A stretch of DNA of 64,000 nt from Luteimonas sp. (GTDB lineage: Bacteria > Pseudomonadota > Gammaproteobacteria > Xanthomonadales > Xanthomonadaceae): contig JANPZU010000003.1 in NCBI GenBank assembly GCA_024707405.1, positions 496,001 through 560,000 on the forward strand, in the 5' to 3' direction. Of this stretch, positions 1 to 64,000 are shown one piece after another (within the stretch, counting starts at the first letter, position 1; each line of letters opens with the position of its first letter). Position numbers and translations under genes: made by a program. The notes under the pieces were generated by a model that was given only the letters and a program-made list of their open reading frames with translations, searched no databases and had not been told where the DNA came from.

Positions 1-378
1 CGCCGCGTCGTAGCCCACGACCAGTTCGTACACGTCTTCGTTGCCCGCCACCAGCACCGCATGCCAGATCGTCTCCGGCAGGAACGCGGTTCCGATCGGG
101 CTTGGCGAAGCCGCTGCTTCCAATGGCTCCTGGGCGGCGTTGCGCAACAACTTGCGGATGTTGTCCAGATCCAGTCCGGCAGGGGCGCTGGTCGCGGCAC
201 GCAGCACGATCACGCGCGAGATCGCCTGCACTTCCAGCACTTCGCCCAGCGTCCTGCCCGCCCACGCACCGGGATCCGGCCCCGGCGAAGGCTTGTCCAA
301 GTGCACATCGTCCGCCATCGCCCCTCCCACCATCAGTGCCATCGCCAGGACAGCTGCGCCACGCAACCGGGCGCTCAC
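1..378 (-). CDS. Secreted hypothetical protein (3' end cut by window edge)
   Basis: The first 126 codons of a gene that runs off the left edge. It opens with GTG at 378, overlapping the stop of the upstream glutaredoxin gene as GTGA, so the two are probably translationally coupled. Residues 1-22 form a signal peptide (Arg at 4 and 6, hydrophobic core, AMA-DD cleavage site), placing the product in the periplasm or outside. The mature part is acidic, with no metal-binding or catalytic motif I can name. I do not recognise the family. The coding frame is well supported by composition and the coupled start; the function is unknown. Confidence 0.6.
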   Translation of the reverse strand, partial: MSARLRGAAVLAMALMVGGAMADDVHLDKPSPGPDPGAWAGRTLGEVLEVQAISRVIVLRAATSAPAGLDLDNIRKLLRNAAQEPLEAAASPSPIGTAFLPETIWHAVLVAGNEDVYELVVGYDAA

Positions 379-599
379 GCCCGCCACGCCTGCATCCGCT
401 CCGCGTCGAATGGCCAATCCAGCTCGCTACCGTCGAACGTATTTCGCAACACCGGCACGCGCGTGCCGTAGCGTGCTTCGAGCGCGTCGTCACCATCGAT
501 GAACACGCTCTCGAAGTCGGGTACCCGCGCTAGCGCCAGCACATCCAGCGCCAGGTCGCACAGGTGGCAATCGTCTCGTTGGTAGAGGATCAGGGCCAT
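375..599 (-). CDS. Glutaredoxin-like thioredoxin-fold protein (DUF836 type)
   Basis: A 74-residue thioredoxin-fold protein with a redox CxxC (CHLC, Cys11 and Cys14) near the N-terminus and the cis-proline TRVPVLR (Pro49) that closes the active site. This is the compact DUF836/glutaredoxin-2-like arrangement, probably a cytoplasmic thiol-disulfide exchange protein. The physiological partner is unknown. It is followed by, and overlaps by four bases, the secreted protein gene at the left edge. It is transcribed away from sdaA. Confidence 0.85.
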   Translation of the reverse strand: MALILYQRDDCHLCDLALDVLALARVPDFESVFIDGDDALEARYGTRVPVLRNTFDGSELDWPFDAERMQAWRA

Positions 600-665
600 G
601 TGAGGGATGATGGGGCTGGCGCGTCTACTGCTTAGAATAGCCGCCTTCCCGAACCAGCAAGCGCC

Positions 666-2048
666 ATGGCCGTCAGCACGTTCGACCTGTACAAGATCGG
701 CATCGGGCCGAGCTCATCGCATACGGTGGGCCCGATGCGCGCGGCCGCGCGGTTCGTCGAGCGCTGGCTGGCCGAACCGGGTCGGCTAGGGGATGTGGTG
801 CGCGTGCGCGCGGAGGTCTTCGGCTCGCTGGCGCTCACCGGTCGCGGCCACGGCACCGACAAGGCCGTGCTGATGGGGCTGGAAGGCCATTACCCCAACG
901 CCATCGACCCGGACATCATTCCACCCGCGCTCGAACGCATCCGCAAGACCAAGTCGATCCTGTTGCATGGCACGCATCCGGTCACCTTCGAGGAAAAGCG
1001 CGACCTGGTGATGAACAAGCGCCAGAGGCTGCCTTACCACACCAACGGCATGCGCTTCACCGCGTACGGTGCCGGTGACGACGTCATCGCCACCCGCGAC
1101 TACTACTCTGTCGGTGGCGGCTTCGTGGTCAACGCCGACGAAGCGGCCGAAGACCGCATCGTCGCCGACACCACGCCGTTGCCGCATCCCTTCTCCTCCG
1201 GCGACGAACTGCTGCAGCGCGCTCGCGATGCCGGCATCTCCATCGCGCAACTGATGCTGGAAAACGAGAAGAGCTGGCGCAGCGAGCAGGACACCTATGC
1301 CGGCCTGCGCGAGATCTGGGAGGCAATGCAATCCTGCGTCGCGCGCGGCATCCGCGAGGAAGGCACGCTCCCCGGCGGCCTGCACGTCTCGCGCCGCGCG
1401 CCGACGCTGTACAAGGAGCTGTCCTCACGCCCCGAGGCAGCGATGCGCGACCCGCTAACCGTGCTCGACTGGGTGAATCTGTACGCACTGGCGGTGAACG
1501 AGGAGAACGCCGCAGGCGGACGAGTGGTCACCGCGCCGACCAATGGCGCGGCCGGCATCCTGCCATCGGTGCTGCATTACTACGACCGCTTCTGCCCCGG
1601 CAGCAGCGAGCGCGGGGTGTTCGACTTCCTGCTCACCGCTGCCGCCGTCGGCATCCTCTACAAGGAAAACGCCAGCATCAGCGGCGCCGAAGTCGGCTGC
1701 CAGGGCGAAGTTGGCGTGGCCTGCTCGATGGCCGCTGCAGGCCTGACCGCCGCGCTCGGCGGCACGCCCAGCCAGATCGAGAACGCGGCCGAGATCGGCA
1801 TGGAACACAACCTTGGCCTGACCTGCGACCCGATCGGCGGACTGGTGCAGATCCCGTGCATCGAGCGCAACGCGATGGGCGCGGTGAAGGCGATCAATGC
1901 CAGCCGCATGGCGCTGCGCGGCGACGGCAAGCACAAGGTCAGCCTGGACAAGGTGATCAAGACCATGCGCGACACCGGCCGCGACATGCAGGACAAGTAC
2001 AAGGAAACCTCACGCGGCGGACTCGCCGTCAACGTCATCGAGTGTTGA
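666..2048 (+). CDS. sdaA: L-serine ammonia-lyase, iron-sulfur type, single chain
   Basis: A 460-residue enzyme deaminating L-serine to pyruvate and ammonia. The N-terminal beta domain carries the family signature [10 protein letters not shown] at residues 14-23. The C-terminal alpha domain has the cysteines expected to hold the 4Fe-4S cluster, in [16 protein letters not shown] and in [15 protein letters not shown]. Length fits the one-chain proteobacterial SdaA. The start is the first ATG before the conserved STFDLYKIG segment. A possible -10 element (TAGAAT, 633-638) lies 28 bases upstream, without a convincing -35. It is convergent with the cytochrome gene, 33 bases apart. Confidence 0.95.
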
Positions 2049-2081
2049 TCGTACCCGTCGTTTCGATGCGGCGGGCCTTGC

Positions 2082-3419
2082 TCAATCGTCGATGCGCGCC
2101 AACCTCGTGTCGTCGACGTCGATCGACACCAACCCGTCGATCTTGCCGTCCTTGTCACGGGTGAAACGCACCGGCCCGAGGCCGCCATCCACCAGGAACA
2201 GCTTGTCGGTGACCGGGATCAATGCCCTCACCGGTTCACCTTCGGTGTGGGCATGCAGGCTGCCGTGTTCGAGCACGATCCTCACCGTCCAGTCGTAGCG
2301 CTCGATGCGATAGGTGCCTTCGTATTCGCGCAACAACACGTTGGACACGTTCGCGGCAACCGGTTTTTCCGCGATGTTGAGGCTGCCAAGGCCGTGCTCG
2401 AGTCCGCACACCGCGCACAGGCTCGGTTCGGCGAGGTTGCTGACTCGGTGTGATACCGGATGCCGGCTCTGCAGGAAGGCATGGATGGCGGCAAGGTCGT
2501 CACTGGTGAGGTTGCGGAACGCGACCCACGGCATCACCGGATTCGTCATCCCCTGCTTGCCGCTGCGCATGATGGTGATGAAAGCCTGCTCGTTGTAGGC
2601 CATGCCGGTCGCATGCGGGGTGATGTTGGTACTGAAGATGCGCTTGCCATCGCGCGTGACGGCATTGCCACCGGAAAACGCACCGGGCAGGCGTTCGCTT
2701 TCCCACAGCGTGTGGCAACCGCCGCAATCGCCGATGTTGGCGAGGTAACGCCCACGTTCGAGCGGACTGTCGTCGATGGGGCCGTGCACCGGATCGGTGA
2801 TCGGAGCCGGACGACCGGCAAAGGATGCCAGCACCTCGTCGGGCAAGCGGGTGCGTGGCAACGGATTGCGGATCGGATCGAGCGAGCGCAGGTAGACGAT
2901 GACAGACGCAAGATCCTCGTCCGACAACATCGCGAACGACGGGTACCACATCTGCGGATGCAGCGGCCGGCCATCGTGGCTGACGCCCTCGCGGATCGCG
3001 CGCGCCAGCATGTCGTCGCTCCAGCGCCCGATGCCGGTCTCGTCGTCCGACGTCAGGTTGGGCGCGACGAGGACGGTGTCGCCTTCCTGCTTCCAGACAT
3101 GTCCGGCCAGTTCCTTGCCGGCAACGGGGGGCGCACCAGGACGACTCCAGTCGCGATCCGAATGGCAGATCGCACACTGCAGGATGCCTTCGGCGAGATA
3201 GCGGCCGCGCTCGCGTCGTGCATCGCTGCGCTCGAAGACATGGTCGGTCAGTGGCCGCAACCGCAGACCCGGAACGGGTTCAAGTTGCTCGACCGCGACG
3301 ACCCTGCCGTCGTTGCTGCCGGCAGCCAAGGCGGGTGGTGTCGGGTCTTCGCCACAGGCCACCAAGCCCATTGCCATCAGGGCGAACAACGCGGCAAGCC
3401 TGCATGTCGCCAAGCCCAT
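2082..3419 (-). CDS. Di-heme c-type cytochrome lipoprotein
   Basis: A 445-residue exported cytochrome. The N-terminus is a lipoprotein signal with a lipobox ending at Cys22. Two CxxCH heme sites are visible: CAICH (82-86) and CGGCH (232-236), each followed by methionines suitable as sixth ligands (HPQMWYPSFAM and MTNPVMPW). The layout resembles di-heme cytochromes that pass electrons between periplasmic dehydrogenases and oxidases. The roughly 120-residue C-terminal extension after the second heme domain is of unknown role. No dehydrogenase partner is adjacent, so the electron donor cannot be named. Confidence 0.85.
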   Translation of the reverse strand: MGLATCRLAALFALMAMGLVACGEDPTPPALAAGSNDGRVVAVEQLEPVPGLRLRPLTDHVFERSDARRERGRYLAEGILQCAICHSDRDWSRPGAPPVAGKELAGHVWKQEGDTVLVAPNLTSDDETGIGRWSDDMLARAIREGVSHDGRPLHPQMWYPSFAMLSDEDLASVIVYLRSLDPIRNPLPRTRLPDEVLASFAGRPAPITDPVHGPIDDSPLERGRYLANIGDCGGCHTLWESERLPGAFSGGNAVTRDGKRIFSTNITPHATGMAYNEQAFITIMRSGKQGMTNPVMPWVAFRNLTSDDLAAIHAFLQSRHPVSHRVSNLAEPSLCAVCGLEHGLGSLNIAEKPVAANVSNVLLREYEGTYRIERYDWTVRIVLEHGSLHAHTEGEPVRALIPVTDKLFLVDGGLGPVRFTRDKDGKIDGLVSIDVDDTRLARIDD

Positions 3420-3498
3420 TGGATTTTCTCCGCCAGCGATCCCCCACGTTCATCAACGTGAGCGAGGGGCGGCCTCGGACAGCCCGATGCACGGAGAC

Positions 3499-4575
3499 TC
3501 AGGCGATCGCGAGTACGTCGTCCAGCAGCGCGGCCGCAGTGACCTCGGCGCCTGCGCCCGGCCCCTGGATCACCAGCGGGCTGTCGCGGTAGCGGTCGCT
3601 CCAGATCGCGACGCGGTTGTCGGTACCGCTGCCGGCGCACAGCGGATGTGATGCCGGCAATGCACGCAGGCCGGCACTGGCACGCCCCTCGGCATCGTAG
3701 CGACCAACGAAGCACAACCGGGCCGAGGCGTCCCGCGCATCCTGCAGTCGCGCGAGCAAAGCCTCGTCCAGCGAAGGCAACAGGCCATCGACATCATCCA
3801 ACGCTGCGTCGCGCAAGGCCGACGGCAGCAAGGCGTCCACCTCTACCTGGTGCGCTTCAAGCGACAGCCCCGACGCGCGCGCAAGGATCAGCAGCTTGCG
3901 ACGCACGTCCTCGCCGGACAGGTCGATGCGCGGATCGGGTTCGGAATAACCGGCATCGCGTGCTTCGCGTACCAGTGACGAGAACGGCTGCGAACCGTCG
4001 AAATGCGAGAACAGCCATGCCAGCGTGCCAGACAACACGCCTTCGACCGCATGGATGCGGTCGCCACCGGCGACCAGCGCGCGGATCGTGCGCAGCAGCG
4101 GCAGGCCCGCGCCCACCGTCGCGGCATCGCCGTAGTGCGTGCCATCATGCTGCGCATCGCCAATGGCCAGCGCACGGCCAAGATCGCCGCCACAGCCGAG
4201 CTTGTTCGCCGTCACCACGTGCACGCCACGCGACAGCCATTCCGGGTGCCAGTCGGCGACGCGCTCGCTGGCGGTGGCATCGACCACGATGTCGCCGCGA
4301 CGCAAACCTTCGCCTTCCGCCCACGGCGGCACGCCACCGTCGCGACGCGGCGCGGCGCACGCGGCCTCGACGGCATCGGCCAATCCGTCCCTGCCGGGGA
4401 GTTGCACGCGCGAATTGCTGATCCACGCCACCTCCGGCAAATCGACGCCCGCGGCCTTCAATCGCAAGTAGCGCTGCGCGAACGCGTTGCCCACCGTGCC
4501 GGTACCGAGCAAGGCGATGCGCGCCGGCTGCAGCTGCGTGCGGCGCGCCGGACGCAACTGCACAACGGTGCTCAT
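3499..4575 (-). CDS. hom: Homoserine dehydrogenase
   Basis: A 358-residue NAD(P)-dependent enzyme reducing aspartate semialdehyde to homoserine. The Rossmann motif LGTGTVGNAF starts near residue 23. VVTANKLG and the GTLAWLFSHFDG and YSEPDPRIDLSGEDVRRK segments are family hallmarks of the catalytic domain. There is no fused aspartokinase or C-terminal ACT domain, so feedback control by threonine is unlikely. Its ATG overlaps the metB stop (ATGA at 4572-4575), making it the third gene of the riboswitch-controlled met operon. Here it supplies homoserine to MetX. Confidence 0.92.
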   Translation of the reverse strand: MSTVVQLRPARRTQLQPARIALLGTGTVGNAFAQRYLRLKAAGVDLPEVAWISNSRVQLPGRDGLADAVEAACAAPRRDGGVPPWAEGEGLRRGDIVVDATASERVADWHPEWLSRGVHVVTANKLGCGGDLGRALAIGDAQHDGTHYGDAATVGAGLPLLRTIRALVAGGDRIHAVEGVLSGTLAWLFSHFDGSQPFSSLVREARDAGYSEPDPRIDLSGEDVRRKLLILARASGLSLEAHQVEVDALLPSALRDAALDDVDGLLPSLDEALLARLQDARDASARLCFVGRYDAEGRASAGLRALPASHPLCAGSGTDNRVAIWSDRYRDSPLVIQGPGAGAEVTAAALLDDVLAIA

Positions 4576-5810
4576 GCATCCACCGATTTGCGCAGGTCGT
4601 TGCGTTGCACGTCGCCGCCCACCGCCTGCGCACGCGCCAGACCGGCCGAGAGATCGGCCAGCAGGTCGTCGCCGGCCTCGATGCCCACTGACAGCCGCAA
4701 CAGGCCATCGCTGATGCCGGCCTTGGCACGCGCTTCGGGCGTCATCGCCGCGTGCGTCATGGATGCCGGATGCGCGACCAGGCTTTCCACGCCACCCAGC
4801 GACTCGGCCAGGGTGAAATAGCGCAAGCCATCGACGAAGGCGCGCACTTCCTCCACGCCGCCGGCGAGCTCGAACGAGATCATCGCGCCGAAGCCCTTCT
4901 GCTGGCGCGCGGCCAGCGCGTGGCCCGGATGCGATTCCAGGCCGGGGAAATACACCTTCGACACGGCCGGATGCGCATCGAGCAACGCGGCAACGGCGTT
5001 GGCATTCTCCTGGTGCACGCGCAGCCGCACATCCAGCGTGCGCAGACCGCGCAGGGTCAGGAAACTGTCAAACGGCGAACCGGTCAGGCCCAGCGCATTC
5101 GCCCACCACACCAGCTGCTCGTGTGCCTCGGCGGTGCGCGCGACCACCGCGCCACCCACCACGTCGCTGTGGCCGTTGATGTACTTGGTGGTCGAATGCA
5201 CCACGTAGTCGGCACCGAAGGCAATCGGCGTCTGCAGCGCAGGCGAGAGGAACGTGTTGTCGACCACGGTGGTGGCGCCGGCCTTGTGTGCGGCCTCGAT
5301 CACCAGCCTCAGGTCGGTGACGCGCAGCAAGGGATTGGACGGCGTTTCGATCAGCACCAGCTTCGGTGACTGCGCCAGCGCGTCGCCCAGCGACAACGGA
5401 TCGGTCAGGTCGGCGGTGATCAGTTCGAAGTGGCCCTTCTTCGCCAGCGCATTGAACAGGCGCCAGCTGCCGCCGTAGGCATCGTGCGGCACCACCAGCT
5501 TGTCGCCCGGCGACAGCAGCGCATTGAGCACGAGGGTGATCGCGCCCATGCCGGTCGAGACCACGACCGCACCCGCGCCACCTTCCAGTTCGGCCAGCGC
5601 CTCGGCCAGCAGGTCACGCGTGGGATTGCCGCTGCGGGTGTAGTCGTATTCGCGCTTGTTGCCGAAACCGTCGAAGCTGAAATTGCTCGACAGCACGATC
5701 GGCGGCACCACGGCACCGAAGGCGGTATCGCGATCGATGCCGGCACGGACGGCGGCGGTGGCGGGACGACAGTCGTTGCCGTCGGTGCGAGTGGTGTGGT
5801 CGAAGCTCAT
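4572..5810 (-). CDS. metB: Cystathionine gamma-synthase / Cys-Met PLP enzyme
   Basis: A 412-residue PLP enzyme of the Cys/Met metabolism family, about the usual length. It has the YDYTRSGNPTR segment (56-65), the phosphate-binding STGMGA loop and the Schiff-base lysine in HSTTKYINGH (Lys209). Operon position between metX and hom argues for gamma-replacement on acylated homoserine: cystathionine from cysteine, or direct sulfhydrylation to homocysteine. Sequence alone cannot separate these. Both junctions are ATGA overlaps, so the three genes are coupled. Confidence 0.9.
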   Translation of the reverse strand: MSFDHTTRTDGNDCRPATAAVRAGIDRDTAFGAVVPPIVLSSNFSFDGFGNKREYDYTRSGNPTRDLLAEALAELEGGAGAVVVSTGMGAITLVLNALLSPGDKLVVPHDAYGGSWRLFNALAKKGHFELITADLTDPLSLGDALAQSPKLVLIETPSNPLLRVTDLRLVIEAAHKAGATTVVDNTFLSPALQTPIAFGADYVVHSTTKYINGHSDVVGGAVVARTAEAHEQLVWWANALGLTGSPFDSFLTLRGLRTLDVRLRVHQENANAVAALLDAHPAVSKVYFPGLESHPGHALAARQQKGFGAMISFELAGGVEEVRAFVDGLRYFTLAESLGGVESLVAHPASMTHAAMTPEARAKAGISDGLLRLSVGIEAGDDLLADLSAGLARAQAVGGDVQRNDLRKSVDA

Positions 5811-6850
5811 GCGTTTTCTCCGTTGTCGCGCAGGGCCGTGGCCAGCAGCGCATCGATGCGATCGTGTTCTTTCAGGAAGGCGTCGTGCCCGTACACCGAG
5901 CGCAGCACGCGCAGCTTGCCGTGCGTGCCGAGGCCTTCGACCAGCGCCACCGCATCGGACAGCGGCACCAGCCGGTCGCCTTCCACCGCGACCACCAGCG
6001 TCGGCACGCCAAGTTGTGCGGGATCGACGCGGTGCAGGTCGATGGATTCGGACAGGCGTACGTAGGCATTCACCGGCGTCCGTGCGACGTACTGCGCGCC
6101 GGCGGCGTCGAGGTAATCCTCGGCGGCCACGCGCACGCGGCCGTTGACGATTTCAGGCGCGGTGTCGAAGCGCTCGCCGAATTCCTCCGGCGTGCGGTAG
6201 CTGAGCATCGCGAACTGGCGCGCCAGCGACAGGCCCTGCGCATCGGCGCACTGCAATTGCCCCAGCGTCACCGCACGCCGCTGCAGCGCGCGCCACGCCG
6301 CCGCATACGGATGCGGGCGATGCGCACCGCTGACCGCGACCAGCTTGCGCAGCCGCGACGGATGCCGCAGCGCGAACTGCAGGCCGACCAGTGCACCGTA
6401 GGAATAGCCGACAAACCCCTGCAACGCGTCGATGGCCAAGGCATCGAGCAGGATCGCGATGGCATCGGCCTGGTCGGCGGTGTCGATGGGGGCATCGAGG
6501 CTGCCATCGCTGCCGATGTAATCGAAGGCGAGGATGCGGCAGCGCGCCGGATCGAGCGTGCGGCCCTCGCCCACCAGCCCATTCGCCCAACCCGGTTCCG
6601 GGAACACCGTATTCGGCGCGACATGGCGATGCGCGGAAATGCCGCCGGCCACGAACACCACCGGCGCGCCATCGGGGCCGACCAATTCCCACGCAATGCG
6701 CACGCGACGCTCGCTGGCATGGCGCATCGGCAGCACCGCGTCGATGCGGCCACGCACCGCCTCGGGACGGACGGCGACAGGCACGGCGGGCAACGTCGCG
6801 ACATCCACGGCGGCGACATCGGCAAAGCGGGGGGCGGTCTGGAAACTCAT
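5807..6850 (-). CDS. metX: Homoserine O-acyltransferase (MetX, alpha/beta hydrolase)
   Basis: A 347-residue alpha/beta-hydrolase acyltransferase that activates homoserine for methionine synthesis. The catalytic triad is readable: nucleophile in GYSYGAL (Ser150), Asp in VEGDRLVPLSD, His in YGHDAFLKEHD. In Xanthomonadaceae this MetX-like family is reported to use succinyl-CoA rather than acetyl-CoA; the acyl donor here is inferred. The ATG at 6850 is chosen because the family N-terminus begins there and because it sits at the end of the riboswitch leader. An in-frame extension to 6955 would read through the regulatory hairpins. There is no good Shine-Dalgarno, consistent with regulated initiation. 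Confidence 0.9.
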   Translation of the reverse strand: MSFQTAPRFADVAAVDVATLPAVPVAVRPEAVRGRIDAVLPMRHASERRVRIAWELVGPDGAPVVFVAGGISAHRHVAPNTVFPEPGWANGLVGEGRTLDPARCRILAFDYIGSDGSLDAPIDTADQADAIAILLDALAIDALQGFVGYSYGALVGLQFALRHPSRLRKLVAVSGAHRPHPYAAAWRALQRRAVTLGQLQCADAQGLSLARQFAMLSYRTPEEFGERFDTAPEIVNGRVRVAAEDYLDAAGAQYVARTPVNAYVRLSESIDLHRVDPAQLGVPTLVVAVEGDRLVPLSDAVALVEGLGTHGKLRVLRSVYGHDAFLKEHDRIDALLATALRDNGENA

Positions 6851-6935
6851 GGCGGTATCCGGGCGATGGGCGGGCCATCGATGCGCACGGGGATACCGGA
6901 GATACCGCCAAGGATCGGCGGGCGTGCGGCCCGCC
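6851..6935 (-). promoter_or_regulatory. Expression platform of the SAM-I riboswitch
   Basis: Between aptamer and metX are two perfect inverted repeats. One is a 7-bp GC stem (GGCGGGC/GCCCGCC, 6917-6935) with no U-run. The other is a 9-bp pair, GGCGGTATC (6901-6909) with GATACCGCC (6851-6859), whose 3' arm abuts the ATG. A further 7-bp alternative partner (GGTATCC) is nested beside the 5' arm. Lack of a U-tract and occlusion of the start codon suggest translational rather than terminator control. This is an inference. Confidence 0.65.
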
Positions 6936-6950
6936 GTGGGGGAGGCGGTT

Positions 6951-7081
6951 CGCAACCATCTTCCGGTGGACGCTCAGGGCCCCGCAGGACTTGGCACCGC
7001 GACAGGAGCAGCGTTCGCTGCATCCCATCAGGTTGCCCCGGCTTCTTCGGGCCTGTCCCTCAGCCGGTCTCGATGGATGCG
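6951..7081 (-). promoter_or_regulatory. SAM-I (S-box) riboswitch upstream of metX-metB-hom
   Basis: The minus strand shows the S-box core: GAGGGACAGGCCC, AAGCCGGGGCAACC and GTGCCAAGTCCTGC, in the right order and spacing. The closing P1 helix pairs CGCATCCATC (7072-7081) with GATGGTTGCG (6951-6960), one mismatch in ten. The element ends about 100 bases before the metX ATG. SAM binding should repress the methionine operon. A SAM-I switch ahead of the Xanthomonas met operon is known, as I recall. This copy agrees well with that type. Confidence 0.92.
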
Positions 7082-7194
7082 CGCAGATTGCCAGCCGATC
7101 CCGGCCTTGTCAATCGCTTCATCGGCATGAAGAGATTTAATTGTTGCGGTTGAAACCTCCCGAATTCGCGCGAGGCCCGTCATAATTAATTCCA

Positions 7195-8287
7195 ATGAAA
7201 TCCCTCCCCCCTCATAACCATCTCCCTCGTGCTGCTGGCGGGCTGCGCCACCAAGCCGATCGCACCGCCGCAACCCGCACCCACCGACACGCCGGCCATC
7301 CCGGTCGTCGCCGAGGCCTACATCGCGCCCGGCGAAGCCGGCGACGAACTGGATTCGCTGGCTCCCTGGCCCACCGAGGACGGCGACACGTGGGTCGTCG
7401 CCACCGCCAAGAACACCCATCGCCTGATCGTCTTCGACGGTGATACCGGTGAACTGCTGCGCAGTATCGGCAGCCGCGGCACGGCGCCCGGCGCCTTCAC
7501 CCGACCCAACGGCGTCGCCATCCACGGTGACCTTTTGTTCGTATCCGAGCGCGACAACCGGCGCGTGCAGGTGCTGCGTTTCCCCGACCTCTCCCCGGTT
7601 GCCATGATTGGCGAAGGGGAACTGCGCAGCCCCTACGGCGTCTGGGTCTACGAAGACGCACCGGGCGAGCTGATCGCCTACGTGACCGACAGTTTCCAGG
7701 AGGGGGCGCGTTTCGACATCGTGCCGCCGCTCGATCAACTCGACCAGCGTGTCCGGCGCTATCGATTGCGCACCGGCAACGACCAGCGCGTGGAGGTCGA
7801 ATCACTCGGCAGCTTCGGCGACACCAGCGAAGCCGACGCACTGCGCATCGTGGAATCCATCGCCGGCGACCCGGTCTTCGACCGCCTGCTGGTCGCCGAC
7901 GAAGACATGCGCCACGGGCAGACCGTGCACGAATACACGCTCGATGGCCGATATACCGGGCGCAAGCTGCCAGCCGGCACGTTCGATGCCGAACCCGAAG
8001 GCATAGCGCTCTGGGCCTGCACTGCCGACAGCGGTTACTGGGTGTTCGCCGACCAGTTGTATCCGCTGACGATCTTCCGCCTGTTCGACCGGCAAACACT
8101 GGCAGCGCGCGGCGCGTTCACCGGCAAGGTGACCGCATGGACGGACGGCATCGCCCTGCACGCTGCAGGCACCGCACGCTTCCCGCATGGCGCATTGTTC
8201 GCGATGCACGACGACAAGGCGATGACGGCCTTCGACCTGCGCGACATCGCCGAAGCCCTTCAGCTCGCTCCCGCCTGCCGCGACTGA
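7195..8287 (+). CDS. Beta-propeller (NHL-like) lipoprotein, signal peptide out of frame at a C6 run
   Basis: The body (from GTG 7229) encodes about 350 residues with NHL/propeller-like strands such as GDTWVVATAKNTHRLIVFDGDTGELL and GLRSPYGVW-type repeats. It is probably a periplasmic ligand-binding or hydrolytic propeller distantly like phytases. The GTG start cuts the signal peptide and leaves only LLAGCATKP. The ATG at 7195 is one base out of frame. Removing one C from the C6 run at 7206-7211 would give MKSLPLITISLVLLAGC, a textbook lipoprotein signal. So the gene is either a frameshifted allele, a phase-variable gene, or a sequencing error. Confidence 0.75.
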
Positions 8288-8294
8288 GGCCTGC

Positions 8295-9206
8295 ATGCGT
8301 CGCCTGCTCGCCTGCGCTTCGCTGCTCCTGCTGCTGGTGCCGGCGATCACGTGCGCACAGTCGGGCAGGATCTACCGCTGGAGCGACCTCAACGGCACCA
8401 CGCATTACGGCGACCGCGCCGATGCCGACGCGCGGCAGGCGCAAGGTGTAGAGATCCCGATCCATATCGAACCCGCTGCCGTCGCACGCCTGCGCATCGA
8501 ACCGCGTGGCGACAACCAGCTCGCGTGGATCGACAACGCACTCGCCGGCCCGATCGAGGTGATGCTGCATGCCGCCTCGCCACGGCCGATCGCGAGCGAC
8601 CCGCCCCTGCCCGCGCGCGCCACGGTGCCCGCGCGACAGGCTGCGCTGGTCGCCGTGCTCGGCGCAGGGCCTGCGGGATTACGGGTCGAAGCCGTGCCCG
8701 GCACGCCCAATGCCCGTCCACGCAATGTCGAATACGCTTATCCGCTGGGCAATGCGCCGCTCCGCGTCCAGCAGGCCTGGGGCGGCCAATGGAGCCATGC
8801 CGATGCCGAGAACCGGCACGCGGTGGATTTCGCCGCCGACATCGGCACGCCCGTCCTGGCCGCACGCGACGGCGTGGTGATGCAGACCGAAGGCGGCTTC
8901 GACGACGCAGATCCGGATGATCCCGACGCCCAGTCGCGCGCCAACTTCATCCGCATCCTGCACGACGACGGCACCATGGCGCTCTACGCGCACCTGCGTC
9001 CGGGCGGTGTGCACGTGCGCGTCGGCCAGCACGTGCGCCGCGGCCAGGCCATCGGCCTGTCGGGGAACACCGGCCGCAGCACCGCACCGCACCTGCACTT
9101 CGTGGTGCAGGCCAACCGCGGCATGCGGCTGGAATCGGTGCCGTTCCGCATGTTCGGCCCGCAGGGCATCCTGCGTTTCGGCCTGTCCGGCGGCGCCGGC
9201 GACTGA
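8295..9206 (+). CDS. M23-family peptidase with DUF4124-like N-terminus
   Basis: A 303-residue exported protein. A signal peptide (residues 1-22, cleavage near CAQ) precedes a DUF4124-like segment (IYRWSDLNGTTHYGDRADAD). The C-terminal half is a LytM/M23 endopeptidase domain: HAVDFAADIGTPVLAARDG carries the first zinc His and Asp, and APHLHFVVQ carries the HxH motif. It probably cleaves peptidoglycan cross-links in the periplasm, or acts as an amidase activator if degenerate; the metal ligands look intact. It starts 7 bases after the propeller gene, so may be cotranscribed with it. Confidence 0.88.
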   Translation: MRRLLACASLLLLLVPAITCAQSGRIYRWSDLNGTTHYGDRADADARQAQGVEIPIHIEPAAVARLRIEPRGDNQLAWIDNALAGPIEVMLHAASPRPIASDPPLPARATVPARQAALVAVLGAGPAGLRVEAVPGTPNARPRNVEYAYPLGNAPLRVQQAWGGQWSHADAENRHAVDFAADIGTPVLAARDGVVMQTEGGFDDADPDDPDAQSRANFIRILHDDGTMALYAHLRPGGVHVRVGQHVRRGQAIGLSGNTGRSTAPHLHFVVQANRGMRLESVPFRMFGPQGILRFGLSGGAGD

Positions 9207-9272
9207 CCGCCGCGCCGCGTATAATCCGCATCCTTCCCACATCCTCCGCGCACGCAGCCGCGTGCCCTCGCC

Positions 9273-10877
9273 ATGTCTGACGTCTCCACCGAAGCCGCGC
9301 GCCGCCGCACCTTCGCCATCATCTCGCATCCCGACGCGGGCAAGACCACGCTGACCGAAAAGCTGTTGCTGTTCGGCGGCGCGATCCAGATGGCCGGCTC
9401 GGTCAAGGGCCGCAAGGCCGCGCGTCATGCAACCTCCGACTGGATGGCGCTGGAGAAGGAGCGCGGCATCTCGGTGACCAGCTCGGTGATGCAGTTCCCG
9501 TACGAGGGCCGCATCGTCAACCTACTCGACACCCCCGGCCACGCCGACTTCGGCGAGGACACCTACCGCGTGCTCACCGCGGTGGACAGCGCGCTGATGG
9601 TGATCGACGTCGCCAAGGGCGTCGAGGAACGCACGATCAAGCTGATGGAAGTCTGCCGGCTGCGCGACACGCCGATCATGACCTTCATCAACAAGCTCGA
9701 CCGCGAAGGCAAGGATCCGATCGACCTGCTGGACGAAGTGGAAAGCGTGCTCAGCATCCAGTGCGCGCCAGTCACCTGGCCGATCGGCATGGGCCAGCGC
9801 CTGAAGGGCGTGGTGCACCTGGTCACCGGCGAAGTGCACCTGTACGAGCCCGGCCGCAACTTCACCCGACAGGACTCGACCATCTTCCCGTCGCTGGATG
9901 CCCCCGCGCTCGCGGAAAAGATCGGCGCCGAGATGCTGGCGCAACTGCGCGACGAGCTGGAACTGGTGCAGGGCGCCAGCCATCCCTTCGACAAGCAGGC
10001 CTATCTCGACGGCAAGCAGACACCGGTGTTCTTCGGCTCTGGCGTGAACAACTTCGGCGTGCAGCCACTGCTGGACTTCTTCGTCGAACACGCGCCGTCG
10101 CCGCAACCACGCGAGACCACCGGACGAACGGTCGCACCGACGGAAAACAAGCTGTCGGGCTTCGTTTTCAAGATCCAGGCCAACATGGATCCGCAGCATC
10201 GCGACCGCGTCGCTTTCATGCGCGTGTGCTCGGGCCGCTTCGCCGCCGGCATGAAGGCCTTCCACGTGCGCAGCGGCAAGGAGCAGAAGCTCGCCAACGC
10301 ACTGACCTTCATGGCCAGCGACCGCGAGATCGCCGCCGAGGCGTATCCGGGCGATGTGATCGGCATCCACAACCACGGCACGATTTCCATCGGCGACACC
10401 TTCACCGAAGGCGAAGCCCTGTCGTTCACCGGCATCCCCAACTTCGCCCCGGAACTGTTCCGCCGCGCACGCCTGCGCGATCCGCTCAAGCTCAAGCAGT
10501 TGCAGAAGGGTTTGGCGCAGTTGTCGGAAGAAGGCGCGACGCAGTTCTTCCGCCCGCTGATGAGCAACGACCTCATCCTCGGCGCCGTCGGCGTGCTGCA
10601 GTTCGACGTGGTCGCCTACCGGCTCAAGGACGAGTACGGCGTCGACGCCACGTTCGAGCCGGTGCAGGTGGCGACCGCCCGCTGGATCCGCTGCGACGAC
10701 GCGAAGATACTGGAAGAATTCCGCGAGAAGAACGCGCTGAATCTCGCCCTCGACGCCGCAGGCGAACTGGTCTACATCGCCCCGACCCGCGTGAACCTGC
10801 AACTGGCCGAGGAACGCGCCCCCGCCGTGCGTTTCCTCGCCACGCGCGAACATGCACATTCGGTGACGCTGGACTAG
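9273..10877 (+). CDS. prfC: Peptide chain release factor 3
   Basis: A 534-residue translational GTPase that recycles RF1/RF2 from the ribosome. G1 is the P-loop [15 protein letters not shown] near residue 19. G3 is DTPGHADF and G4 is NKLD, followed by the RF3-specific C-terminal domain. Length is within the usual 525-535 residues. It stands alone, with 79 bases to the next gene and no visible terminator. Confidence 0.97.
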
Positions 10878-10956
10878 CCGACACTTCGATCACCATGTGC
10901 CAACAACCGTTCACGGGCCGGATGCGGATCGTGCTGCATTGCGGTAACTTGGCACC

Positions 10957-11640
10957 ATGATCGGCACGCCAGCCAATTCCAGAGTCCCGGAGGAACGCCG
11001 GAGCGCCGACCACCTGGTCGACCTGCGCGACGAGATCGCCAGTGCCCTGACCCATGGCGTCGGCGCGGCGTTGGCGCTGGGCGGCGGCGCGGTGCTGATC
11101 ACACTGGCCGCGATTCACGGCGACGGCTGGCAACTGGCCGGCGCCATCGTGTTCGGTGTCGCATTGCTGCTGCTCTACACGGCATCCACGCTCTACCACG
11201 CCATCCAGCACCCGGTCGCGAAAGGCCGGCTCAAGGTCTTCGACCATTGCGCGATCTACCTGCTGATCGCCGGCACCTACACCCCGTTCACGCTGGTCGG
11301 CCTGCGCGGCCCGTGGGGATGGGGGCTGTTCGCGGCGATCTGGACGCTGGCATTCGCCGGCGTGGTGTTCAAGCTCTTCCATACCGGACGCTTCAAGCGA
11401 CTGTCGACGGCGATCTACATCGCAATGGGCTGGCTGGTAGTCGTCGCCTTCAAGCCGATGCTGTCTTCGATCGACGGCGGGACTATCGGCTGGCTGCTCG
11501 CCGGTGGCGTGTTCTACACCCTCGGCACCTACTTCTACCATCGCGAATCGATCCGCTACGCACACGCGATCTGGCACATGTTCGTGATCGCCGGCAGCGT
11601 CTGCCATTACGTCGCGGTGATGCGACAGGTGCTGCCCTAG
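10957..11640 (+). CDS. Hemolysin III family (PAQR) membrane protein
   Basis: A 227-residue integral membrane protein with seven predicted hydrophobic helices. Family motifs are visible: EIASALTHGVGAALA near the N-terminus, the STLYHAIQHP segment after the second helix, FDHCAIYLLIAGTYTPF and the C-terminal HMFVIAGSVCHYVAV. The conserved histidines are presumed metal ligands. The 'hemolysin' name is historical, and bacterial members probably act on lipids. Convergent with the CBS gene, 22 bases apart. Confidence 0.9.
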   Translation: MIGTPANSRVPEERRSADHLVDLRDEIASALTHGVGAALALGGGAVLITLAAIHGDGWQLAGAIVFGVALLLLYTASTLYHAIQHPVAKGRLKVFDHCAIYLLIAGTYTPFTLVGLRGPWGWGLFAAIWTLAFAGVVFKLFHTGRFKRLSTAIYIAMGWLVVVAFKPMLSSIDGGTIGWLLAGGVFYTLGTYFYHRESIRYAHAIWHMFVIAGSVCHYVAVMRQVLP

Positions 11641-11662
11641 CCTCGTCCGGCCGGCATGGCCG

Positions 11663-12091
11663 TCAACTGGCGATGTAGCGCTGCAATTGATCCAGTTCGT
11701 TCTGCTGTTCCTCGATCACCGCCGCCACCAGGTCGCCGATCGAGATCACGCCCAGTACTTCGCCGCCCTGCACGACCGGCAAGTGGCGGATGCGATGCCG
11801 CGTCACCGTCTGCATGCAGCGCGCCACGTCATCGCCAGGGCCGACCGTGACCACCTCGGCCGTCATGATGTCGCGGACGGGCGTGTCTTTCGACGAACGC
11901 CCCGCCAGCACGACCTTGCGGGCGTAATCGCGCTCGGAGAGGATGCCCGCCAGTCGCGCGCCCTGCATCACCAGCACCGCGCCGACGTGCTTCTCGGCCA
12001 TCAACCGGATGGCATCGATCACCGGCGCCTCCGGCGCCACCGCGAAGATCTCAGGCGTCTTCGCTTCGAGCAGTTGCCGCACCGTGCGCAT
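11663..12091 (-). CDS. Tandem CBS-domain protein
   Basis: A 142-residue cytoplasmic protein made almost entirely of two CBS repeats (residues ~8-65 and ~75-130), probably binding adenine nucleotides. Typical phrases are MAEKHVGAVLVMQGARLAGILSERD and VTRHRIRHLPVVQGGEVLGVISIGDL. The start is well supported by the SD CAGGAGGAA seven bases before the ATG. The start lies 41 bases inside the 3' end of the upstream glycosyltransferase gene, an unusually long overlap. The regulated partner is unknown. Confidence 0.9.
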   Translation of the reverse strand: MRTVRQLLEAKTPEIFAVAPEAPVIDAIRLMAEKHVGAVLVMQGARLAGILSERDYARKVVLAGRSSKDTPVRDIMTAEVVTVGPGDDVARCMQTVTRHRIRHLPVVQGGEVLGVISIGDLVAAVIEEQQNELDQLQRYIAS

Positions 12092-13079
12092 GGGGCGTTC
12101 CTCCTGCAGGCTGGATGCCCGTCGAGGATACTCCCATCGCCGCGGGATGCCAGTCGTCGACGAAGTACAGCGGCCGCTGCTTGGATTCCTCGTAGATCCT
12201 GCCGAGGTATTCCCCGATCATGCCGAGCGCAATCAACTGCACGCCGCCAAGGAACAGGATGACGGTCATCATCGTCGGCCAACCCGCGACGGGATCGCCG
12301 AACATCAGCGCCTTGCCCACGATCCACAGTGCGAATCCGAACGCCAGCGTCGCGGTGCCCAGGCCGACATAGGTCGCCAAGCGCAGTGGCGCGGTCGAGA
12401 AACTGGTGATGCCTTCAAGCGCAAGGTTCCACAGTCGCCAAAGGCCGAATTTCGTGTTCCCCGCCACCCGCGGCGCGCGATCGTACGGGATGGACACGCC
12501 GTTGAAGCCGATCCAGCCGAACAACCCCTTCATGAAGCGATGGCGCTCGCGCAGTTGGCGCAGCGCGGCGAGTGCGCGCGGCGAGAGCAGCCTGAAATCG
12601 CCGGTGTCGGTCGGGATCGGCGTCTTCGACAAGCGCTGCATCACGCGGTAGAACGCATGCGCGGTCGCCTTCTTCAGCCAGCCCTCGCCTTCGCGGTGCC
12701 GGCGCGTGCCGTGCACGTCGTCGTAGCCTTCGCGCCACTTCGCGACGAACTGCGGAATGAGTTCAGGTGGATCCTGGCCATCGGCATCAAGGATCAGCGC
12801 GGCACCCGTTTCAACGCGGTCGAGGCCGGCAGTCAGCGCGGCCTCCTTGCCGAAGTTGCGCGACAGGCGCAGCACCGCGACCCGGCGGTCGGCTCCGGCG
12901 ATCACGCGCATCGCCTGCCAGGTGCCATCGGTGCTGCCGTCGTCGACGTACAGCATGCGCAGGTCAAGCCCGTCGCCGGCCATCGTGTCGAACGTGTCGC
13001 TGATCCGACGATGCAGGATCGGCAAGGCTTCGGCCTCGTTGAAGGCCGCAACGACGATGGTCAGCAGCTCGCGCGTCAT
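12051..13079 (-). CDS. Family 2 glycosyltransferase with C-terminal membrane anchor
   Basis: A 342-residue GT2 enzyme of the dolichol/undecaprenyl-phosphate sugar synthase type (GtrB/ArnC-like). The nucleotide-sugar site is marked by YVDDGSTDGTW (around residue 47) and the DADGQDPPE metal motif (around 98). Two hydrophobic helices near residues 235-300 would anchor it in the inner membrane. It probably transfers a sugar from a nucleotide donor to polyprenyl phosphate for envelope glycan or lipid A modification; the sugar is unknown. Its 3' end overlaps the CBS gene by 41 bases. The last ~25 residues, inside that overlap, are low-complexity. Confidence 0.9.
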   Translation of the reverse strand: MTRELLTIVVAAFNEAEALPILHRRISDTFDTMAGDGLDLRMLYVDDGSTDGTWQAMRVIAGADRRVAVLRLSRNFGKEAALTAGLDRVETGAALILDADGQDPPELIPQFVAKWREGYDDVHGTRRHREGEGWLKKATAHAFYRVMQRLSKTPIPTDTGDFRLLSPRALAALRQLRERHRFMKGLFGWIGFNGVSIPYDRAPRVAGNTKFGLWRLWNLALEGITSFSTAPLRLATYVGLGTATLAFGFALWIVGKALMFGDPVAGWPTMMTVILFLGGVQLIALGMIGEYLGRIYEESKQRPLYFVDDWHPAAMGVSSTGIQPAGGTPHAHGAATARSEDA

Positions 13080-13107
13080 CCCGCCATCCTAGCGTGCGCC
13101 ACGAAGC

Positions 13108-13857
13108 TCAATCCAATGCCTCCAGATAGGACGTACCGCCGATCTGGCGCACGTTGCGCTCGATCCAGCGCGCACGGCGCTGCACGTACGGGCCAGGATT
13201 GGCGACGCTGTAGCGCTTGGGACTGGGCAACACCGCCGCGAGCCGCGCGGCCTGCGGCAACGTCAGCGCGTCGGCATCCCTTCGGAAGTAGGTGCGGGCC
13301 GCCGCCTGCGCGCCGTACACGCCATCGCCGAATTCGACCACGTTGGCGTAGACCTCCAGTATCCGCCCCTTGGGCCAGAGCGATTCGATCAGGAACGTGT
13401 ACCAGGTCTCGACGCCCTTGCGCAGCCAGCGAGAGGGCATGCTGCTGCCCTGCCAGAGGAACAGGTTCTTGGCGAGCTGCTGGCTGATGGTGCTGCCGCC
13501 GCGCAGGCGCCCGCCCTGCTCGTTGCGCTTGCGGGCATGTTCGATCGCCTGCAGGTCGAAGCCGCGGTGGTTGGCGAAGTCCTGGTCTTCGGCCGCGACC
13601 ACCGCCACGGGCAAGGCCGGGGCGATGTCGTCCATGTCGCGCCAGTCGTAGGCGATCCGGAAACTCCAGTCGCCTTGGCCCCAGGCCTCGAACTGGCGGA
13701 TCGCCATGAACGAGGTGAACAACGGATCCACGAACCGGAGTACCAGCACCTGGCCCACCGTCAGGGCCACGAACAACACCGGCAGCATCAACAGCCTGCG
13801 CAGCCAGCGACGACGCTTGCGTGGGGGCTTGCCCATGCCTGCAGCTTGCGCTTCCAC
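13108..13857 (-). CDS. mtgA: Monofunctional biosynthetic peptidoglycan transglycosylase
   Basis: A 249-residue GT51 enzyme that polymerises lipid II without a transpeptidase domain. A basic N-terminus and one transmembrane helix (about 20-42) anchor it in the inner membrane. Catalytic motif 1 is [14 protein letters not shown] (first Glu). Motif 2, [16 protein letters not shown], follows, and [22 protein letters not shown] matches the later conserved block. Length is normal for MtgA. It diverges from hslO with 78 bases between starts. Confidence 0.95.
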
Positions 13858-13935
13858 TCCGTCGCCCCCAATTCACGCCACCTGCGGCATGCCGTCATTA
13901 TCGGCTACGACCGCCACATCATTCCCGACTTGCCC

Positions 13936-14847
13936 ATGGAACTTCCGCACATGCCGCCGGACATCGACGCCCTGACCCGTTTCCTGTTGCCCGAGGCCGG
14001 CGTCCGCGGCGTCCACGTCCAGCTTGCCGACGCCTGGCGGCAGATCGAAGCGCGCGGCGACTACCCGGCCGCGATCCGCGAACTGCTGGGCGAAGCCGTG
14101 GTCGCCTCGGCCCTGTTCACCGGGCACGCCAAGGTCGATGGACGCCTGTCGGTGCAACTGCGTGGGGAAGGCGCCCTGCGCACCCTGTTCGCCGAATGCA
14201 CGGCGGCCGGCACCCTGCGCGGCATCGCCCGGCTCGCGGAAGGCGGCGACCTGCCGCCCGGGCGCGACCTGCGCGACCTGGCTCCCGGCGCGATCCTCGC
14301 GATCACCATCGAAAACCCGGCCTTGTCCGGCGGCGACCCGATCCGCTACCAGGGCCTGGTGCCGCTGGAGTCCGACGCGCTGTCGGGCGCCTTCGAAGAC
14401 TACTTCCGCCAGTCCGAGCAGTTGCCGACCCGCGTCCTGCTGGCCACCGCCGACGGGCGCGCCGCCGGACTGATGCTGCAGAAGCTGCCCGGCGACGACG
14501 GCGACGAGGACGGCTGGACGCGCGCCAGCGCGCTGTTCGACACCCTCGCCCCCACCGAGCTGCTTGGCCTGCCCGTCGAGACCCTGCTGCACCGCCTGTT
14601 CCACGAAGACCACCCCCAGCAGTTGGGCGACCGACCGCTTCGCTTCGCCTGCTCCTGCTCGCACGAGCGGGTCTCGGCAATGCTGCAGTCGCTGGGCCGG
14701 GACGAGGCCATGGCTGCCGTGATCGACGGCGCAGCCCGCATCCAGTGCGAATTCTGCGGCCAAGGCTACGAGCTCGACCCGGCCAGCGTGGCCGCCCTGT
14801 TCGACACTCCCGAACCCACCACGCAGGCCCCGGGAAGACTGCAATGA
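13936..14847 (+). CDS. hslO: Redox-regulated chaperone Hsp33
   Basis: A 303-residue Hsp33 holdase. The C-terminal zinc switch is present: CSC in FACSCSHERV, then CEFC in IQCEFCGQGYEL, the CxC...CxxC set that releases zinc and unfolds under oxidative stress. The N-terminal domain has RGVHVQLADAW and GLMLQKLPG. The start at 13936 gives the family-length protein; the frame is open further upstream, but that segment overlaps mtgA and its promoter. Confidence 0.95.
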   Translation: MELPHMPPDIDALTRFLLPEAGVRGVHVQLADAWRQIEARGDYPAAIRELLGEAVVASALFTGHAKVDGRLSVQLRGEGALRTLFAECTAAGTLRGIARLAEGGDLPPGRDLRDLAPGAILAITIENPALSGGDPIRYQGLVPLESDALSGAFEDYFRQSEQLPTRVLLATADGRAAGLMLQKLPGDDGDEDGWTRASALFDTLAPTELLGLPVETLLHRLFHEDHPQQLGDRPLRFACSCSHERVSAMLQSLGRDEAMAAVIDGAARIQCEFCGQGYELDPASVAALFDTPEPTTQAPGRLQ

Positions 14848-14878
14848 GTCTCATCACGGAGATTCGACAGTCGTTAGG

Positions 14879-14910
14879 GGATTGTTAACAATCCATAAAC
14901 CTGCTAGGGT
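14879..14910 (+). promoter_or_regulatory. Promoter with 16-bp palindrome upstream of the 14968 gene
   Basis: GGATTGTTAACAATCC (14879-14894) is a perfect palindrome. It contains a -35-like TTGTTA (14882-14887), followed after 17 bases by a -10-like TAGGGT (14905-14910). The start codon is about 58 bases further on. A repressor binding the palindrome would block RNA polymerase. The same TTGTTAAC core recurs ahead of the next gene, a TonB-dependent receptor, at 15884-15891. Confidence 0.45.
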
Positions 14911-14967
14911 GAATCCCCGCTCATGGGAAGGGAACTTCGGCCCGGCAAAACTGGTCGATTGGGAGCC

Positions 14968-15813
14968 ATGACACATCGCCTCGCCACACTGACCGCCGTC
15001 CTGCTGCTCGCCCTTGGCGCCGCGGCAGGCAATGTGCATGCCCAAGGCAAGCGCAGCGACCAGGCCGTGCTGCCGGTGATCGATACCAGCGGCAAGGTGC
15101 AGGGATACCTAGTACTCGAACCCGCTCCGGGCACCCCACAGGCCGGTGCGCGCTGGCGCTCGGGCAGCAACACGCTCGACGCCGCCTTCGGTGTCGGCGC
15201 CGGCAACTCACTGGCGCTGGTCTGCAATCGCGGCTTCAGCGCCATCAGCAGCCTCGCCAACAACTGCGATGTCGCCGAACTGAGCGACAACGCCGATCGC
15301 AACCGCCGCGCAACCGCCACGGCCGCATTTGGCAGGCCGGGCGGGCGCTTCGGCGTGACCCTCGGCGAGGGACAGGAAAGCCTCCCCGCCTGGCTGACGC
15401 GCGATCCGTCCCACACCACCAGCGTCGATGTCAACGACCTGACCGTCTTCGCACAGAAGAACGTCGGCGACGCGGGCTTCGTCACCATCGCGGGCACCTT
15501 GGCCAAGGCCACATTGGTACCGTTCGCGAGTGCGCCGGTCGGCCTCGCGGACAACTGGAGTGCCCGCAGTCTCGAACTGGGCGGCGGTGTCGGTAACTTC
15601 AGCGCCAACATCATCGGCCGCGTGGTCGACACGCCCGGCCAGCCCAAATGGGAAGGCCTGGGCCTGGGCCTGACCTGGCGCACGCCGTGGAGCGGACAGC
15701 TCACTGTTGGCGCGGAGAACGTCGTCACCCGCGGCAGGAATCCATTCTCGCCGAGAAATGAGACTGTCGACGAAGGGGCCGTTCCTTACGTCCGATATGA
15801 GCAGGATCTCTGA
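14968..15813 (+). CDS. Exported protein of unknown family, outer-membrane-like C-terminus
   Basis: A 281-residue protein with a clear signal peptide (residues 1-25, cleavage after VHA) using the ATG at 14968. The mature protein is rich in Gly, Asn and short alternating hydrophobic segments. The C-terminal half (GGGVGNFSANIIGRVVD, LGLGLTWRTPW, LTVGAENV) reads as amphipathic strands. The chain ends in VPYVRYEQDL, similar to the end of the neighbouring receptor, YISYEQNF. This suggests a beta-barrel or barrel-associated outer-membrane protein. I do not recognise the family. Position just before the receptor suggests a shared role. Confidence 0.75.
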   Translation: MTHRLATLTAVLLLALGAAAGNVHAQGKRSDQAVLPVIDTSGKVQGYLVLEPAPGTPQAGARWRSGSNTLDAAFGVGAGNSLALVCNRGFSAISSLANNCDVAELSDNADRNRRATATAAFGRPGGRFGVTLGEGQESLPAWLTRDPSHTTSVDVNDLTVFAQKNVGDAGFVTIAGTLAKATLVPFASAPVGLADNWSARSLELGGGVGNFSANIIGRVVDTPGQPKWEGLGLGLTWRTPWSGQLTVGAENVVTRGRNPFSPRNETVDEGAVPYVRYEQDL

Positions 15814-16017
15814 CGTCCTAGCCTGCAAGGCTCGCTTCGGCCAAGGCACCCCGCTGCGGGCCTGATCACAAAAAGCAAGCCTTTTGTTAACGACACTTTA
15901 ATTTCTCTCCCGGGCCGGATACCATCGGCCCAGCTCTGTCGGCATTGGTGTCCGTCTTGGAACGCCGCCGGTGGAGCACCCATGGGATTACAACCCAAGA
16001 CTCACTTGGAGAGAGAG
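15814..16017 (+). promoter_or_regulatory. Leader/promoter region of the TonB-dependent receptor
   Basis: A 204-base gap ahead of the receptor. It holds a TTTTGTTAAC element (15882-15891), sharing its core with the promoter of the preceding gene, then an AT-rich ACTTTAATTTC stretch. The transcript would have a leader of about 100 bases ending in a strong SD (GGAGAGAG) just before the ATG at 16018. No convincing -10 can be assigned. Confidence 0.4.
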
Positions 16018-18681
16018 ATGACCTTGAAGACCAACAAGCTCCGTGAAGCGATTACCGTCGCTCTCGCAGCAGGTGCCACGACGCTGGCAGGAACCGGCGT
16101 TGCGTTCGCGCAGGATAGCGGCTCCGCAGGAGAGACCACGAACCTCGACCGTATTCAGGTCACCGGCTCGCGCATCAAGCGCGCTGAAGTCGAAGGCCCG
16201 AACCCGATCACGGTGGTCTCGCGGGCTGACCTGCAAGCAGCCGGCGAAATTTCCGTCGCCGACTTCCTCCGCAACAATGTCTACAACTCGTTCGGCTCGA
16301 CCCGTGAGTCCTCGGGCTCGGCAACCGGCTCGCAAGCCACCGTCAGCATCCGCGGCCTGGGTGCGGCTTACACGCTCGTCCTGCTGGACGGCCGTCGCAT
16401 CACCCCGTCCGGCGCCTTGGCCGGTACCGCAGCCAACATCAACATGATGCCGACCTCGGCGATCGAGCGCATCGAAATCCTGCGTGAAGGCGCGGCCGCG
16501 ATCTACGGCTCCGACGCGATCGGCGGCGTGATCAACATCATCACCCGCAGGGATTACGAAGGCGCCAGTGTCCAGATGGGTTATGAAACCCCGAAGGTCG
16601 GCCCCAACGGCACCACCGGCAGCGCGTCGATCGGCATCAGCTCCGATCGCGGCAACGTCACCATGGTCCTGGATCACCAGGAACGCGAGATGATGTACAA
16701 CCGTGAAATCAAGGATATCGTGACCGGCAACGGCATCGCTTGGGCCACCAGCCCGTACAACTCGTCCGCCGGCTTCCTCGGCCCGGACGGCTTGGTCAGC
16801 GTGCCGAACTGCGATACCTTCGAGAACAGCATCCGTACCGGCCCCAACAGCTGTGGCTTCGACCATGGCGCGACCTCGGCCAATGAATCGTCGCTCCGCC
16901 GCAATGCCTTGCTGATCAACGGCAGCTACGACATCACCGACAATACCTCGCTGTTCTTCCGCGGCCTGACATCGGAAACCAAGAGCTTGGGCGTCTATGC
17001 TTCCGCTCCGGTCGACAACTCCGGTCGTGGCCCGGGCGTCCTGCCCACCATCTCCGCCAGCAACCCGTTCAACCCGTTCGGCGCCAATGGCACCTTGTAT
17101 TACCGCTTCACCCCGCTCGGCACCCGCGATTCGCACCGCAAGGACAGCCTGCGTGACTACACGCTGGGCCTGCGCGGCTTCGCGGACATCCTCGGCGGCG
17201 CGGATTGGGAAGTGGCCGTCGGTTACGGTCAATCCTCACAGGCCAGCGTCAACTACAACTACGGCATCGGCAGCGCCCTGCAGCAGGCGATCGATTCGGG
17301 CAATTTCAATCCTTTCGATCCCACCCACCCGAGCGTCGCAGCCAACGCCCCGGGCATCGGCCACACCGTGTTCGTGGAATCGACCCTCAAGACGAAGGGC
17401 ATCGACGGCAGCATCTCGTTCGACCTGTTCGACATCGGTGATCGCACTGTCGGCTTCGTGACCGGCTTCGAATACCGCGAAGACGCCCTGGCACAGACCT
17501 ACGACGCCCAGAGTGCCGCCCTCAACGTGTTCGGCACGGCCGGCGCCGGATCCAACGGCTCGCGCAGCTACTCGGCCGCGTACTTCGAGACCCTGATCCC
17601 GCTCCTCGACAGCCTGAACATCACCGTCGCCGGCCGCTACGACGATTACAGCGACGTGGGCTCCAAGTTCTCGCCACGCGTGTCGCTCGAGTTCCGTCCG
17701 ATCGACTCGCTGCTGCTTCGTGCCTCGGGTGGACGTGGCTTCCGCGCACCCAGCCTGTCGAACCTCTACAACGCACCGTCCCCGACGAACCTCTCCTCAC
17801 TTGCCGACGCAGCGATTCCGCACGCCGGTGGCGATGAGCTGGCTTGCGGCGCACTCAGGGCTTACCGTACCGCCTCGGGCGATGCCGCATACCAGCCCTA
17901 CCCGGTCGATCCCTGCAGAACCGACCTCCAGTACACCTGGCTGCAGATGTCGAACCCCGGCCTGAAGCCGGAAGAGTCCCAGAACTGGGGCGCCGGCGTG
18001 GTCTGGAGTCCGAGCGACGCGCTGTCGATCGCGTTGGATTACTACGACATCGAGATCGAGAACGTCATCAGCACGGTTCCGCGCGCATTGGCGTTCCGTT
18101 ATGGCGACCAGGGCCTGGCACCCTATGGCGTGACCCGTGGCAACGCGATCGTCACACCGGACGGCACCGTGCTTCCCGGCCCGGCGAACCTGATCAATCT
18201 GCCGATCGACAACGGCGCCATGCAGACCGCACGCGGCCTGGACTTCGAGTTCAGCTATCGACTGGATACGGACTCCTTGGGCACTTTCAGCACCAAGCTC
18301 GCCTGGACGCATGCCCTGGAGTTCAATTTCACCCCGATCGTGGGCGGCGAGCAGGAAAATGCCGGCAAGATGGGCTTCCCGAAGAACCGCGGGCAGTTGG
18401 GACTGGGCTGGAACAGCGGCGACTGGGCAGCCAACGTGATCACCAACTACATCTCTGGCCATGCCGGAACCACGGCCGCCTCGGTGTTCCCGTCGTGCAC
18501 CACGGTGGATGCCCAGGTGCGCCTTGCCCTGCCCTGGAACGGCAACGTGACCATCGGTGTCCGCAATGTCGGCAACAAGATGCCGCACATGACCACCGCA
18601 CTTGGCTTCCCGCATTACAGCAACTCGCTCTACAACATTTACGGCCGTACGCCGTACATCAGCTACGAACAGAACTTCTGA
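16018..18681 (+). CDS. TonB-dependent outer-membrane receptor
   Basis: An 887-residue receptor. The signal peptide (residues 1-32, cleaved at AFAQ) is followed by a TonB-box-like segment LDRIQVTGSRIKR and a plug domain (about 55-165: VSIRGLGAAYTLVLLDGRR, IERIEILREGAAAIYGSDAI, GGVINIITRR). A 22-strand barrel ends in an aromatic C-terminus (YISYEQNF) recognised by the BAM machinery. This subclass is greatly expanded in Xanthomonadaceae and usually takes up oligosaccharides, peptides or unknown nutrients; the ligand cannot be read. A terminator follows, then the oxygenase/glycosyltransferase run on the same strand. The start has SD GGAGAG. Confidence 0.93.
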   Translation: MTLKTNKLREAITVALAAGATTLAGTGVAFAQDSGSAGETTNLDRIQVTGSRIKRAEVEGPNPITVVSRADLQAAGEISVADFLRNNVYNSFGSTRESSGSATGSQATVSIRGLGAAYTLVLLDGRRITPSGALAGTAANINMMPTSAIERIEILREGAAAIYGSDAIGGVINIITRRDYEGASVQMGYETPKVGPNGTTGSASIGISSDRGNVTMVLDHQEREMMYNREIKDIVTGNGIAWATSPYNSSAGFLGPDGLVSVPNCDTFENSIRTGPNSCGFDHGATSANESSLRRNALLINGSYDITDNTSLFFRGLTSETKSLGVYASAPVDNSGRGPGVLPTISASNPFNPFGANGTLYYRFTPLGTRDSHRKDSLRDYTLGLRGFADILGGADWEVAVGYGQSSQASVNYNYGIGSALQQAIDSGNFNPFDPTHPSVAANAPGIGHTVFVESTLKTKGIDGSISFDLFDIGDRTVGFVTGFEYREDALAQTYDAQSAALNVFGTAGAGSNGSRSYSAAYFETLIPLLDSLNITVAGRYDDYSDVGSKFSPRVSLEFRPIDSLLLRASGGRGFRAPSLSNLYNAPSPTNLSSLADAAIPHAGGDELACGALRAYRTASGDAAYQPYPVDPCRTDLQYTWLQMSNPGLKPEESQNWGAGVVWSPSDALSIALDYYDIEIENVISTVPRALAFRYGDQGLAPYGVTRGNAIVTPDGTVLPGPANLINLPIDNGAMQTARGLDFEFSYRLDTDSLGTFSTKLAWTHALEFNFTPIVGGEQENAGKMGFPKNRGQLGLGWNSGDWAANVITNYISGHAGTTAASVFPSCTTVDAQVRLALPWNGNVTIGVRNVGNKMPHMTTALGFPHYSNSLYNIYGRTPYISYEQNF

Positions 18682-18711
18682 TCCCAGGATCAGGTTCATC
18701 GCAGCATTGGC

Positions 18712-18738
18712 GACCCGCTTCGGCGGGTCGTTTTTTTT
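18712..18738 (+). terminator. Rho-independent terminator of the TonB receptor gene
   Basis: A perfect 7-bp stem GACCCGC/GCGGGTC with a TTCG tetraloop is followed by G and eight T. It lies 30 bases after the receptor stop and separates its transcript from the downstream enzyme cluster. Confidence 0.92.
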
Positions 18739-18764
18739 GCCCGCCGATTGGTATCGGCTAGACT
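18737..18764 (+). promoter_or_regulatory. Candidate promoter of the oxygenase-methyltransferase-GT41 cluster
   Basis: Directly after the terminator, TTGCCC (18737-18742) and TAGACT (18759-18764) are spaced by 16 bases, a plausible sigma-70 pair 66 bases before the first ATG of the cluster at 18830. Confidence 0.4.
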
Positions 18765-18829
18765 TGTCCTCCCGGATTGGGGCTGATGCCTCGCCACAAT
18801 CGTATGCAGCAAATATCGGAAAGCCGCCG

Positions 18830-19495
18830 ATGAGCACCATCAACGCCAGCATCAATCCGATGTATGCGGTTCCATTGATGAATTGCGTGCTTCCCGGACA
18901 GGCATTGCTCAATGCGGATCTGAAGCGGCTGTTCCTCGACCTTGAAGCAGAGGGCGACAAGCACCGCGACCACGAACTCCGCGATACCCAGGTCGGTATC
19001 TTCGAGAGCAACTTCTACCTGCACAAACGGCCAGAGCCGTGCGTCGCCATTCTCTTTGGGCACATCAAGCAGGCGATCTTCAGCCTGATCCAGGGCATCA
19101 ACGCATATGACGACGCGCAGATGTCCAACATCCACCTGGACATGCACAGCTGGTTCCACATCACCAGGGCCGGCGGCTTCCAGAGTTCCCATCGGCACCC
19201 GAACGCCAGCTGGTCTGCGATCTACTGCGTCGATCCCGGTGACAGCAACGATCCTCAAAGCGGGATCGTGCGATTTCACGATCCGAAAAGCGACAGCATG
19301 ATGTACATGGATCCCGCCAATGCCAACTTGCAGATGCCATACCGACTAGGGGCGTTCCAGTTGACGCACAAGGCAGGACAGATGGTCGTGTTTCCCTCGT
19401 ACCTTGCGCATGAAGTGTTCCCCTACACCGGCCAACGCCCGCGGATCGTCGTGGCCCTCAATGCTTGGGCGCAATGGCGCACACTGCCGGCATAG
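18830..19495 (+). CDS. Putative 2OG-Fe(II) oxygenase (TIGR02466-like)
   Basis: A 221-residue protein resembling the family of putative 2-oxoglutarate/Fe(II) dioxygenases. The jelly-roll core carries SSHRHPNASWSAIYCVDPGD (first His ligand region) and, near the C-terminus, GQMVVFPSYLAHEVFPY (distal His). The Arg in RPRIVVALNAW probably binds the 2OG carboxylate. It probably hydroxylates an amino-acid side chain in a protein, peptide or small molecule. It has no signal peptide, so acts in the cytoplasm. It opens a four-gene run; the methyltransferase follows after 29 bases. A TPR-fused homologue closes the run. Confidence 0.82.
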   Translation: MSTINASINPMYAVPLMNCVLPGQALLNADLKRLFLDLEAEGDKHRDHELRDTQVGIFESNFYLHKRPEPCVAILFGHIKQAIFSLIQGINAYDDAQMSNIHLDMHSWFHITRAGGFQSSHRHPNASWSAIYCVDPGDSNDPQSGIVRFHDPKSDSMMYMDPANANLQMPYRLGAFQLTHKAGQMVVFPSYLAHEVFPYTGQRPRIVVALNAWAQWRTLPA

Positions 19496-19524
19496 GCACC
19501 ACCCATTCGCGACGGGCCGATGGC

Positions 19525-20517
19525 ATGAACCGACCGGCATCCCCCGCCGAGCACTCGGCGCCTTGGACACGTTTGTGGAAGGCAGGCGTGCTGCACTCCT
19601 GCGCATCCGGCATCGCGGGCAACTACGACCGCGAGATCCTCGGCTTCTGGCTCGGGCAGATCGCCACCCTTTCCGATGACGACGTGCTGGTGGACGTCGG
19701 CACTGGGAATGGCGCGATCCCGTTGCTGGCACTGGACAACGCGCGCCAGCGCGGCATTTCGCTGCGGATCCATGGCGTGGATCTGGCCGATATCGATCCC
19801 GTCGCGGACATCGCTGACGGAGCCTCCAGGTTCGACGGCATCAGATTCCACCCTGGCACCTCGATGACGGCACTGCCGTTCGGTGATGGGTCGGTTTCGT
19901 TGCTGTGCTCACAATTCGCATTCGAGTACGCGCCACGGGCGGAAAGCGCCGGCGAAATCCTGCGCATCATCGGCACCAAAGGCAGCGCCGCCATGATCGT
20001 CCACAGCACGGACTCGGTGATCGCAACTGTCGCAGAAGCACAACACCACGGATGCCGATGGCTGCTGTCCGAAAGCGACCTGCTTCCAGCAGCGGGCAGG
20101 CTGCTGGACGCGATGGCCGGCGCCACCAGTCGCGAAGCACGAACCGCGCTTGCGCGCGATCCGGTCGCCGAATCCGCTCGCCATGCTTTCAACGACGCGG
20201 CATCGAAGCTGATGTCGCAGATCGAAGCCAACCCATCCGCGGAACTCCTGCAGCAAACTGCACAGCGCATCTCGAGACTGCTGGCACATCCCTTCGCGAC
20301 ACACGACGAAGCCGACGCCGCGATCTCCAGCTTACGCACCTGGATCGAGGACGAGCAGCAGCGACTGCTGCTGATGCAGGCGGCGGCACTCGACCAGCAG
20401 TCGCTGGACGATGCCGTGCGCCTGCTCGGCGCAAGCGGGCTTGCCGTCCGCACCGGGCGGCTGCTGTACGGCGGCGACACGTGCATGGGATGGACGATCG
20501 TCGTCGGCAATGGATGA
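19525..20517 (+). CDS. SAM-dependent methyltransferase (class I, cluster member)
   Basis: A 330-residue protein with a class I methyltransferase core. Motif I is VDVGTGNGAIPLLALD (residues ~52-67), and the acidic residue ending strand 2 is in HGVDLADID. Motif IV-like text is SVSLLCSQFAFEYAP. The C-terminal ~140 residues are helical with coiled-coil character, not typical of small-molecule methylases, and could recognise a protein. The ATG at 19525 is preferred because earlier in-frame ATGs lie inside the oxygenase gene. It overlaps the next gene by 8 bases. Substrate unknown. Confidence 0.8.
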   Translation: MNRPASPAEHSAPWTRLWKAGVLHSCASGIAGNYDREILGFWLGQIATLSDDDVLVDVGTGNGAIPLLALDNARQRGISLRIHGVDLADIDPVADIADGASRFDGIRFHPGTSMTALPFGDGSVSLLCSQFAFEYAPRAESAGEILRIIGTKGSAAMIVHSTDSVIATVAEAQHHGCRWLLSESDLLPAAGRLLDAMAGATSREARTALARDPVAESARHAFNDAASKLMSQIEANPSAELLQQTAQRISRLLAHPFATHDEADAAISSLRTWIEDEQQRLLLMQAAALDQQSLDDAVRLLGASGLAVRTGRLLYGGDTCMGWTIVVGNG

Positions 20518-22429
20518 CGCCAGCCGCGCGCGCGAGCTCCACGGCACGGGGCGGCTGGATGCAGCCGAGGGCCTCTACCGTACCGCGTTGCTCGCACGAC
20601 CGGACGACCTGCTGCTCCGCAGGGATTACGCGATCCTGCTCATGCAGTCCAGGCGCGAGGCCGAATCCGCCGTACTGATCGATCGGCCGGACGTGCTCGC
20701 GCGTGCCGACGCGGAAATGCTGTCGATCCTCGCAGTGTGCCTGCGCGCGACCGGCAAGTTCGATCGCGCATTCAACATCGCCACGCGCATCGTCGAGGCA
20801 GACCCCTCTGCCTCGCTCGGCTGGCTAATGCTTGGCAGCCTACAGATGCAGCGTGGCGAGGCCCATGCCGCCGAAGCGGCATTGCGCAGATGCATCGCGA
20901 TCGAGCCCGACCTCGCCGAAGCCTGGCACTATCTGGGCGAATCCCTGCACACTCAGGGACGATGGGACGAAGCGATCACGGCCTACCAGATGTCGTCGCG
21001 ACAACAGCCGTCCGAAATCTTCAACATCGCCATCTGCCACGAACTGGCCGGCCGGATCTTGCAGGCCACCGCCGGTTACGAAGCCGCGCACCGGCTCATG
21101 CCCCATCGCGCAGACGTGCTGGCGCGGCTGGCACAGACGCGCGCGGCGCAATGCCAGTCCGACGCCGAAGCCGCTGCAACGACAAGGCTGGCCGGCGTGC
21201 TGGACAGGCCGCTTGCCTGGGACGATGCCCCCGAGCCCTTCATCCTGTCGTTCCTCGATATCGACGATGTGGCGAAGGCCACCCTCCTGCGCAGGCATGC
21301 GAAACGAATCCATGCAACGGCCACGCCAATGGTCGCCACGGGAAACATCCGTTCGCGCGCCGATGCGCGGATCCGTATCGGCTACCTCTCCGCCGACTTC
21401 GATCCGCATGCCGTGGGCGAACTGGTGCGTGCACACTTCGCGGCACACGACCGGAGCCGTTTCCATGTCAGCGGCTATTCGCTGAAGCGACACGCAGGTT
21501 CGACGGCAGACGAAATCCGCCGGGGATTCGATGCCTTCATCGACTGCGAAACGCTCGCGGACCAGGCGATCGCCGATGCAATCCGCTCCGATGGCATCGA
21601 CGTGCTCATCGACATGGCCGGCTTCACGCACGGCGCGCGCCCCGTCGTGCTCGCACGACGGCCGGCACCGCTGCAACTGGGCTGGCTCGGATTCATCCAC
21701 GGACACAACGCGCCGTGGCTCGACGCGCTGCTGGTGGACGAATACGTCCTGCCATCCGATCTCGCGTGGCCATACGAAGACAAGGTCGTGCACCTCGAAG
21801 GCAGCCTGTTCCCCGGATCGCCGATCACCGTCGGCAAGCCAGATCGCGCGCGTTTCGACCTGCCCGGTGACGTGCCGCTGCTGGCGAGCTTCAACAACGC
21901 CTACAAGCTCGACGCGACGCTGATCCGGGCATGGGGCACGATCCTGCAGCGCTCACCCGAAGCCCACATGGCGGTGTATCTCCCGGACGTGGCGCGGGAA
22001 GGGTTCCTGACGCAATGGCCCGCGATCGACGCACCACGCGAACGCCTGCACATCATCGACAAGCTTCCGATCGACCAGCAGTCGGCCCGCGCGGCCAGTT
22101 GCGACCTGTTGCTGGACGCCTTCCGCTACCAGGGCGGCGCCACGTCGATGAGTGCCCTCGGCAGCGGCCTGCCGATCCTTGCGTTGGCGGGCCGTTCTCC
22201 ACTGGCGAGGTTGAGCGCCGGTCTCAATCGATTCCTCGGACTGGAAGAGCTCACCTGCGACGACATGGAGTCGTACATCTCACGCGCAGCATCGCTCGCC
22301 AACGATCCGTCGCGACTGCGCCAACTGCGCCCGCTCGTGCAGGAGCGCGTGGTACTGCATGGCTTGTTCAACCCACGCCGTGCGGCTGCCGCCATCGAAC
22401 ACGCCATCGAGGCGCTGCTGGAACGATGA
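20510..22429 (+). CDS. TPR-containing GT41 glycosyltransferase (O-GlcNAc-transferase-like)
   Basis: A 639-residue SPINDLY/OGT-type protein. Residues ~1-220 form TPR repeats (for example LAEAWHYLGESLHTQGRWDEA). The catalytic half begins IRIGYLSADFDPHAVGEL, with the conserved His of the DFxxHxV motif. It continues with PLQLGWLGFIHGHNAPWLD, LASFNNAYKLDATLI and DLLLDAFRYQGGATSMSALGSGLPIL, all matching the nucleotide-sugar-binding half of GT41. It probably O-glycosylates Ser/Thr of a protein; the sugar and target are unknown. The TPRs likely choose the substrate. Translationally coupled to the methyltransferase by an 8-base overlap. Confidence 0.88.
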   Translation: MDDASRARELHGTGRLDAAEGLYRTALLARPDDLLLRRDYAILLMQSRREAESAVLIDRPDVLARADAEMLSILAVCLRATGKFDRAFNIATRIVEADPSASLGWLMLGSLQMQRGEAHAAEAALRRCIAIEPDLAEAWHYLGESLHTQGRWDEAITAYQMSSRQQPSEIFNIAICHELAGRILQATAGYEAAHRLMPHRADVLARLAQTRAAQCQSDAEAAATTRLAGVLDRPLAWDDAPEPFILSFLDIDDVAKATLLRRHAKRIHATATPMVATGNIRSRADARIRIGYLSADFDPHAVGELVRAHFAAHDRSRFHVSGYSLKRHAGSTADEIRRGFDAFIDCETLADQAIADAIRSDGIDVLIDMAGFTHGARPVVLARRPAPLQLGWLGFIHGHNAPWLDALLVDEYVLPSDLAWPYEDKVVHLEGSLFPGSPITVGKPDRARFDLPGDVPLLASFNNAYKLDATLIRAWGTILQRSPEAHMAVYLPDVAREGFLTQWPAIDAPRERLHIIDKLPIDQQSARAASCDLLLDAFRYQGGATSMSALGSGLPILALAGRSPLARLSAGLNRFLGLEELTCDDMESYISRAASLANDPSRLRQLRPLVQERVVLHGLFNPRRAAAAIEHAIEALLER

Positions 22430-22477
22430 GCCTGCCGGCCCCATCATGACGACACACCTCCTCGCTCGCGCCGACGC

Positions 22478-23764
22478 ATGAGCCAGCACGCCACCACTGA
22501 CGAGATCAGGCGCCTGATCCAGCTCGGGCACAAGGATCGCGCACGGGTGCTGCTCGATGCCGCACTGGCTTCGGATCCCGACCATCCCGAGCATCTCTAC
22601 CTGCGCGGCATGCTGCATGCCGGTGAAGGCACGAACCGGGCCGCACTCGCCGACTTCGACGCCGCGCTCCGACTGATGCCCGACCTGCCACCGGTGCTGT
22701 TCAACCGCGGGCTGGTGCTGTTCCGCATGGAACGTACCGGCGAAGCGCTCGACGACTTCCTCGCCGTGGCGCGCAGCCAACCCGGGAACGCCGATGCCTG
22801 GACCAACATCGGCATCCTGCATTCGCGCGAAGGTCGTGCGGAAGACGCGATAGAAAGCCTGCGCAAGTCCGAATTGCTCTCACCCGGCTCGCCGTTCGTG
22901 CTCCGCGCGTTGGCCAATGCGCTGCGCGACGCCGGCCAGCACCACGAATCCATCCGGCTCCATCGCAAGGTCATGGCCGCCACGCCCGCAGACCCGGCGG
23001 CACTGACCGACTACGCGCTGTCGCTGCTGTCGGCGGGCGATCTCGCGGAGGCGCACAGCCATTACCAGCGCGCGCTGGCACTCGATCCCGGCGACCAGAC
23101 AGCACTGGCCGGCCTCTACATGACCGGCAACGAACTGGGCGAACAGGCACTCGTGTCCAGCTTGATGGACTACGACGCCCTGCTCGGGCATGGCGCGTTG
23201 CAAACACACGACGGCATCGACCTGGATGCCCTGCGCGACGCCATCCTGGCCCACGAGCACCTCGTCTGGGAGCCGGCCGGTCGATCCACCCATGCCGGCA
23301 AGCAGAGCCCGATGCTTGAACAGTCGCAAGGTTCGCGCTTCGACCGCTTCCACAGGATGATCGAGCGACAGGTCGAAGCACGCATCCGCGCCATCGCCGA
23401 CGATCCGCGGTTGCGCGGGCATCCATGGGTGGCGGCGATGCCGCGCCGGTGGCACCTGCAATCCTGGATCACCATCCTCGAACAGGGTGGGCAACAGACA
23501 CCGCACATCCATCCCGCCGGCTGGCTCAGCGGTGTCTTCTACGTGGATGCCGGCAAGCCGAGCGTGGTCGATGCCGGCAACCTCGTCTTCGGACGCACAC
23601 AGGAAGACCTGCCGCTCGCTCGCGCGGCGCGCGAGCACGAACACCACCCGTCACGCGGCCAACTGGTGATGTTTCCGTCCTACTTCTTCCACAACACCGT
23701 GCCCTACGCCGGGGACGGGCCGCGGATCAGCCTGGCGTTCGATGTCGTGCCGGAACGGGATTGA
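22478..23764 (+). CDS. TPR protein fused to a 2OG-Fe(II) oxygenase domain
   Basis: A 428-residue fusion. The first ~215 residues are six or so TPRs (VLFNRGLVLFRMERTGEALDDF and DAWTNIGILHSREGRAEDAIESL are clear copies). The last ~130 residues are a 2OG oxygenase domain related to the 18830 product: PHIHPAGWLSGVFYVD supplies the first His, LVMFPSYFFHNTVPY the distal His, and GPRISLAFDV the 2OG-binding Arg. TPR plus hydroxylase suggests a modifier that docks on a protein substrate. It ends the cluster, 48 bases after the GT41 gene and convergent with pckG. Confidence 0.84.
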   Translation: MSQHATTDEIRRLIQLGHKDRARVLLDAALASDPDHPEHLYLRGMLHAGEGTNRAALADFDAALRLMPDLPPVLFNRGLVLFRMERTGEALDDFLAVARSQPGNADAWTNIGILHSREGRAEDAIESLRKSELLSPGSPFVLRALANALRDAGQHHESIRLHRKVMAATPADPAALTDYALSLLSAGDLAEAHSHYQRALALDPGDQTALAGLYMTGNELGEQALVSSLMDYDALLGHGALQTHDGIDLDALRDAILAHEHLVWEPAGRSTHAGKQSPMLEQSQGSRFDRFHRMIERQVEARIRAIADDPRLRGHPWVAAMPRRWHLQSWITILEQGGQQTPHIHPAGWLSGVFYVDAGKPSVVDAGNLVFGRTQEDLPLARAAREHEHHPSRGQLVMFPSYFFHNTVPYAGDGPRISLAFDVVPERD

Positions 23765-23794
23765 AGTGCAGGCAGCACCGGCGCCTGCCGGGCA

Positions 23795-25555
23795 TCAACC
23801 GTCTTCCGGTTCCTGCGGGTAACCCATCGCGCGCAATCCATCGGCGACGCTGTCCTTCTCCGCCTGCCATTCCTGCTCGTCCACCCGGAACAATGCCGGC
23901 GAAACGGGCGGCAACCCTGCCAAGTCGATGGCACCCTCCGCCGGCAGGATGCCGACCGAGTGTCCGCCGCCATCTCCATGCGCACGTCCCTCCACCCGCC
24001 CGACGATCCACTCCAGCACGCGGATGTTCTCGCCGAAGCCGGGCCAGAGGAACTTGCCGTCGTCGCCCTTGCGGAACCAGTTGACGTGGAAGACCTTCGG
24101 CAACTTCGCACCGGGTTTGTCGAACGACAGCCAATGCGCGAAGTAGTCGCCGAAGTGGTAGCCGCAGAAGGGCTTCATCGCCATCGGGTCGCGACGCATC
24201 ACGCCGACCTGCCCGGTCGCGGCAGCGGTGGTCTCCGATCCCATCGAGGCGCCGACCTGGACGCCATGCGCCCAATCGCGCGCCTCGAACACGAGCGGCA
24301 TCAGGGTTGCCCGGCGACCGCCGAAGACGATGGCGGAAATCGGCACGCCTTGCGGATCCTCGGCACGGGGCGACCAGCTCGGGCATTGCCTTGCGCTGAC
24401 GGTGAAGCGGGCATTGGGATGCGCCGCGGGGCCGTTGGCGGCATCGTAGGGACGCCCCTGCCAGTCCAGCGCCGGCACCCGGTCGTCCAGGCCTTCCCAC
24501 CACGGCTGGTTGTCGTCGGTCACGGCGACATTCGTGTAGATAGTGTCGTGCTGGATCGTGGCCAGGGCATTGGGATTGGTCGCGGCTGACGTGCCAGGCG
24601 CCACGCCGAAATAGCCGGCCTCGGGGTTGATCGCCCACAGGCGGCCATCCTTGCCGGGATGCATCCAGCAGATGTCGTCGCCCACCGTCCACACCTTCCA
24701 GCCCTTCTCGCGATACGCCTCGGGCGGGATCAGCATGGCGAGGTTGGTCTTGCCGCAGGCGCTGGGGAACGCCGCGGCGATGTAATGCGTCTCGCCGGCC
24801 GGCGTTTCCAGACCGAGGATCAGCATGTGCTCGGCGAGCCAACCTTCCTCGCGTGCCTGCCATGACGCCAATCGGAGTGCATGGCACTTCTTGCCCAGCA
24901 GCGCATTGCCGCCGTAGCCGGAGCCGTAGGACTTGATCGACAGCTCCTCGGGGAAGTGCATGATGAAGCGGCGGTCGGGGTCGAGTTCGCCGATCGAATG
25001 CAGCCCGCGCACGAACGGCTTGCCCTGATCGCCTTCACGCTCGATACGTGCCAAGGCTGCCTCGCCCATCCGCGTCATCAGCCGCATGTTGGCGACGACG
25101 TATGGCGAGTCGGTGATCTCCACGCCGCAACGCGCCAGTGGCGAATCGATCGGCCCCATGCAATAGGGGATGACATAGAGCGTGCGGCCGCGCATGCAAC
25201 CGTCGAACAGCGCATCCATCTTCGCGTGCGCTTCGCGCGGTGCCATCCAGTGGTTGTTGGGGCCTGCATCATCGCGTTCGCGGGTGCACACGAAGGTGAG
25301 GTGTTCCACGCGCGCGACATCATCGGGATGCGAACGGTGCAGGTAGCTACCCGGGTGCGTGTCCTGGTTGAGCGGGAGCAAGGTGCCGTCGGCCACCATC
25401 TGCGCCAGCAGGTCGGCATATTCGTCATCGCTGCCATCGCACCAGTGGATGCGATCGGGTTGCGTCAGCGCGGCGACTTCCGCGACCCAGTCGTTCAACG
25501 CAGCCAGACGGCTGCCATGCGCAGGGATCGCCTGCGGGCGCGGAACTGCATTCAT
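23795..25555 (-). CDS. pckG: Phosphoenolpyruvate carboxykinase (GTP)
   Basis: A 586-residue enzyme converting oxaloacetate and GTP to PEP, the first step of gluconeogenesis. The kinase P-loop-like FPSACGKTNLAML, the GDDICWMH metal segment and SYGSGYGGNALLGKKC are typical of the GTP-dependent class, as is the ~600-residue length. The ATG at 25555 is chosen for its SD (GGGAGG, eight bases upstream) and family N-terminus. A longer in-frame reading to 25642 would enter the promoter. Two palindromes lie upstream, so expression is likely repressor-controlled. Confidence 0.96.
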   Translation of the reverse strand: MNAVPRPQAIPAHGSRLAALNDWVAEVAALTQPDRIHWCDGSDDEYADLLAQMVADGTLLPLNQDTHPGSYLHRSHPDDVARVEHLTFVCTRERDDAGPNNHWMAPREAHAKMDALFDGCMRGRTLYVIPYCMGPIDSPLARCGVEITDSPYVVANMRLMTRMGEAALARIEREGDQGKPFVRGLHSIGELDPDRRFIMHFPEELSIKSYGSGYGGNALLGKKCHALRLASWQAREEGWLAEHMLILGLETPAGETHYIAAAFPSACGKTNLAMLIPPEAYREKGWKVWTVGDDICWMHPGKDGRLWAINPEAGYFGVAPGTSAATNPNALATIQHDTIYTNVAVTDDNQPWWEGLDDRVPALDWQGRPYDAANGPAAHPNARFTVSARQCPSWSPRAEDPQGVPISAIVFGGRRATLMPLVFEARDWAHGVQVGASMGSETTAAATGQVGVMRRDPMAMKPFCGYHFGDYFAHWLSFDKPGAKLPKVFHVNWFRKGDDGKFLWPGFGENIRVLEWIVGRVEGRAHGDGGGHSVGILPAEGAIDLAGLPPVSPALFRVDEQEWQAEKDSVADGLRAMGYPQEPEDG

Positions 25556-25664
25556 CGATGTCCTCCCAAACATTGAAACCGGCATCGCTACCGGAAAAGT
25601 TACGCAAGCAACCAGTGTATCGACGCAAACGCGAAGCGACACACGGTGATGCCATGCGAGGGAG

Positions 25665-25680
25665 ATGGAATCGATTCCAT
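25665..25680. promoter_or_regulatory. 16-bp palindrome, LacI/GalR-type operator candidate
   Basis: ATGGAATCGATTCCAT is a perfect palindrome with the central CG typical of LacI-family operators. It lies 110 bases upstream of the pckG ATG, in the gap between pckG and the TetR gene. The cognate regulator is not in the window. Confidence 0.5.
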
Positions 25681-25707
25681 TTGCATGACCAGCGCTGTCA
25701 TGCGATG

Positions 25708-25727
25708 CGCATCGGAATTCCGATGCG
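25708..25727. promoter_or_regulatory. 20-bp perfect palindrome between the TetR gene and pckG
   Basis: CGCATCGGAATTCCGATGCG is perfectly self-complementary. It sits 23 bases after the TetR stop and 28 bases upstream (relative to pckG) of the first palindrome. There is no T-run, so it is not a standard terminator. It could be a TetR-family operator or a stabilising hairpin at the end of the TetR mRNA. Confidence 0.45.
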
Positions 25728-25750
25728 TCAGCGAGATTGTGCGATGCGTG

Positions 25751-26353
25751 CTATGCGGGCACCAGCGTGCGCGTGAGGTGTTCGACGTAGGCTTCGAATT
25801 CTTCCTGCGGCATGCGCGATTGCTGCAGTTGCAGGTTGAGCTGCAGGAAACCGACATACGCGGCATAGGTAAGCCGCGCGCGATGCAGCGCGTCGTCGCG
25901 CCCCAACCCTGCCTGGCGGAACGATGCGGTCAGGTAGTCCAGGCGCTGCTTGGACACGCGCTCGATCACGGGATGCACGGCGGGATGGTCGAGCGCCTTG
26001 AGCAGCGCGCTGTAGACCACGTGCGACTGGAACTCGTGGGCCACCATCTGGAACAACGCCGTCAAGCGCTCGCGCGGGTCGGGCACGCGCTCTTGCAGCG
26101 GGCCGAACACGGTCTCCTGTTCGAAGCGTTCCCAGCGCTCCAGCGCCGCCTGCAGCAGCGCGTCGCGCGAGGGGAAGTGCCAGTAGAAGCTGCCCTTGGT
26201 GACGCCAAGGCGCCGTGCGAGCGGCTCGACCGCGACCGCGGCCACGCCCTGTTCGGCGATCAGGTCGAGGGCGGCTTGCGCCCAGTCGTCGGCACTCAGC
26301 CGACCCGTACGTTCCGGCGCGGCCGGTTGCGTTGCCTGTGCGGATGTCGTCAT
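25751..26353 (-). CDS. TetR-family transcriptional regulator
   Basis: A 200-residue repressor. The N-terminal helix-turn-helix (about residues 20-65) reads AALDLIAEQGVAAVAVEPLARRLGVTKGSFYWHFPSRDALL, the standard TetR pattern. The C-terminal ligand domain is helical. The ATG at 26353 is used because an upstream in-frame ATG would add a non-homologous tail. It diverges from fadE, with 197 bases between starts, so it is a good candidate regulator of fatty-acid degradation. Confidence 0.9.
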   Translation of the reverse strand: MTTSAQATQPAAPERTGRLSADDWAQAALDLIAEQGVAAVAVEPLARRLGVTKGSFYWHFPSRDALLQAALERWERFEQETVFGPLQERVPDPRERLTALFQMVAHEFQSHVVYSALLKALDHPAVHPVIERVSKQRLDYLTASFRQAGLGRDDALHRARLTYAAYVGFLQLNLQLQQSRMPQEEFEAYVEHLTRTLVPA

Positions 26354-26550
26354 GCGCCGAGTGTATCCATACGCTGCCGACGGGAAAAGTATCGTGATTG
26401 CCGTAACCTGCTTCGGCGGCGCCGGGCATGGCAAGCGTTGACATCGGCCGGCGGTCGACACCATACTCATGCGTACGGTCAATCACACCGCATGGCCGGC
26501 TGCACATCCATCATTGCAGTCAGTGCCATGCCGAGCTTCCGGAGAGCACC

Positions 26551-29025
26551 ATGAGCGTCGCGATCCCCTTCCTCGTGTTCCTGCTGGCAGGCGCCTTCGC
26601 CGCCTACCACCGACTTCGCCTGGCCTGGTGGGCCGCGATCACCGCGACCGGGCTGCTTGCCTGCTGGCTGCTCGGCGCCAACCAGATCGCGACGCTCGTC
26701 GCCGGGATCGTGCTGCTGCTGACGTTGCCGCTGCTGATCCCGGCCATTCGCAAACCGCTTCTGACCGCGCCGGCCTTGAAGTTCCTGCGCAAGGCGCTGC
26801 CGCCGCTGTCGAAGACCGAGCGCATCGCACTGGAAACCGGCTCGGTCGGGTTCGAGGGCGAGCTGTTCAGTGGCGACCCGGACTGGAACACCCTGCTGGG
26901 CTATCCCAAGCCGCAACTCAGCGCCGAGGAACAGGCCTTCCTCGACGGCCCGGTGGAAGAGCTTTGCAAGATGGTGGACGAGTGGCAGATCAACCATGTC
27001 CACGCCGACCTGCCGCCCGAGATGTGGGACTACATCAAGCAGAACAAGTTCTTCGGCATGATCATCCCGAAGGAATACGGCGGACTCGGCTTCAGCGCAC
27101 TCGGCCACCACAAGGTGATCCAGAAGCTGGCTTCGGTGAGCAGCGTGGTCAGTTCCACCGTCGGCGTGCCCAATTCGCTCGGCCCGGGCGAACTGCTGAT
27201 GCACTACGGCACGCAGGAACAGAAGGACTACTACCTGCCGCGCCTCGCCGCCGGGCAGGAAGTCCCGTGCTTCGCACTCACCGGCCCGTTCGCCGGCTCC
27301 GATGCCACCTCGATCCCGGACTTCGGCATCGTGTGCAAGGGCGAGTGGAACGGTGCCAACGTGCTCGGCATCAAGCTCACCTTCGACAAGCGCTACATCA
27401 CGCTGGCGCCGGTGGCGACGATCATCGGTCTCGCGTTCCGCATGTACGACCCGGACGGCCTGATCGGCGACACGAAGGACATCGGCATCACCCTCGCGCT
27501 GCTGCCGCGTGAGACCGACGGCGTTGAAGTCGGCCGTCGCCACTTCCCGCTCAACTCGCCGTTCCAGAATGGCCCGGTGCGCGGCAAGGAAGTCTTCATC
27601 CCGCTCAGCCAGCTGATCGGCGGCGTCGACAAGGCCGGCTTCGGCTGGAACATGCTCAACGAATGCCTCGCGGTCGGCCGTTCGATCACGCTGCCGTCCA
27701 CCGCCAGCGGCGGTTCGAAGTTCGCGGCCGTGGTCGGTGGCGCCTACGCACGCATCCGCAAGCAGTTCGGCCTGTCGATCGGCCGCTTCGAAGGCGTCGA
27801 GGAAGCGCTGGCGCGGATCGGCGGCAAGGCCTACGTGGCCAGCGCGCTGTCGCAAGCGACTGCGGCGGCGGTGGATCGCGGCGACGTGCCGTCGGTACCG
27901 TCGGCCATCGCCAAGTACCACTGCACGTCGATGGGCCGCGAAGTCGCCAGCGACTTCATGGACATCGTCGGCGGCAAGGGCATCATCCTCGGCCCGCGCA
28001 ACCTCGGCGGTCGTGCGTGGCAGGCCTCACCCATCGCGATCACGGTGGAAGGCGCCAACATCATGACCCGCAGCCTGCTGATCTTCGGCCAGGGTTCGAT
28101 CCTCTGCCACCCGTACATCATGAAGGAGATGAAGGCGGCGCAGGATCCGGACACCAAGGCCGGCGTGGATGCACTCGATGCCGCATTGTTCCCGCACATC
28201 GGCAACGCGATCTCCAACGCCGTGCGTTCATTCTGGTTCGGCATCACCGGTGCAAAGATCGGATCGGCGCCCGGCGACGACAACACCCGCCGCTACTTCC
28301 GCCGCATGGATCGCTACGCGGCCAACCTCGCGCTGCTGACCGATGTCTCGCTCGGCGCGCTGGGCGGCAAGCTGAAGTTCAAGGAATCGCTGTCGGGCCG
28401 CCTCGGCGACGTGCTCAGCCACCTCTACATGCTCAGCGCGGTGCTCAAGCGCCACCATGACGAAGGCGCACCGGAAGCCGACAAGCAGTTGCTGGCGTGG
28501 GCGTTCCACCACAGTGCGCACCAGATCGAACTGGCGCTGTCGCAGGCGCTGCGCAACTTCCCGATCAAGCCGCTGGGCTGGCTGCTGTGGCCGGTGGTGT
28601 TCCCGTGGGGGCGCCGTGCCACGCAACCGGGTGATCGCCTGTGCCATCGCGTGGCGATGTCGCTGATGGCGCCCAACGAAGCACGCGACCGGCTGGCGCA
28701 AGGCGTATTCCTCACGCCGTGCGCGAACAACCCCGGTGGCCGCATCGACAGCTACCTGGCCAAGGCCATCGCTGCCGAGCCGGTGGAACGCAAGTTCCTC
28801 AAGGCACTCAAGAGCAGCGACATCGAAGCACTCGACTTCAAGTCGCAACTCGACGAAGGCGTGCGTGAAGGCTGGATCACCACCGATGAACGCAAGCAGC
28901 TTGAAGAACTGCGTGAGCTGACGATCGATGCGATCAGCGTCGACGACTTCGATGTCGAGGAACTGCGTTCGGCCGGCTACCGGGACACGGCACAGCACCC
29001 ACACAAATCGCGCGAAGCAGCCTGA
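26551..29025 (+). CDS. fadE: Long acyl-CoA dehydrogenase, FadE type
   Basis: An 824-residue flavoprotein for the first oxidation of beta-oxidation. It opens with two hydrophobic helices (residues ~1-65), fitting a membrane-associated FadE. The acyl-CoA dehydrogenase core has FALTGPFAGSDATSIPD, FGWNMLNECLAVGRSITLPS and ANIMTRSLLIFGQGSI. The C-terminal DUF1974-like domain ends the chain. The start is ATG 26551, with a weak SD (CCGGAGAG). Divergent from the TetR regulator, cotranscribed with the thioesterase-like gene 64 bases downstream. Confidence 0.94.
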   Translation: MSVAIPFLVFLLAGAFAAYHRLRLAWWAAITATGLLACWLLGANQIATLVAGIVLLLTLPLLIPAIRKPLLTAPALKFLRKALPPLSKTERIALETGSVGFEGELFSGDPDWNTLLGYPKPQLSAEEQAFLDGPVEELCKMVDEWQINHVHADLPPEMWDYIKQNKFFGMIIPKEYGGLGFSALGHHKVIQKLASVSSVVSSTVGVPNSLGPGELLMHYGTQEQKDYYLPRLAAGQEVPCFALTGPFAGSDATSIPDFGIVCKGEWNGANVLGIKLTFDKRYITLAPVATIIGLAFRMYDPDGLIGDTKDIGITLALLPRETDGVEVGRRHFPLNSPFQNGPVRGKEVFIPLSQLIGGVDKAGFGWNMLNECLAVGRSITLPSTASGGSKFAAVVGGAYARIRKQFGLSIGRFEGVEEALARIGGKAYVASALSQATAAAVDRGDVPSVPSAIAKYHCTSMGREVASDFMDIVGGKGIILGPRNLGGRAWQASPIAITVEGANIMTRSLLIFGQGSILCHPYIMKEMKAAQDPDTKAGVDALDAALFPHIGNAISNAVRSFWFGITGAKIGSAPGDDNTRRYFRRMDRYAANLALLTDVSLGALGGKLKFKESLSGRLGDVLSHLYMLSAVLKRHHDEGAPEADKQLLAWAFHHSAHQIELALSQALRNFPIKPLGWLLWPVVFPWGRRATQPGDRLCHRVAMSLMAPNEARDRLAQGVFLTPCANNPGGRIDSYLAKAIAAEPVERKFLKALKSSDIEALDFKSQLDEGVREGWITTDERKQLEELRELTIDAISVDDFDVEELRSAGYRDTAQHPHKSREAA

Positions 29026-29089
29026 CGACAAGCGCAAAGCCACCACGACGACGGCGGGGATTCCCGCCGTCTCCGTTTCCGGAGCCGAC

Positions 29090-29563
29090 ATGAGCACCCT
29101 CGTACTGCGGTTGTGGCGCAAGCTTGAACCCAAGCCCTTCGGCAAGCGGCTGTTCTCCTGGATCATCTGCCGCAAGGCGCCCTACTTCGCCAGCATCTCG
29201 CCGCGGATGGTGTCGCTGGCACCCGGTCGTGGCGAGGCCACCATCGCGCATCGCCGCCGGATCACCAACCACATCGGCACCGTGCACGCGATTGCGCTCT
29301 GCAACCTCGCCGAATTCGTCGGCGGCCTGACCTGCGACGTCAGCATCCCGGCGTCGATGCGCTGGATCCCCCGCGGGATGACGGTCGAGTACCTGAAGAA
29401 GGCGACCGGGACGATGCATGCCGTCGCAACGCCTGCGTTCGAACCGTACGAAGCCGGCGAGGGTTACGAGCTGCCGGTCGATGTCGCCGTTACCGACAGC
29501 AACGGCGAGACCGTGTTCCGCGCCCGCATCGCGATGTGGGTCGCGCAAAAACGACAGGGCTGA
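29090..29563 (+). CDS. DUF4442 hotdog-fold thioesterase-like protein
   Basis: A 157-residue protein with a hotdog-fold pattern: GRGEATIAHRRRITNHIGTVHAIALCNLAEFVGGL carries the conserved Asn-His segment used by acyl-CoA thioesterases. MTVEYLKKATGTMHA and the terminal FRARIAMWVAQK strands complete the fold. It probably hydrolyses or binds acyl-CoA in the cytoplasm, fitting its position 64 bases after fadE. The start is ATG 29090 after a conventional spacer. Confidence 0.82.
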   Translation: MSTLVLRLWRKLEPKPFGKRLFSWIICRKAPYFASISPRMVSLAPGRGEATIAHRRRITNHIGTVHAIALCNLAEFVGGLTCDVSIPASMRWIPRGMTVEYLKKATGTMHAVATPAFEPYEAGEGYELPVDVAVTDSNGETVFRARIAMWVAQKRQG

Positions 29564-29566
29564 GCG

Positions 29567-29950
29567 ATGTCCAGCGCCGCCCTGCTCACCCTCTGCGCGA
29601 TCCACGGCTTCGGCTTCGCGCTGTTCCATCTCGGGTTCTGGCGACTGTTCGATTGGCCACGCACGCTGCAAGACACGACGCGCCCCAACCGCGCCATCCT
29701 GCAGATCGCCAACGTGCAGCTGGTCTGGGTATTCATCGGCATCGGCCTGCTGTGCCTGCTTTTCCCGGATGAACTCGCGGGCACGCGGCTTGGCCGCGCA
29801 TTGCTGGGTGGCATGGCGGTCTTCTGGCTGATCCGGTTCGTCGTCCAGTTCGTCTGGCTGCGTGTCAATCATCCGCTGGTACATGCGCTGAGCGTGCTGT
29901 TCGCGCTTGGCGCATTGTTGTTCGCGGCCCCACTATTCCTCGGCCGCTGA
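29567..29950 (+). CDS. Small integral membrane protein of unknown function
   Basis: A 127-residue protein with four hydrophobic helices (roughly 4-24, 45-65, 82-103 and 105-124). It follows the thioesterase-like gene after 3 bases, so it is almost certainly in the fadE transcript. No motif identifies a function; a role near membrane lipid or acyl metabolism is only suggested by position. Confidence 0.7.
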   Translation: MSSAALLTLCAIHGFGFALFHLGFWRLFDWPRTLQDTTRPNRAILQIANVQLVWVFIGIGLLCLLFPDELAGTRLGRALLGGMAVFWLIRFVVQFVWLRVNHPLVHALSVLFALGALLFAAPLFLGR

Positions 29951-29959
29951 AGCGCGCAC

Positions 29960-30313
29960 TCAGGGCAGGAGCAACACCACTGCCATCGCCACCAGTGCAG
30001 GCAGCGCCTGCACGAAGAAGATCCGCCGACTGACGCTGTAGGCGCCGTATAGCCCAGCCACCACCACGCAGGCGAGGAAGAAGACGCAGAACTCGCGCGA
30101 ACCGGTTGCCACGCCGTACAGCAGCCCCGCGGCAAGGAAGCCGTTGTAGAGCCCCTGGTTGGCCGCGAGCACGCGCGTGGTTTCCGCCTTCTCCGGCGTA
30201 TTGCGGAAGGTCTTCAGGCCGATCGGCCGCGTCCACAGGCACATCTCCAGCACCAGGAAGTACAGGTGCAGCAGCGCCACCAGTAGTACCAGCAAGTTGG
30301 CGATCATCTGCAT
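29960..30313 (-). CDS. DUF1304-family membrane protein
   Basis: A 117-residue inner-membrane protein with four helices. The motif LHLYFLVLEMCLWTRPIGLKTF near the N-terminus and NQGLYNGFLAAGLL are characteristic of DUF1304. Function unknown. The ATG at 30313 lies 5 bases after the stop of the upstream transporter gene, so it is probably cotranscribed with it. Confidence 0.82.
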   Translation of the reverse strand: MQMIANLLVLLVALLHLYFLVLEMCLWTRPIGLKTFRNTPEKAETTRVLAANQGLYNGFLAAGLLYGVATGSREFCVFFLACVVVAGLYGAYSVSRRIFFVQALPALVAMAVVLLLP

Positions 30314-30317
30314 CCGC

Positions 30318-31709
30318 TTACTCCTTGCCGGCCGTTGGCGTCGCACCGGCAGCGTCGCCCGGCCTGGGTGCGCGCTCGGACGGCAGTTTCGCTTCCTCGC
30401 GCAGCAGGCGCCATGCACTGGCCGTCATGCCTGCCGCAATCAGTAAACCCGCGCCGAATACCACGCTCGAACCGAACACCGACAGGAACTTGTGCACCCA
30501 CACGAACGTCAGGTCGCCGCCACGGTAGATCACCGTGTCGATGGCGGCACCAGCCTTGTAGCGCCATTCCCGCCCGACCCGCGTGTAGATGGTCTCGCGT
30601 GCAGGCTTGGCCAGCGAGAATTCGCTGGCTCGGGTGAAGACCTGCACGATGGCGACGATGATCGGCAGCGGTGATGCCGACAGGATCGAGAAGCCGAGGA
30701 TGATCGCCACGCCGGGGATCAGCAGCGCCGGCGCAATGCCGAAGCGCGACATCAGCGTTCGGGTGATGAACAACTGCACGACCAGCGTGAGCGTGTTGAC
30801 CGCGAAATCGATCTTCGAGAAGAAGGCCGTGCGTTCCTCGGCACTGTCGAACGCCGCCCTCGCGATTGCGATCTGCTCGTTGTACAGCAGGGTGCCCACG
30901 CCCACGCCCAGCACCACCATCAATGCCAGCCAGCGCAGCAGCGGTTCCTTCACGACCAGTTTCAGGCCGGCCAGCACCTCGCCGCCCATCGGCACTTCGC
31001 CGCTCTTCTGGCCCTGCGCCTGCTCGCGCAACACCGCATACGGCCGCAGGCGCAGGATGCAGACCACGCACATCGCCAGCAATCCGCACGACACCAACAT
31101 CATGCTGGGAATCCCGAGCCGCTGCACCAGCAACCCGGTCAGCGTCGGCCCCAGGAAGGCGCCGATCGTGCCCGCCGCACCAACGTAGCCGTAGTACTTC
31201 CTGGCTTCGACGTTGGTGTAGACATCGGCCATGAAGCTCCAGAACACGGCCACGGCGAACAGGTTGAACACGGTGAGCCACAGCACGAACGCCAGCCCGC
31301 GCCCATCCATGCCGCTGTCGAACATCGCGTAGAAACCCAGCAGCGTGGCGATGAAGAAGCCGTAGATCACCGGCAGGAATACGCGCCGCGGGAACCGGCT
31401 GACCAGCCAGCCATATACCGGCTGCAAGGCCAGCATGATCAGGAACACCGAGGTGAAGATGAACTGCGGGATGAAATCGCCAAGGGCGATGCCACGTTCG
31501 GCGAAGAACGCGATCAGTGCCGGCGGGAATACCGCCTCGATATCGCTGGAGGCCACCATCGCTTCGCGCACCGGGCGCAGCACGTAGTAGCCGCTGAGCA
31601 GGCAGAAGAAATACAGGAACGACCACAGCAACGGCGGCGATTCGGCCAACGCGGCGCGGAAGCGGCCCAGGGTATTGGCGGGTGGGGTGCCGCCGATGTC
31701 GCTGCTCAT
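30318..31709 (-). CDS. 12-helix MFS-type transporter
   Basis: A 463-residue inner-membrane transporter with about twelve helices. The N-terminal LLWSFLYFFCLLSGYYVLRPVREAM is typical of a bacterial family distantly related to NTP/NDP exchangers and often annotated simply as MFS. WVHKFLSVFG and the Arg/Lys-rich cytoplasmic loops agree. The substrate cannot be assigned; nucleotide exchange is a guess. The last 35 residues are hydrophilic and variable. Confidence 0.82.
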   Translation of the reverse strand: MSSDIGGTPPANTLGRFRAALAESPPLLWSFLYFFCLLSGYYVLRPVREAMVASSDIEAVFPPALIAFFAERGIALGDFIPQFIFTSVFLIMLALQPVYGWLVSRFPRRVFLPVIYGFFIATLLGFYAMFDSGMDGRGLAFVLWLTVFNLFAVAVFWSFMADVYTNVEARKYYGYVGAAGTIGAFLGPTLTGLLVQRLGIPSMMLVSCGLLAMCVVCILRLRPYAVLREQAQGQKSGEVPMGGEVLAGLKLVVKEPLLRWLALMVVLGVGVGTLLYNEQIAIARAAFDSAEERTAFFSKIDFAVNTLTLVVQLFITRTLMSRFGIAPALLIPGVAIILGFSILSASPLPIIVAIVQVFTRASEFSLAKPARETIYTRVGREWRYKAGAAIDTVIYRGGDLTFVWVHKFLSVFGSSVVFGAGLLIAAGMTASAWRLLREEAKLPSERAPRPGDAAGATPTAGKE

Positions 31710-31810
31710 CCGAAGGTTCCGGCCGTGGCCACGCGCACGTTAGCCGATGCGGCACGATCCCGCCAGACGCGCCGAGCAATTGCTCTACCCCACCCACCTA
31801 CCGTGCCGCG

Positions 31811-33430
31811 ATGCCTGCAAGACCCGTCAAAGCCGCGCCTGCCTACGACTACATCGTGATCGGCGCCGGTTCCGCCGGCTGCGTGCTCGCCAACCGTCTC
31901 AGCGAAGACCCCGGCGTACGCGTGCTGCTGCTCGAGGCCGGCCCGCGCGACTGGCATCCTTTCATCCACATGCCCGCAGGACTGGCCAAGCTGGTCAACC
32001 GCAAGGGCGTGAACTGGAACTACGACACCGCCGCCGAACCGCACCTCGACGGCCGCACACTGTGGTGGCCGCGCGGCAAGGTGCTGGGTGGTTCCAGCTC
32101 GATCAACGCCATGTGCTACATCCGCGGCGTGCCCGGCGACTACGACGACTGGGCCGCAGGTGGTGCGACCGGTTGGAGCTGGGACGACGTGCTGCCGTAC
32201 TTCCGGCGCAGCGAAGGCAACACCCGCGGCAGCGACGCCCTGCACGGTGCGGATGGCCCGCTGAGCGTTTCCGACCTGCGCCACGTCAATCCGCTGTCGC
32301 ATGCCTTCATCGAGGCGGCGAGCCAGGCCGGCTACCCGCGCAACGACGACTTCAACGGTGCCGCGCAGCAAGGCGTCGGCCTGTACCAGGTCACGCAACG
32401 CGATGGCGCGCGCTGTTCTTCGGCCGCAGCCTACCTCGCGCCCGCGCGGCAACGACCGAACCTCACCATCGTCACCGGCGCACTGGCGCGACGCATCACC
32501 ATCGAACACGGTCGCGCCACCGGCGTGATCTACACCGCCCGCGGCACCGCCTTCCACCAGCCGGCGGCACGTGAAGTGCTGCTCTGCGGCGGCGCGATCA
32601 ACTCGCCACAGTTGCTGATGCTGTCGGGCATCGGTGCGGCGGACGATTTGCAGGCCCACGGCATCGCCGTCGTCCACGACGCACCCGGCGTCGGCGCGAA
32701 CCTGCAAGACCATCTCGACATCTGCACGCTGTGGCATTCCACGCAGCGCGTCACTTACGACCGCATCAGCGATCTGAAGATCGCCTTCGACTACTACCTG
32801 CGCTGCCGCCGCGGCGCGGGCAGCAGCAACATCGCCGAAGCCGGCGGATTCGTGCGTTCACGGCTCGCACCCGACGACCGCGCCGACATCCAGTTCCATT
32901 TCGTGCCTGCAATGCTGGACGACCACGGTCGCCATCGCCTCGAAGGCGACGGCTACACCCTGCACGCTTGCTTCCTGCGCCCGCGCAGCCGGGGCCGGAT
33001 CGCGCTGGCGAGCGCACGCCCGGACGACAAACCACGCATCGAAGCGAACTATCTCTCCGACGCCGAAGGCTTCGACCTGAAGATGATGATCGAATGCGCC
33101 AAGGTCTCGCGCGACATCCTCGCGCAGTCCGCGTTCGATGCGTATCGCGGCACGCCGATCTTCCCGGCCCGTGACGACCTGGACGATGCCGGCCTGGCAG
33201 CCTTCGTCCGCACCAAGGCCGAAAGCGTCTACCACCCGGTCGGCACCTGCCGCATGGGCAACGACGATGCGTCCGTGGTCGATCCGCAACTGCGCGTGCG
33301 TGGCGTAGAAGGATTGCGTGTGGTCGATGCCTCGGTGATGCCGGCGCTGCCGGGTGGCAACACCAACGCACCGACCATCATGATCGCCGAGCGCGCCGCC
33401 GACCTGATCCGTGGCATGGCCGCCCGATAA
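31811..33430 (+). CDS. GMC-family FAD-dependent oxidoreductase (choline/alcohol dehydrogenase-like)
   Basis: A 539-residue flavoenzyme. The N-terminal FAD motif is YIVIGAGSAGCVLANRLSED. PRGKVLGGSSSINAMCYIRG is the first GMC signature, and GAINSPQLLMLSGIG the second. The catalytic His pair lies in ESVYHPVGTCRMG and PGGNTNAPTIMIAERAADLI. Overall it is close to the BetA/alcohol dehydrogenase branch. It probably oxidises an alcohol at the membrane. Without betB or betI nearby, the betA name is withheld. Confidence 0.9.
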   Translation: MPARPVKAAPAYDYIVIGAGSAGCVLANRLSEDPGVRVLLLEAGPRDWHPFIHMPAGLAKLVNRKGVNWNYDTAAEPHLDGRTLWWPRGKVLGGSSSINAMCYIRGVPGDYDDWAAGGATGWSWDDVLPYFRRSEGNTRGSDALHGADGPLSVSDLRHVNPLSHAFIEAASQAGYPRNDDFNGAAQQGVGLYQVTQRDGARCSSAAAYLAPARQRPNLTIVTGALARRITIEHGRATGVIYTARGTAFHQPAAREVLLCGGAINSPQLLMLSGIGAADDLQAHGIAVVHDAPGVGANLQDHLDICTLWHSTQRVTYDRISDLKIAFDYYLRCRRGAGSSNIAEAGGFVRSRLAPDDRADIQFHFVPAMLDDHGRHRLEGDGYTLHACFLRPRSRGRIALASARPDDKPRIEANYLSDAEGFDLKMMIECAKVSRDILAQSAFDAYRGTPIFPARDDLDDAGLAAFVRTKAESVYHPVGTCRMGNDDASVVDPQLRVRGVEGLRVVDASVMPALPGGNTNAPTIMIAERAADLIRGMAAR

Positions 33431-33469
33431 CGCCCGGGACGTCCATTCCCGGATCCATGGAGTATCCCG

Positions 33470-33883
33470 ATGTCCGCGAACAAGACCCAGGCCACCGACG
33501 AAAGCGTGGACAAATACATCGCCTCCCGCGCCAACGGCCAGCAGCTCGCCGATTGCCACGCACTGATGGCGTTGATGGCCAGGCTCACCGGACAACCGAC
33601 CAGGATGTGGGGGCCGAGCATCGTCGGGTACGGGTCGTACCGGTACACCTACGAAAGCGGGCGCAGCGGGGAGGCGCCACTTGCGGCATTCGCCATCCGC
33701 GGTCGCGACCTTGTCGTGTACCTCGATTGCGAGGATCACGCCAAGCCGCTGCTTGCCAGGCTCGGCAAGCACAAGATGGGCAAGTCCTGCCTGTACTTCA
33801 GGCAATTGGCCGACCTGGACGCCTCGATCCTCGAGCAACTCATCGTCGATTCCATCGCTGCCGTGAAGCATCGCTACGGCTGA
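33470..33883 (+). CDS. DUF1801-domain protein
   Basis: A 137-residue cytoplasmic protein. The DUF1801 core is seen in RMWGPSIVGYGSYRYTYESGRSG, then LVVYLDCEDHAKPLLARLGKHKMGKSCLYF. Members are small single-domain proteins with an iron-chaperone-like (frataxin-like) fold and unclear roles. It follows the GMC gene by 39 bases and may be cotranscribed. ATG at 33470 has a weak upstream SD (GGAGT). Confidence 0.85.
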   Translation: MSANKTQATDESVDKYIASRANGQQLADCHALMALMARLTGQPTRMWGPSIVGYGSYRYTYESGRSGEAPLAAFAIRGRDLVVYLDCEDHAKPLLARLGKHKMGKSCLYFRQLADLDASILEQLIVDSIAAVKHRYG

Positions 33884-33896
33884 CGCCTCGCGACGC

Positions 33897-35792
33897 TCAG
33901 ACCCGCTCCAGCATCGGCGGCAGCGGGCAGTGCAGCACCGCGCAGATGGTGCGCAACAGTTCGGCCTCGGCCACGGAAATGCGGCCATCGTGGCTGGCCG
34001 CGGCGGTGAGTGCCTCGACCATCACTTCCTTGGCCAGCGGATCGAGTGCATCCAGCGGCGCCCAGACATCGTCCAACGCCACGATGCCTTGCGCCGGCGG
34101 TGCATACGGCACGTGGTCGCGCGGCAGCACGCGCTGCATGCCGGCCAGGTAGGCACGCCGCGCCTCGTCGGCATTGCCGGGATTGCCGGCCTGTGCGATC
34201 ACCGCCAGCAGGGTGGCGAACTCCTGCTTCACGCTGCCGGGCTTGCGGCGCCCGAAGCGCGCCTGCCGAGACGGATCCAGCGCCTCGCGCAGGTGCGTCT
34301 GCAGCATCCTGCCCAGGCAGTATTCGAACAGCGACACCTGTCCATCGGTGTGGATCACTGCATGCACAGTGTCGAGGAAGGCGGCCAGTTCCGGACGCGG
34401 CCGCAGCCGCAGCACCGGGAAAGCCAGCATCGCCAGCGGCATCCGCAGCATGGGGTGCAGGTCGGCCAGGTGTACTTCGCGGATCCGCGCCGCCTCGGTC
34501 GCCACCGACTTGCCGAGCCGCGCGACGATCTCGTCGTGCTGCAAGTCGCGGACACGGGCATCGGCATCCAGCAACAAGCCAAGCAACAGCGGCATGGCGA
34601 GGTCGCGCCGCGTGGCGATGTCGTGCAGTTCGTCGCCAATCGCGGCGAGGATCGAATCGGCGCGCAGGTAATCGTCGTTCTTCGGATCGGCGACCTGCGC
34701 GGCGACCATCGGCGGCGTCACCGCGAGGTGCGCACCGGTCGACGGCAACCCGCCGCTTGCATGCCCCTGCGATGCCAGCCCGAGCTTCACGTCCTCGTCG
34801 AGACCGTCGGGCGGCGAGGCCAGCCACTGCGCCTTCAGTCGCTCCAGGTTCTCGGCCTTGAATGATGGCTCAAGCGCCTGGATGCGCTGCAGCAACGGCG
34901 GATGCGTGGCGAACAGCCCGCGCAGTCCGGTGCCGTCGCCGAACAACATGTGGCTGACTTCCTCGGCATCGGCGCGTTCGGCGAGCTTCGAGCCTTCATG
35001 CACGCCGGCGATCTTCTTCAATGCGCCGGACAGGCCCGACGACTGCCGCGTGAACTGCACCGCCGAGGCATCGGCCAGCACTTCGCGGCTGCGGCTGACA
35101 CCGGCCTTGATCATGCGCCCGAAGAACAGGCCGATCGCACCGACCAGCATCGCGATCAACGCCCCCACCAGGATCGGCAGGCCGTCCTTGCCGCGGATGC
35201 CGTGCGCATGCTGCAGGATCTTCCGGCCGATCAGCCCGAGCATGAGGATGCCGAACAGCACGCCCACCAGTCGGATGTTCAGGCGCATGTCGCCGTTGAG
35301 GATGTGGCTGTACTCGTGCGCGATCACGCCCTGCAGCTCGTCGCGATTCAGGTGCTCCAGCGCACCGCGCGTCACCGCGATCACCGCATCCGACGGCGAA
35401 TAACCGGCGGCGAAGGCATTGATGCCCGCCTCGTGTTCCATCACGTAGATCTTCGGCACCGGCACGCCTGAGGCGATGGACATTTCCTCGACTACGTTGC
35501 GCAGCCGGCGCAGGTGGTAGTCGGTGGTGTCCTCGGGCACGGGCACGCCACCCATCTGCTGCGCCACCGGTTCGCCGCCGCCGCGCAGCGATGCAACGCG
35601 GTACAACGAGCCGATGCCGATCACGCCCAGGGTCAGCAACGACGCCATCGCCAGCAGCGTGGCGTTGGCGCCGAACACCAGCGCGACGCCGAGGTCGACC
35701 GCGAGCACGATGCCCAGCACCGCCAGCACGAACAGCACCACCAGCCGGGTGGTGCGCTTGCGTGCCTGCGCCTGGCGTTCGAAGAAGTTCAT
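33897..35792 (-). CDS. M48-family membrane metallopeptidase with long C-terminal domain
   Basis: A 631-residue HtpX/Oma1-like protease. Two N-terminal helices (about 17-38 and 42-62) anchor it. The zinc site is VIAHEYSHILNGD with the third ligand in SREVLADASAV. Two more helices lie between. HtpX is about 290 residues; here the last ~270 form an extra helical domain ending in a TerB-like acidic stretch (DDVWAPLDALDPLAKEVMVEAL). It is followed on the same strand by nothing and preceded by lemA, its common partner. Probably degrades misfolded membrane proteins. Confidence 0.9.
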   Translation of the reverse strand: MNFFERQAQARKRTTRLVVLFVLAVLGIVLAVDLGVALVFGANATLLAMASLLTLGVIGIGSLYRVASLRGGGEPVAQQMGGVPVPEDTTDYHLRRLRNVVEEMSIASGVPVPKIYVMEHEAGINAFAAGYSPSDAVIAVTRGALEHLNRDELQGVIAHEYSHILNGDMRLNIRLVGVLFGILMLGLIGRKILQHAHGIRGKDGLPILVGALIAMLVGAIGLFFGRMIKAGVSRSREVLADASAVQFTRQSSGLSGALKKIAGVHEGSKLAERADAEEVSHMLFGDGTGLRGLFATHPPLLQRIQALEPSFKAENLERLKAQWLASPPDGLDEDVKLGLASQGHASGGLPSTGAHLAVTPPMVAAQVADPKNDDYLRADSILAAIGDELHDIATRRDLAMPLLLGLLLDADARVRDLQHDEIVARLGKSVATEAARIREVHLADLHPMLRMPLAMLAFPVLRLRPRPELAAFLDTVHAVIHTDGQVSLFEYCLGRMLQTHLREALDPSRQARFGRRKPGSVKQEFATLLAVIAQAGNPGNADEARRAYLAGMQRVLPRDHVPYAPPAQGIVALDDVWAPLDALDPLAKEVMVEALTAAASHDGRISVAEAELLRTICAVLHCPLPPMLERV

Positions 35793-35883
35793 GTCGACGA
35801 CCTTGCGAGCGAAGCCAAAGGACGCGTGTACTCACGCCCCCGCCGCGTCCCTCCCCCGCATGCGAGGGAGGACACCCGCTGCA

Positions 35884-36489
35884 TCAGAACTGCACCTTCG
35901 GCGCTTCGCGCACCTCGGCCTTGTCTGCCGGGATATCGAGCAGCGCGGCCTGGGCGAAATTGAAGACGCCGGCGATGATGTTCGACGGGAACACCTCGCG
36001 CTTGTTGTTGTAGCCCATCACCGCGTCGTTGTACGCCTGCCGCGCGAACGCGACCTTGTTCTCGGTGCTGGTCAGCTCTTCGGTGAGCTGCATCATGTTC
36101 TGGCTGGCCTTGAGATCCGGATAGGCCTCCACCACGGCCAGCAATCGACCCAGCGCCCCATTCAGCATGCCCTGCGATGCCGCCAGTTCCGCCATCGCAC
36201 CGGGATCGCCCGGATTGGCCTTGGCTGCATTCAGGCCGGAGATCGCCGCGCCACGCGCCGCGATCACCGCTTCCAGCGTGCCGCGTTCGTGCGCCATGTA
36301 ACCCTTGGCGGTCTCGACCAGGTTCGGGATCAGGTCGAACCGACGCTGCAACTGCACGTCGATCTGCGCGAACGCATTCTTGAATGCATTGCGGGCGGTG
36401 ATCAGACCGTTGTAGATGCCGATGCCCCAGCCACCGACGACGACCGCCAGTCCGACCAGGATCAGCAGCAGGATCAATGCACTACCCAT
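35884..36489 (-). CDS. lemA: LemA-family membrane protein
   Basis: A 201-residue protein with one N-terminal helix (3-25) and a coiled-coil body. The conserved segments YNGLITARNAFKNAFAQIDVQLQRRFDLIPNLVE and YNDAVMGYNNKREVFPSNIIA define LemA. LemA proteins commonly sit beside M48 peptidases, as here 91 bases before one, and may recruit substrates. It diverges from the serine hydrolase gene. Confidence 0.93.
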   Translation of the reverse strand: MGSALILLLILVGLAVVVGGWGIGIYNGLITARNAFKNAFAQIDVQLQRRFDLIPNLVETAKGYMAHERGTLEAVIAARGAAISGLNAAKANPGDPGAMAELAASQGMLNGALGRLLAVVEAYPDLKASQNMMQLTEELTSTENKVAFARQAYNDAVMGYNNKREVFPSNIIAGVFNFAQAALLDIPADKAEVREAPKVQF

Positions 36490-36571
36490 TACAGTTCTCC
36501 TTGTTCATGCAATTCCGGAATCAGGCGCTATCATCGGCCAGCAGGCAGAGCATACGCAGGGGGCACACCCG

Positions 36572-37987
36572 ATGAAAGACAGCGCACCTCGCCGGAAGAA
36601 GACCTTCCGCAGGACGATGCTCGCATCGGTCGGCTTGCTCTCTGCCTTCGCACTTGCCTCCACGGCCCAGACGCCGCCTGTTGCAGACATGGACGCCACC
36701 AGCGCGCCGGACGTGACCGCGACGCACGCGTTTCCCTCCGACCGCCCGGCACCACTGCCAGCGCAGGTCAACAAGCGACCGCTGGCCACCGGCTTCGACG
36801 TGCGCGTGTTCGAGGCGATGGCGCAGGATCTGGTCGCCAACCAGCGCGTGCCCGGCCTGGCGATGGCGATCGTCCACGATGGCAAGGTACTCAGCGCGCG
36901 CGGCTACGGCATCACCGACGTGCGCAATGCAGAGCCGGTCGACGCCCACACCGTGTTCCGGCTGGCGTCGCTGTCCAAGTCGTTCGCCGGCACGGTGACC
37001 GGCATGCTGGTGTCAGAAGGCGCGCTGCGCTGGGACAGCCGCGTGGCCGACTACATGCCGTCGCTGCAGTTCGCCGATCCCAACGCGGCACGCATGCTGA
37101 CCGTCGCGGACGTGCTCAGCCATCGCGTCGGCATCGGTCGCCACACCTACGACCGCGACATCGAGCGCGATGCCGACTACCACACGTTGGTGCAGCGCTT
37201 CTCCCAGGTGAAGATGACCTGCCTGCCCGGCGACTGCTACGACTACCAGAACGTCGCCTTCAGCCTGGTCGGCGACGTGGTGTTCGGTGCCAGCGGGCAG
37301 TTCTACAACGAAGCGGTGACGCGCAAGATCCTGAAACCGCTGGGCATGAACGATGCGAGCCTCGGGCTGGAAGGCATCCTCGCCAGCCCCCGCTGGGCAA
37401 AGCCGCACGTGCGTGCCGGTGCCGGCTGGTCGTCGGTCATCCCCAAGCCGACCTATTACCGCGTGTCGCCAGCCGCCGGCGTCAACGCCAGCATCAGCGA
37501 CATGGCGCAGTGGCTGCTCGCACAGGGCGGGCACCGCCCGGATGTGTTGCCGGCGCCGCTGCTTGCAACGCTGCAGGCGCCCATCGTGGGTACGCCGGGC
37601 GAGATGCGTGGCGCATCGTGGCGACGCGACCGGCTCAATGCCGCCGGCTACGGCCTGGGCTGGCGCATCTACGACTATTCGGGACACCGCTTGGTGTTCC
37701 ATGGCGGCGCGGTGCAGGGCTATCGCGGCGTGATGGCGATGCTGCCCGAGCGCGACCTGGGCGTGGTCGTGCTCTGGAACAGCAACAGTGGATTGCCGTC
37801 GGGATTGCTGCCGACCATCCTCGACCGCGCCATCGGCCTGCCATCGCAACCGTGGCTGGACGTCGACCCGGCGATCGAAACCCTGTTCGCGAACGAATCG
37901 AACCAGACCGACGATGTCGGCGATGATTCCGCAAATACCCCCGGCGGCGGATCCGGGGCAACGTCGGCGACCGCCAAGCCGCACTGA
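36572..37987 (+). CDS. Serine hydrolase, class C beta-lactamase fold
   Basis: A 471-residue exported protein; signal peptide residues ~1-32 (cleavage near STA-Q). The serine nucleophile motif SxxK is SLSK (Ser133, Lys136) and the tyrosine motif is in YDYQNVAF (Y-x-N). HGGAVQGYRGVMAML provides the third box (HGG in place of KTG). Such proteins are usually D-amino-acid peptidases or esterases, not true beta-lactamases. The acidic, low-complexity tail after residue 445 is unusual. Confidence 0.88.
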   Translation: MKDSAPRRKKTFRRTMLASVGLLSAFALASTAQTPPVADMDATSAPDVTATHAFPSDRPAPLPAQVNKRPLATGFDVRVFEAMAQDLVANQRVPGLAMAIVHDGKVLSARGYGITDVRNAEPVDAHTVFRLASLSKSFAGTVTGMLVSEGALRWDSRVADYMPSLQFADPNAARMLTVADVLSHRVGIGRHTYDRDIERDADYHTLVQRFSQVKMTCLPGDCYDYQNVAFSLVGDVVFGASGQFYNEAVTRKILKPLGMNDASLGLEGILASPRWAKPHVRAGAGWSSVIPKPTYYRVSPAAGVNASISDMAQWLLAQGGHRPDVLPAPLLATLQAPIVGTPGEMRGASWRRDRLNAAGYGLGWRIYDYSGHRLVFHGGAVQGYRGVMAMLPERDLGVVVLWNSNSGLPSGLLPTILDRAIGLPSQPWLDVDPAIETLFANESNQTDDVGDDSANTPGGGSGATSATAKPH

Positions 37988-38146
37988 CCGCACGGACTGA
38001 TCGTCCCGGCGCCGATCACGCCGAACGCGGATTCTCCAAAGAGGAATCGGACGCCATTCGCCCCGGGCATGCATTGGCGTGGTGCGGGACGTCGCCACAT
38101 GTCCGGCGAATGGGGAATGAAGGCCGGCGTGACGATCCCGGCACAT
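37988..38146. other. Intergenic gap, nothing recognised
   Basis: About 160 bases between the serine hydrolase stop and the terminator of the histone-like gene. A weak inverted repeat (GATTC/GGAATC near 38030-38050) is present without a T-run. No gene or regulatory motif is convincing. Confidence 0.4.
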
Positions 38147-38185
38147 AAAAAAACTCCCTCTCCGCCTGGGCTTGCGGAGAAGGAG
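38147..38185 (-). terminator. Terminator of the histone H1-like gene
   Basis: On the minus strand a 12-base stem CTCCTTCTCCGC/GCGGAGAGGGAG (one mismatch) is followed by seven T. It lies 28 bases after the stop of the Ala/Lys-rich gene. Confidence 0.9.
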
Positions 38186-38212
38186 CTCGGATTACGGTGA
38201 ATCGGGTTTTCT

Positions 38213-38647
38213 TCAGATCAGAGGCGTGGGCGTTGCCGGAATGGCTACGGCCGGGGCCTTCTTGGCACGCTTTTTAGCCTTTTTTTTTGCGGCTTTCTTC
38301 GCGGGCTTCTTGGCAGCCTTCTTCTTGGCGACCTTCTTGGCAGCCTTCTTCGCAGGCTTCTTGGCTACCTTCTTCTTGGCAGCCTTCTTGGTGGCCTTCT
38401 TGGCAACCTTCTTCTTGGCTACCTTCTTCTTGGCGGCCTTCTTGGCAACCTTCTTCTTGGCGGCCTTCTTGGCTACCTTCTTCTTGGCGACCTTCTTCTT
38501 GGCAGCCTTCTTCGCGGGCTTCTTGGCTACCTTCTTCTTGGCGGCCTTCTTGGTGACCTTCTTCACGGCCTTCTTGGCGGCCTTCTTGACGGTCTTCTTC
38601 GCGGGTTTCTTCGCTACCTTCTTCTTTGCAGCTTTCTTCGTGGCCAT
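38213..38647 (-). CDS. Ala/Lys-rich histone H1-like DNA-binding protein
   Basis: A 144-residue protein made almost entirely of KKAAKK, KKVAKK and KKPAKK repeats, resembling eukaryotic H1 tails and the AlgP/AlgR3-type proteins of Gammaproteobacteria. It would be extremely basic and bind DNA or RNA nonspecifically. The start has a good SD (GAGGAG) upstream. The coding DNA is a degenerate tandem repeat of about 15-30 bases, prone to slippage, so copy number probably varies between strains. A strong terminator follows. Function in the nucleoid is inferred. Confidence 0.9.
   Translation of the reverse strand: MATKKAAKKKVAKKPAKKTVKKAAKKAVKKVTKKAAKKKVAKKPAKKAAKKKVAKKKVAKKAAKKKVAKKAAKKKVAKKKVAKKATKKAAKKKVAKKPAKKAAKKVAKKKAAKKPAKKAAKKKAKKRAKKAPAVAIPATPTPLI
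38280..38640. repeat. Degenerate tandem repeat encoding the KKAAKK array
   Basis: Imperfect units of ttcttggcagcc/ttcttggcgacc type repeat through the histone-like gene. It is a coding low-complexity array, not a CRISPR: units are contiguous with no spacers. Confidence 0.8.
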
Positions 38648-38804
38648 GTGATGGCTCTCCTCGTCAGTTGACTTGCTTTAACAACTGCCCAGCACTCAAA
38701 CGGCGCGCGGGTATCGGACCCGCACGCAACCGCCGGAGCGCACCGCGCACCGGGACGGATTCGACTGGGGGCATACCGCGCCTGCCGGCACATGCCCCCG
38801 ATAT

Positions 38805-38837
38805 GAAAACGCCCGCACCATCGAACGGCGCGGGCGT
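38805..38837 (-). terminator. Terminator-like hairpin downstream of the gap promoter
   Basis: A perfect 7-bp CGCCCGC/GCGGGCG stem closes an imperfect upper stem and is followed on the minus strand by TTTTC. The short T-run makes it a weak terminator or an attenuator before the histone-like gene. Confidence 0.5.
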
Positions 38838-38980
38838 CGGACGGGCAAGGACGATGTTTTCGCGACGGGGACGACTCCTGATTCCACCTTGTAGAAGATC
38901 GGGGCGGAGGTCTGAGTTGTGCTGCGCGTTTTCGCCTTGTTTCGATTCACTCGCTTCTGCGGGAACCCATGTTGGGGCGA

Positions 38981-39009
38981 AACCTAATCACGCTTTTTTC
39001 CACTGTCAA
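38981..39009 (-). promoter_or_regulatory. Sigma-70 promoter in the 38.6-39.3 kb gap
   Basis: Perfect -35 TTGACA (39009-39004) and -10 TAGGTT (38986-38981) separated by exactly 17 bases on the minus strand; start of transcription expected near 38974. It is one of the best promoter matches in the window. Confidence 0.65.
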
Positions 39010-39319
39010 CACCCCGTTGCGTTTTTCTTCAGCCACCGGGCAACGCGCGACTCGCCGCCGTCGGCATCCACGGTACGCCTGCATGCCGTCGTCGCGGATG
39101 CACGACACAACCAACGCGACGAAATGCATTGCACGAAAGTGCGCAAATCAAGGCGATTCCTGAAAACGGAATGCTTGCCTCGCCATTGCGCGCATGCCTG
39201 ATGCAATGCGCCGGCAAGCATCGCGACGATCACGGACGACGCCCCGAGGACACCCGAAAAAAGTTTCCGGGGATGTTCCGTTTCGGCATCGCACAAGCCC
39301 GATTGCGCAGGATTTGCGC

Positions 39320-39349
39320 AAAAGAAAAGGGCGCCTCCGGGCGCCCTTT
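39320..39349 (-). terminator. Terminator of gcvH
   Basis: Stem GGGCGCC/GGCGCCC with a four-base loop, followed on the minus strand by TTTTCTTTT, 50 bases after the gcvH stop. The other strand has only T3. Confidence 0.85.
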
Positions 39350-39400
39350 CGATGCGTTGCGATCGCCGCGGAGGACGTCGGCGAGCTCCGCGCGCGTCGA

Positions 39401-39796
39401 TCAGTGGTCGTCGTCCTCGATCAGTTCGGCGTAGTCGTCCGGCCCGAGCAGGTCGTTCAACTGATCCGGTTCGCTGACCTCGACCACGAACAACCAACCT
39501 TCGCCGTAGGCGTCTTCGTTGATCGTCTCGGGCTTGTCGGCCAGCGCGCTGTTCACGGCGGTGACGGTGCCCGACACCGGCGAGTAGACATCCGATGCCG
39601 CCTTCACCGACTCGACCACGGCACAGGCGTTGCCAGCATCGACGCTGTCGCCAACCGATGGCAGGTCGACGTAGACCAGGTCGCCAAGCAAACCCTGGGC
39701 ATGGTCGGAGATGCCGACCGTGACCTTGCCGTCGCCTTCCACGCGTGCCCATTCGTGGGACTTCATGAATTTCAGGTCGCCTGGGATATCGCTCAT
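39401..39796 (-). CDS. gcvH: Glycine cleavage system H protein
   Basis: A 131-residue lipoyl carrier that shuttles the aminomethyl group between GcvP, GcvT and the lipoamide dehydrogenase. The lipoylated lysine is Lys65 in [44 protein letters not shown] is the standard N-terminus. It follows gcvT on the same strand after 72 bases, probably one transcript ended by the terminator at 39320-39349. gcvP is not in the window. Confidence 0.97.
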
Positions 39797-39868
39797 CGTG
39801 GACTCCGGATGCTGCTTTGGGTTTGGGGAAGGAAGGTGCCTAGTTTAGCCAAGGGCGGCGGTTCCGCA

Positions 39869-40978
39869 TCAAGTGCTTTCGACCGGCTTGCCATCGCGGA
39901 CGAAGGGGAACTTCACCACGCGCACGGGCACTTCCTTGCCGCGGATGTCGACCCGCACGTCGCCCAGCGCCGCCGCATCGCCCGCGGGCACGCGGGCGAA
40001 CGCGATGGCCTTGCCCAGTGTCGGCGAGAACGTGCCCGAAAGGATCTCGCCCTCGCCCGCCGCGGTCAGCACCTTCTGCCCGTGGCGCAGGACGCCCTTC
40101 TCGTCCATCACCAGGCCGACCATCTGCCGCGGCACGCCATCGGCCTTCTGGCGTTCGAGCACGTCGCGCCCGGTGAAGTCGCGACCTTCGTCGAACGCGA
40201 CCGTCCACGCCAACGCGGCTTCGAGCGGTGTCACCGCCTCGTCCATGTCCTGGCCGTAGAGGTTCATGCCGGCTTCCAGCCGCAGGGTGTCGCGCGCACC
40301 CAGCCCGGCCGGCTTCACGCCCGCCTCGAGCAGCGCATCCCACAACGCGACCGCGTTCGATTCCGGTACCACGATCTCGAACCCGTCCTCGCCGGTATAG
40401 CCGGTTCGCGCGACGAACAGGTCGCCGAAGCGTGCATCTGCCACCTCGGCCGCCGCGAAGCGCGCGAGCTTGCCGACGCGGGTCGCATCGGCTTCGGCCA
40501 GCAGTCCGGTCACGCGCTCGCGTGCGGTCGGTCCCTGCACCGCCACCATCGACAGTTCCGGGCGCTCGGTCACCTGCACGCCGAACGACTGCGACTGCGC
40601 GGTGATCCACGCGACGTCCTTCTCGCGCGTCGCCGCGTTGACCACCAGGCGGAAGAAATCCTCGGCCATGAAGTAGACGATCAAATCGTCGATCACGCCG
40701 CCCTGCGCATTCAGCATGCAGGTGTAGAGCGCCTTGCCGGGCTTCTGCAGCTTGTCGACGGAGTTGGCCACCAGCGTGCGCAGGAACTCGCGGGTGCGCG
40801 CGCCGCGCAGGTCGACCACGGTCATGTGGCTGACGTCGAACATGCCGGCGTCGCGGCGCACCTGGTGGTGCTCCTCGATCTGCGAACCGTAGTTGAGCGG
40901 CATGTCCCAGCCGCCGAAGTCCACCATCTTGGCGCCGAGTGCGCGGTGGCGGTCGTTGAGGATGGTCTTGCTGGTCAT
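39869..40978 (-). CDS. gcvT: Aminomethyltransferase (glycine cleavage T protein)
   Basis: A 369-residue tetrahydrofolate-dependent enzyme releasing ammonia from the H-protein-bound intermediate. Recognisable blocks are [37 protein letters not shown] and [12 protein letters not shown], then [21 protein letters not shown]. Length matches the family. The 101-base upstream gap has no glycine riboswitch core that I can see. Cotranscribed with gcvH. Confidence 0.97.
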
Positions 40979-41044
40979 GGCGCGATCCGTCGAATGCGAA
41001 AGACCACGATTATCCCGCGCCGCCGCGGAATTTGCTTGGCACCT

Positions 41045-41069
41045 CCCGCGCGACCAGCCGTCGCGCGGG
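41045..41069 (-). other. Perfect 10-bp GC hairpin between the NfeD gene and gcvT
   Basis: CCCGCGCGAC/GTCGCGCGGG with a five-base loop lies 11 bases after the NfeD-like stop. There is no T-run, so it may be a Rho-assisted or processing hairpin at the end of the band-7/NfeD transcript. Confidence 0.5.
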
Positions 41070-41079
41070 CTCGGGACGC

Positions 41080-41523
41080 TTACGCCGGCTCGACGCGCAG
41101 GCTGACGCCATCGCTATCGACCACCCGCACCGGCGTACCCACCGGAAGATCGTCACCCTCGACCACCCAGAACGCATCGCCGATCTTCACCCGCCCGCGC
41201 CCCGCCACGATCGGCTGGTCGAGCGGCACCACGCGGCCGACGTGCTGGAACGCACGCCGGTTGAGCGTGGGGTGGTCGCTCTGGCGCTCGCGGCCCTTGT
41301 CGCGGATCCATTTGCGGTAGACCTGGATCGACACGAAGCTGAGCACCACGAACGCGGCCACCTGCGCCAGCAACGGGATGCCCGGCACGAACAGCACGCC
41401 GAGGAACACCGCTGCCGCCGCGAAACCCATCCACAACATGAAGGCACCCGGCGCCAGCGTTTCGGCCGCGAACAACAGCAGCGCGATGGCGGCCCAGGCC
41501 ACGACATCCCAGCGCATCGACAT
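41080..41523 (-). CDS. NfeD-like membrane protein
   Basis: A 147-residue short NfeD (NfeD1b type): several hydrophobic helices within residues 1-70 and a C-terminal OB-fold ([22 protein letters not shown]). Such proteins pair with stomatin/SPFH partners, and the gene begins 3 bases after the band-7 stop. Probably organises membrane microdomains together with it. Confidence 0.9.
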
Positions 41524-41526
41524 GGC

Positions 41527-42510
41527 TCAGCCTCCCGTCGGGAAATTGGCACGGGCCGGCGGCGGCGGTGGATTGCCGCGCGGCGCCGGGGATTGCTGCT
41601 TGCCCAGTGCTTCCTTGGCCAGCTCGGCGATGCCCGCGATCGAGCCGATGATGCCGCTGGACTCCATCGGCATCAGCACGAACTTCTGGTTCGGCCCGGT
41701 CGCCAGCTCCTTGAACGCCTCGACGTACTTCTGCGCGACGAAGTAGTTGATCGCCTGCACGTCGCCCTGCGCGATCGCATCGGACACCATCTGCGTCGCC
41801 TTGGCTTCGGCCTCGGCCAGGCGCTCGCGCGCTTCGGCTTCGCGGAACGCGGCTTCCTTCTGGCCTTCGGCCTGGAGGATCGCCGCCTGCTTGTCGCCTT
41901 CGGCACGCAGGATCTCCGACTGTCGGTGGCCTTCGGCTTCCAGGATCACCGCACGGCGCTCGCGCTCGGCCTTCATCTGCCGCGCCATCGAATCGATCAG
42001 GTCGCGCGGCGGCGCGATGTCGCGGATCTCGATGCGGGTGACCTTGATGCCCCAGGGGTTGGTGGCGTGGTCGACCACGTCCAGCAGTTGCGCGTTGATC
42101 TTCTCGCGATTGCTGAGCGATTCGTCCAGGTCCATCGAGCCGATCACGGTACGGATGTTGGTCTGCACCAGCGCGATCATCGCCACTTCGAGGTTGGCGA
42201 CCTCGTAGGCGGCCTTCGCCGCATCGAGCACCTGGAAGAACACGACGCCATCGACCTGCACGACCGCGTTGTCCTTGGTGATGACGGCCTGGCTGGGCAC
42301 GTCCAGCACCTGCTCCATCATGTTGACCTTGCGGCCGACGCCGTAGACCACCGGCACCAGGAAGTGCAGGCCGGGACTCATGGTGTGGGTGTACTTGCCG
42401 AAGCGTTCGACCGTCCATTCATAGCCCTGCGGCACCATGCGCACGGTCTTGAACAGGATGATGATGCCGGCCACCAGCAGCACCACCGCGAGAAACATGC
42501 CTCCGCCCAT
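41527..42510 (-). CDS. SPFH/band-7 (stomatin/paraslipin-like) membrane protein
   Basis: A 327-residue protein with one N-terminal helix (5-22) and a band-7 domain (KTVRMVPQGYEWTVERFGKY, PVVYGVGRKVNMMEQVLDVP, ITKDNAVVQVDGVVFFQV). A long Ala/Glu-rich coiled coil (REAEARERLAEAEAKATQ) follows. It most resembles QmcA/paraslipin and forms membrane-bound oligomeric rings. ATG at 42510 follows the SD AAGGGGA and starts at the membrane helix; a much longer in-frame reading upstream overlaps the sigma factor gene on the other strand and is rejected. Confidence 0.92.
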   Translation of the reverse strand: MGGGMFLAVVLLVAGIIILFKTVRMVPQGYEWTVERFGKYTHTMSPGLHFLVPVVYGVGRKVNMMEQVLDVPSQAVITKDNAVVQVDGVVFFQVLDAAKAAYEVANLEVAMIALVQTNIRTVIGSMDLDESLSNREKINAQLLDVVDHATNPWGIKVTRIEIRDIAPPRDLIDSMARQMKAERERRAVILEAEGHRQSEILRAEGDKQAAILQAEGQKEAAFREAEARERLAEAEAKATQMVSDAIAQGDVQAINYFVAQKYVEAFKELATGPNQKFVLMPMESSGIIGSIAGIAELAKEALGKQQSPAPRGNPPPPPARANFPTGG

Positions 42511-42633
42511 GGGATTCCCCTTCCTTCTACTGTGTCGTCGAGTATAGGTCTCGACCGGGGCAAGGGGCCGGATGTGACCACGCCCCGCCCCCTGCTGCGA
42601 CCCTTTCGCCCACCCCTGCATCCAGAATGGGGA

Positions 42634-43230
42634 ATGCCGGACGAAACCCGACCCAACTCGAGCTTCGCCATCGAGTTGCCCGACGCCCTGCTGGCGCGGG
42701 CACGGGCGGGCGAGCGTGCGGCCTTCGAACAGCTCTACCGCTGGTTCGAGCGGCCGGTCTTCGTATTGGCGCTGCGGATCTGCGGGGATCGCGAGGAGGC
42801 TTCGGACGTGCTGCAGGACACCATGCTCAAGGTCATCGACCGGATCGGCGACTTCCGCGGCGACAGCCCGTTCTGGGGCTGGCTGCGGCAGATCGCGGTC
42901 AACGAGGCGCTGATGAAGCTGCGCCGCGGCAAGCGCCATGCCGACGAGCTGCCGATCGACGACGGCCACGAATTGATCGACGACCTGTTGCCACCGCCAC
43001 CGGCCGCCGCCGACGCCGCGCTACTGCAACGTGCGTTGACGGCATTGCCTGCGACCACCCGCAGCGTGCTCTGGCTGTACCACGCCGAGGGCTACACCCA
43101 CGAGGAGATCGCGACGCTGATGGAACGCACTACCAGCTTCTCGAAATCGCAGCTCGCGCGCGGCACCCGTCGCCTGCGCGCAATGCTGGAACCCGAAACC
43201 CATGCGACACCGGAGTCGGCCCATGCCTGA
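42634..43230 (+). CDS. ECF-type RNA polymerase sigma factor
   Basis: A 198-residue group IV sigma factor. Region 2 is LYRWFERPVFVLALRICGDREEASDVLQDTMLKV with the -10-contact helix GDSPFWGWLRQIAVNEALMKLRR. Region 4 (LPATTRSVLWLYHAEGYTHEEIATLM) binds -35. The ATG at 42634 gives the conserved length. The neighbouring ORF starting four bases before its stop has one membrane helix and is probably its anti-sigma partner or a coexpressed effector. Confidence 0.9.
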   Translation: MPDETRPNSSFAIELPDALLARARAGERAAFEQLYRWFERPVFVLALRICGDREEASDVLQDTMLKVIDRIGDFRGDSPFWGWLRQIAVNEALMKLRRGKRHADELPIDDGHELIDDLLPPPPAAADAALLQRALTALPATTRSVLWLYHAEGYTHEEIATLMERTTSFSKSQLARGTRRLRAMLEPETHATPESAHA

Positions 43231-43783
43231 CGCCACCAAGCACGCGCAACCACCGCGCGACTGGCACGATGCCTTCGCCGCGATTCCTGCGGAAATGCCT
43301 CCGCCCGGCGGCTGGAACGCCATCGCGACGAAGCTCGATGCGCGTCGCAAACGCTCGCGCTCGCCACTCTGGCTGGCAACCGCGGCCGCTGTCCTGCTCG
43401 CCGTCGCATTGCCCTGGCGATTGCAGTGGTTCCAGCCGGACGACGGCGCGCCACGCGTGTGGCCCGATGCATCGCCGGTGGCCGCCAACGATCCGCTGGA
43501 AACGCTGTACGCCGAATCCGCCCAGCTCGAAACCCTGCTCGCCGTCGCGCGCGACGACCGCATGGCCAGTGGTACCGCTGCCTACCTCGTCGGCGAACTG
43601 GACGTGCGGCTCGCCACCATCGACGCCGCGCTGATGCAGCCCGACCTGCCCGATGAAGACCGCATTTCCCTCTGGGAAGAACGCGTCGACAGCTTGCGTA
43701 CGCTCGCCGGCTTCGAAAGCAACCAGCGCTGGCTCGCTTCCGACGGCCTGCAATACCAGGCCTCGCTCGTGCGCATCGATTGA
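43223..43783 (+). CDS. Single-helix membrane protein, probable anti-sigma partner
   Basis: A 186-residue protein whose ATG at 43223 overlaps the sigma factor stop by 8 bases. The cytoplasmic N-terminus (1-50) is followed by one helix (SRSPLWLATAAAVLLAVALPW, ~52-72) and a periplasmic C-terminus. No zinc-binding ZAS motif is present, so this is not a classical ZAS anti-sigma factor; the layout and coupling suggest an anti-sigma role. Family not recognised. Confidence 0.7.
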   Translation: MPDATKHAQPPRDWHDAFAAIPAEMPPPGGWNAIATKLDARRKRSRSPLWLATAAAVLLAVALPWRLQWFQPDDGAPRVWPDASPVAANDPLETLYAESAQLETLLAVARDDRMASGTAAYLVGELDVRLATIDAALMQPDLPDEDRISLWEERVDSLRTLAGFESNQRWLASDGLQYQASLVRID

Positions 43784-43829
43784 CCACGCCACAACACTCC
43801 GAACCTGATCCATCCATCGAGACCACTCC

Positions 43830-44966
43830 ATGAAACCACTCGCTTCCTCGCTGCTCGCCACGGCACTGTCGCTGCTGATCGCCGGCCCGGCCTTCGCATC
43901 CGACGACAAGCCCGCCACGGAAGCGGAACTCGCCGCCGCACGCGCCGAACTCGACCGTGCCGCCAGGCGATATTCCGAACTCGCGCGCGGGCAGGCCGAG
44001 ACAGCCCGCAGGCATGCAGGCGAAGCGCGCGAACGCGCATCGGCCGCACGCGTGCACCTCGACCGCATCAGCAACCGGCCCCTCATCGGCGTGCTGCTGG
44101 CGCCGGACGACCAGTCCGGCGTACGCATCACCGGCGTGACCCCGGATGGCGCCGCATCGAAAGCCGGCCTGCGCAGTGGCGACCGGCTGCTCTCGGTGGA
44201 CGGCAAGGAAATCCTCGGCAGCACCGGCGAACTGCGCGTGGAGAACGCGCGCAAATTGCTCAGCGGGCTGGAGACGGACAAGTCCGTGCAACTGGCCTAC
44301 CTGCGCGATGGCCGTCGCAGCACGGTGGCAGTACTGCCGCAACGCGACCGCAGGGTCGCAGTCTTCAACCGCACCGACGGCACCCTGATCCGTCCCAATG
44401 GCAACGTCTTCATCGAAACGCTGCCCGACGGCAGCGTGCGGATGAATGGCGATGTCATCGACGTCGAGAAGCTGATCGGCATCGGCCCGGACATCCAGCG
44501 CCAGATCACCCGCATCTCCAGCGGCGAAGCGCCGCGGCTGCTGTCCGCATTCCGATGGAACGGCCTGAACCTCGCTTCGGTCGATGCCGAACTCGGCCGC
44601 TACTTCGGCACCGACAAGGGCGTGCTGGTGCTCTCGACGGGTGAAATGGAAGGCTTGCGCGCGGGCGACGTGATCCAGCGCGTGGATGGCAAGGCCGTGG
44701 CCACGCCGCGCGAAGTGATGGACACGTTGCGCGACAAGGACGAGGGCGACACGGTCGCCGTGGACTACCTGCGCGATCGCAGGAACGGACAAGCCCGCGT
44801 CGCGATCCCGAAGCTGATGGCGTGGCCGCCGGCACCACCCGCGCCACCGGCACCGCCTGCAGCGCCGAAGGCTCCGTCCGCTCCGCCTGCGCCTCCTGCA
44901 CCGCCTCGTGCCGCGCTCGAAGCAGAAGGCGCAATCGCCGCGAGCCTTGCGCAACTGGGCGCCTGA
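43830..44966 (+). CDS. Exported two-PDZ-domain protein lacking a protease domain
   Basis: A 378-residue protein with a signal peptide (1-24, cleaved at AFA-S) and an Ala/Glu-rich coiled coil (about 25-78). PDZ 1 starts NRPLIGVLLAPDDQSGVRI with the GLRSGDRLLSVDGKEI loop. PDZ 2 is around 255-345 (GVLVLSTGEMEGLRAGDVIQRVDGKAV). The last ~60 residues are Pro/Ala repeats. No Ser-His-Asp triad is seen, so it is a periplasmic binding scaffold, not DegP/DegQ. It follows the sigma factor pair after 46 bases and probably belongs to that regulon. Confidence 0.85.
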   Translation: MKPLASSLLATALSLLIAGPAFASDDKPATEAELAAARAELDRAARRYSELARGQAETARRHAGEARERASAARVHLDRISNRPLIGVLLAPDDQSGVRITGVTPDGAASKAGLRSGDRLLSVDGKEILGSTGELRVENARKLLSGLETDKSVQLAYLRDGRRSTVAVLPQRDRRVAVFNRTDGTLIRPNGNVFIETLPDGSVRMNGDVIDVEKLIGIGPDIQRQITRISSGEAPRLLSAFRWNGLNLASVDAELGRYFGTDKGVLVLSTGEMEGLRAGDVIQRVDGKAVATPREVMDTLRDKDEGDTVAVDYLRDRRNGQARVAIPKLMAWPPAPPAPPAPPAAPKAPSAPPAPPAPPRAALEAEGAIAASLAQLGA

Positions 44967-44998
44967 CAGCCGCGGCACGCAATCCCGTTTTCGTCCCA

Positions 44999-45039
44999 CC
45001 CTCCTCGCACCGCTTGGCGCGGTGCAGGAGGGCTTTTTT
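44999..45039 (+). terminator. Terminator of the sigma factor/PDZ operon
   Basis: A 13-bp stem (CCTCCT and GCACCGC arms with one bulged C) with a TTGGC loop is followed by GC and six T, 33 bases after the PDZ gene stop. It also faces the end of the DUF6607 gene. Confidence 0.92.
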
Positions 45040-45066
45040 ACGTGACCACGCCGTGCACCCGCAGCA

Positions 45067-46017
45067 TCAGGGCGCGGGGGCCGGCTCCACCCATTCGGCG
45101 AACACCTTGTCGATCTCGGCGTCCGGCACGTCCTTGCCTTCCTGCACCTCACCCGCCTGGGTGAACAGCGGGATGATCATCGCCATGCCGTCGACCTTGG
45201 TCTTCAGATGCAGGCCCGGCGGCTGCGACAGGAAGCCATCCCAGCGCGCGCGCACCTTCGCCCAGTAATCCTTCGTCGCATCCCAGTAGTCGTAGGCGGG
45301 CTGGAAGTTCAATTCGTCGGTGCGGATGTAGTCGTTGAAGCCGAACTCGCGGGCGATGGTGCGTTCGGTGCTGCCGTCGGCACGGCGCACGGTCTTGGTG
45401 TTGTCCTGTTCATGCGTCCAGCCGCCGGGGACGATGGTGTGGCGGTTCTCGACGTTCATCGCGTTGTAATCGTCGCGCTTGGTGTACTCGCGGCGCGGCA
45501 GCGGGCGCCAGGTGCGGTCGGACGTCCACGTCGACACGCCGTAACGGTGGTTCCACTTGCCGGTGCCGCAATAGCGTGGCGCGTCGCTGACCTCGTACAC
45601 GCACTGCGTCCACGCGCCGCGGGTCTTCTCGGCGGGGATGTCGCGCACGCGCCAGGTCTGGTCGGCCGCGAATTCCCAGCGCTGCGGCGCCTCGTACGTC
45701 CAGTCCTGCCGCCAGTGCTTGGTGACATGCCCGGTCGATTGCTGCACCAGGATGTGCTGCAGCACGATCTTCGTCGGTGTGTCCTCGACCACGATGACCA
45801 CCTCGTCGCCGCCGCTGCGCTGCGCCGATGCGCGTTCGTAGCCGGGTGCCAGCAGCACGGTTTCATCGAACACGAAGTCGACGGTGTACTCGCCCTGCAT
45901 CGCGAGGATGGCGGTGCGGTCGGCCTCGGGATCGGTCGTGTCGCGATAGTCTTGCGCCAGTGCCGGCATCGCCGCGCACAACAGGAGGGGCAGGAGGAGT
46001 CTTGCTTGCGGTTTCAT
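45067..46017 (-). CDS. Exported DUF6607-like protein of the heme locus
   Basis: A 316-residue protein with signal peptide (residues 1-21, ALA-Q). Many Trp/Tyr/Arg motifs (KHWRQDWTYE, WTQCVYEVSD, GKWNHRYGVSTWTSDRTWRPLPRREY) match a family I recall as DUF6607, found beside outer-membrane heme and TonB receptors. Probably periplasmic or outer-membrane associated. Function unproven. It ends the heme-uptake run on the minus strand. Confidence 0.75.
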   Translation of the reverse strand: MKPQARLLLPLLLCAAMPALAQDYRDTTDPEADRTAILAMQGEYTVDFVFDETVLLAPGYERASAQRSGGDEVVIVVEDTPTKIVLQHILVQQSTGHVTKHWRQDWTYEAPQRWEFAADQTWRVRDIPAEKTRGAWTQCVYEVSDAPRYCGTGKWNHRYGVSTWTSDRTWRPLPRREYTKRDDYNAMNVENRHTIVPGGWTHEQDNTKTVRRADGSTERTIAREFGFNDYIRTDELNFQPAYDYWDATKDYWAKVRARWDGFLSQPPGLHLKTKVDGMAMIIPLFTQAGEVQEGKDVPDAEIDKVFAEWVEPAPAP

Positions 46018-46047
46018 GCTTGCGTCCTTGTTCCGATCAATCTCGGC

Positions 46048-46707
46048 TCAATCATGGCCGGGCCGTGGCAGCCTGACCAATGGGTAGGGATGTTGGGATT
46101 CGTGTTCGTGTCCGGTGGACAGGCGCATCGCCTCGCGTGCGGCGCGGGCGCAGCAGCACTCGTCGCGCAATGCCTCGGCATCGGCATGGTGGCTGCGTGC
46201 GATGCCGCGCGCGGCGGCGGCACCGAGCGGAGACACCGACGCGAGCGTCGCCGCCAGCACGCATTCGCCCGCCTTGCCCTGCGCCACGGGCAAGGCGTGC
46301 AGGCGCACGACACTGGCCTGCCATTCGCCATCGCGCACGCGGCCGACCAGTCGCTGCAGCATGCGTTCGGCGATGCCGCTGGCACTGGCGTCCTCGCGCA
46401 CGCGCATCGGCAAACCCGACGACAGCCGCTCCCAGGCGAGGAAGTCGCTGTCGGGCAACAGGTAGAGCTTCCAGCAGCAGTCGCCGGCGGCATCACGGAA
46501 CAACAGGCATTCGCGCATGCCGTCACTGTCGAGTACCGATGATGCCTCGGCCTGCATCGCACGCGACCAACCGGCCAGTTCGCCACCCGACCGCCCCTGG
46601 TACAGGCACAGCACCGTGCCCAGCGCCGCCAGTTCCCATGGCATGGGGAGGCGAGCCGTCCGGGCATCGCTCCGTTCCTGCACCAATGGCGTGACGGCAC
46701 GCGGCAT
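46048..46707 (-). CDS. Heme-locus cytoplasmic protein (hemin transport protein-like)
   Basis: A 219-residue cytoplasmic protein starting 5 bases after the receptor stop. I recall similar genes after heme receptors in Xanthomonadaceae, annotated as hemin transport proteins, but the call rests on position. It contains paired Cys motifs (CCCARAAREAM, CLLFRDAAGDCCWKLYLL) and many His residues that could bind heme or metal. The ATG at 46707 has no strong SD, consistent with coupling. It is unlike HmuS in length. Confidence 0.65.
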   Translation of the reverse strand: MPRAVTPLVQERSDARTARLPMPWELAALGTVLCLYQGRSGGELAGWSRAMQAEASSVLDSDGMRECLLFRDAAGDCCWKLYLLPDSDFLAWERLSSGLPMRVREDASASGIAERMLQRLVGRVRDGEWQASVVRLHALPVAQGKAGECVLAATLASVSPLGAAAARGIARSHHADAEALRDECCCARAAREAMRLSTGHEHESQHPYPLVRLPRPGHD

Positions 46708-46712
46708 CGTCG

Positions 46713-48953
46713 CTACCAGTCGATCGCCAGGCTGGCGCCGAAGTTGCGACCCGGCGCTGTGTAGCGGTCGAGCGTCGCACTGGCATCGCTCAGAAGCGGC
46801 ACCGCACCGGCAGCCCAGTACTTCTTGTCGCTGAGGTTGAAGACGCCGACGTTGACCTTCGCACCCGGTGCGAACGTCCAGTGGGCGTACAGATCCAGTA
46901 CGCCATAGCCGGGCGACTCGTAATAAGACACGCCTGCAGGCGGCGAAGACATCCGGTCTCGTCGACCGACGAAGCGACCGGCCAGTTCCGCACCCCAGGT
47001 GTCGTTGGCATAGGCAATGCCGAGCGCGGCGGTCAACGGATCGACCGAATCCAGCGGCTCGTCGGCGGTGCGGTCTTCGCCGCGCGACCAGGCCGCAGCC
47101 CCACGCAGCGACCAGCCCTGCCACGCATCGGAGAGCGCACCCAGATCCACGCCTGCCTTGAGTTCGGCACCGTAAACGCGCGCTTCGGCGACGTTCTGAG
47201 ACTGGTAAACCATCAGGCCGTCGCTGTTGAAGCCGATGAAGCGGAACGATTCGATGAAGTCGTCGTAGCGGTTGTGGTAACCGGCGAGACTGGCGTGCAC
47301 GGCCTTGCCGTTGAAACGCAGGCCGAGTTCGAGCCCATCGCTGGTCTCGGGCTTGAGGTCGGGATTGGCGATGGCGGTGTAACCGAACATCACGTTGGTG
47401 AAACCGATGTTGACGTCGGCATACGGTGGCGAGCGGAAGCCGCGCGCATAGCCGCCGTACAGCGACCAGTCGCCGGCGAAATGCCACACCGCGCCGAGCT
47501 TGGGCGACACGCTGGTCTCGGTGACGCCGACCACGGCCACGCCGGGATTGTCCTCGGCGAAGATGGCATCGAGCTTCGGATCGAGCTTGTAGTAGTCCAC
47601 GCGCACGGCGGGCACCAGCCGGAACGCGCCGTCGGCGAAGGCGATCTCGTCCTGCAGGTAGAGCGCCGCGTTGGTGGTCTTGCTGATCGGGAAATCGCGC
47701 ACCGGGAACACGTCGGGAAGCATCACCGGCGTCTGTACGCCGGTCAGCGGGAAGGTACGCAGGCCATCGCGTTTCTGCTCGGTCTCGGTGCGCGACACGT
47801 CCAGGCCCCAGGCCAGGTCGTGCACCACCGCCACGCCCTCGAACGACTTGCGGAAGTTCGCCTGCAGGCCGGTGATGGACTGTTCGAATTCGAAGGTGCG
47901 TTCGCGGATGTCGCGCAGCGTCGGCGCCGGCAGCGTGCGTTCCTCGATGGTGTATTGCGTGGTCTCGCTGTCCTGGCGGTACACCTGCCAGTCGATGGCG
48001 TCGGCGAAGCCGCCGATGGCGTCGATCTCGTGCCCGAACGACAGCCTCGTGCGCTTCTGGCGGTCGCGCGCCGCGACCCGCGTGTTCGTCGCGCCGGTCA
48101 ACGCTTGGAACCCTTGCGAGGTCAGCATGTCGGTATCGGCGGCGTCCTCGTTGCCCTCCAGCGTCAAGCGGAAGCGCTGGTTCTCCGACGGCGCATAGAC
48201 CAGCTTCGACAACACGCTGCGGCCATCGCGCTCCTGCGGGTTGGGTTGCGTGCGCACGCTGCCGGTGCCGCCGGTTTCGCCCTGGTTCTCGGTTTCCTGC
48301 CCCTGGCGATGGCTCACCGCCACCATGCCTGACCAGCGCTCGCCGCCGAATGCCGTGGTGGCGCCGCCGAACAGCCCGTTCCAATCGGTTTCGAAACCGA
48401 GCTTGAACCCGAAGTAGGCGTCCTTGCCGTCCGCCAGGTAATCCGACGGATCCTTGGTGACGAAGGAGACGATGCCGCCCAGCGCGTCCGAGCCGTAGAG
48501 CGAACTGGTCGGCCCGCGCACCACTTCGACGCGCTTGAGCGTGTCGAGGTCGACGAAGTTGCGGTTGGCGTTGGAGAAGCTGCCGATGCTGAAGGCATCG
48601 GACACCACGATGCCGTCGGTCTGGATGCGCACGCGATTGCCGCCGAGGCCGCGGATGCGGATGTCGCCAATGCCAAAGCGGCCGAAGCTTTCGCTGACGG
48701 TAATGCCCGGCTCGTAGCGGAACAGATCCTTCAGGTCGCGCACCAGCAACTCGTCCATGCGCGCACGGTCGATGCTGTCGACGGTGTTGGGCACGTCGAC
48801 GAGTTGGCGCTCGGTACGGGTGGCGGTGACCACGACGCGATCGAGCTGCGCGGCTTCGGGCGCCGTCGCGGCAGTGGTGTCGGTGTTGGTTTCGGCAAGC
48901 GCAAGGCCGGGCAATGCCAGGGCCAGCGCGGCGGCAAGCAGGTTGGGACGCAT
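46713..48953 (-). CDS. TonB-dependent heme/hemoglobin receptor
   Basis: A 746-residue outer-membrane receptor. Signal peptide residues 1-20 (ALA-E), TonB box in LDRVVVTATRTERQL, plug domain (about 45-150: RIRGLGGNRVRIQTDG, VEVVRGPTSSLYGSDALGGI). The barrel has the FRAP-like GFRSPPYADVN and the NPNL-like NPDLKPETSDGLELG typical of heme/hemoglobin receptors. Placement directly after hemP and behind a Fur box supports heme uptake. Start ATG 48953 begins the signal peptide. Hemoglobin vs free heme is undecided. Confidence 0.92.
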   Translation of the reverse strand: MRPNLLAAALALALPGLALAETNTDTTAATAPEAAQLDRVVVTATRTERQLVDVPNTVDSIDRARMDELLVRDLKDLFRYEPGITVSESFGRFGIGDIRIRGLGGNRVRIQTDGIVVSDAFSIGSFSNANRNFVDLDTLKRVEVVRGPTSSLYGSDALGGIVSFVTKDPSDYLADGKDAYFGFKLGFETDWNGLFGGATTAFGGERWSGMVAVSHRQGQETENQGETGGTGSVRTQPNPQERDGRSVLSKLVYAPSENQRFRLTLEGNEDAADTDMLTSQGFQALTGATNTRVAARDRQKRTRLSFGHEIDAIGGFADAIDWQVYRQDSETTQYTIEERTLPAPTLRDIRERTFEFEQSITGLQANFRKSFEGVAVVHDLAWGLDVSRTETEQKRDGLRTFPLTGVQTPVMLPDVFPVRDFPISKTTNAALYLQDEIAFADGAFRLVPAVRVDYYKLDPKLDAIFAEDNPGVAVVGVTETSVSPKLGAVWHFAGDWSLYGGYARGFRSPPYADVNIGFTNVMFGYTAIANPDLKPETSDGLELGLRFNGKAVHASLAGYHNRYDDFIESFRFIGFNSDGLMVYQSQNVAEARVYGAELKAGVDLGALSDAWQGWSLRGAAAWSRGEDRTADEPLDSVDPLTAALGIAYANDTWGAELAGRFVGRRDRMSSPPAGVSYYESPGYGVLDLYAHWTFAPGAKVNVGVFNLSDKKYWAAGAVPLLSDASATLDRYTAPGRNFGASLAIDW

Positions 48954-49078
48954 GGAAGGTCTCGTGATCGGTGTCGTCTGATCCGAGGCGTTGCTGGCGT
49001 CCCGGCAGGCGATGCCTGCCGCTGGCTTGCGGGCCTTGGGGAGAGAGGCGTGGGAGCCTGCCGACGGCAGGCCGGGGA

Positions 49079-49288
49079 TTACTTGGTGAGGATCAGCTTG
49101 TCGTTGCGGGTATGGCGCAGGCGGTAGCACTCGTTGCCATGGCGGATGCGCAACTCGCGCTGGCCCTGCAGCAGGCGCAGGCTGTCGATTTCGATGGTGA
49201 TCGTCGCCGGGGCCGACGATGTGGCCGGGCTGGCATCGAGGGTATGGGAAGGCGTATGGCTGGAGTGCTGGGGCGCAAACATCGGCAT
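49079..49288 (-). CDS. hemP: Hemin uptake protein HemP
   Basis: A 69-residue protein whose last half, IDSLRLLQGQRELRIRHGN, then ECYRLRHTRNDKLILTK, is the HemP signature. HemP/HmuP proteins are small regulators needed for full expression of heme receptors in Burkholderia and Bradyrhizobium relatives. It is first in the heme run, 21 bases downstream of a Fur box, and the receptor starts 125 bases after its stop. Confidence 0.92.
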   Translation of the reverse strand: MPMFAPQHSSHTPSHTLDASPATSSAPATITIEIDSLRLLQGQRELRIRHGNECYRLRHTRNDKLILTK

Positions 49289-49308
49289 GTCCTCACATCG
49301 GGAATGCT

Positions 49309-49327
49309 AATGCTAATAATTCTCATT
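49309..49327 (-). promoter_or_regulatory. Fur box upstream of hemP
   Basis: AATGCTAATAATTCTCATT (plus strand) closely follows the 19-bp Fur consensus, with matching AATG/CATT ends and AAT/ATT centre. A second AATGC half-site lies just before it (49303). It is 21 bases upstream of the hemP start and should repress the locus when iron is plentiful. Confidence 0.85.
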
Positions 49328-49383
49328 ATGTTGTCAAGAGGGTGATGCACACCTCCGCCTCAGCGTCTCCCAAGGCCTTGAGA

Positions 49384-50355
49384 TTAGGCGGTGGCCGCTT
49401 CCAGCCGCCGCCAGACCATCTCGTCGAAACGCTCCAGCAGCGACAGCGCTTTCAGGTTCTGCAGGAGTTGCTCCACCCGGCTGGCACCCAGCAGGACGGT
49501 CGAGACATGCGGATTGCTCAGGCACCAGGCGATGGCAAGCGGGGCCGGGTCGACCCCGAGTTCCCGTGCCAGGGCCGTGAACCGGCGCGCCCGCTCGACC
49601 TGCCCGGACTGCGCATCGCCCAGCACCATCCGCTGCAGCCAGCCATAGCCCTCCTGGCCGAGCCGGCTGTCGGCGGGGATGCCGTCGTTGTACTTCCCGG
49701 TCAACAGTCCGGACGCCAGCGGCGACCAGATCGTCGTTCCCAGTCCCGACTCGGCGTAGAGCGGCGCGTATTCCAGTTCGACGCGCTCACGATGCAGCAG
49801 GTTGTACTGTGGTTGCTCCATCGTCGGCGCGTGCAGGTGGTGCTGGCGCGCGATGCGCACCGCCTCGCGGATGCTCGCCGCCGGCCATTCGGACGTCCCC
49901 CAGTACAGCACCTTGCCTTGCCGGACCAGGGTGTCCATCGCCCACACCGTTTCCTCGATGGGCGTGTCCGGATCGGGACGATGGCAGAAGAACAGGTCGA
50001 GGTGTTCGACGCGCAACCGCGACAGTGCGCCGTGGCAGGCATCATGGACATGCTTGCGTGACAGCCCGCGCTGGGTCGGCCGCGCATCCTTGGCCGAACC
50101 GAAGAACACCTTGCTCGACACGCAGTAGCCGTCGCGCGGCAGGCGCAGGTCGGCGATCACGTCGCCCATCACCCGCTCGGCTTCGCCATCGGCATAGCCT
50201 TCGGCGTTGTCGAAGAAGTTGATGCCGTGATCCCACGCGGCGGCCACCAGTTCGCGCGCGGCGCCACGTCCGACCTGGGAGCCGAACGTGACCCAGGCAC
50301 CGAACGACAGCGCGGACAGTTGCAGGCCCGACGAGCCGAGGCGGCGGTATTGCAT
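49384..50355 (-). CDS. Aldo/keto reductase (Kv-beta/YghZ-like)
   Basis: A 323-residue NADPH-dependent reductase of the voltage-gated K-channel beta-subunit branch. Catalytic residues: Asp in NFFDNAEGYADGEAE, Tyr in GYADG, Lys in VSSKVFFGS, His in FFCHRPDPDTPIEE. SNPHVSTVLLGASRVEQLLQNL is the cofactor-binding end. Substrate probably methylglyoxal-like aldehydes. ATG at 50355 starts the family N-terminus. Confidence 0.93.
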   Translation of the reverse strand: MQYRRLGSSGLQLSALSFGAWVTFGSQVGRGAARELVAAAWDHGINFFDNAEGYADGEAERVMGDVIADLRLPRDGYCVSSKVFFGSAKDARPTQRGLSRKHVHDACHGALSRLRVEHLDLFFCHRPDPDTPIEETVWAMDTLVRQGKVLYWGTSEWPAASIREAVRIARQHHLHAPTMEQPQYNLLHRERVELEYAPLYAESGLGTTIWSPLASGLLTGKYNDGIPADSRLGQEGYGWLQRMVLGDAQSGQVERARRFTALARELGVDPAPLAIAWCLSNPHVSTVLLGASRVEQLLQNLKALSLLERFDEMVWRRLEAATA

Positions 50356-50455
50356 GGCGAAGCTCCGGTGGCGTGGACGGACAGTGTAGGCCCCGCGCCA
50401 CATCCGCGGATCGGCGCGGGTATGCTTTGCCGATGGCACACGGGGCAATGAACTG

Positions 50456-51583
50456 ATGCGCGGCTTGCCGGTGGAACGCGGCATCTTGTCGCGACTGTTG
50501 TCGCGCCCGGACGAAGTGATGCTCGAACACGGCGCCGGTGGCGAATTGCTGGTCGCCAAGCTGCGCACGATGCTCTCGGTGCCGATCCTCGCGCTGCCGC
50601 TGATCGCCGCCGCCGGTGGCGCGGACACGACGCAGACGTTGGTGGGACTGGTCGCGGCGGTGTTCGTGAACATCGTCGCGCAGGTCTGGCTGGCGCTGGC
50701 GCGCAACCACCGCCGGCATCGCTGGCTGCCGTTCGCCACGGGCACATGGGACGTGACCGCCACCAGCGTGGTGCTGGTGCTGCTGGCGATGGACGACCCC
50801 GTGTCGGGCGTCAACAGCGTGGTGATCTGGTGTTTCTACGCGATCGCGATCTTCGTCACCGCATTGCGCAACGACGGGCGCCTGACGCTGTATGTCGGCG
50901 CGCTGGCCATCGTCCAGTACGCGGCACTGTCGTTCTCGATCCTGGCGCTGGCAGCGCAGCCGCTGATCTCCATCGGTTACGGCCAGGCCACGGTCGCCGC
51001 CCAGCTCGAACGGCTGGTGCTGCTGCTCATCGCAACCGGACTCACCTGCGCGGTCGTCTACCGGATGCAGCGGCTGGTCGAACTGTCCGGGCGCGACGGA
51101 CTGACCGGCCTGCCCAACCGCGCCTGGCTGCTGCAGCGGCTGCCGCGGATGTTCCAGGCCGCGCGCGACGACGGGCACAGCCTCACCATCGCCCTGGTGG
51201 ACCTGGACCGGTTCAAGCGACTCAACGACGATTTCGGCCATCGCGCCGGCGACCGCGCGATCCGCCACGTCGTGTCGCTGCTGGGCGAGATGCTGGAACG
51301 CGGCGAGCACGTGGCCCGCATCGGCGGGCAGGAATTCGTGCTGGTGCTGCGCTGCCCGATCGGCAGCGCGTGGGAGCGCCTCGACCGGACGCGACGCGAG
51401 CTGGCAGACAGCCCGTTCCACCTCGAGCGCGGCAACGAAACGGCATCGCTCAGCTTCAGCGCCGGCCTCGCCAGCTTCCCGCAGGACGGCGGCGATGCTT
51501 CGACGCTGCTGGGCGTGGCCGACCGGCGACTGCAGCAGGCCAAGCGCGAAGGACGCAACCGCGTCGCGGCGCTGGATCTCTAG
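50456..51583 (+). CDS. Membrane GGDEF-domain protein with GGQEF signature
   Basis: A 375-residue protein with five or six N-terminal helices (about 40-195) and a C-terminal GGDEF domain (from RDGLTGLPNRAWLL). The active-site loop reads ARIGGQEFVLVL, GGQEF rather than GG(D/E)EF. The upstream metal Asp in VDLDRFKRLNDDFGH is intact. It probably makes cyclic di-GMP or, if the Gln abolishes activity, acts as a GTP-sensing regulator. An RxxD inhibitory site is not evident. Confidence 0.88.
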   Translation: MRGLPVERGILSRLLSRPDEVMLEHGAGGELLVAKLRTMLSVPILALPLIAAAGGADTTQTLVGLVAAVFVNIVAQVWLALARNHRRHRWLPFATGTWDVTATSVVLVLLAMDDPVSGVNSVVIWCFYAIAIFVTALRNDGRLTLYVGALAIVQYAALSFSILALAAQPLISIGYGQATVAAQLERLVLLLIATGLTCAVVYRMQRLVELSGRDGLTGLPNRAWLLQRLPRMFQAARDDGHSLTIALVDLDRFKRLNDDFGHRAGDRAIRHVVSLLGEMLERGEHVARIGGQEFVLVLRCPIGSAWERLDRTRRELADSPFHLERGNETASLSFSAGLASFPQDGGDASTLLGVADRRLQQAKREGRNRVAALDL

Positions 51584-51662
51584 CCGATCGCACGATCCGC
51601 GGTTGCCGGCTGCGGCCCGCGTAAACTAGTCTCCGCGTCACGACACCGCCAGGGGGCAAGGA

Positions 51663-52958
51663 ATGGAAGGTTTTCTGCAGGTCGGCTTCGGCCTGTTCGG
51701 TCTCGCGGTGCTGGTCGGCATCACCTGGCTGTTCTCCAACAACAAGGGCCGCGTCGACTGGGGACTGGTCGGCATCGGCATCACGCTCCAGATCGCGTTT
51801 GCCGCGGTAGTCCTGCTGGTTCCCGGCGGGCGCGAGGTATTCGACTGGCTCGGCCACGGCTTCGTGAAGATCCTGGGCTTCGTCACCGCCGGCTCGACCT
51901 TCATCTTCGGCAACCTGATGGACGTGGAGAGCTACGGCTTCATCTTCGCCTTCCAGGTGTTGCCGACGATCATCTTCTTCGCCGCCTTCATGGGCGTGCT
52001 GTACCACCTGGGCGTGATGCAGTTCATCGTGCGGATCATGGCGCTGGCGATCACCAAGGTGATGCGCGTGTCCGGCGCCGAGACCACCAGCGTCTGCGCC
52101 AGCGTGTTCATCGGCCAGACCGAGGCCCCGCTGACGGTGCGCCCGTACATCTCGCGGATGACCGAGTCCGAACTGATCACGATGATGATCGGCGGCATGG
52201 CGCACATTGCCGGCGGCGTGCTGGCGGCCTACGTGGGCATGCTCGGCGGCGGCGATCCGGAACAACAGGCGTTCTACGCCAAGCACCTGCTGGCGGCGTC
52301 GATCATGGCCGCGCCGGCAACGCTGGTGATCGCCAAGATCCTGATCCCGGAAACGCAGGAACCGCTGACCCGCGGCACGGTGAAGATGGAGGTCGAGAAG
52401 ACCACCAGCAATGTCATCGACGCAGCCGCGGCCGGCGCCGGCGATGGCCTGCGGCTGGCGCTCAACATCGGCGCGATGCTGCTGGCGTTCATCGCGCTGA
52501 TCGCGATGGTGAACGCACCACTGACCTGGTTCGGCGAGATCACCGGCATCCAGGCCATGATCGGCAAGCCGCTCGACCTGGCCGCGATCTTCGGCTGGGT
52601 GCTGGCCCCGGTGGCATGGCTGATCGGCGTGCCGTGGCAGGACGCGGGCACGGTGGGTTCGCTGATCGGCCAGAAGGTGGTCATCAACGAATTCGTCGCG
52701 TACCTGCAGTTGGCCGACATCGTCAACGGCCGCGTCGACGGCGTGGTGCTGAGCGACCAGGGCCGCCTGATCGCCACCTACGCGCTGTGCGGCTTCGCCA
52801 ACTTCAGTTCGATCGCGATCCAGATCGGCGGCATCGGCGGCCTCGCGCCCGAACGCAGGCAGGATCTCGCCCGCTTCGGCCTACGCGCGGTGCTCGGCGG
52901 CACCATCGCCACGCTGATGACGGCCACCATCGCCGGCGTGCTGACCAACCTCGGCTGA
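51663..52958 (+). CDS. Concentrative nucleoside transporter (CNT/NupC family)
   Basis: A 431-residue inner-membrane cation-coupled nucleoside symporter. The helical pattern with GQTEAPLTVRPYI (from VFIGQTEAPLTV) and VINEFVAYLQLAD are CNT signatures, and the C-terminal GFANFSSIAIQIGGIGGLAPERR is the conserved motif of NupC relatives. It precedes the ribokinase-type gene by 19 bases, so together they import and phosphorylate nucleoside-derived sugar. Confidence 0.94.
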   Translation: MEGFLQVGFGLFGLAVLVGITWLFSNNKGRVDWGLVGIGITLQIAFAAVVLLVPGGREVFDWLGHGFVKILGFVTAGSTFIFGNLMDVESYGFIFAFQVLPTIIFFAAFMGVLYHLGVMQFIVRIMALAITKVMRVSGAETTSVCASVFIGQTEAPLTVRPYISRMTESELITMMIGGMAHIAGGVLAAYVGMLGGGDPEQQAFYAKHLLAASIMAAPATLVIAKILIPETQEPLTRGTVKMEVEKTTSNVIDAAAAGAGDGLRLALNIGAMLLAFIALIAMVNAPLTWFGEITGIQAMIGKPLDLAAIFGWVLAPVAWLIGVPWQDAGTVGSLIGQKVVINEFVAYLQLADIVNGRVDGVVLSDQGRLIATYALCGFANFSSIAIQIGGIGGLAPERRQDLARFGLRAVLGGTIATLMTATIAGVLTNLG

Positions 52959-52977
52959 TAGCGGCATCGCACTCGCA

Positions 52978-53958
52978 ATGTCGTTGTCCAATGCACGCGT
53001 CGTGGTCGTCGGTTCGTTCAACGTCGACCACGTCTGGCACAGCGCCCAACTGCCCCGCCCGGGCGAAACCCTGGTGGGCAGCTATCGCACCGGGCCCGGC
53101 GGCAAGGGCTTCAACCAGGCGGTGGCGGCCGTGCGCGCGGGCGCCGGCACCACGTTCGTCTGCGCACTCGGCGACGACGACGGCGGACAACTCGCCCGCC
53201 ACCTCGCCGATGCCGACGGCATCGACCTGCAATCGTTCGACAGCGATTCGCCCACCGGCACCGCCGGCATCTACGTCGACGACGATGGTCGCAATTCCAT
53301 CGTCATCGGGCCCGGTGCCAACGCCGAACTGTCGGTCGATTTCGTCACCGGCCGCAGCGATGCGATCGCCAACGCCCGCATCGTGCTGGCGCAACTCGAA
53401 TCACCGCTAGAGAGCGTGCTCGAGGCCATGCGCCTCGCGCGCGCGTCCGGTATCCGCACGGTGCTCAACCCGGCGCCGGCGAATGCCGAGTCCTCGCGCG
53501 AACTGCTGGCCGTCGCCGACATCCTCACGCCCAACGAAACCGAGTTCGCCGGCCTGCTCTTGCGCCACGCGAACGAAACCGTCGATGCCGATGCACTGGC
53601 AGGAATGGACGACGTGCGCCTGCACCGCCTGTGCCGCACGCTTCTGCCACGCGGCACGGTAGTGGTCACGCTGGGTGCGGCCGGCGCATTCGTGTCCCAT
53701 CGCAGCGAGCAGACCCGGGGCGACGACGGCGAGCATTACCGTATGCCGGCCGAATCCGTGGATGCGATCGACACCACCGGCGCCGGCGATGCCTTCAATG
53801 GCGCACTGGCGGCATCGCTGGCAGGCGATCCCGCCGCACCGTTCTCGACCCACGTCCGTTTCGCTTCGCGCTATGCCGCGCTGTCCACCGAACGCGAGGG
53901 CGCGGCGCTTGCGATGCCCGCGCGCGACGAACTGGCCAAGCGTTTCGGTGCGGATTGA
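52978..53958 (+). CDS. rbsK: Ribokinase (PfkB family)
   Basis: A 326-residue sugar kinase. The N-terminal PfkB motif is GPGGKGFNQAVAAVRAGAGT and the C-terminal ATP-binding/catalytic motif is DTTGAGDAFNGAL with the base Asp. NETEF (TPNETEFAGLL) is also typical. Probably phosphorylates ribose from nucleosides imported by the upstream CNT transporter. A nucleoside kinase is an alternative. The DNA composition changes sharply after its stop. Confidence 0.9.
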   Translation: MSLSNARVVVVGSFNVDHVWHSAQLPRPGETLVGSYRTGPGGKGFNQAVAAVRAGAGTTFVCALGDDDGGQLARHLADADGIDLQSFDSDSPTGTAGIYVDDDGRNSIVIGPGANAELSVDFVTGRSDAIANARIVLAQLESPLESVLEAMRLARASGIRTVLNPAPANAESSRELLAVADILTPNETEFAGLLLRHANETVDADALAGMDDVRLHRLCRTLLPRGTVVVTLGAAGAFVSHRSEQTRGDDGEHYRMPAESVDAIDTTGAGDAFNGALAASLAGDPAAPFSTHVRFASRYAALSTEREGAALAMPARDELAKRFGAD

Positions 53959-53993
53959 CCGAAGTAAGCCGTATAGATTGGCAAAGGAGCGAC

Positions 53994-54602
53994 ATGAGGG
54001 AATACACACTTCAAGAGTTCCGCCAAAACGAAGGCCGAATAGCAAATCTAGTCGCAACTTATCGAGCACTCCAAAGCGGCCATGCTCAAGGCCGTCGAAA
54101 TGCACAATCTGCCGACACATTAAGGGCGGCTGTTGTTTTTCTTCACAGCGCGCTTGAAGAAGTGTTTCGAAACCTATTTCTCTGGAAACTACCACAAGGT
54201 AGCCAAGCCTCATTGAACACGATTCCTCTTAAGACGGATAATCACCGTCCAAAAGGTTTTTTGCTCGGCGATTTGCTACCGTATGAAGGCCGCTTTGTTC
54301 ATAACATTATCCGTGACTCAATTGAGACTTACGTTGATCGAATGAACATCAACAACCTCGCTGACTTGCGAGAGGGGCTTAAACTCATTGGGATTGAAAC
54401 AAATCAATTCGATCCGTTTTACCCAAAGCTAGCCGCATGCATGGCGAGACGACACCAAATTGTCCATCAGATGGATAGAAACCATGAGACCGGCAGAGGC
54501 AGCGCTCGTGTTCAAACCATATCGGTTCGCCAAGTAACAGACTGGCAGGAGAACACTCATAACTTCGTATTCGCGCTTGTAGCCGCCATAGACGACAACT
54601 AG
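53994..54602 (+). CDS. HEPN-like protein (RxxxxH), AT-richer than its neighbours
   Basis: A 202-residue all-helical protein. Residues 153-158 read RHQIVH, the Rx4H motif of HEPN ribonucleases, in the context ARRHQIVHQMDR that resembles the RiboL-PSP-HEPN branch. An N-terminal helical bundle includes FLHSALEEVFRNLF (acidic/Arg helix). The DNA is visibly AT-richer than adjacent genes, with codons such as AAA, TTT and ATA, indicating recent acquisition. No antitoxin gene is adjacent. It is probably an orphan RNase toxin or defence effector; not proven. Confidence 0.75.
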   Translation: MREYTLQEFRQNEGRIANLVATYRALQSGHAQGRRNAQSADTLRAAVVFLHSALEEVFRNLFLWKLPQGSQASLNTIPLKTDNHRPKGFLLGDLLPYEGRFVHNIIRDSIETYVDRMNINNLADLREGLKLIGIETNQFDPFYPKLAACMARRHQIVHQMDRNHETGRGSARVQTISVRQVTDWQENTHNFVFALVAAIDDN

Positions 54603-54651
54603 CTCCACAAACCAAAAATGCGCCATCCACGCCACAGGAGGCATGTAAAAC

Positions 54652-54987
54652 ATGGCAGGCAAGTTCGAAATCACCACCCGCAAGAACGGCGAGTTCCAGT
54701 TCAACCTCAAGGCCGGCAACAGCCAGGTCATCCTGACCAGCGAAGGCTATTCAGCAAAGGTCTCCGCACTCAATGGCGTGGAGTCGGTGCGCAAGCACAG
54801 CCAGGACGACGCCTACTTCGAGCGCCTCACCGCGAAGGACGGCAGCCCGTACTTCAACCTCAAGGCCAGCAACGGCCAGACCATCGGCCACAGCGAGATG
54901 TATTCCAGTGCCGCCGCGCGCGACAACGGCATCGAATCGGTCAAGACCAACGCACCGGACGCGGCGCTGGTCGACCTGACCGGCTGA
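54652..54987 (+). CDS. YegP-family (DUF1508) protein
   Basis: A 111-residue protein with two DUF1508 repeats of ~45 residues (FEITTRKNGEFQFNLKAGNSQ and DDAYFERLTAKDGSPYFNLKASNGQ, each followed by a YSS/YSA turn). The E. coli YegP family is of unknown function, with a ferredoxin-like compact fold. High-GC composition returns here after the HEPN gene. A terminator follows. Confidence 0.92.
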   Translation: MAGKFEITTRKNGEFQFNLKAGNSQVILTSEGYSAKVSALNGVESVRKHSQDDAYFERLTAKDGSPYFNLKASNGQTIGHSEMYSSAAARDNGIESVKTNAPDAALVDLTG

Positions 54988-55010
54988 TCCGCAAACCCGC
55001 ATGCATGAGG

Positions 55011-55034
55011 AAGGCCCGGCATGCCCGGGCCTTT
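55011..55034 (+). terminator. Terminator of the yegP-like gene
   Basis: GGCCCGG/CCGGGCC stem with a short loop and TTTT, 24 bases after the stop. Confidence 0.85.
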
Positions 55035-55127
55035 TGCATTGGATGGCAGCAGCGCCACGACGGACGTTTCATGCATCGCTCACCTGCGTTCGGCCACGGT
55101 GGCTCCGACACGGAACGGAGTACGCGC

Positions 55128-55838
55128 ATGCATCGCCGCGCCATTGCCATGATCTTCGCCGCCACGCTGCTGGCAGGCTGCATCGCACCATCGGATCCGC
55201 CTCCCGCCGAGGCCGAGCCCGTCGCCGGTGCATCCGACACCCCGGAAGCCCCGGCACCAGCGCCGGCGACGATGCCTGCTGGCGACGCACCTGCACCGTC
55301 CGGCGAGGCTGCAACCACCGCATCTTGCGACTGGGTGCAACACGCGCTGCCCGGGCATCGCGCGCAGGTCGAAACCACGCCGCAAGCGTTGTTGCAGCGC
55401 TTCGACGCGGGCAGTGCCGATGCCGAGCGGCTGGCCGCCCTGCTCGAACGCCCCCTGCAACCGATCGGCGACATCACCGGCGCATGGCAGGTACGTTCGC
55501 TGCAACTGCACATGGGCCAGGTCTATGTGTATCCGTATTTCGAGGCACGCATCGAGACCGATGCCTGCGGCCACCGCTTCGCCAAGACCACCGGCTCGCA
55601 ACGCCGCAGCGGCGTGCTGTATCCGATCGAGGGCGCGCCGGATCGACTCGCCTTCCTCGGCGCATCGACAGTCAACGACGACCCGCCGCGCGCATACGAC
55701 CCCGCCCGTCCGGCCGGGACGGAGTTCCCCGGCAGCGCCAACAGTGCCGGCTGGCTGGCCCGCATCGGACCGGACGAACTGTTGATGGTGTTCGATGCCG
55801 AGCCTGGCCGCTTCGAGGCCTACCACCTGCGGCGCTGA
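55128..55838 (+). CDS. Lipoprotein, DUF4893-like
   Basis: A 236-residue lipoprotein. The lipobox LLAGC (Cys at ~16) anchors it; residues 17-65 are a Pro/Ala/Glu-rich linker. The body has LQLHMGQVYVYPYFEARI, AKTTGSQRRSGVLYP and RLAFLGASTV, which fit the DUF4893 pattern as I recall it. The start ATG 55128 is chosen for the signal peptide. Function unknown; probably in the periplasm. Confidence 0.7.
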   Translation: MHRRAIAMIFAATLLAGCIAPSDPPPAEAEPVAGASDTPEAPAPAPATMPAGDAPAPSGEAATTASCDWVQHALPGHRAQVETTPQALLQRFDAGSADAERLAALLERPLQPIGDITGAWQVRSLQLHMGQVYVYPYFEARIETDACGHRFAKTTGSQRRSGVLYPIEGAPDRLAFLGASTVNDDPPRAYDPARPAGTEFPGSANSAGWLARIGPDELLMVFDAEPGRFEAYHLRR

Positions 55839-55890
55839 CGCAGCCCGGCACAGGCTCGCCCCGCGCGCACGCGGCTGCGACAATGGCGCC

Positions 55891-56208
55891 ATGCGCATCG
55901 GCCCCCACGCCATCGACCCGAAGGTGATCCTCGCCCCGATGGCGGGCGTCACCGACAAGCCGTTCCGGCTGCTGTGCAAGCGGCTGGGCGCGGGACTGGC
56001 CGTGTCGGAGATGACCATCAGCGATCCACGCTTCTGGACGACGCGCAAGTCGCTGCAGCGCATGGATCATGCCGGCGAACCCGACCCGATCAGCGTGCAG
56101 ATCGCCGGCACCGTGCCCGCCGTGATGGCCGAGGCCGCGAAGTACAACGCCGGCAACGGCGCGCAGATCATCGACATCAACATGGGGTGCCCGGCTACCC
56201 GTTCATAG
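55891..56208 (+). pseudogene. dusB: dusB, 5' fragment, interrupted after the catalytic cysteine
   Basis: The first 100 residues of tRNA-dihydrouridine synthase B, from MRIGPHAIDP with FMN-binding APMAGVTDKPFR and the SEMTISDP loop. It runs to INMGCPA, where Cys100 matches the position of the catalytic Cys of E. coli DusB. The frame then continues with three unrelated codons (Thr-Arg-Ser) and TAG at 56206. The normal continuation (AKKV...) is missing, and the rest of the gene is nowhere in the window. An insertion at about 56,193-56,196 is the simplest explanation. Confidence 0.92.
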
Positions 56209-56428
56209 CGGACGCATGGACGCGCACCCTTGAGCCGGCCATGGACATGGACATGGCTGCGTGGTCCGTTGCTCCTTGAGCTCACCCGCCCCTTTGAGCC
56301 CTCTTTCGGGGCCCGGTAGTGCGCGCGGCCAGCCAAATCTCGCCACCGGCAAGCGGATCACAGGTCCGTCTAGGATCGACCCGATTCCTGTGGTGACCTG
56401 TTCCTAACGGAATCAACTTAGGTCACAG
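56196..56428. other. Left end of the integrated island
   Basis: About 230 bases between the dusB break and the integrase fragment. It holds a tandem ggacat/catgga repeat (56239-56260) and an inverted repeat GTGACCT (56393-56399) / AGGTCAC (56420-56426), with TTCC/GGAA nested inside, next to the integrase ATG. The latter may be arm-type or operator sites. No gene is visible. Confidence 0.5.
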
Positions 56429-56912
56429 ATGGCACGTCTGATTCAAATCGGCTTCCACCCCCACAACGAAGTGGTTGCAAACGAGGCCGTCACTTGGACT
56501 CCCAGCGAGTCGCGGCGACGTATATCAAACATGCCCCAGATCGTGTGGGCGGACGGGACACCTTTTCGTGAAGCAAACATATGGGCTCTGTCTCGGTGCG
56601 CACCACGCCTGGTGAGCAGAGACACAGTTTCCTCAAACATGGCGAAGCTTCTCACCTACGCCAACTTTCTGGAGGACTACCAGATCGATCCTTGGGCGTT
56701 CCCGCAGCAGCGATCTGAGCAATGTTTGGTCCGCTACCGGGGATTTCTGATTGAACGCAGGGAGCGGGGTGATCTCTCACCGTCAGGGGCATCCCACAGG
56801 ATGCGCGTCGCTATCCAGTTCTACCGGCACTTGTACGCCGTGGGACTGATCGATCCGGAGCAAACGCTGTGGAAGGAACGCCGGTACGCCGTTTCTACAT
56901 TTGATGCTCAGG
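56429..56912 (+). pseudogene. Site-specific integrase fragment (N-terminal part)
   Basis: 161 intact codons plus a few more borrowed from the inverted repeat of the insertion sequence. The N-terminus and helical SAM-like core-binding domain (LLTYANFLEDYQIDPWAFPQQRSE, RVAIQFYRHLYAVGLIDPEQ) match tyrosine recombinases, but the catalytic domain (R...HxxR...Y) is absent because the IS3 element begins at 56913. The DNA has a lower GC than the core genome. No continuation is recognisable on the far side of the IS. Confidence 0.8.
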
Positions 56913-56974
56913 GGGTTCACCCCCGCTAGCACGGACACTTCAGTTAAGCCCCATCATGGGGCAGGAGGAGTGTC

Positions 56975-57262
56975 ATGCCACAGCGGAAGAAGTACAGCGA
57001 AGAGTTCAAGCGTGAGGCCGTCGGCCTGACCCGTTTGCCTGGTGCGAAGGTGTCCCAGATCGCACGTGACCTGGGGATACGGGCCAACCAGATCCATCGT
57101 TGGCGCAGGGAGTTGGAGGCCGGAGGCAAGAAGGCCTTCCCCGGCAACGGCGCCGCACGCGACCAGGAATTGCTGGCCCTGAAGATGGAGCTGGCGCGGG
57201 TCAAGAAGGAACGGGATTTTTTGCGCGATGCGGCGGCGTTCTTCGCCAAGGAATCGTCTTGA
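56975..57262 (+). CDS. IS3-family transposase OrfA
   Basis: A 95-residue DNA-binding subunit with an N-terminal helix-turn-helix ([36 protein letters not shown]) and a C-terminal leucine-zipper segment ([21 protein letters not shown]). ATG has SD AGGAGG seven bases upstream. A slippery heptamer T-TTT-TTG (57217-57223) is in frame and could direct -1 slippage into orfB. Confidence 0.93.
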
Positions 57263-58119
57263 GGTACGAGGCGATCCGACGCCACCGCGACCAGTACCCG
57301 GTCAGGCTGATGTGCCGATGCCTGAAGGTCTCGCCCAGCGGGTTCCACGGCTGGTGCAGTCGCACCCCCAGTGCCCGGACGCTGGACAATCTCCGGTTGC
57401 TCGGCAAGATCAGGGAACGCCATGCTGCAAGTGATGGCGTCATGGGTGCCGGACGCATACACGAGGCGCTGGGCTATGAAGGCGAGACGGCCAGCCTCAA
57501 TCGCATTGCCCGACTGATGGCGGCCGATGGTCTGGCGGGCGTGCCGCAGCGACGCCGTTGGCGGCACAAGCCTTCCGGCGTCCGTCCTGCACATGTCCGC
57601 AACCAACTGGCCCGGGACTTCACCGCCCACGAGCCCAACACCAAGTGGGTGGTCGACATCACCTACATCCGCACCGGCGAGGGTTGGCTGTATCTGTGTG
57701 CAGTCGTCGACCTGTACGCGGGCAAGGTGGTCGGCTGGTCGATGTCGCCGGTGCAGGATCGGCACCTGGTGCTCAAGGCGGTGATGATGGCCTGCTGGCA
57801 ACGTCCCGACCGCAGCGAAGTCATCCTGCACTCCGATCGGGGCACGCAGTTCACCAGCGCCGAATACCAGCAGTTCCTGAAGGACCACCGCATCGTCAGC
57901 AGCATGAGTGACGTCGGCCACTGCGGCGACAACGCAGCGGTCGAGGGCTTCTTCGGCAAGCTCAAGCGGGAGCGAGTGCACCGACGTCGCTACCTGACCC
58001 TGGCCGAAGCCAGGAGCGATGTGTTCGACTACATCGAGCGGTTCCACAACCCGCTCATCCAGCGAAGGCTTGACGCTCGGGATCAGGTCTTCAGACTCTT
58101 AACCCAACAGTCCGTGTAA
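57259..58119 (+). CDS. IS3-family transposase OrfB (DDE integrase core)
   Basis: A 286-residue catalytic subunit. The frame overlaps the end of orfA; TTG at 57259 is the likely independent start. Catalytic DDE residues are seen in [14 protein letters not shown] (Asp), [15 protein letters not shown] (Asp) and [16 protein letters not shown] (Glu). HTH_21-type region precedes it. All look intact, so the element is probably mobile. Confidence 0.93.
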
Positions 58120-58133
58120 ACGGGGGTGAACCC

Positions 58134-58327
58134 TTATGGGTCGGAAGCTGCCCTTCCCTACCCCCGATAAACATCCCTAATCTGCTTTCGGACTTGGCCT
58201 CAAAGATCAGCGGATAGCCGACGTTGGGATGGACACAGGGTGATTTCATTGATGTCGAATCTCTCTAAGCAAAGTAGCCACCTCTGTCTCCGGCACGACA
58301 ATCTCGCGTAGCTAACCCGTCGCAGGA
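58134..58327. other. Intergenic region after the IS, nothing recognised
   Basis: About 190 bases between the IS right end and the stop of the sugar ABC ATPase. It may include remnants of the integrase gene or its flank but shows no readable frame. No terminator for the ABC transporter operon was identified. Confidence 0.4.
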
Positions 58328-59161
58328 TCATCGCCCGACTTGCAGATCATGGGATAACTCATTGAGCTCATCACCACCGGCCATCATCCGGGTCAGCTCA
58401 TCCAACGGAACATCCGCTCGCGTCTTATCCAGCACGACACGACCAAGCTTCAGGATGATGAAGTGGTCGGCCACCATGTAGGCGTGATGGGGGTTGTGGG
58501 TAATGAACACCACACCCAGTCCGGCATCCCGTGCAGCCGCGATGTACTTCAGCACCACGCCTGCCTGCTTGACGCCGAGTGCGGCAGTCGGTTCGTCCAG
58601 GATAAGCACGCGCGCCCCGAAATACACGGCACGCGCAATCGCAACGCACTGTCGCTGGCCGCCGGACAGCTCACCGATCGGCTGGTCGATATCCTTGACC
58701 ACCACTCCCATCTTTCGCAATTCGTTGTCGGCGATCTCGCGCATCTCCGCGGATTTCAACGGCGCGAGCGGAAATCGGCCCGCGGTCAGCTCCGAGCCAA
58801 GGAAGAAGTTGCGCCAAACCTCCATCAGGCCGACCATCGCGAGATCCTGATACACGGTGGCGATGCCGTGGCTCAGCGCTTCTCGGGGAGAGAGGAAATT
58901 CACTTCCTTCCCGTCCACCGTCATGATGCCTTCGTTGTGCCGGTGCAACCCGGCGATGATCTTGATCAGCGTGGATTTCCCTGCGCCGTTGTCTCCGAGG
59001 ACTCCGGTGACCTGCCCCGCCCGGACCGTCATATTGATCCCACGCAGCGCGCGAACGGCGCCATAGGATTTCCCGACGTCGATCAACCGGGCGAGAGGCT
59101 CATCCGCTACAACAGTTGATTCCGCGTGCTCATGCAAGGTGTAGATCATCGCGTCAGTCAA
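58328..59161 (-). CDS. CUT2-type sugar ABC transporter ATP-binding protein, single ABC domain
   Basis: A 277-residue ATPase with one ABC domain: Walker A GDNGAGKSTLIK, Q-loop in ATVYQDLAMVGLME, signature IGELSGGQRQCVAIAR, Walker B VLILDEPTAALG. Most CUT2 systems (RbsA, IatA) have two fused ABC domains of ~500 residues; a single domain matches FrcA-like transporters. It overlaps the permease stop by 8 bases, so it is in one operon with the permease and binding protein. Confidence 0.92.
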   Translation of the reverse strand: MTDAMIYTLHEHAESTVVADEPLARLIDVGKSYGAVRALRGINMTVRAGQVTGVLGDNGAGKSTLIKIIAGLHRHNEGIMTVDGKEVNFLSPREALSHGIATVYQDLAMVGLMEVWRNFFLGSELTAGRFPLAPLKSAEMREIADNELRKMGVVVKDIDQPIGELSGGQRQCVAIARAVYFGARVLILDEPTAALGVKQAGVVLKYIAAARDAGLGVVFITHNPHHAYMVADHFIILKLGRVVLDKTRADVPLDELTRMMAGGDELNELSHDLQVGR

Positions 59162-60241
59162 CCTTTCGAGCGGTCGAAAGTTTCTTGACGTACAGATTCA
59201 CGATGACGGCGAGCAGCAGCATGATGCCGAGGAAAGCCTTGAACCAGTTCGGGCCCCAGCCGGCGTAGACCAGGCACTGCTTGGTCATCCCGAAGATGAA
59301 GGCACCGATGGCGACGCCGACCGCGTTCCCGTAGCCCCCGGTCATCAACGTGCCGCCTACGACCACCGCGATGATGAAAAGGAACTCGTCTCCGACACCG
59401 TTGTTGGCCTGCACCGTGTCGTACATGTAGAGCTGGTGCATGCCGGTGAACCAGGCCAGGAGCGCGACCCCCATGAACAGTCCGACCTTGACTCGCAGCA
59501 CCGGCACACCGGCCGCACGGGCGCTGGCGACGTTGCCGCCAACGGCATAGATCCAGTTGCCGACTCGGTCCGCAGCAGGATCCACGAAGACAGCATGACG
59601 AAGAAGATCCACCACAACACCGTGATATTGATCGTGATACCACCCACGTGAAACTGGTGGGCAAATATCGCCTTGAGCGAATGGTAGCCGTCCATCTGGC
59701 TGATGTTGGGCGAGATCACGGCACCAGTGACCAACTTGGTCAAGCCCAGATTTGCACCCTGAAGGACGAAGAAAGAACCGAGGGTGATCAGGAAGCTGGG
59801 GATGCCGGTGCGCACCGTCAAATAGCCATTCAAGAATCCGATGGACAGCGCGAAGAGCAACGACAACAACGCACCGACCCAGAGATTGATCCCGAGTTGG
59901 TAGCAGAACATCGAGTTGAAGAGCACGGCGGCGAAAACCATGACGCCAGCCGACAGATCGAACTCTCCACCGATCATCAGCATTCCGACCCCGACCGCGA
60001 CGATGCCGATCGTCGAGGCCGCGTAGAGGACGGTGGCGAATGACGCGCCGGACCGAAACGCCGGCGCCATGATGAGGAAGAAAACGAGGATGGCGACGGC
60101 CGCCACGATGGCACCGACCTCGGGACGGGCAAGCAATCTATTGGACCAGCCGAGCCTTATCCGATTGGCGTCTTCAGCGTGCACCCCGGTGTCTATGGCA
60201 GAAGCGCCGGGAAAACCGATCCGTGATTTCGTTTCAGACAT
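59154..60241 (-). pseudogene. CUT2 sugar ABC permease, interrupted by a frameshift
   Basis: The first ~225 residues (from ATG 60241) give a normal permease: VGVGMLMIGGEFDLSAGVMV, GFLNGYLTVRTGIPSFLITL and WWIFFVMLSSWILLRT, with about six helices. The C-terminal ~145 residues (RVGNWIYAVGGNVASARAAG onward, ending in KLSTARKVD) are in another frame. One base is missing near 59,565-59,572, where ACC-GAG should read ACC-nGA-GTC. Read with one base restored, the protein is full length and normal. Real mutation or assembly error cannot be told from sequence. Confidence 0.9.
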
Positions 60242-60293
60242 CGATGCCTCCGAATGAACGGGGCGAGGCCGCTAAAGCAATCTCACCACAAGC

Positions 60294-61283
60294 TCAACGA
60301 GTATTGTTTCGCGCGAACGGAAGGATCCGGTCGATGTTGTCCCGATCAACAAAGGAAGGACCCGTCAGGACGGCCCGACCACCACCGATGTCATTGCCGT
60401 TCCTGAGGTTGAGATAGAGCGCTGACACGGCCATGTAGCCCTGGACATAGGGCTGCTGGTCGATCGAAAACTCGATCTGGCCGTCCTTGATCAGGCTGGC
60501 GACATCGGGATCGAGGTCGAAGGTAATCACCTTGGCATCGCTGTCGGCCCACGCCTTGGCCTTCATCGCTGCATGTGCTTGCTGCGCTCCCAGAGTAACG
60601 ACGTAGTCGATCGACCGGTCGGTCGACAGCGCGGCTTGCAGCGTGGCGGTCACTTCTGCGTTGTTGGCGCCGTTGACCTGGATGTTCCTGGTGCCGGGCA
60701 CCTTCGACTTCACGCCTGCGCAGCGGGCCTCGAGTGCGACCGAGCCGGTCTGCTGGATCACGCAAAGCGGGCGGGCGCCTCCTCTGGCAGCGATCCGCTC
60801 CCCGGCCGCGGCTCCAGCCACGGCTTCGTCAGAGCCGAAGTACATTGAAGCACCAGCGCCCTTGTACTGGTCTATGCCTGCATTGAAGGCGACCAGAGTA
60901 ATGCCTGCGCTGCTGGCGTTGCGCATTGCGCCGCGCAGGGCATCCGGGGTGGCCATCGTCGTCGCGATGGCGTCCACTCTGGAATCGATGGCGTTCTGGA
61001 TCAGCTTTGCCTGCTCCCCGGCGTTGGGGTCGCTGGAGTACTTCAGTGTAGTGCCCGTATCTCTGGCAGCCTGCTCGGCGCCGGCCCTGATCTTGTCCCA
61101 GAACGTGTCGCCGGCTGTTTCGTGCGTAATTACAGCAATGGTGTAACCGGAGTTGACGCTTCCATCCCCGGTTCGCTGAGCACCCCCATCGGAACATGCC
61201 GTGAGTGCGAGCCCGACAATCGCCACACAGGTGAGGATGGTTCGTGCGGCTGCGTATCGAGTGACCGTCGAAGGTGCGTGCAT
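60294..61283 (-). CDS. CUT2 sugar ABC transporter substrate-binding lipoprotein
   Basis: A 329-residue periplasmic binding protein of the ribose/galactose type. The signal ends in the lipobox GLALTACSD. IQNAIDSRVDAIATTMATPDAL and GITLVAFNAGIDQYK outline the ligand cleft, and VVTLGAQQAHAAM and IEFSIDQQPYVQGY the hinge. It recalls actinobacterial homologues more than proteobacterial RbsB; this is from memory. The ligand may be a sugar, sugar alcohol or inositol. Start ATG 61283 begins the signal peptide; operon with the permease 52 bases on. Confidence 0.88.
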   Translation of the reverse strand: MHAPSTVTRYAAARTILTCVAIVGLALTACSDGGAQRTGDGSVNSGYTIAVITHETAGDTFWDKIRAGAEQAARDTGTTLKYSSDPNAGEQAKLIQNAIDSRVDAIATTMATPDALRGAMRNASSAGITLVAFNAGIDQYKGAGASMYFGSDEAVAGAAAGERIAARGGARPLCVIQQTGSVALEARCAGVKSKVPGTRNIQVNGANNAEVTATLQAALSTDRSIDYVVTLGAQQAHAAMKAKAWADSDAKVITFDLDPDVASLIKDGQIEFSIDQQPYVQGYMAVSALYLNLRNGNDIGGGRAVLTGPSFVDRDNIDRILPFARNNTR

Positions 61284-61471
61284 CGAGTGCAGGGCAAGTG
61301 GAGTGTCGCATCGCTTGATCGACTTGCTGGCCAGATCAAACGACACGCCTTTGGCGTCCGTGTCTGTGAGATTGGCCGGTGCGAACAAAAGCATCATCGA
61401 AATATCCCTCCGCCTGCCCTGCACGTCATGAAATTTCTCCACCAGCACTTGCTGTTCCCTTGCGCCGCGGA
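61284..61471 (-). other. Gap between phytase stop and binding-protein start
   Basis: A 188-base region on the minus strand expected to hold the promoter of the ABC operon. I see no clear -35/-10 pair, terminator or palindrome, so read-through from the phytase gene is possible. Confidence 0.4.
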
Positions 61472-63544
61472 TCAGGGCTGACGCACTTCGAGACCCAGAA
61501 CATCCGCGATCGCCTTCCAAGGCACGATCTTGTAGTTCTGATTTTCGACGGGCAGCACGTTGCGCCCGTCCTGCGCGACCATGGCACCGTACTCAAGGCC
61601 CGGGCCGAGGTTATCGCTACTGACATCGAGTCCGTCGGTCTCGGAAATGCCGTCGATCCCGCGCGCAGGATCGCTTGCCACCGCGAACGAACCCAGGTAT
61701 TCGCGCGCACCCTCGCGGCGATAGACTGCATACGTGTCGTTGCCCTGGCTTGAGATCACGATATAGCCGCGGCCACCGCCCAGGTCATACAGCCCCATGC
61801 CTTCGATGTCGTCCTTGATCGCAGGGTTGGCATCGACGCGATCCACCGAGGTCTTCTCGTTGCCGCCATCGGGTTCGGCAGCAAGCGACCACAGCGCCAC
61901 ATCTTCTTCGCCGACATACAGCAGGCCTGCGTCATCATCGACCACGCAGCCTTCGGTCTGCGAATCGAACGTGAGCTCGCGGACGGGTTCAGCCTGCACC
62001 CGGCCATTGCTGGCATCGACCAGTCGCCACTGCTTCTTGACGGTTTCGTCGCCATTGACGAAGACGTAGGTGTCGCCATTGCGAGCACTGCGATACATGC
62101 ACAGGCCATAGGGATCATGCATGCCGGTAGATTGCGGCCCGTCGGCCACGTCCACCAGCGTCCGGGTGGCGACATCCAGCCGGTAAATCGCGATCGTCTT
62201 GTCAGTGCGATTAGTGGCAGTGACCAGCGTGACCTCACGTCCACCCAGCTTGAAGCCATCACGTAGGTCGACGTTGTTCATCTTTCCATCCGGCAGGAAC
62301 TGCACCACCCTCCCCTGCAGGTCATAGATGTACAGCCCCGCCTTCTTGTCAGTGGCAATGATCAAACTCTTCGCCGGATCCGTCGGATGCGCCCAGATCG
62401 CGGGATCGTCCGCAGCATCGCCGAAGCTTCCGACCGGCACGGTTTCCGCAGTCGGCAGCACCACGGCGACCGGTGACTTCGCGCTCGCACGCGGATCGGA
62501 CTGCGCCGCGCCCGCCGCAATCCCGAACGTGTTCGCCAATGTCGAGATCGATACCAGCTTCACGTCGGGACCGTCCTCGTCGACCACCAGCAACACGCCA
62601 TTCGGGTAATCGTCGCCGATCGCGGCACTCGTCGCGTACAGCGGCCCCGGCTCGCCGATTGGTTCCTCGCTGTCGCGCGACGAGATCGTCGTGCTACCCA
62701 CAAAGGCGGCATCACGATCCAGGTCATAGAGATTGATGCTACCCGCCGACGCGTTGGAGGCCAGCAACCAGTGCGCACCCTCGCCGCCGTCGTGAATCGC
62801 CAACCCGCCTACCTCCTCTTCAATGTGGCCGCGTGGCGAATCCAGCAACACGGCACCCACGTCTGACTCGGGGTCAGCGTTGAAGCGCCAGATGCCGACC
62901 GCTTCCTCGGAAGCGTAGACATGCCCGCCGCGCGTGTCGACGACACATTGCTTCAACGGCGACGGCACCGAAATTCGCCTCACCTGCCGTGCATCGAGCT
63001 TGCCATCGGCGGTGCCATAGATGACCTGCTGGTCCACTTCGCCACCGTCGCCGACGATGAACGCATGCAGGCCGCCATCGAGTGGATGCCGGTACAGGCA
63101 GAGACCTTCCGCCGCAAATCCCAGCGGTACCGCGCGCGCGCCGATTTCCGTCAACGCGTCCCCGCCCAAGCGGAACAGGCGCAATGTCTGGCTGGTGATA
63201 TCGATGGCGGCAACCACCGTCGCCACCTCACCACCGAGCGGTACGCCGTAACCCACATCGACTGCGAGCACCTCGCCTGCCGGCGTCGCGCCCAGGCGCT
63301 TGCCGTCCGCGGAATACAGTTCCAGCCCACCGAGTGCCGTCGCGGCGACGATGCGGAACTCTGCGCCCTCGCCATGGACGACCGCGGCACTACCGATTTC
63401 ACCCGAGCCACTCGTGACTGTTGCAGCGACCGCTTCCGCTTGCCGCAGTTGCGGCGGCGCAGCATCGGTGGAAGGCAGTCGTCCGCACGCCGACGACAGG
63501 AAGGCAATGCCAACGAGACATGCCGAAATCAGGCTGGTTTTCAT
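61472..63544 (-). CDS. Dual-domain beta-propeller phytase
   Basis: A 690-residue lipoprotein (lipobox LSSAC, Cys20). Two tandem beta-propeller domains: residues ~35-340 are degenerate, residues ~350-690 a full BPP phytase. The C-domain shows DDPAIWAHPTDPAKSLIIATDKK, KMNNVDLRDGF, SQTEGCVVDDDAGLLYVGEED, AEPDGGNEK and ISETDGLDV, matching the calcium- and phosphate-binding residues of Bacillus BPPs. It would hydrolyse phytate to phosphate and lower inositol phosphates in the periplasm or on the outer membrane. ATG 63544 has an SD GGAGG. Divergent from a TonB receptor. Confidence 0.94.
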   Translation of the reverse strand: MKTSLISACLVGIAFLSSACGRLPSTDAAPPQLRQAEAVAATVTSGSGEIGSAAVVHGEGAEFRIVAATALGGLELYSADGKRLGATPAGEVLAVDVGYGVPLGGEVATVVAAIDITSQTLRLFRLGGDALTEIGARAVPLGFAAEGLCLYRHPLDGGLHAFIVGDGGEVDQQVIYGTADGKLDARQVRRISVPSPLKQCVVDTRGGHVYASEEAVGIWRFNADPESDVGAVLLDSPRGHIEEEVGGLAIHDGGEGAHWLLASNASAGSINLYDLDRDAAFVGSTTISSRDSEEPIGEPGPLYATSAAIGDDYPNGVLLVVDEDGPDVKLVSISTLANTFGIAAGAAQSDPRASAKSPVAVVLPTAETVPVGSFGDAADDPAIWAHPTDPAKSLIIATDKKAGLYIYDLQGRVVQFLPDGKMNNVDLRDGFKLGGREVTLVTATNRTDKTIAIYRLDVATRTLVDVADGPQSTGMHDPYGLCMYRSARNGDTYVFVNGDETVKKQWRLVDASNGRVQAEPVRELTFDSQTEGCVVDDDAGLLYVGEEDVALWSLAAEPDGGNEKTSVDRVDANPAIKDDIEGMGLYDLGGGRGYIVISSQGNDTYAVYRREGAREYLGSFAVASDPARGIDGISETDGLDVSSDNLGPGLEYGAMVAQDGRNVLPVENQNYKIVPWKAIADVLGLEVRQP

Positions 63545-63637
63545 GTTTCCTCCGCTTGGACGGCTGTTTCCTCGCCACGATCCGGCGTCCGTCCCCCAGC
63601 CGTAGCTAACCCTCTCTTTCGTCAATTTGCAAGAAAT

Positions 63638-63663
63638 ATTCCATTTTGCTTGAATTATGGAAT
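63638..63663. promoter_or_regulatory. Inverted repeat in the phytase-TonB receptor divergent promoter
   Basis: ATTCCAT (63638-63644) and ATGGAAT (63657-63663) form a 7-bp inverted repeat with a 12-base spacer inside an AT-rich stretch (63625-63675) midway between the two starts. It could be an operator controlling both genes. It does not match the Pho box. Confidence 0.45.
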
Positions 63664-63745
63664 CTTTGTTCGTAATCTCGCCGGGAAGCTGCCTGCATAT
63701 CCGAATGGCCATCGGCAGCGGATCGTCCTCGGGAGGGACAGAATC

Positions 63746-64000
63746 ATGCGGACATTGCGTCGAAATGCGCTCTTCAGGGCCCTCGTGCTCTGCCAATGCG
63801 CAGTACTGCCATCCATCGCGCTCGCCCAGCAAGCGACGAACACCCCAGCCCCTCAATCTGAAGCGACTGACCTGGACAAGGTGGTGGTCACCGGTCGCCG
63901 TGCGGCCGACCGACTTGCCATCGATGACAAACGCAACGCTGATGGCCAGGTGGACGCCATCCGCTCCGATGACGTCGGCCGCCTGCCTGACCAGAACGTC
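63746..64000 (+). CDS. TonB-dependent receptor, 5' part (runs off the window)
   Basis: The first 85 codons of a receptor. Signal peptide residues 1-27 (IALA-Q), then a linker and TonB box in LDKVVVTGRRAADRLAIDDK, and the plug start RSDDVGRLPDQNV, typical of the Caulobacter/Xanthomonas receptor subclass. SD GGGAGG. Beside the phytase it probably imports phytate, inositol phosphates or a metal complex of them; not provable from this part. Confidence 0.88.
   Translation, partial: MRTLRRNALFRALVLCQCAVLPSIALAQQATNTPAPQSEATDLDKVVVTGRRAADRLAIDDKRNADGQVDAIRSDDVGRLPDQNV

Follow-up and report, generated by a model that had tools for sequence, protein, structure and literature searches.

RaxST and RaxX represent bacterial tyrosine sulfation of an exported protein that is encoded nearby. 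In the Skp1 pathway of Dictyostelium, hydroxylation is followed by glycosylation. XcOGT (XCC0866) and human OGT (hOGT) combine TPRs with a GT41 catalytic domain and carry YPGTSG and NGHTTG-type motifs. In the HMW1C/HMW1 two-partner system, a dedicated cytoplasmic GT41-family enzyme is paired with the exported surface protein on which it acts. According to PMC3983070, HMW1C of Haemophilus glycosylates the exported adhesin HMW1 in the cytoplasm. HMW1C adds the sugars to Asn of the adhesin and has an AAD domain rather than TPRs.

The window studied here is the whole stretch of 64,000 nucleotides from a Luteimonas genome (3.22 Mb, 92.9% complete). It includes, at 18830-23764, four tightly packed same-strand genes behind a TonB-dependent receptor (TBDR) gene. 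Unlike the HMW1C system, this cluster lies beside a TBDR; its TPR-GT41 enzyme is accompanied by oxygenases and a methyltransferase, to which relatives add sulfotransferases. The RaxST-like feature belongs to the relatives' versions: no PF13469 match was found in the window's genome (92.9% complete). The hydroxylate-then-glycosylate pathway of Skp1 may be regarded as no more than an analogy. The initial annotation knew of no described pathway with this set. The literature covered by our search likewise yielded no description of such a system. Other genomes, however, carry the set as well. With a probability of about one half, we regard the four genes as one version of an exchangeable combinatorial cassette that modifies the unfolded TBDR in the cytoplasm before export. 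The cell may decorate its receptor chemically before exporting it. The features of the locus are as follows.

14968..15813, + strand: XOO1806-family exported protein, ends VPYVRYEQDL (NF052276, E 1e-112); conserved left border of the locus
15982..18681, + strand: TonB-dependent receptor (PF00593 E 1e-41, PF07715 E 4e-21); proposed target of the cassette
18709..18732, + strand: intrinsic-terminator-like hairpin in the TBDR/OxyA interval (10-pair stem, T run)
18830..19495, + strand: OxyA, stand-alone 2OG-Fe(II) oxygenase (PF13759/TIGR02466)
19525..20517, + strand: probable class I SAM methyltransferase with a C-terminal extension (VDVGTGNG motif, weak Methyltransf_11)
20510..22429, + strand: TPR + GT41 O-GlcNAc-transferase-like glycosyltransferase (PF13844, TPR models)
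22478..23764, + strand: TPR-2OG, a TPR-fused PF13759 2OG-Fe(II) oxygenase (PF13759 E 3e-21)
23795..25642, - strand: GTP-type phosphoenolpyruvate carboxykinase (PEPCK), named by eye; conserved right border, outside the system

The compact arrangement described in the initial annotation is read directly from the coordinates: 29 bases separate OxyA from the methyltransferase gene, the latter overlaps the GT41 gene by 8 bases, and 48 bases lie between GT41 and TPR-2OG. No N-terminal signal peptide is visible by eye in any of the four enzymes, as had been noted before. The TBDR most likely starts at ATG 16018, with a signal peptide ending in AFAQ (by eye). The terminator placed upstream of the enzymes is indeed a 10-pair hairpin with a T run, but the region does not have more of them than its shuffled versions do (4 found, 5.0 expected). 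A terminator-like hairpin between the TBDR and the enzymes counts against modification of the receptor by them.

The families proposed earlier for the two oxygenases and the glycosyltransferase are confirmed by profile matches; the match of the methyltransferase is weak. OxyA matches PF13759 (E 8e-18) and TIGR02466 above its cut-off in the profile search. Its HxH...H...R pattern (H121, H123, H194, R205) is kept without exception in the 36 aligned sequences, which include that of the window. An AlphaFold2 model of OxyA (pLDDT 93.4) retrieves prolyl hydroxylases after two uncharacterised structures. Among functionally annotated folds, PHD2, Pseudomonas P4H and Dictyostelium PHD match best, with a TM-score by query of ~0.5-0.6. 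The usual form of the metal motif in such hydroxylases is HxD; OxyA has HxH instead, and identity to them is only 12-18%. The modelled fold resembles that of prolyl hydroxylases and is probably related to it. TPR-2OG is assigned to PF13759 and scores 52.1 bits with TIGR02466, below the cut-off of 62.5; its H343, H345, H405 and R416 are invariant in all 17 aligned rows.

The product of 19525-20517 is, judging from its sequence, a probable class I SAM methyltransferase. It carries a VDVGTGNG motif, the candidate for SAM binding, and matches Methyltransf_11 weakly (E 5e-4; 21.1 bits, just under the cut-off of 21.2), and its homologue in L078 matches Ubie_methyltran with E 1e-11. The GT41 enzyme shows the PF13844 catalytic domain (E 2e-45) together with several N-terminal TPR models, and its catalytic part matches the XcOGT structure 2vsn (E 4e-46) as well as human OGT. 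It shares the TPR + GT41 architecture with both, whereas FIHGHN and QGGATS stand in place of their YPGTSG and NGHTTG-type donor-site motifs. Therefore, its donor or mechanism may differ from that of OGTs, and we do not assume UDP-GlcNAc as the donor. H300 and K466 do not vary among the 12 aligned rows; in the alignment with XcOGT and hOGT they correspond to the catalytic His and Lys, H498 and K842 of hOGT. The best non-orthologous GT41 matches in relatives (~30-34% identical) are taken for putative XcOGT-like paralogues.

The neighbourhood is conserved, contrary to the outcome that the initial annotation had named as a refutation. Orthologues of the GT41 enzyme number 19 genes in 18 of 395 Lysobacteraceae genomes; the methyltransferase is directly upstream in 18 of the 19 loci, TPR-2OG lies downstream in 15, and a TBDR belongs to the locus in 17. 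Among the best 80 of 259 OxyA loci, a TBDR is directly upstream in 45 and within 5 kb in 18 more, while 15, some of them at contig ends, have none inside 5 kb. As a baseline for this linkage, the whole 3.22 Mb genome contains 35 plug-domain genes. OxyA occupies a different fixed context in three loci (L105, L106 and L110).

The link of the enzymes to the receptor made in the initial annotation is further supported by co-variation. The divergence of OxyA follows that of the TBDR with r 0.94 (partial r 0.71 given PEPCK, n=22) and r 0.97 (partial r 0.96 given XOO1806, n=23). OxyA tracks PEPCK closely too (r 0.90), so much of this co-variation is shared descent. For the GT41 enzyme, the methyltransferase and TPR-2OG, partial r with the TBDR given XOO1806 is 0.64, 0.59 and 0.73, respectively (n=13). 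The relatives' sulfotransferases did not track OxyA given PEPCK (0.16, p 0.11).

The cluster represents one form of a modular cassette. All 40 further Luteimonas loci examined have a TBDR following XOO1806, with a sulfotransferase between them once. Their enzyme content is variable, and PEPCK is found in 22 of the 40 stretches; L035 and L036 have a ~77% identical PEPCK gene in the corresponding position. The cassettes of relatives add PF13469 sulfotransferases, several of which carry TPRs. A protein of 986 aa is an oxygenase-sulfotransferase fusion of the form TPR-PF13759-TPR-PF13469. In L239, L269 and L242, a methyltransferase or sulfotransferase adjoins the TBDR without a PF13759 oxygenase; therefore hydroxylation followed by capping is not a general order. 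The initial annotation mentioned neither the sulfotransferases nor the modular nature of the cassette nor the hot spot between XOO1806 and PEPCK.

The secreted protein upstream of the TBDR, earlier assigned to no known family, belongs to the named but uncharacterised family XOO1806 (NF052276). The similarity of its C-terminus to that of the receptor holds: a stretch of ~80 XOO1806 residues can be aligned with the terminal part of the TBDR orthologues of L033 (E 5e-6) and L034 (E 2e-7). Of 101 genomes, 58 have an XOO1806 match above the family cut-off and 94 have a match of any strength, the weak ones being partly TBDR ends. Its predicted structure has a mean pLDDT of only 51.5. XOO1806 is a genus-wide companion of the locus and not the partner that tracks best.

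Two candidate sites in the receptor were rejected. The C-terminal tail GRTPYxRYEQNF is not an OxyA recognition site, because OxyA-linked receptors of Rheinheimera, Pseudohongiella and Wenzhouxiangella carry other tails. An Arg after the TonB-box region is present in 52 of 53 OxyA-linked TBDRs vs 21 of 54 others (Fisher p 4e-12; the comparison used rows that have the motif and excluded unlinked ones at contig edges), but the association disappears on correction for kinship (median p 0.5 over 14 independent pairs) and so reflects clade membership.

TBDRs are uptake receptors, commonly encoded near genes for metabolism of their ligand. Hence the enzymes could make or process a small molecule or peptide, such as a siderophore-like product or a scavenged ligand, that the receptor imports, and the ligand would link the two. 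The co-variation is also expected in this case. PolD, a small-molecule hydroxylase, is found at rank 33 among the 50 structures shown for the OxyA model, and in L100 the genes after TPR-2OG look by eye like those of ABC exporters. On the other hand, no transporter, NRPS/PKS or catabolic gene was recognised in the TBDR-PEPCK gaps read among 12 loci, 21 of the 40 Luteimonas loci hold a TBDR without any scored enzyme, and TPR arrays, GT41 and TPR-sulfotransferases seem to suit protein substrates better. We consider uptake of such a product rather unlikely, and modification of a protein or peptide by TPR-type enzymes in the cytoplasm, as suggested at the outset, the likeliest class of activity.

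The substrate might also be a protein or peptide other than the receptor, such as a RiPP precursor, XOO1806 or a translation factor, with the receptor linked for a different reason. One prolyl hydroxylase matched by the OxyA model is a Pseudomonas oxygenase solved with EF-Tu (entry title of 4iw3), an XOO1806-like protein replaces the TBDR directly upstream of OxyA in L124 and L135, and the methyltransferase retains a partial r of 0.43 with XOO1806 given the TBDR. In PMC10040529, sulfotransferases, a lasso-peptide protein and an aspartyl beta-hydroxylase appear under near-consecutive cluster numbers in other bacteria; it is the one paper found to contain TonB-dependent, sulfotransferase and 2OG-Fe together, and there they are separate entries of a table on halotolerance. 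However, when small recurring ORFs were clustered (those overlapping scored genes by >35% omitted), the 16 largest clusters look like Arg/Ser-rich shadow frames, and by eye none was recognised as a conserved precursor, which speaks against a RiPP cluster. XOO1806, previously considered a possible target, is an unlikely one: it occurs with or without the modifying enzymes and tracks OxyA with r 0.37, vs 0.97 for the TBDR. A housekeeping substrate leaves the patchy distribution of GT41 (18 of 395 genomes) unexplained. Such a different protein or peptide substrate is rather unlikely as well. Far less probable still is hitch-hiking, in which insertions would collect in the interval from XOO1806 to PEPCK as a hot spot and its enzymes would be functionally unrelated to the receptor. 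The interval is highly variable, and two genera have transposases, of ISL3 type by eye, separating TBDR and OxyA, but OxyA and the TBDR co-vary beyond PEPCK, and the two are again paired in Rheinheimera, Pseudohongiella, Wenzhouxiangella and Pleionea, at whose loci no XOO1806 or PEPCK gene was scored.

From linkage, enzyme families and co-variation we infer that the receptor is the substrate, as well as the order of steps, the residues and the benefit involved. The newly made, unfolded TBDR, or a segment of it, would be modified in the cytoplasm before Sec export; HMW1C offers a precedent for GT41 action of this kind on an exported protein. The TPR arrays of the GT41 enzyme and the second oxygenase would hold the chain, and both oxygenases, at least OxyA with a prolyl-hydroxylase-like fold, would hydroxylate side chains. 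Hydroxyls on the same protein could then be capped with a sugar (GT41), a methyl group (methyltransferase) or, in relatives, sulfate (sulfotransferases). The decorated receptor would be exported and folded, with its ligand specificity, stability or exposure to phages or bacteriocins changed.

To our knowledge, outer-membrane receptors are generally regarded as unmodified polypeptides. Tentatively, and with more doubt than for the locus itself, we suggest that in Gammaproteobacteria interchangeable TPR-guided cassettes of hydroxylases, sulfotransferases, O-glycosyltransferases and methyltransferases may write combinatorial modifications on TBDRs in the cytoplasm, retuning ligand use or hiding the receptor from phages and bacteriocins. 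Receptor and writers would move together when exchanged, and in Luteimonas and its relatives this would happen at a single site of the chromosome. If true, hydroxylation, sulfation and glycosylation would enter receptor biology via variable cytoplasmic writers, and PF13759, TPR-sulfotransferase and bacterial GT41 enzymes of unknown function would gain a suggested role.

The TonB-dependent receptor (TBDR) gene and four same-strand enzyme genes, in the order OxyA, MT (probable class I methyltransferase), TPR-GT41 (glycosyltransferase) and TPR-2OG, fill the interval between a gene of the XOO1806 exported-protein family and the phosphoenolpyruvate carboxykinase (PEPCK) gene:

14968-15813, XOO1806-family gene, left flank of the TBDR and the four enzyme genes
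18830-19495 (+), OxyA, stand-alone PF13759 2OG-Fe(II) oxygenase
23795-25642, strand opposite to the enzyme genes, PEPCK gene, right flank

According to the gene coordinates, the distances between consecutive enzyme genes are 29, -8 and 48 bases. Profile searches of the source genome (3.22 Mb, 8 contigs) returned two PF13759 matches only, OxyA and TPR-2OG, no match to the PF13469 sulfotransferase family, and 35 plug-domain matches. Two more TBDR plug domains are found in the window, at 48471-48800 (-) and at about 63926, the latter at the right end.

Each cassette enzyme is a member of a known family; the identity of MT is the least certain of the four assignments. H121, H123, H194 and R205 of OxyA are invariant in all 36 aligned sequences and also in a second set of 38. 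The usual metal motif of 2OG oxygenases is HxD. An HxH motif (OxyA residues 121-123, also found in TPR-2OG) is invariant in all aligned homologues. A three-histidine iron site is possible. In a structure search with the AlphaFold2 model of OxyA (pLDDT 93.4), two uncharacterised structures ranked first and prolyl hydroxylases next; PolD was at rank 33 among the best 50 of 310 matches (E ≤ 0.001). The catalytic part of GT41 can be aligned to XcOGT over its length, with H300 and K466 invariant in 12 of 12 rows and two donor-site motifs altered.

A scan of named genomes yielded 259 relatives of OxyA, and the best 80 of them were analysed (loci L093, L095, L096 and L101 of this set come from genomes G005, G012, G050 and G052, respectively). 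Among these best 80, a TBDR gene lies immediately 5' of OxyA, in the same orientation and at most 300 bases away, in 45 loci; in 18 it is otherwise placed within 5 kb, in two an XOO1806-like protein is encoded immediately 5' of OxyA, and in 15, several of which lie at contig ends, there is no TBDR within 5 kb. We estimate the chance expectation for the immediate 5' position at about 1 in 100 at most, given the 35 plug-domain matches of the source genome and our estimate of about 3,000 genes; other genomes may have more TBDRs. Anywhere in the 65 linked loci, sulfotransferases were found in 40, MT in 16, TPR-2OG in 14 and GT41 in 11. Three unlinked loci (L105, L106, L110) share a fixed gene order with a second oxygenase and L,D-transpeptidase-like and amidase-like genes, and no TBDR (named by eye; the L106 oxygenase by Pfam); in another, L127, a second oxygenase is accompanied by genes resembling those of amino-acid ABC transporters, also named by eye. 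XOO1806-like proteins of about 330-410 aa replace the TBDR immediately 5' of OxyA at L124:5122-6348 (same place as L063), L135:8884-9870 (same as L066), L070 and L075; in L124, L135, L070 and L075 they end in GRVPYVRYRQDL or similar, related to TBDR ends. In Rheinheimera (L140:13344-14960, L158:12280-13868), an MbnB/TglH/ChrH-type gene and the next gene follow shortly 3' of TBDR-OxyA (PF05114, shown for L140).

In an even sample of 395 Lysobacteraceae genomes, taken from a larger group, GT41 orthologues (E ≤ 1e-100) occur in 18 genomes from 9 of 54 genera, with 19 genes in all. Four of these loci (window, G005, G050, G052) were annotated by direct reading and the other 15 with HMMs built for the analysis; G012 is not counted. 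MT lies immediately 5' of GT41 in 18 of the 19 loci and TPR-2OG 3' of it in 15; TBDR is present in 17 (the exceptions are L279, at a contig edge, and L290), OxyA in 12 and a sulfotransferase in 10. The Alkalisalibacterium GT41 gene (L102:15170-17109, L293:9028-10967) reads as two or more pieces in frame and appears split.

The cassette is modular and sits at one chromosomal site, where the content of the interval varies. For 40 other Luteimonas genomes we examined the XOO1806 locus in stretches of about 16 kb (one of 7 kb), leaving out 11 of the 51 same-genus relatives: nine in which OxyA had been seen earlier and the fragmented G007 and G033. The absence of OxyA from these 40 loci is thus due to our choice of genomes. 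A TBDR follows XOO1806 in all 40, in L269 with a sulfotransferase in between, and PEPCK lies within the stretch in 22. At a threshold of >60 bits, 21 loci have no cassette enzyme, seven TPR-2OG only, six a sulfotransferase only and one MT only; TPR-2OG and sulfotransferase occur together in three, MT and sulfotransferase in one, and all three in one. Sulfotransferases also lie between TBDR and OxyA (L035, and L036 with PF13469 and no Pfam TPR match), and at this same position two loci from different genera have ISL3-type transposases, identified by eye (L033:11951-13171, L034:7941-9098). A single 986-aa protein (L117:7030-9990) consists of TPR, PF13759, TPR and PF13469 by Pfam, and fused-type proteins of L104, L107, L108 and L111 score for both oxygenase and sulfotransferase with our HMMs; such a fusion ties both activities to one bound substrate. 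Several consecutive sulfotransferase genes are found in L111 and L117, an extra PF13640 2OG oxygenase in L131 (L134 and L144 are similar by eye), and other genes within the interval in L137, L142 and L163, including a sigma-factor-like gene in L137 and L163 (by eye).

Co-variation was assessed by correlating distance matrices, excluding loci that lack a compared gene or have an otherwise placed TBDR. With PEPCK as the yardstick (n=22), r was 0.94 for OxyA-TBDR and 0.90 for OxyA-PEPCK, and the OxyA-TBDR partial r given PEPCK was 0.71; with XOO1806 (n=23), the values were 0.97, 0.37 and 0.96. Given PEPCK, sulfotransferase correlates with TBDR at 0.61 (n=21) and with OxyA at only 0.16 (p 0.11). 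For GT41, MT and TPR-2OG, XOO1806 was the sole yardstick (n=13): partial values with TBDR were 0.64, 0.59 and 0.73, versus 0.19, 0.43 and 0.02 with XOO1806 given TBDR, so MT also tracks XOO1806. On the basis of these correlations and partial values, the enzymes vary with the TBDR more than with its neighbours, over a background of shared descent.

Receptor and enzymes may be connected through a ligand, a less probable explanation of this link; no receptor residue tracking OxyA was found after kinship correction. The best-supported reading is that the unfolded TBDR is modified in the cytoplasm by the cassette enzymes. HMW1C (PMC3983070) is a precedent for the general idea. Our searches of a library of open-access papers gave no description of an exchangeable cassette of several enzymes linked to a receptor. 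In cytoplasmic modification of the receptor, the oxygenases would put hydroxyls on the unfolded chain and the transferases would then cap them, in an order that we infer. In L239, L269 and L242, MT or a sulfotransferase adjoins the TBDR without a PF13759 oxygenase; each of these transferases may therefore also act on native side chains.
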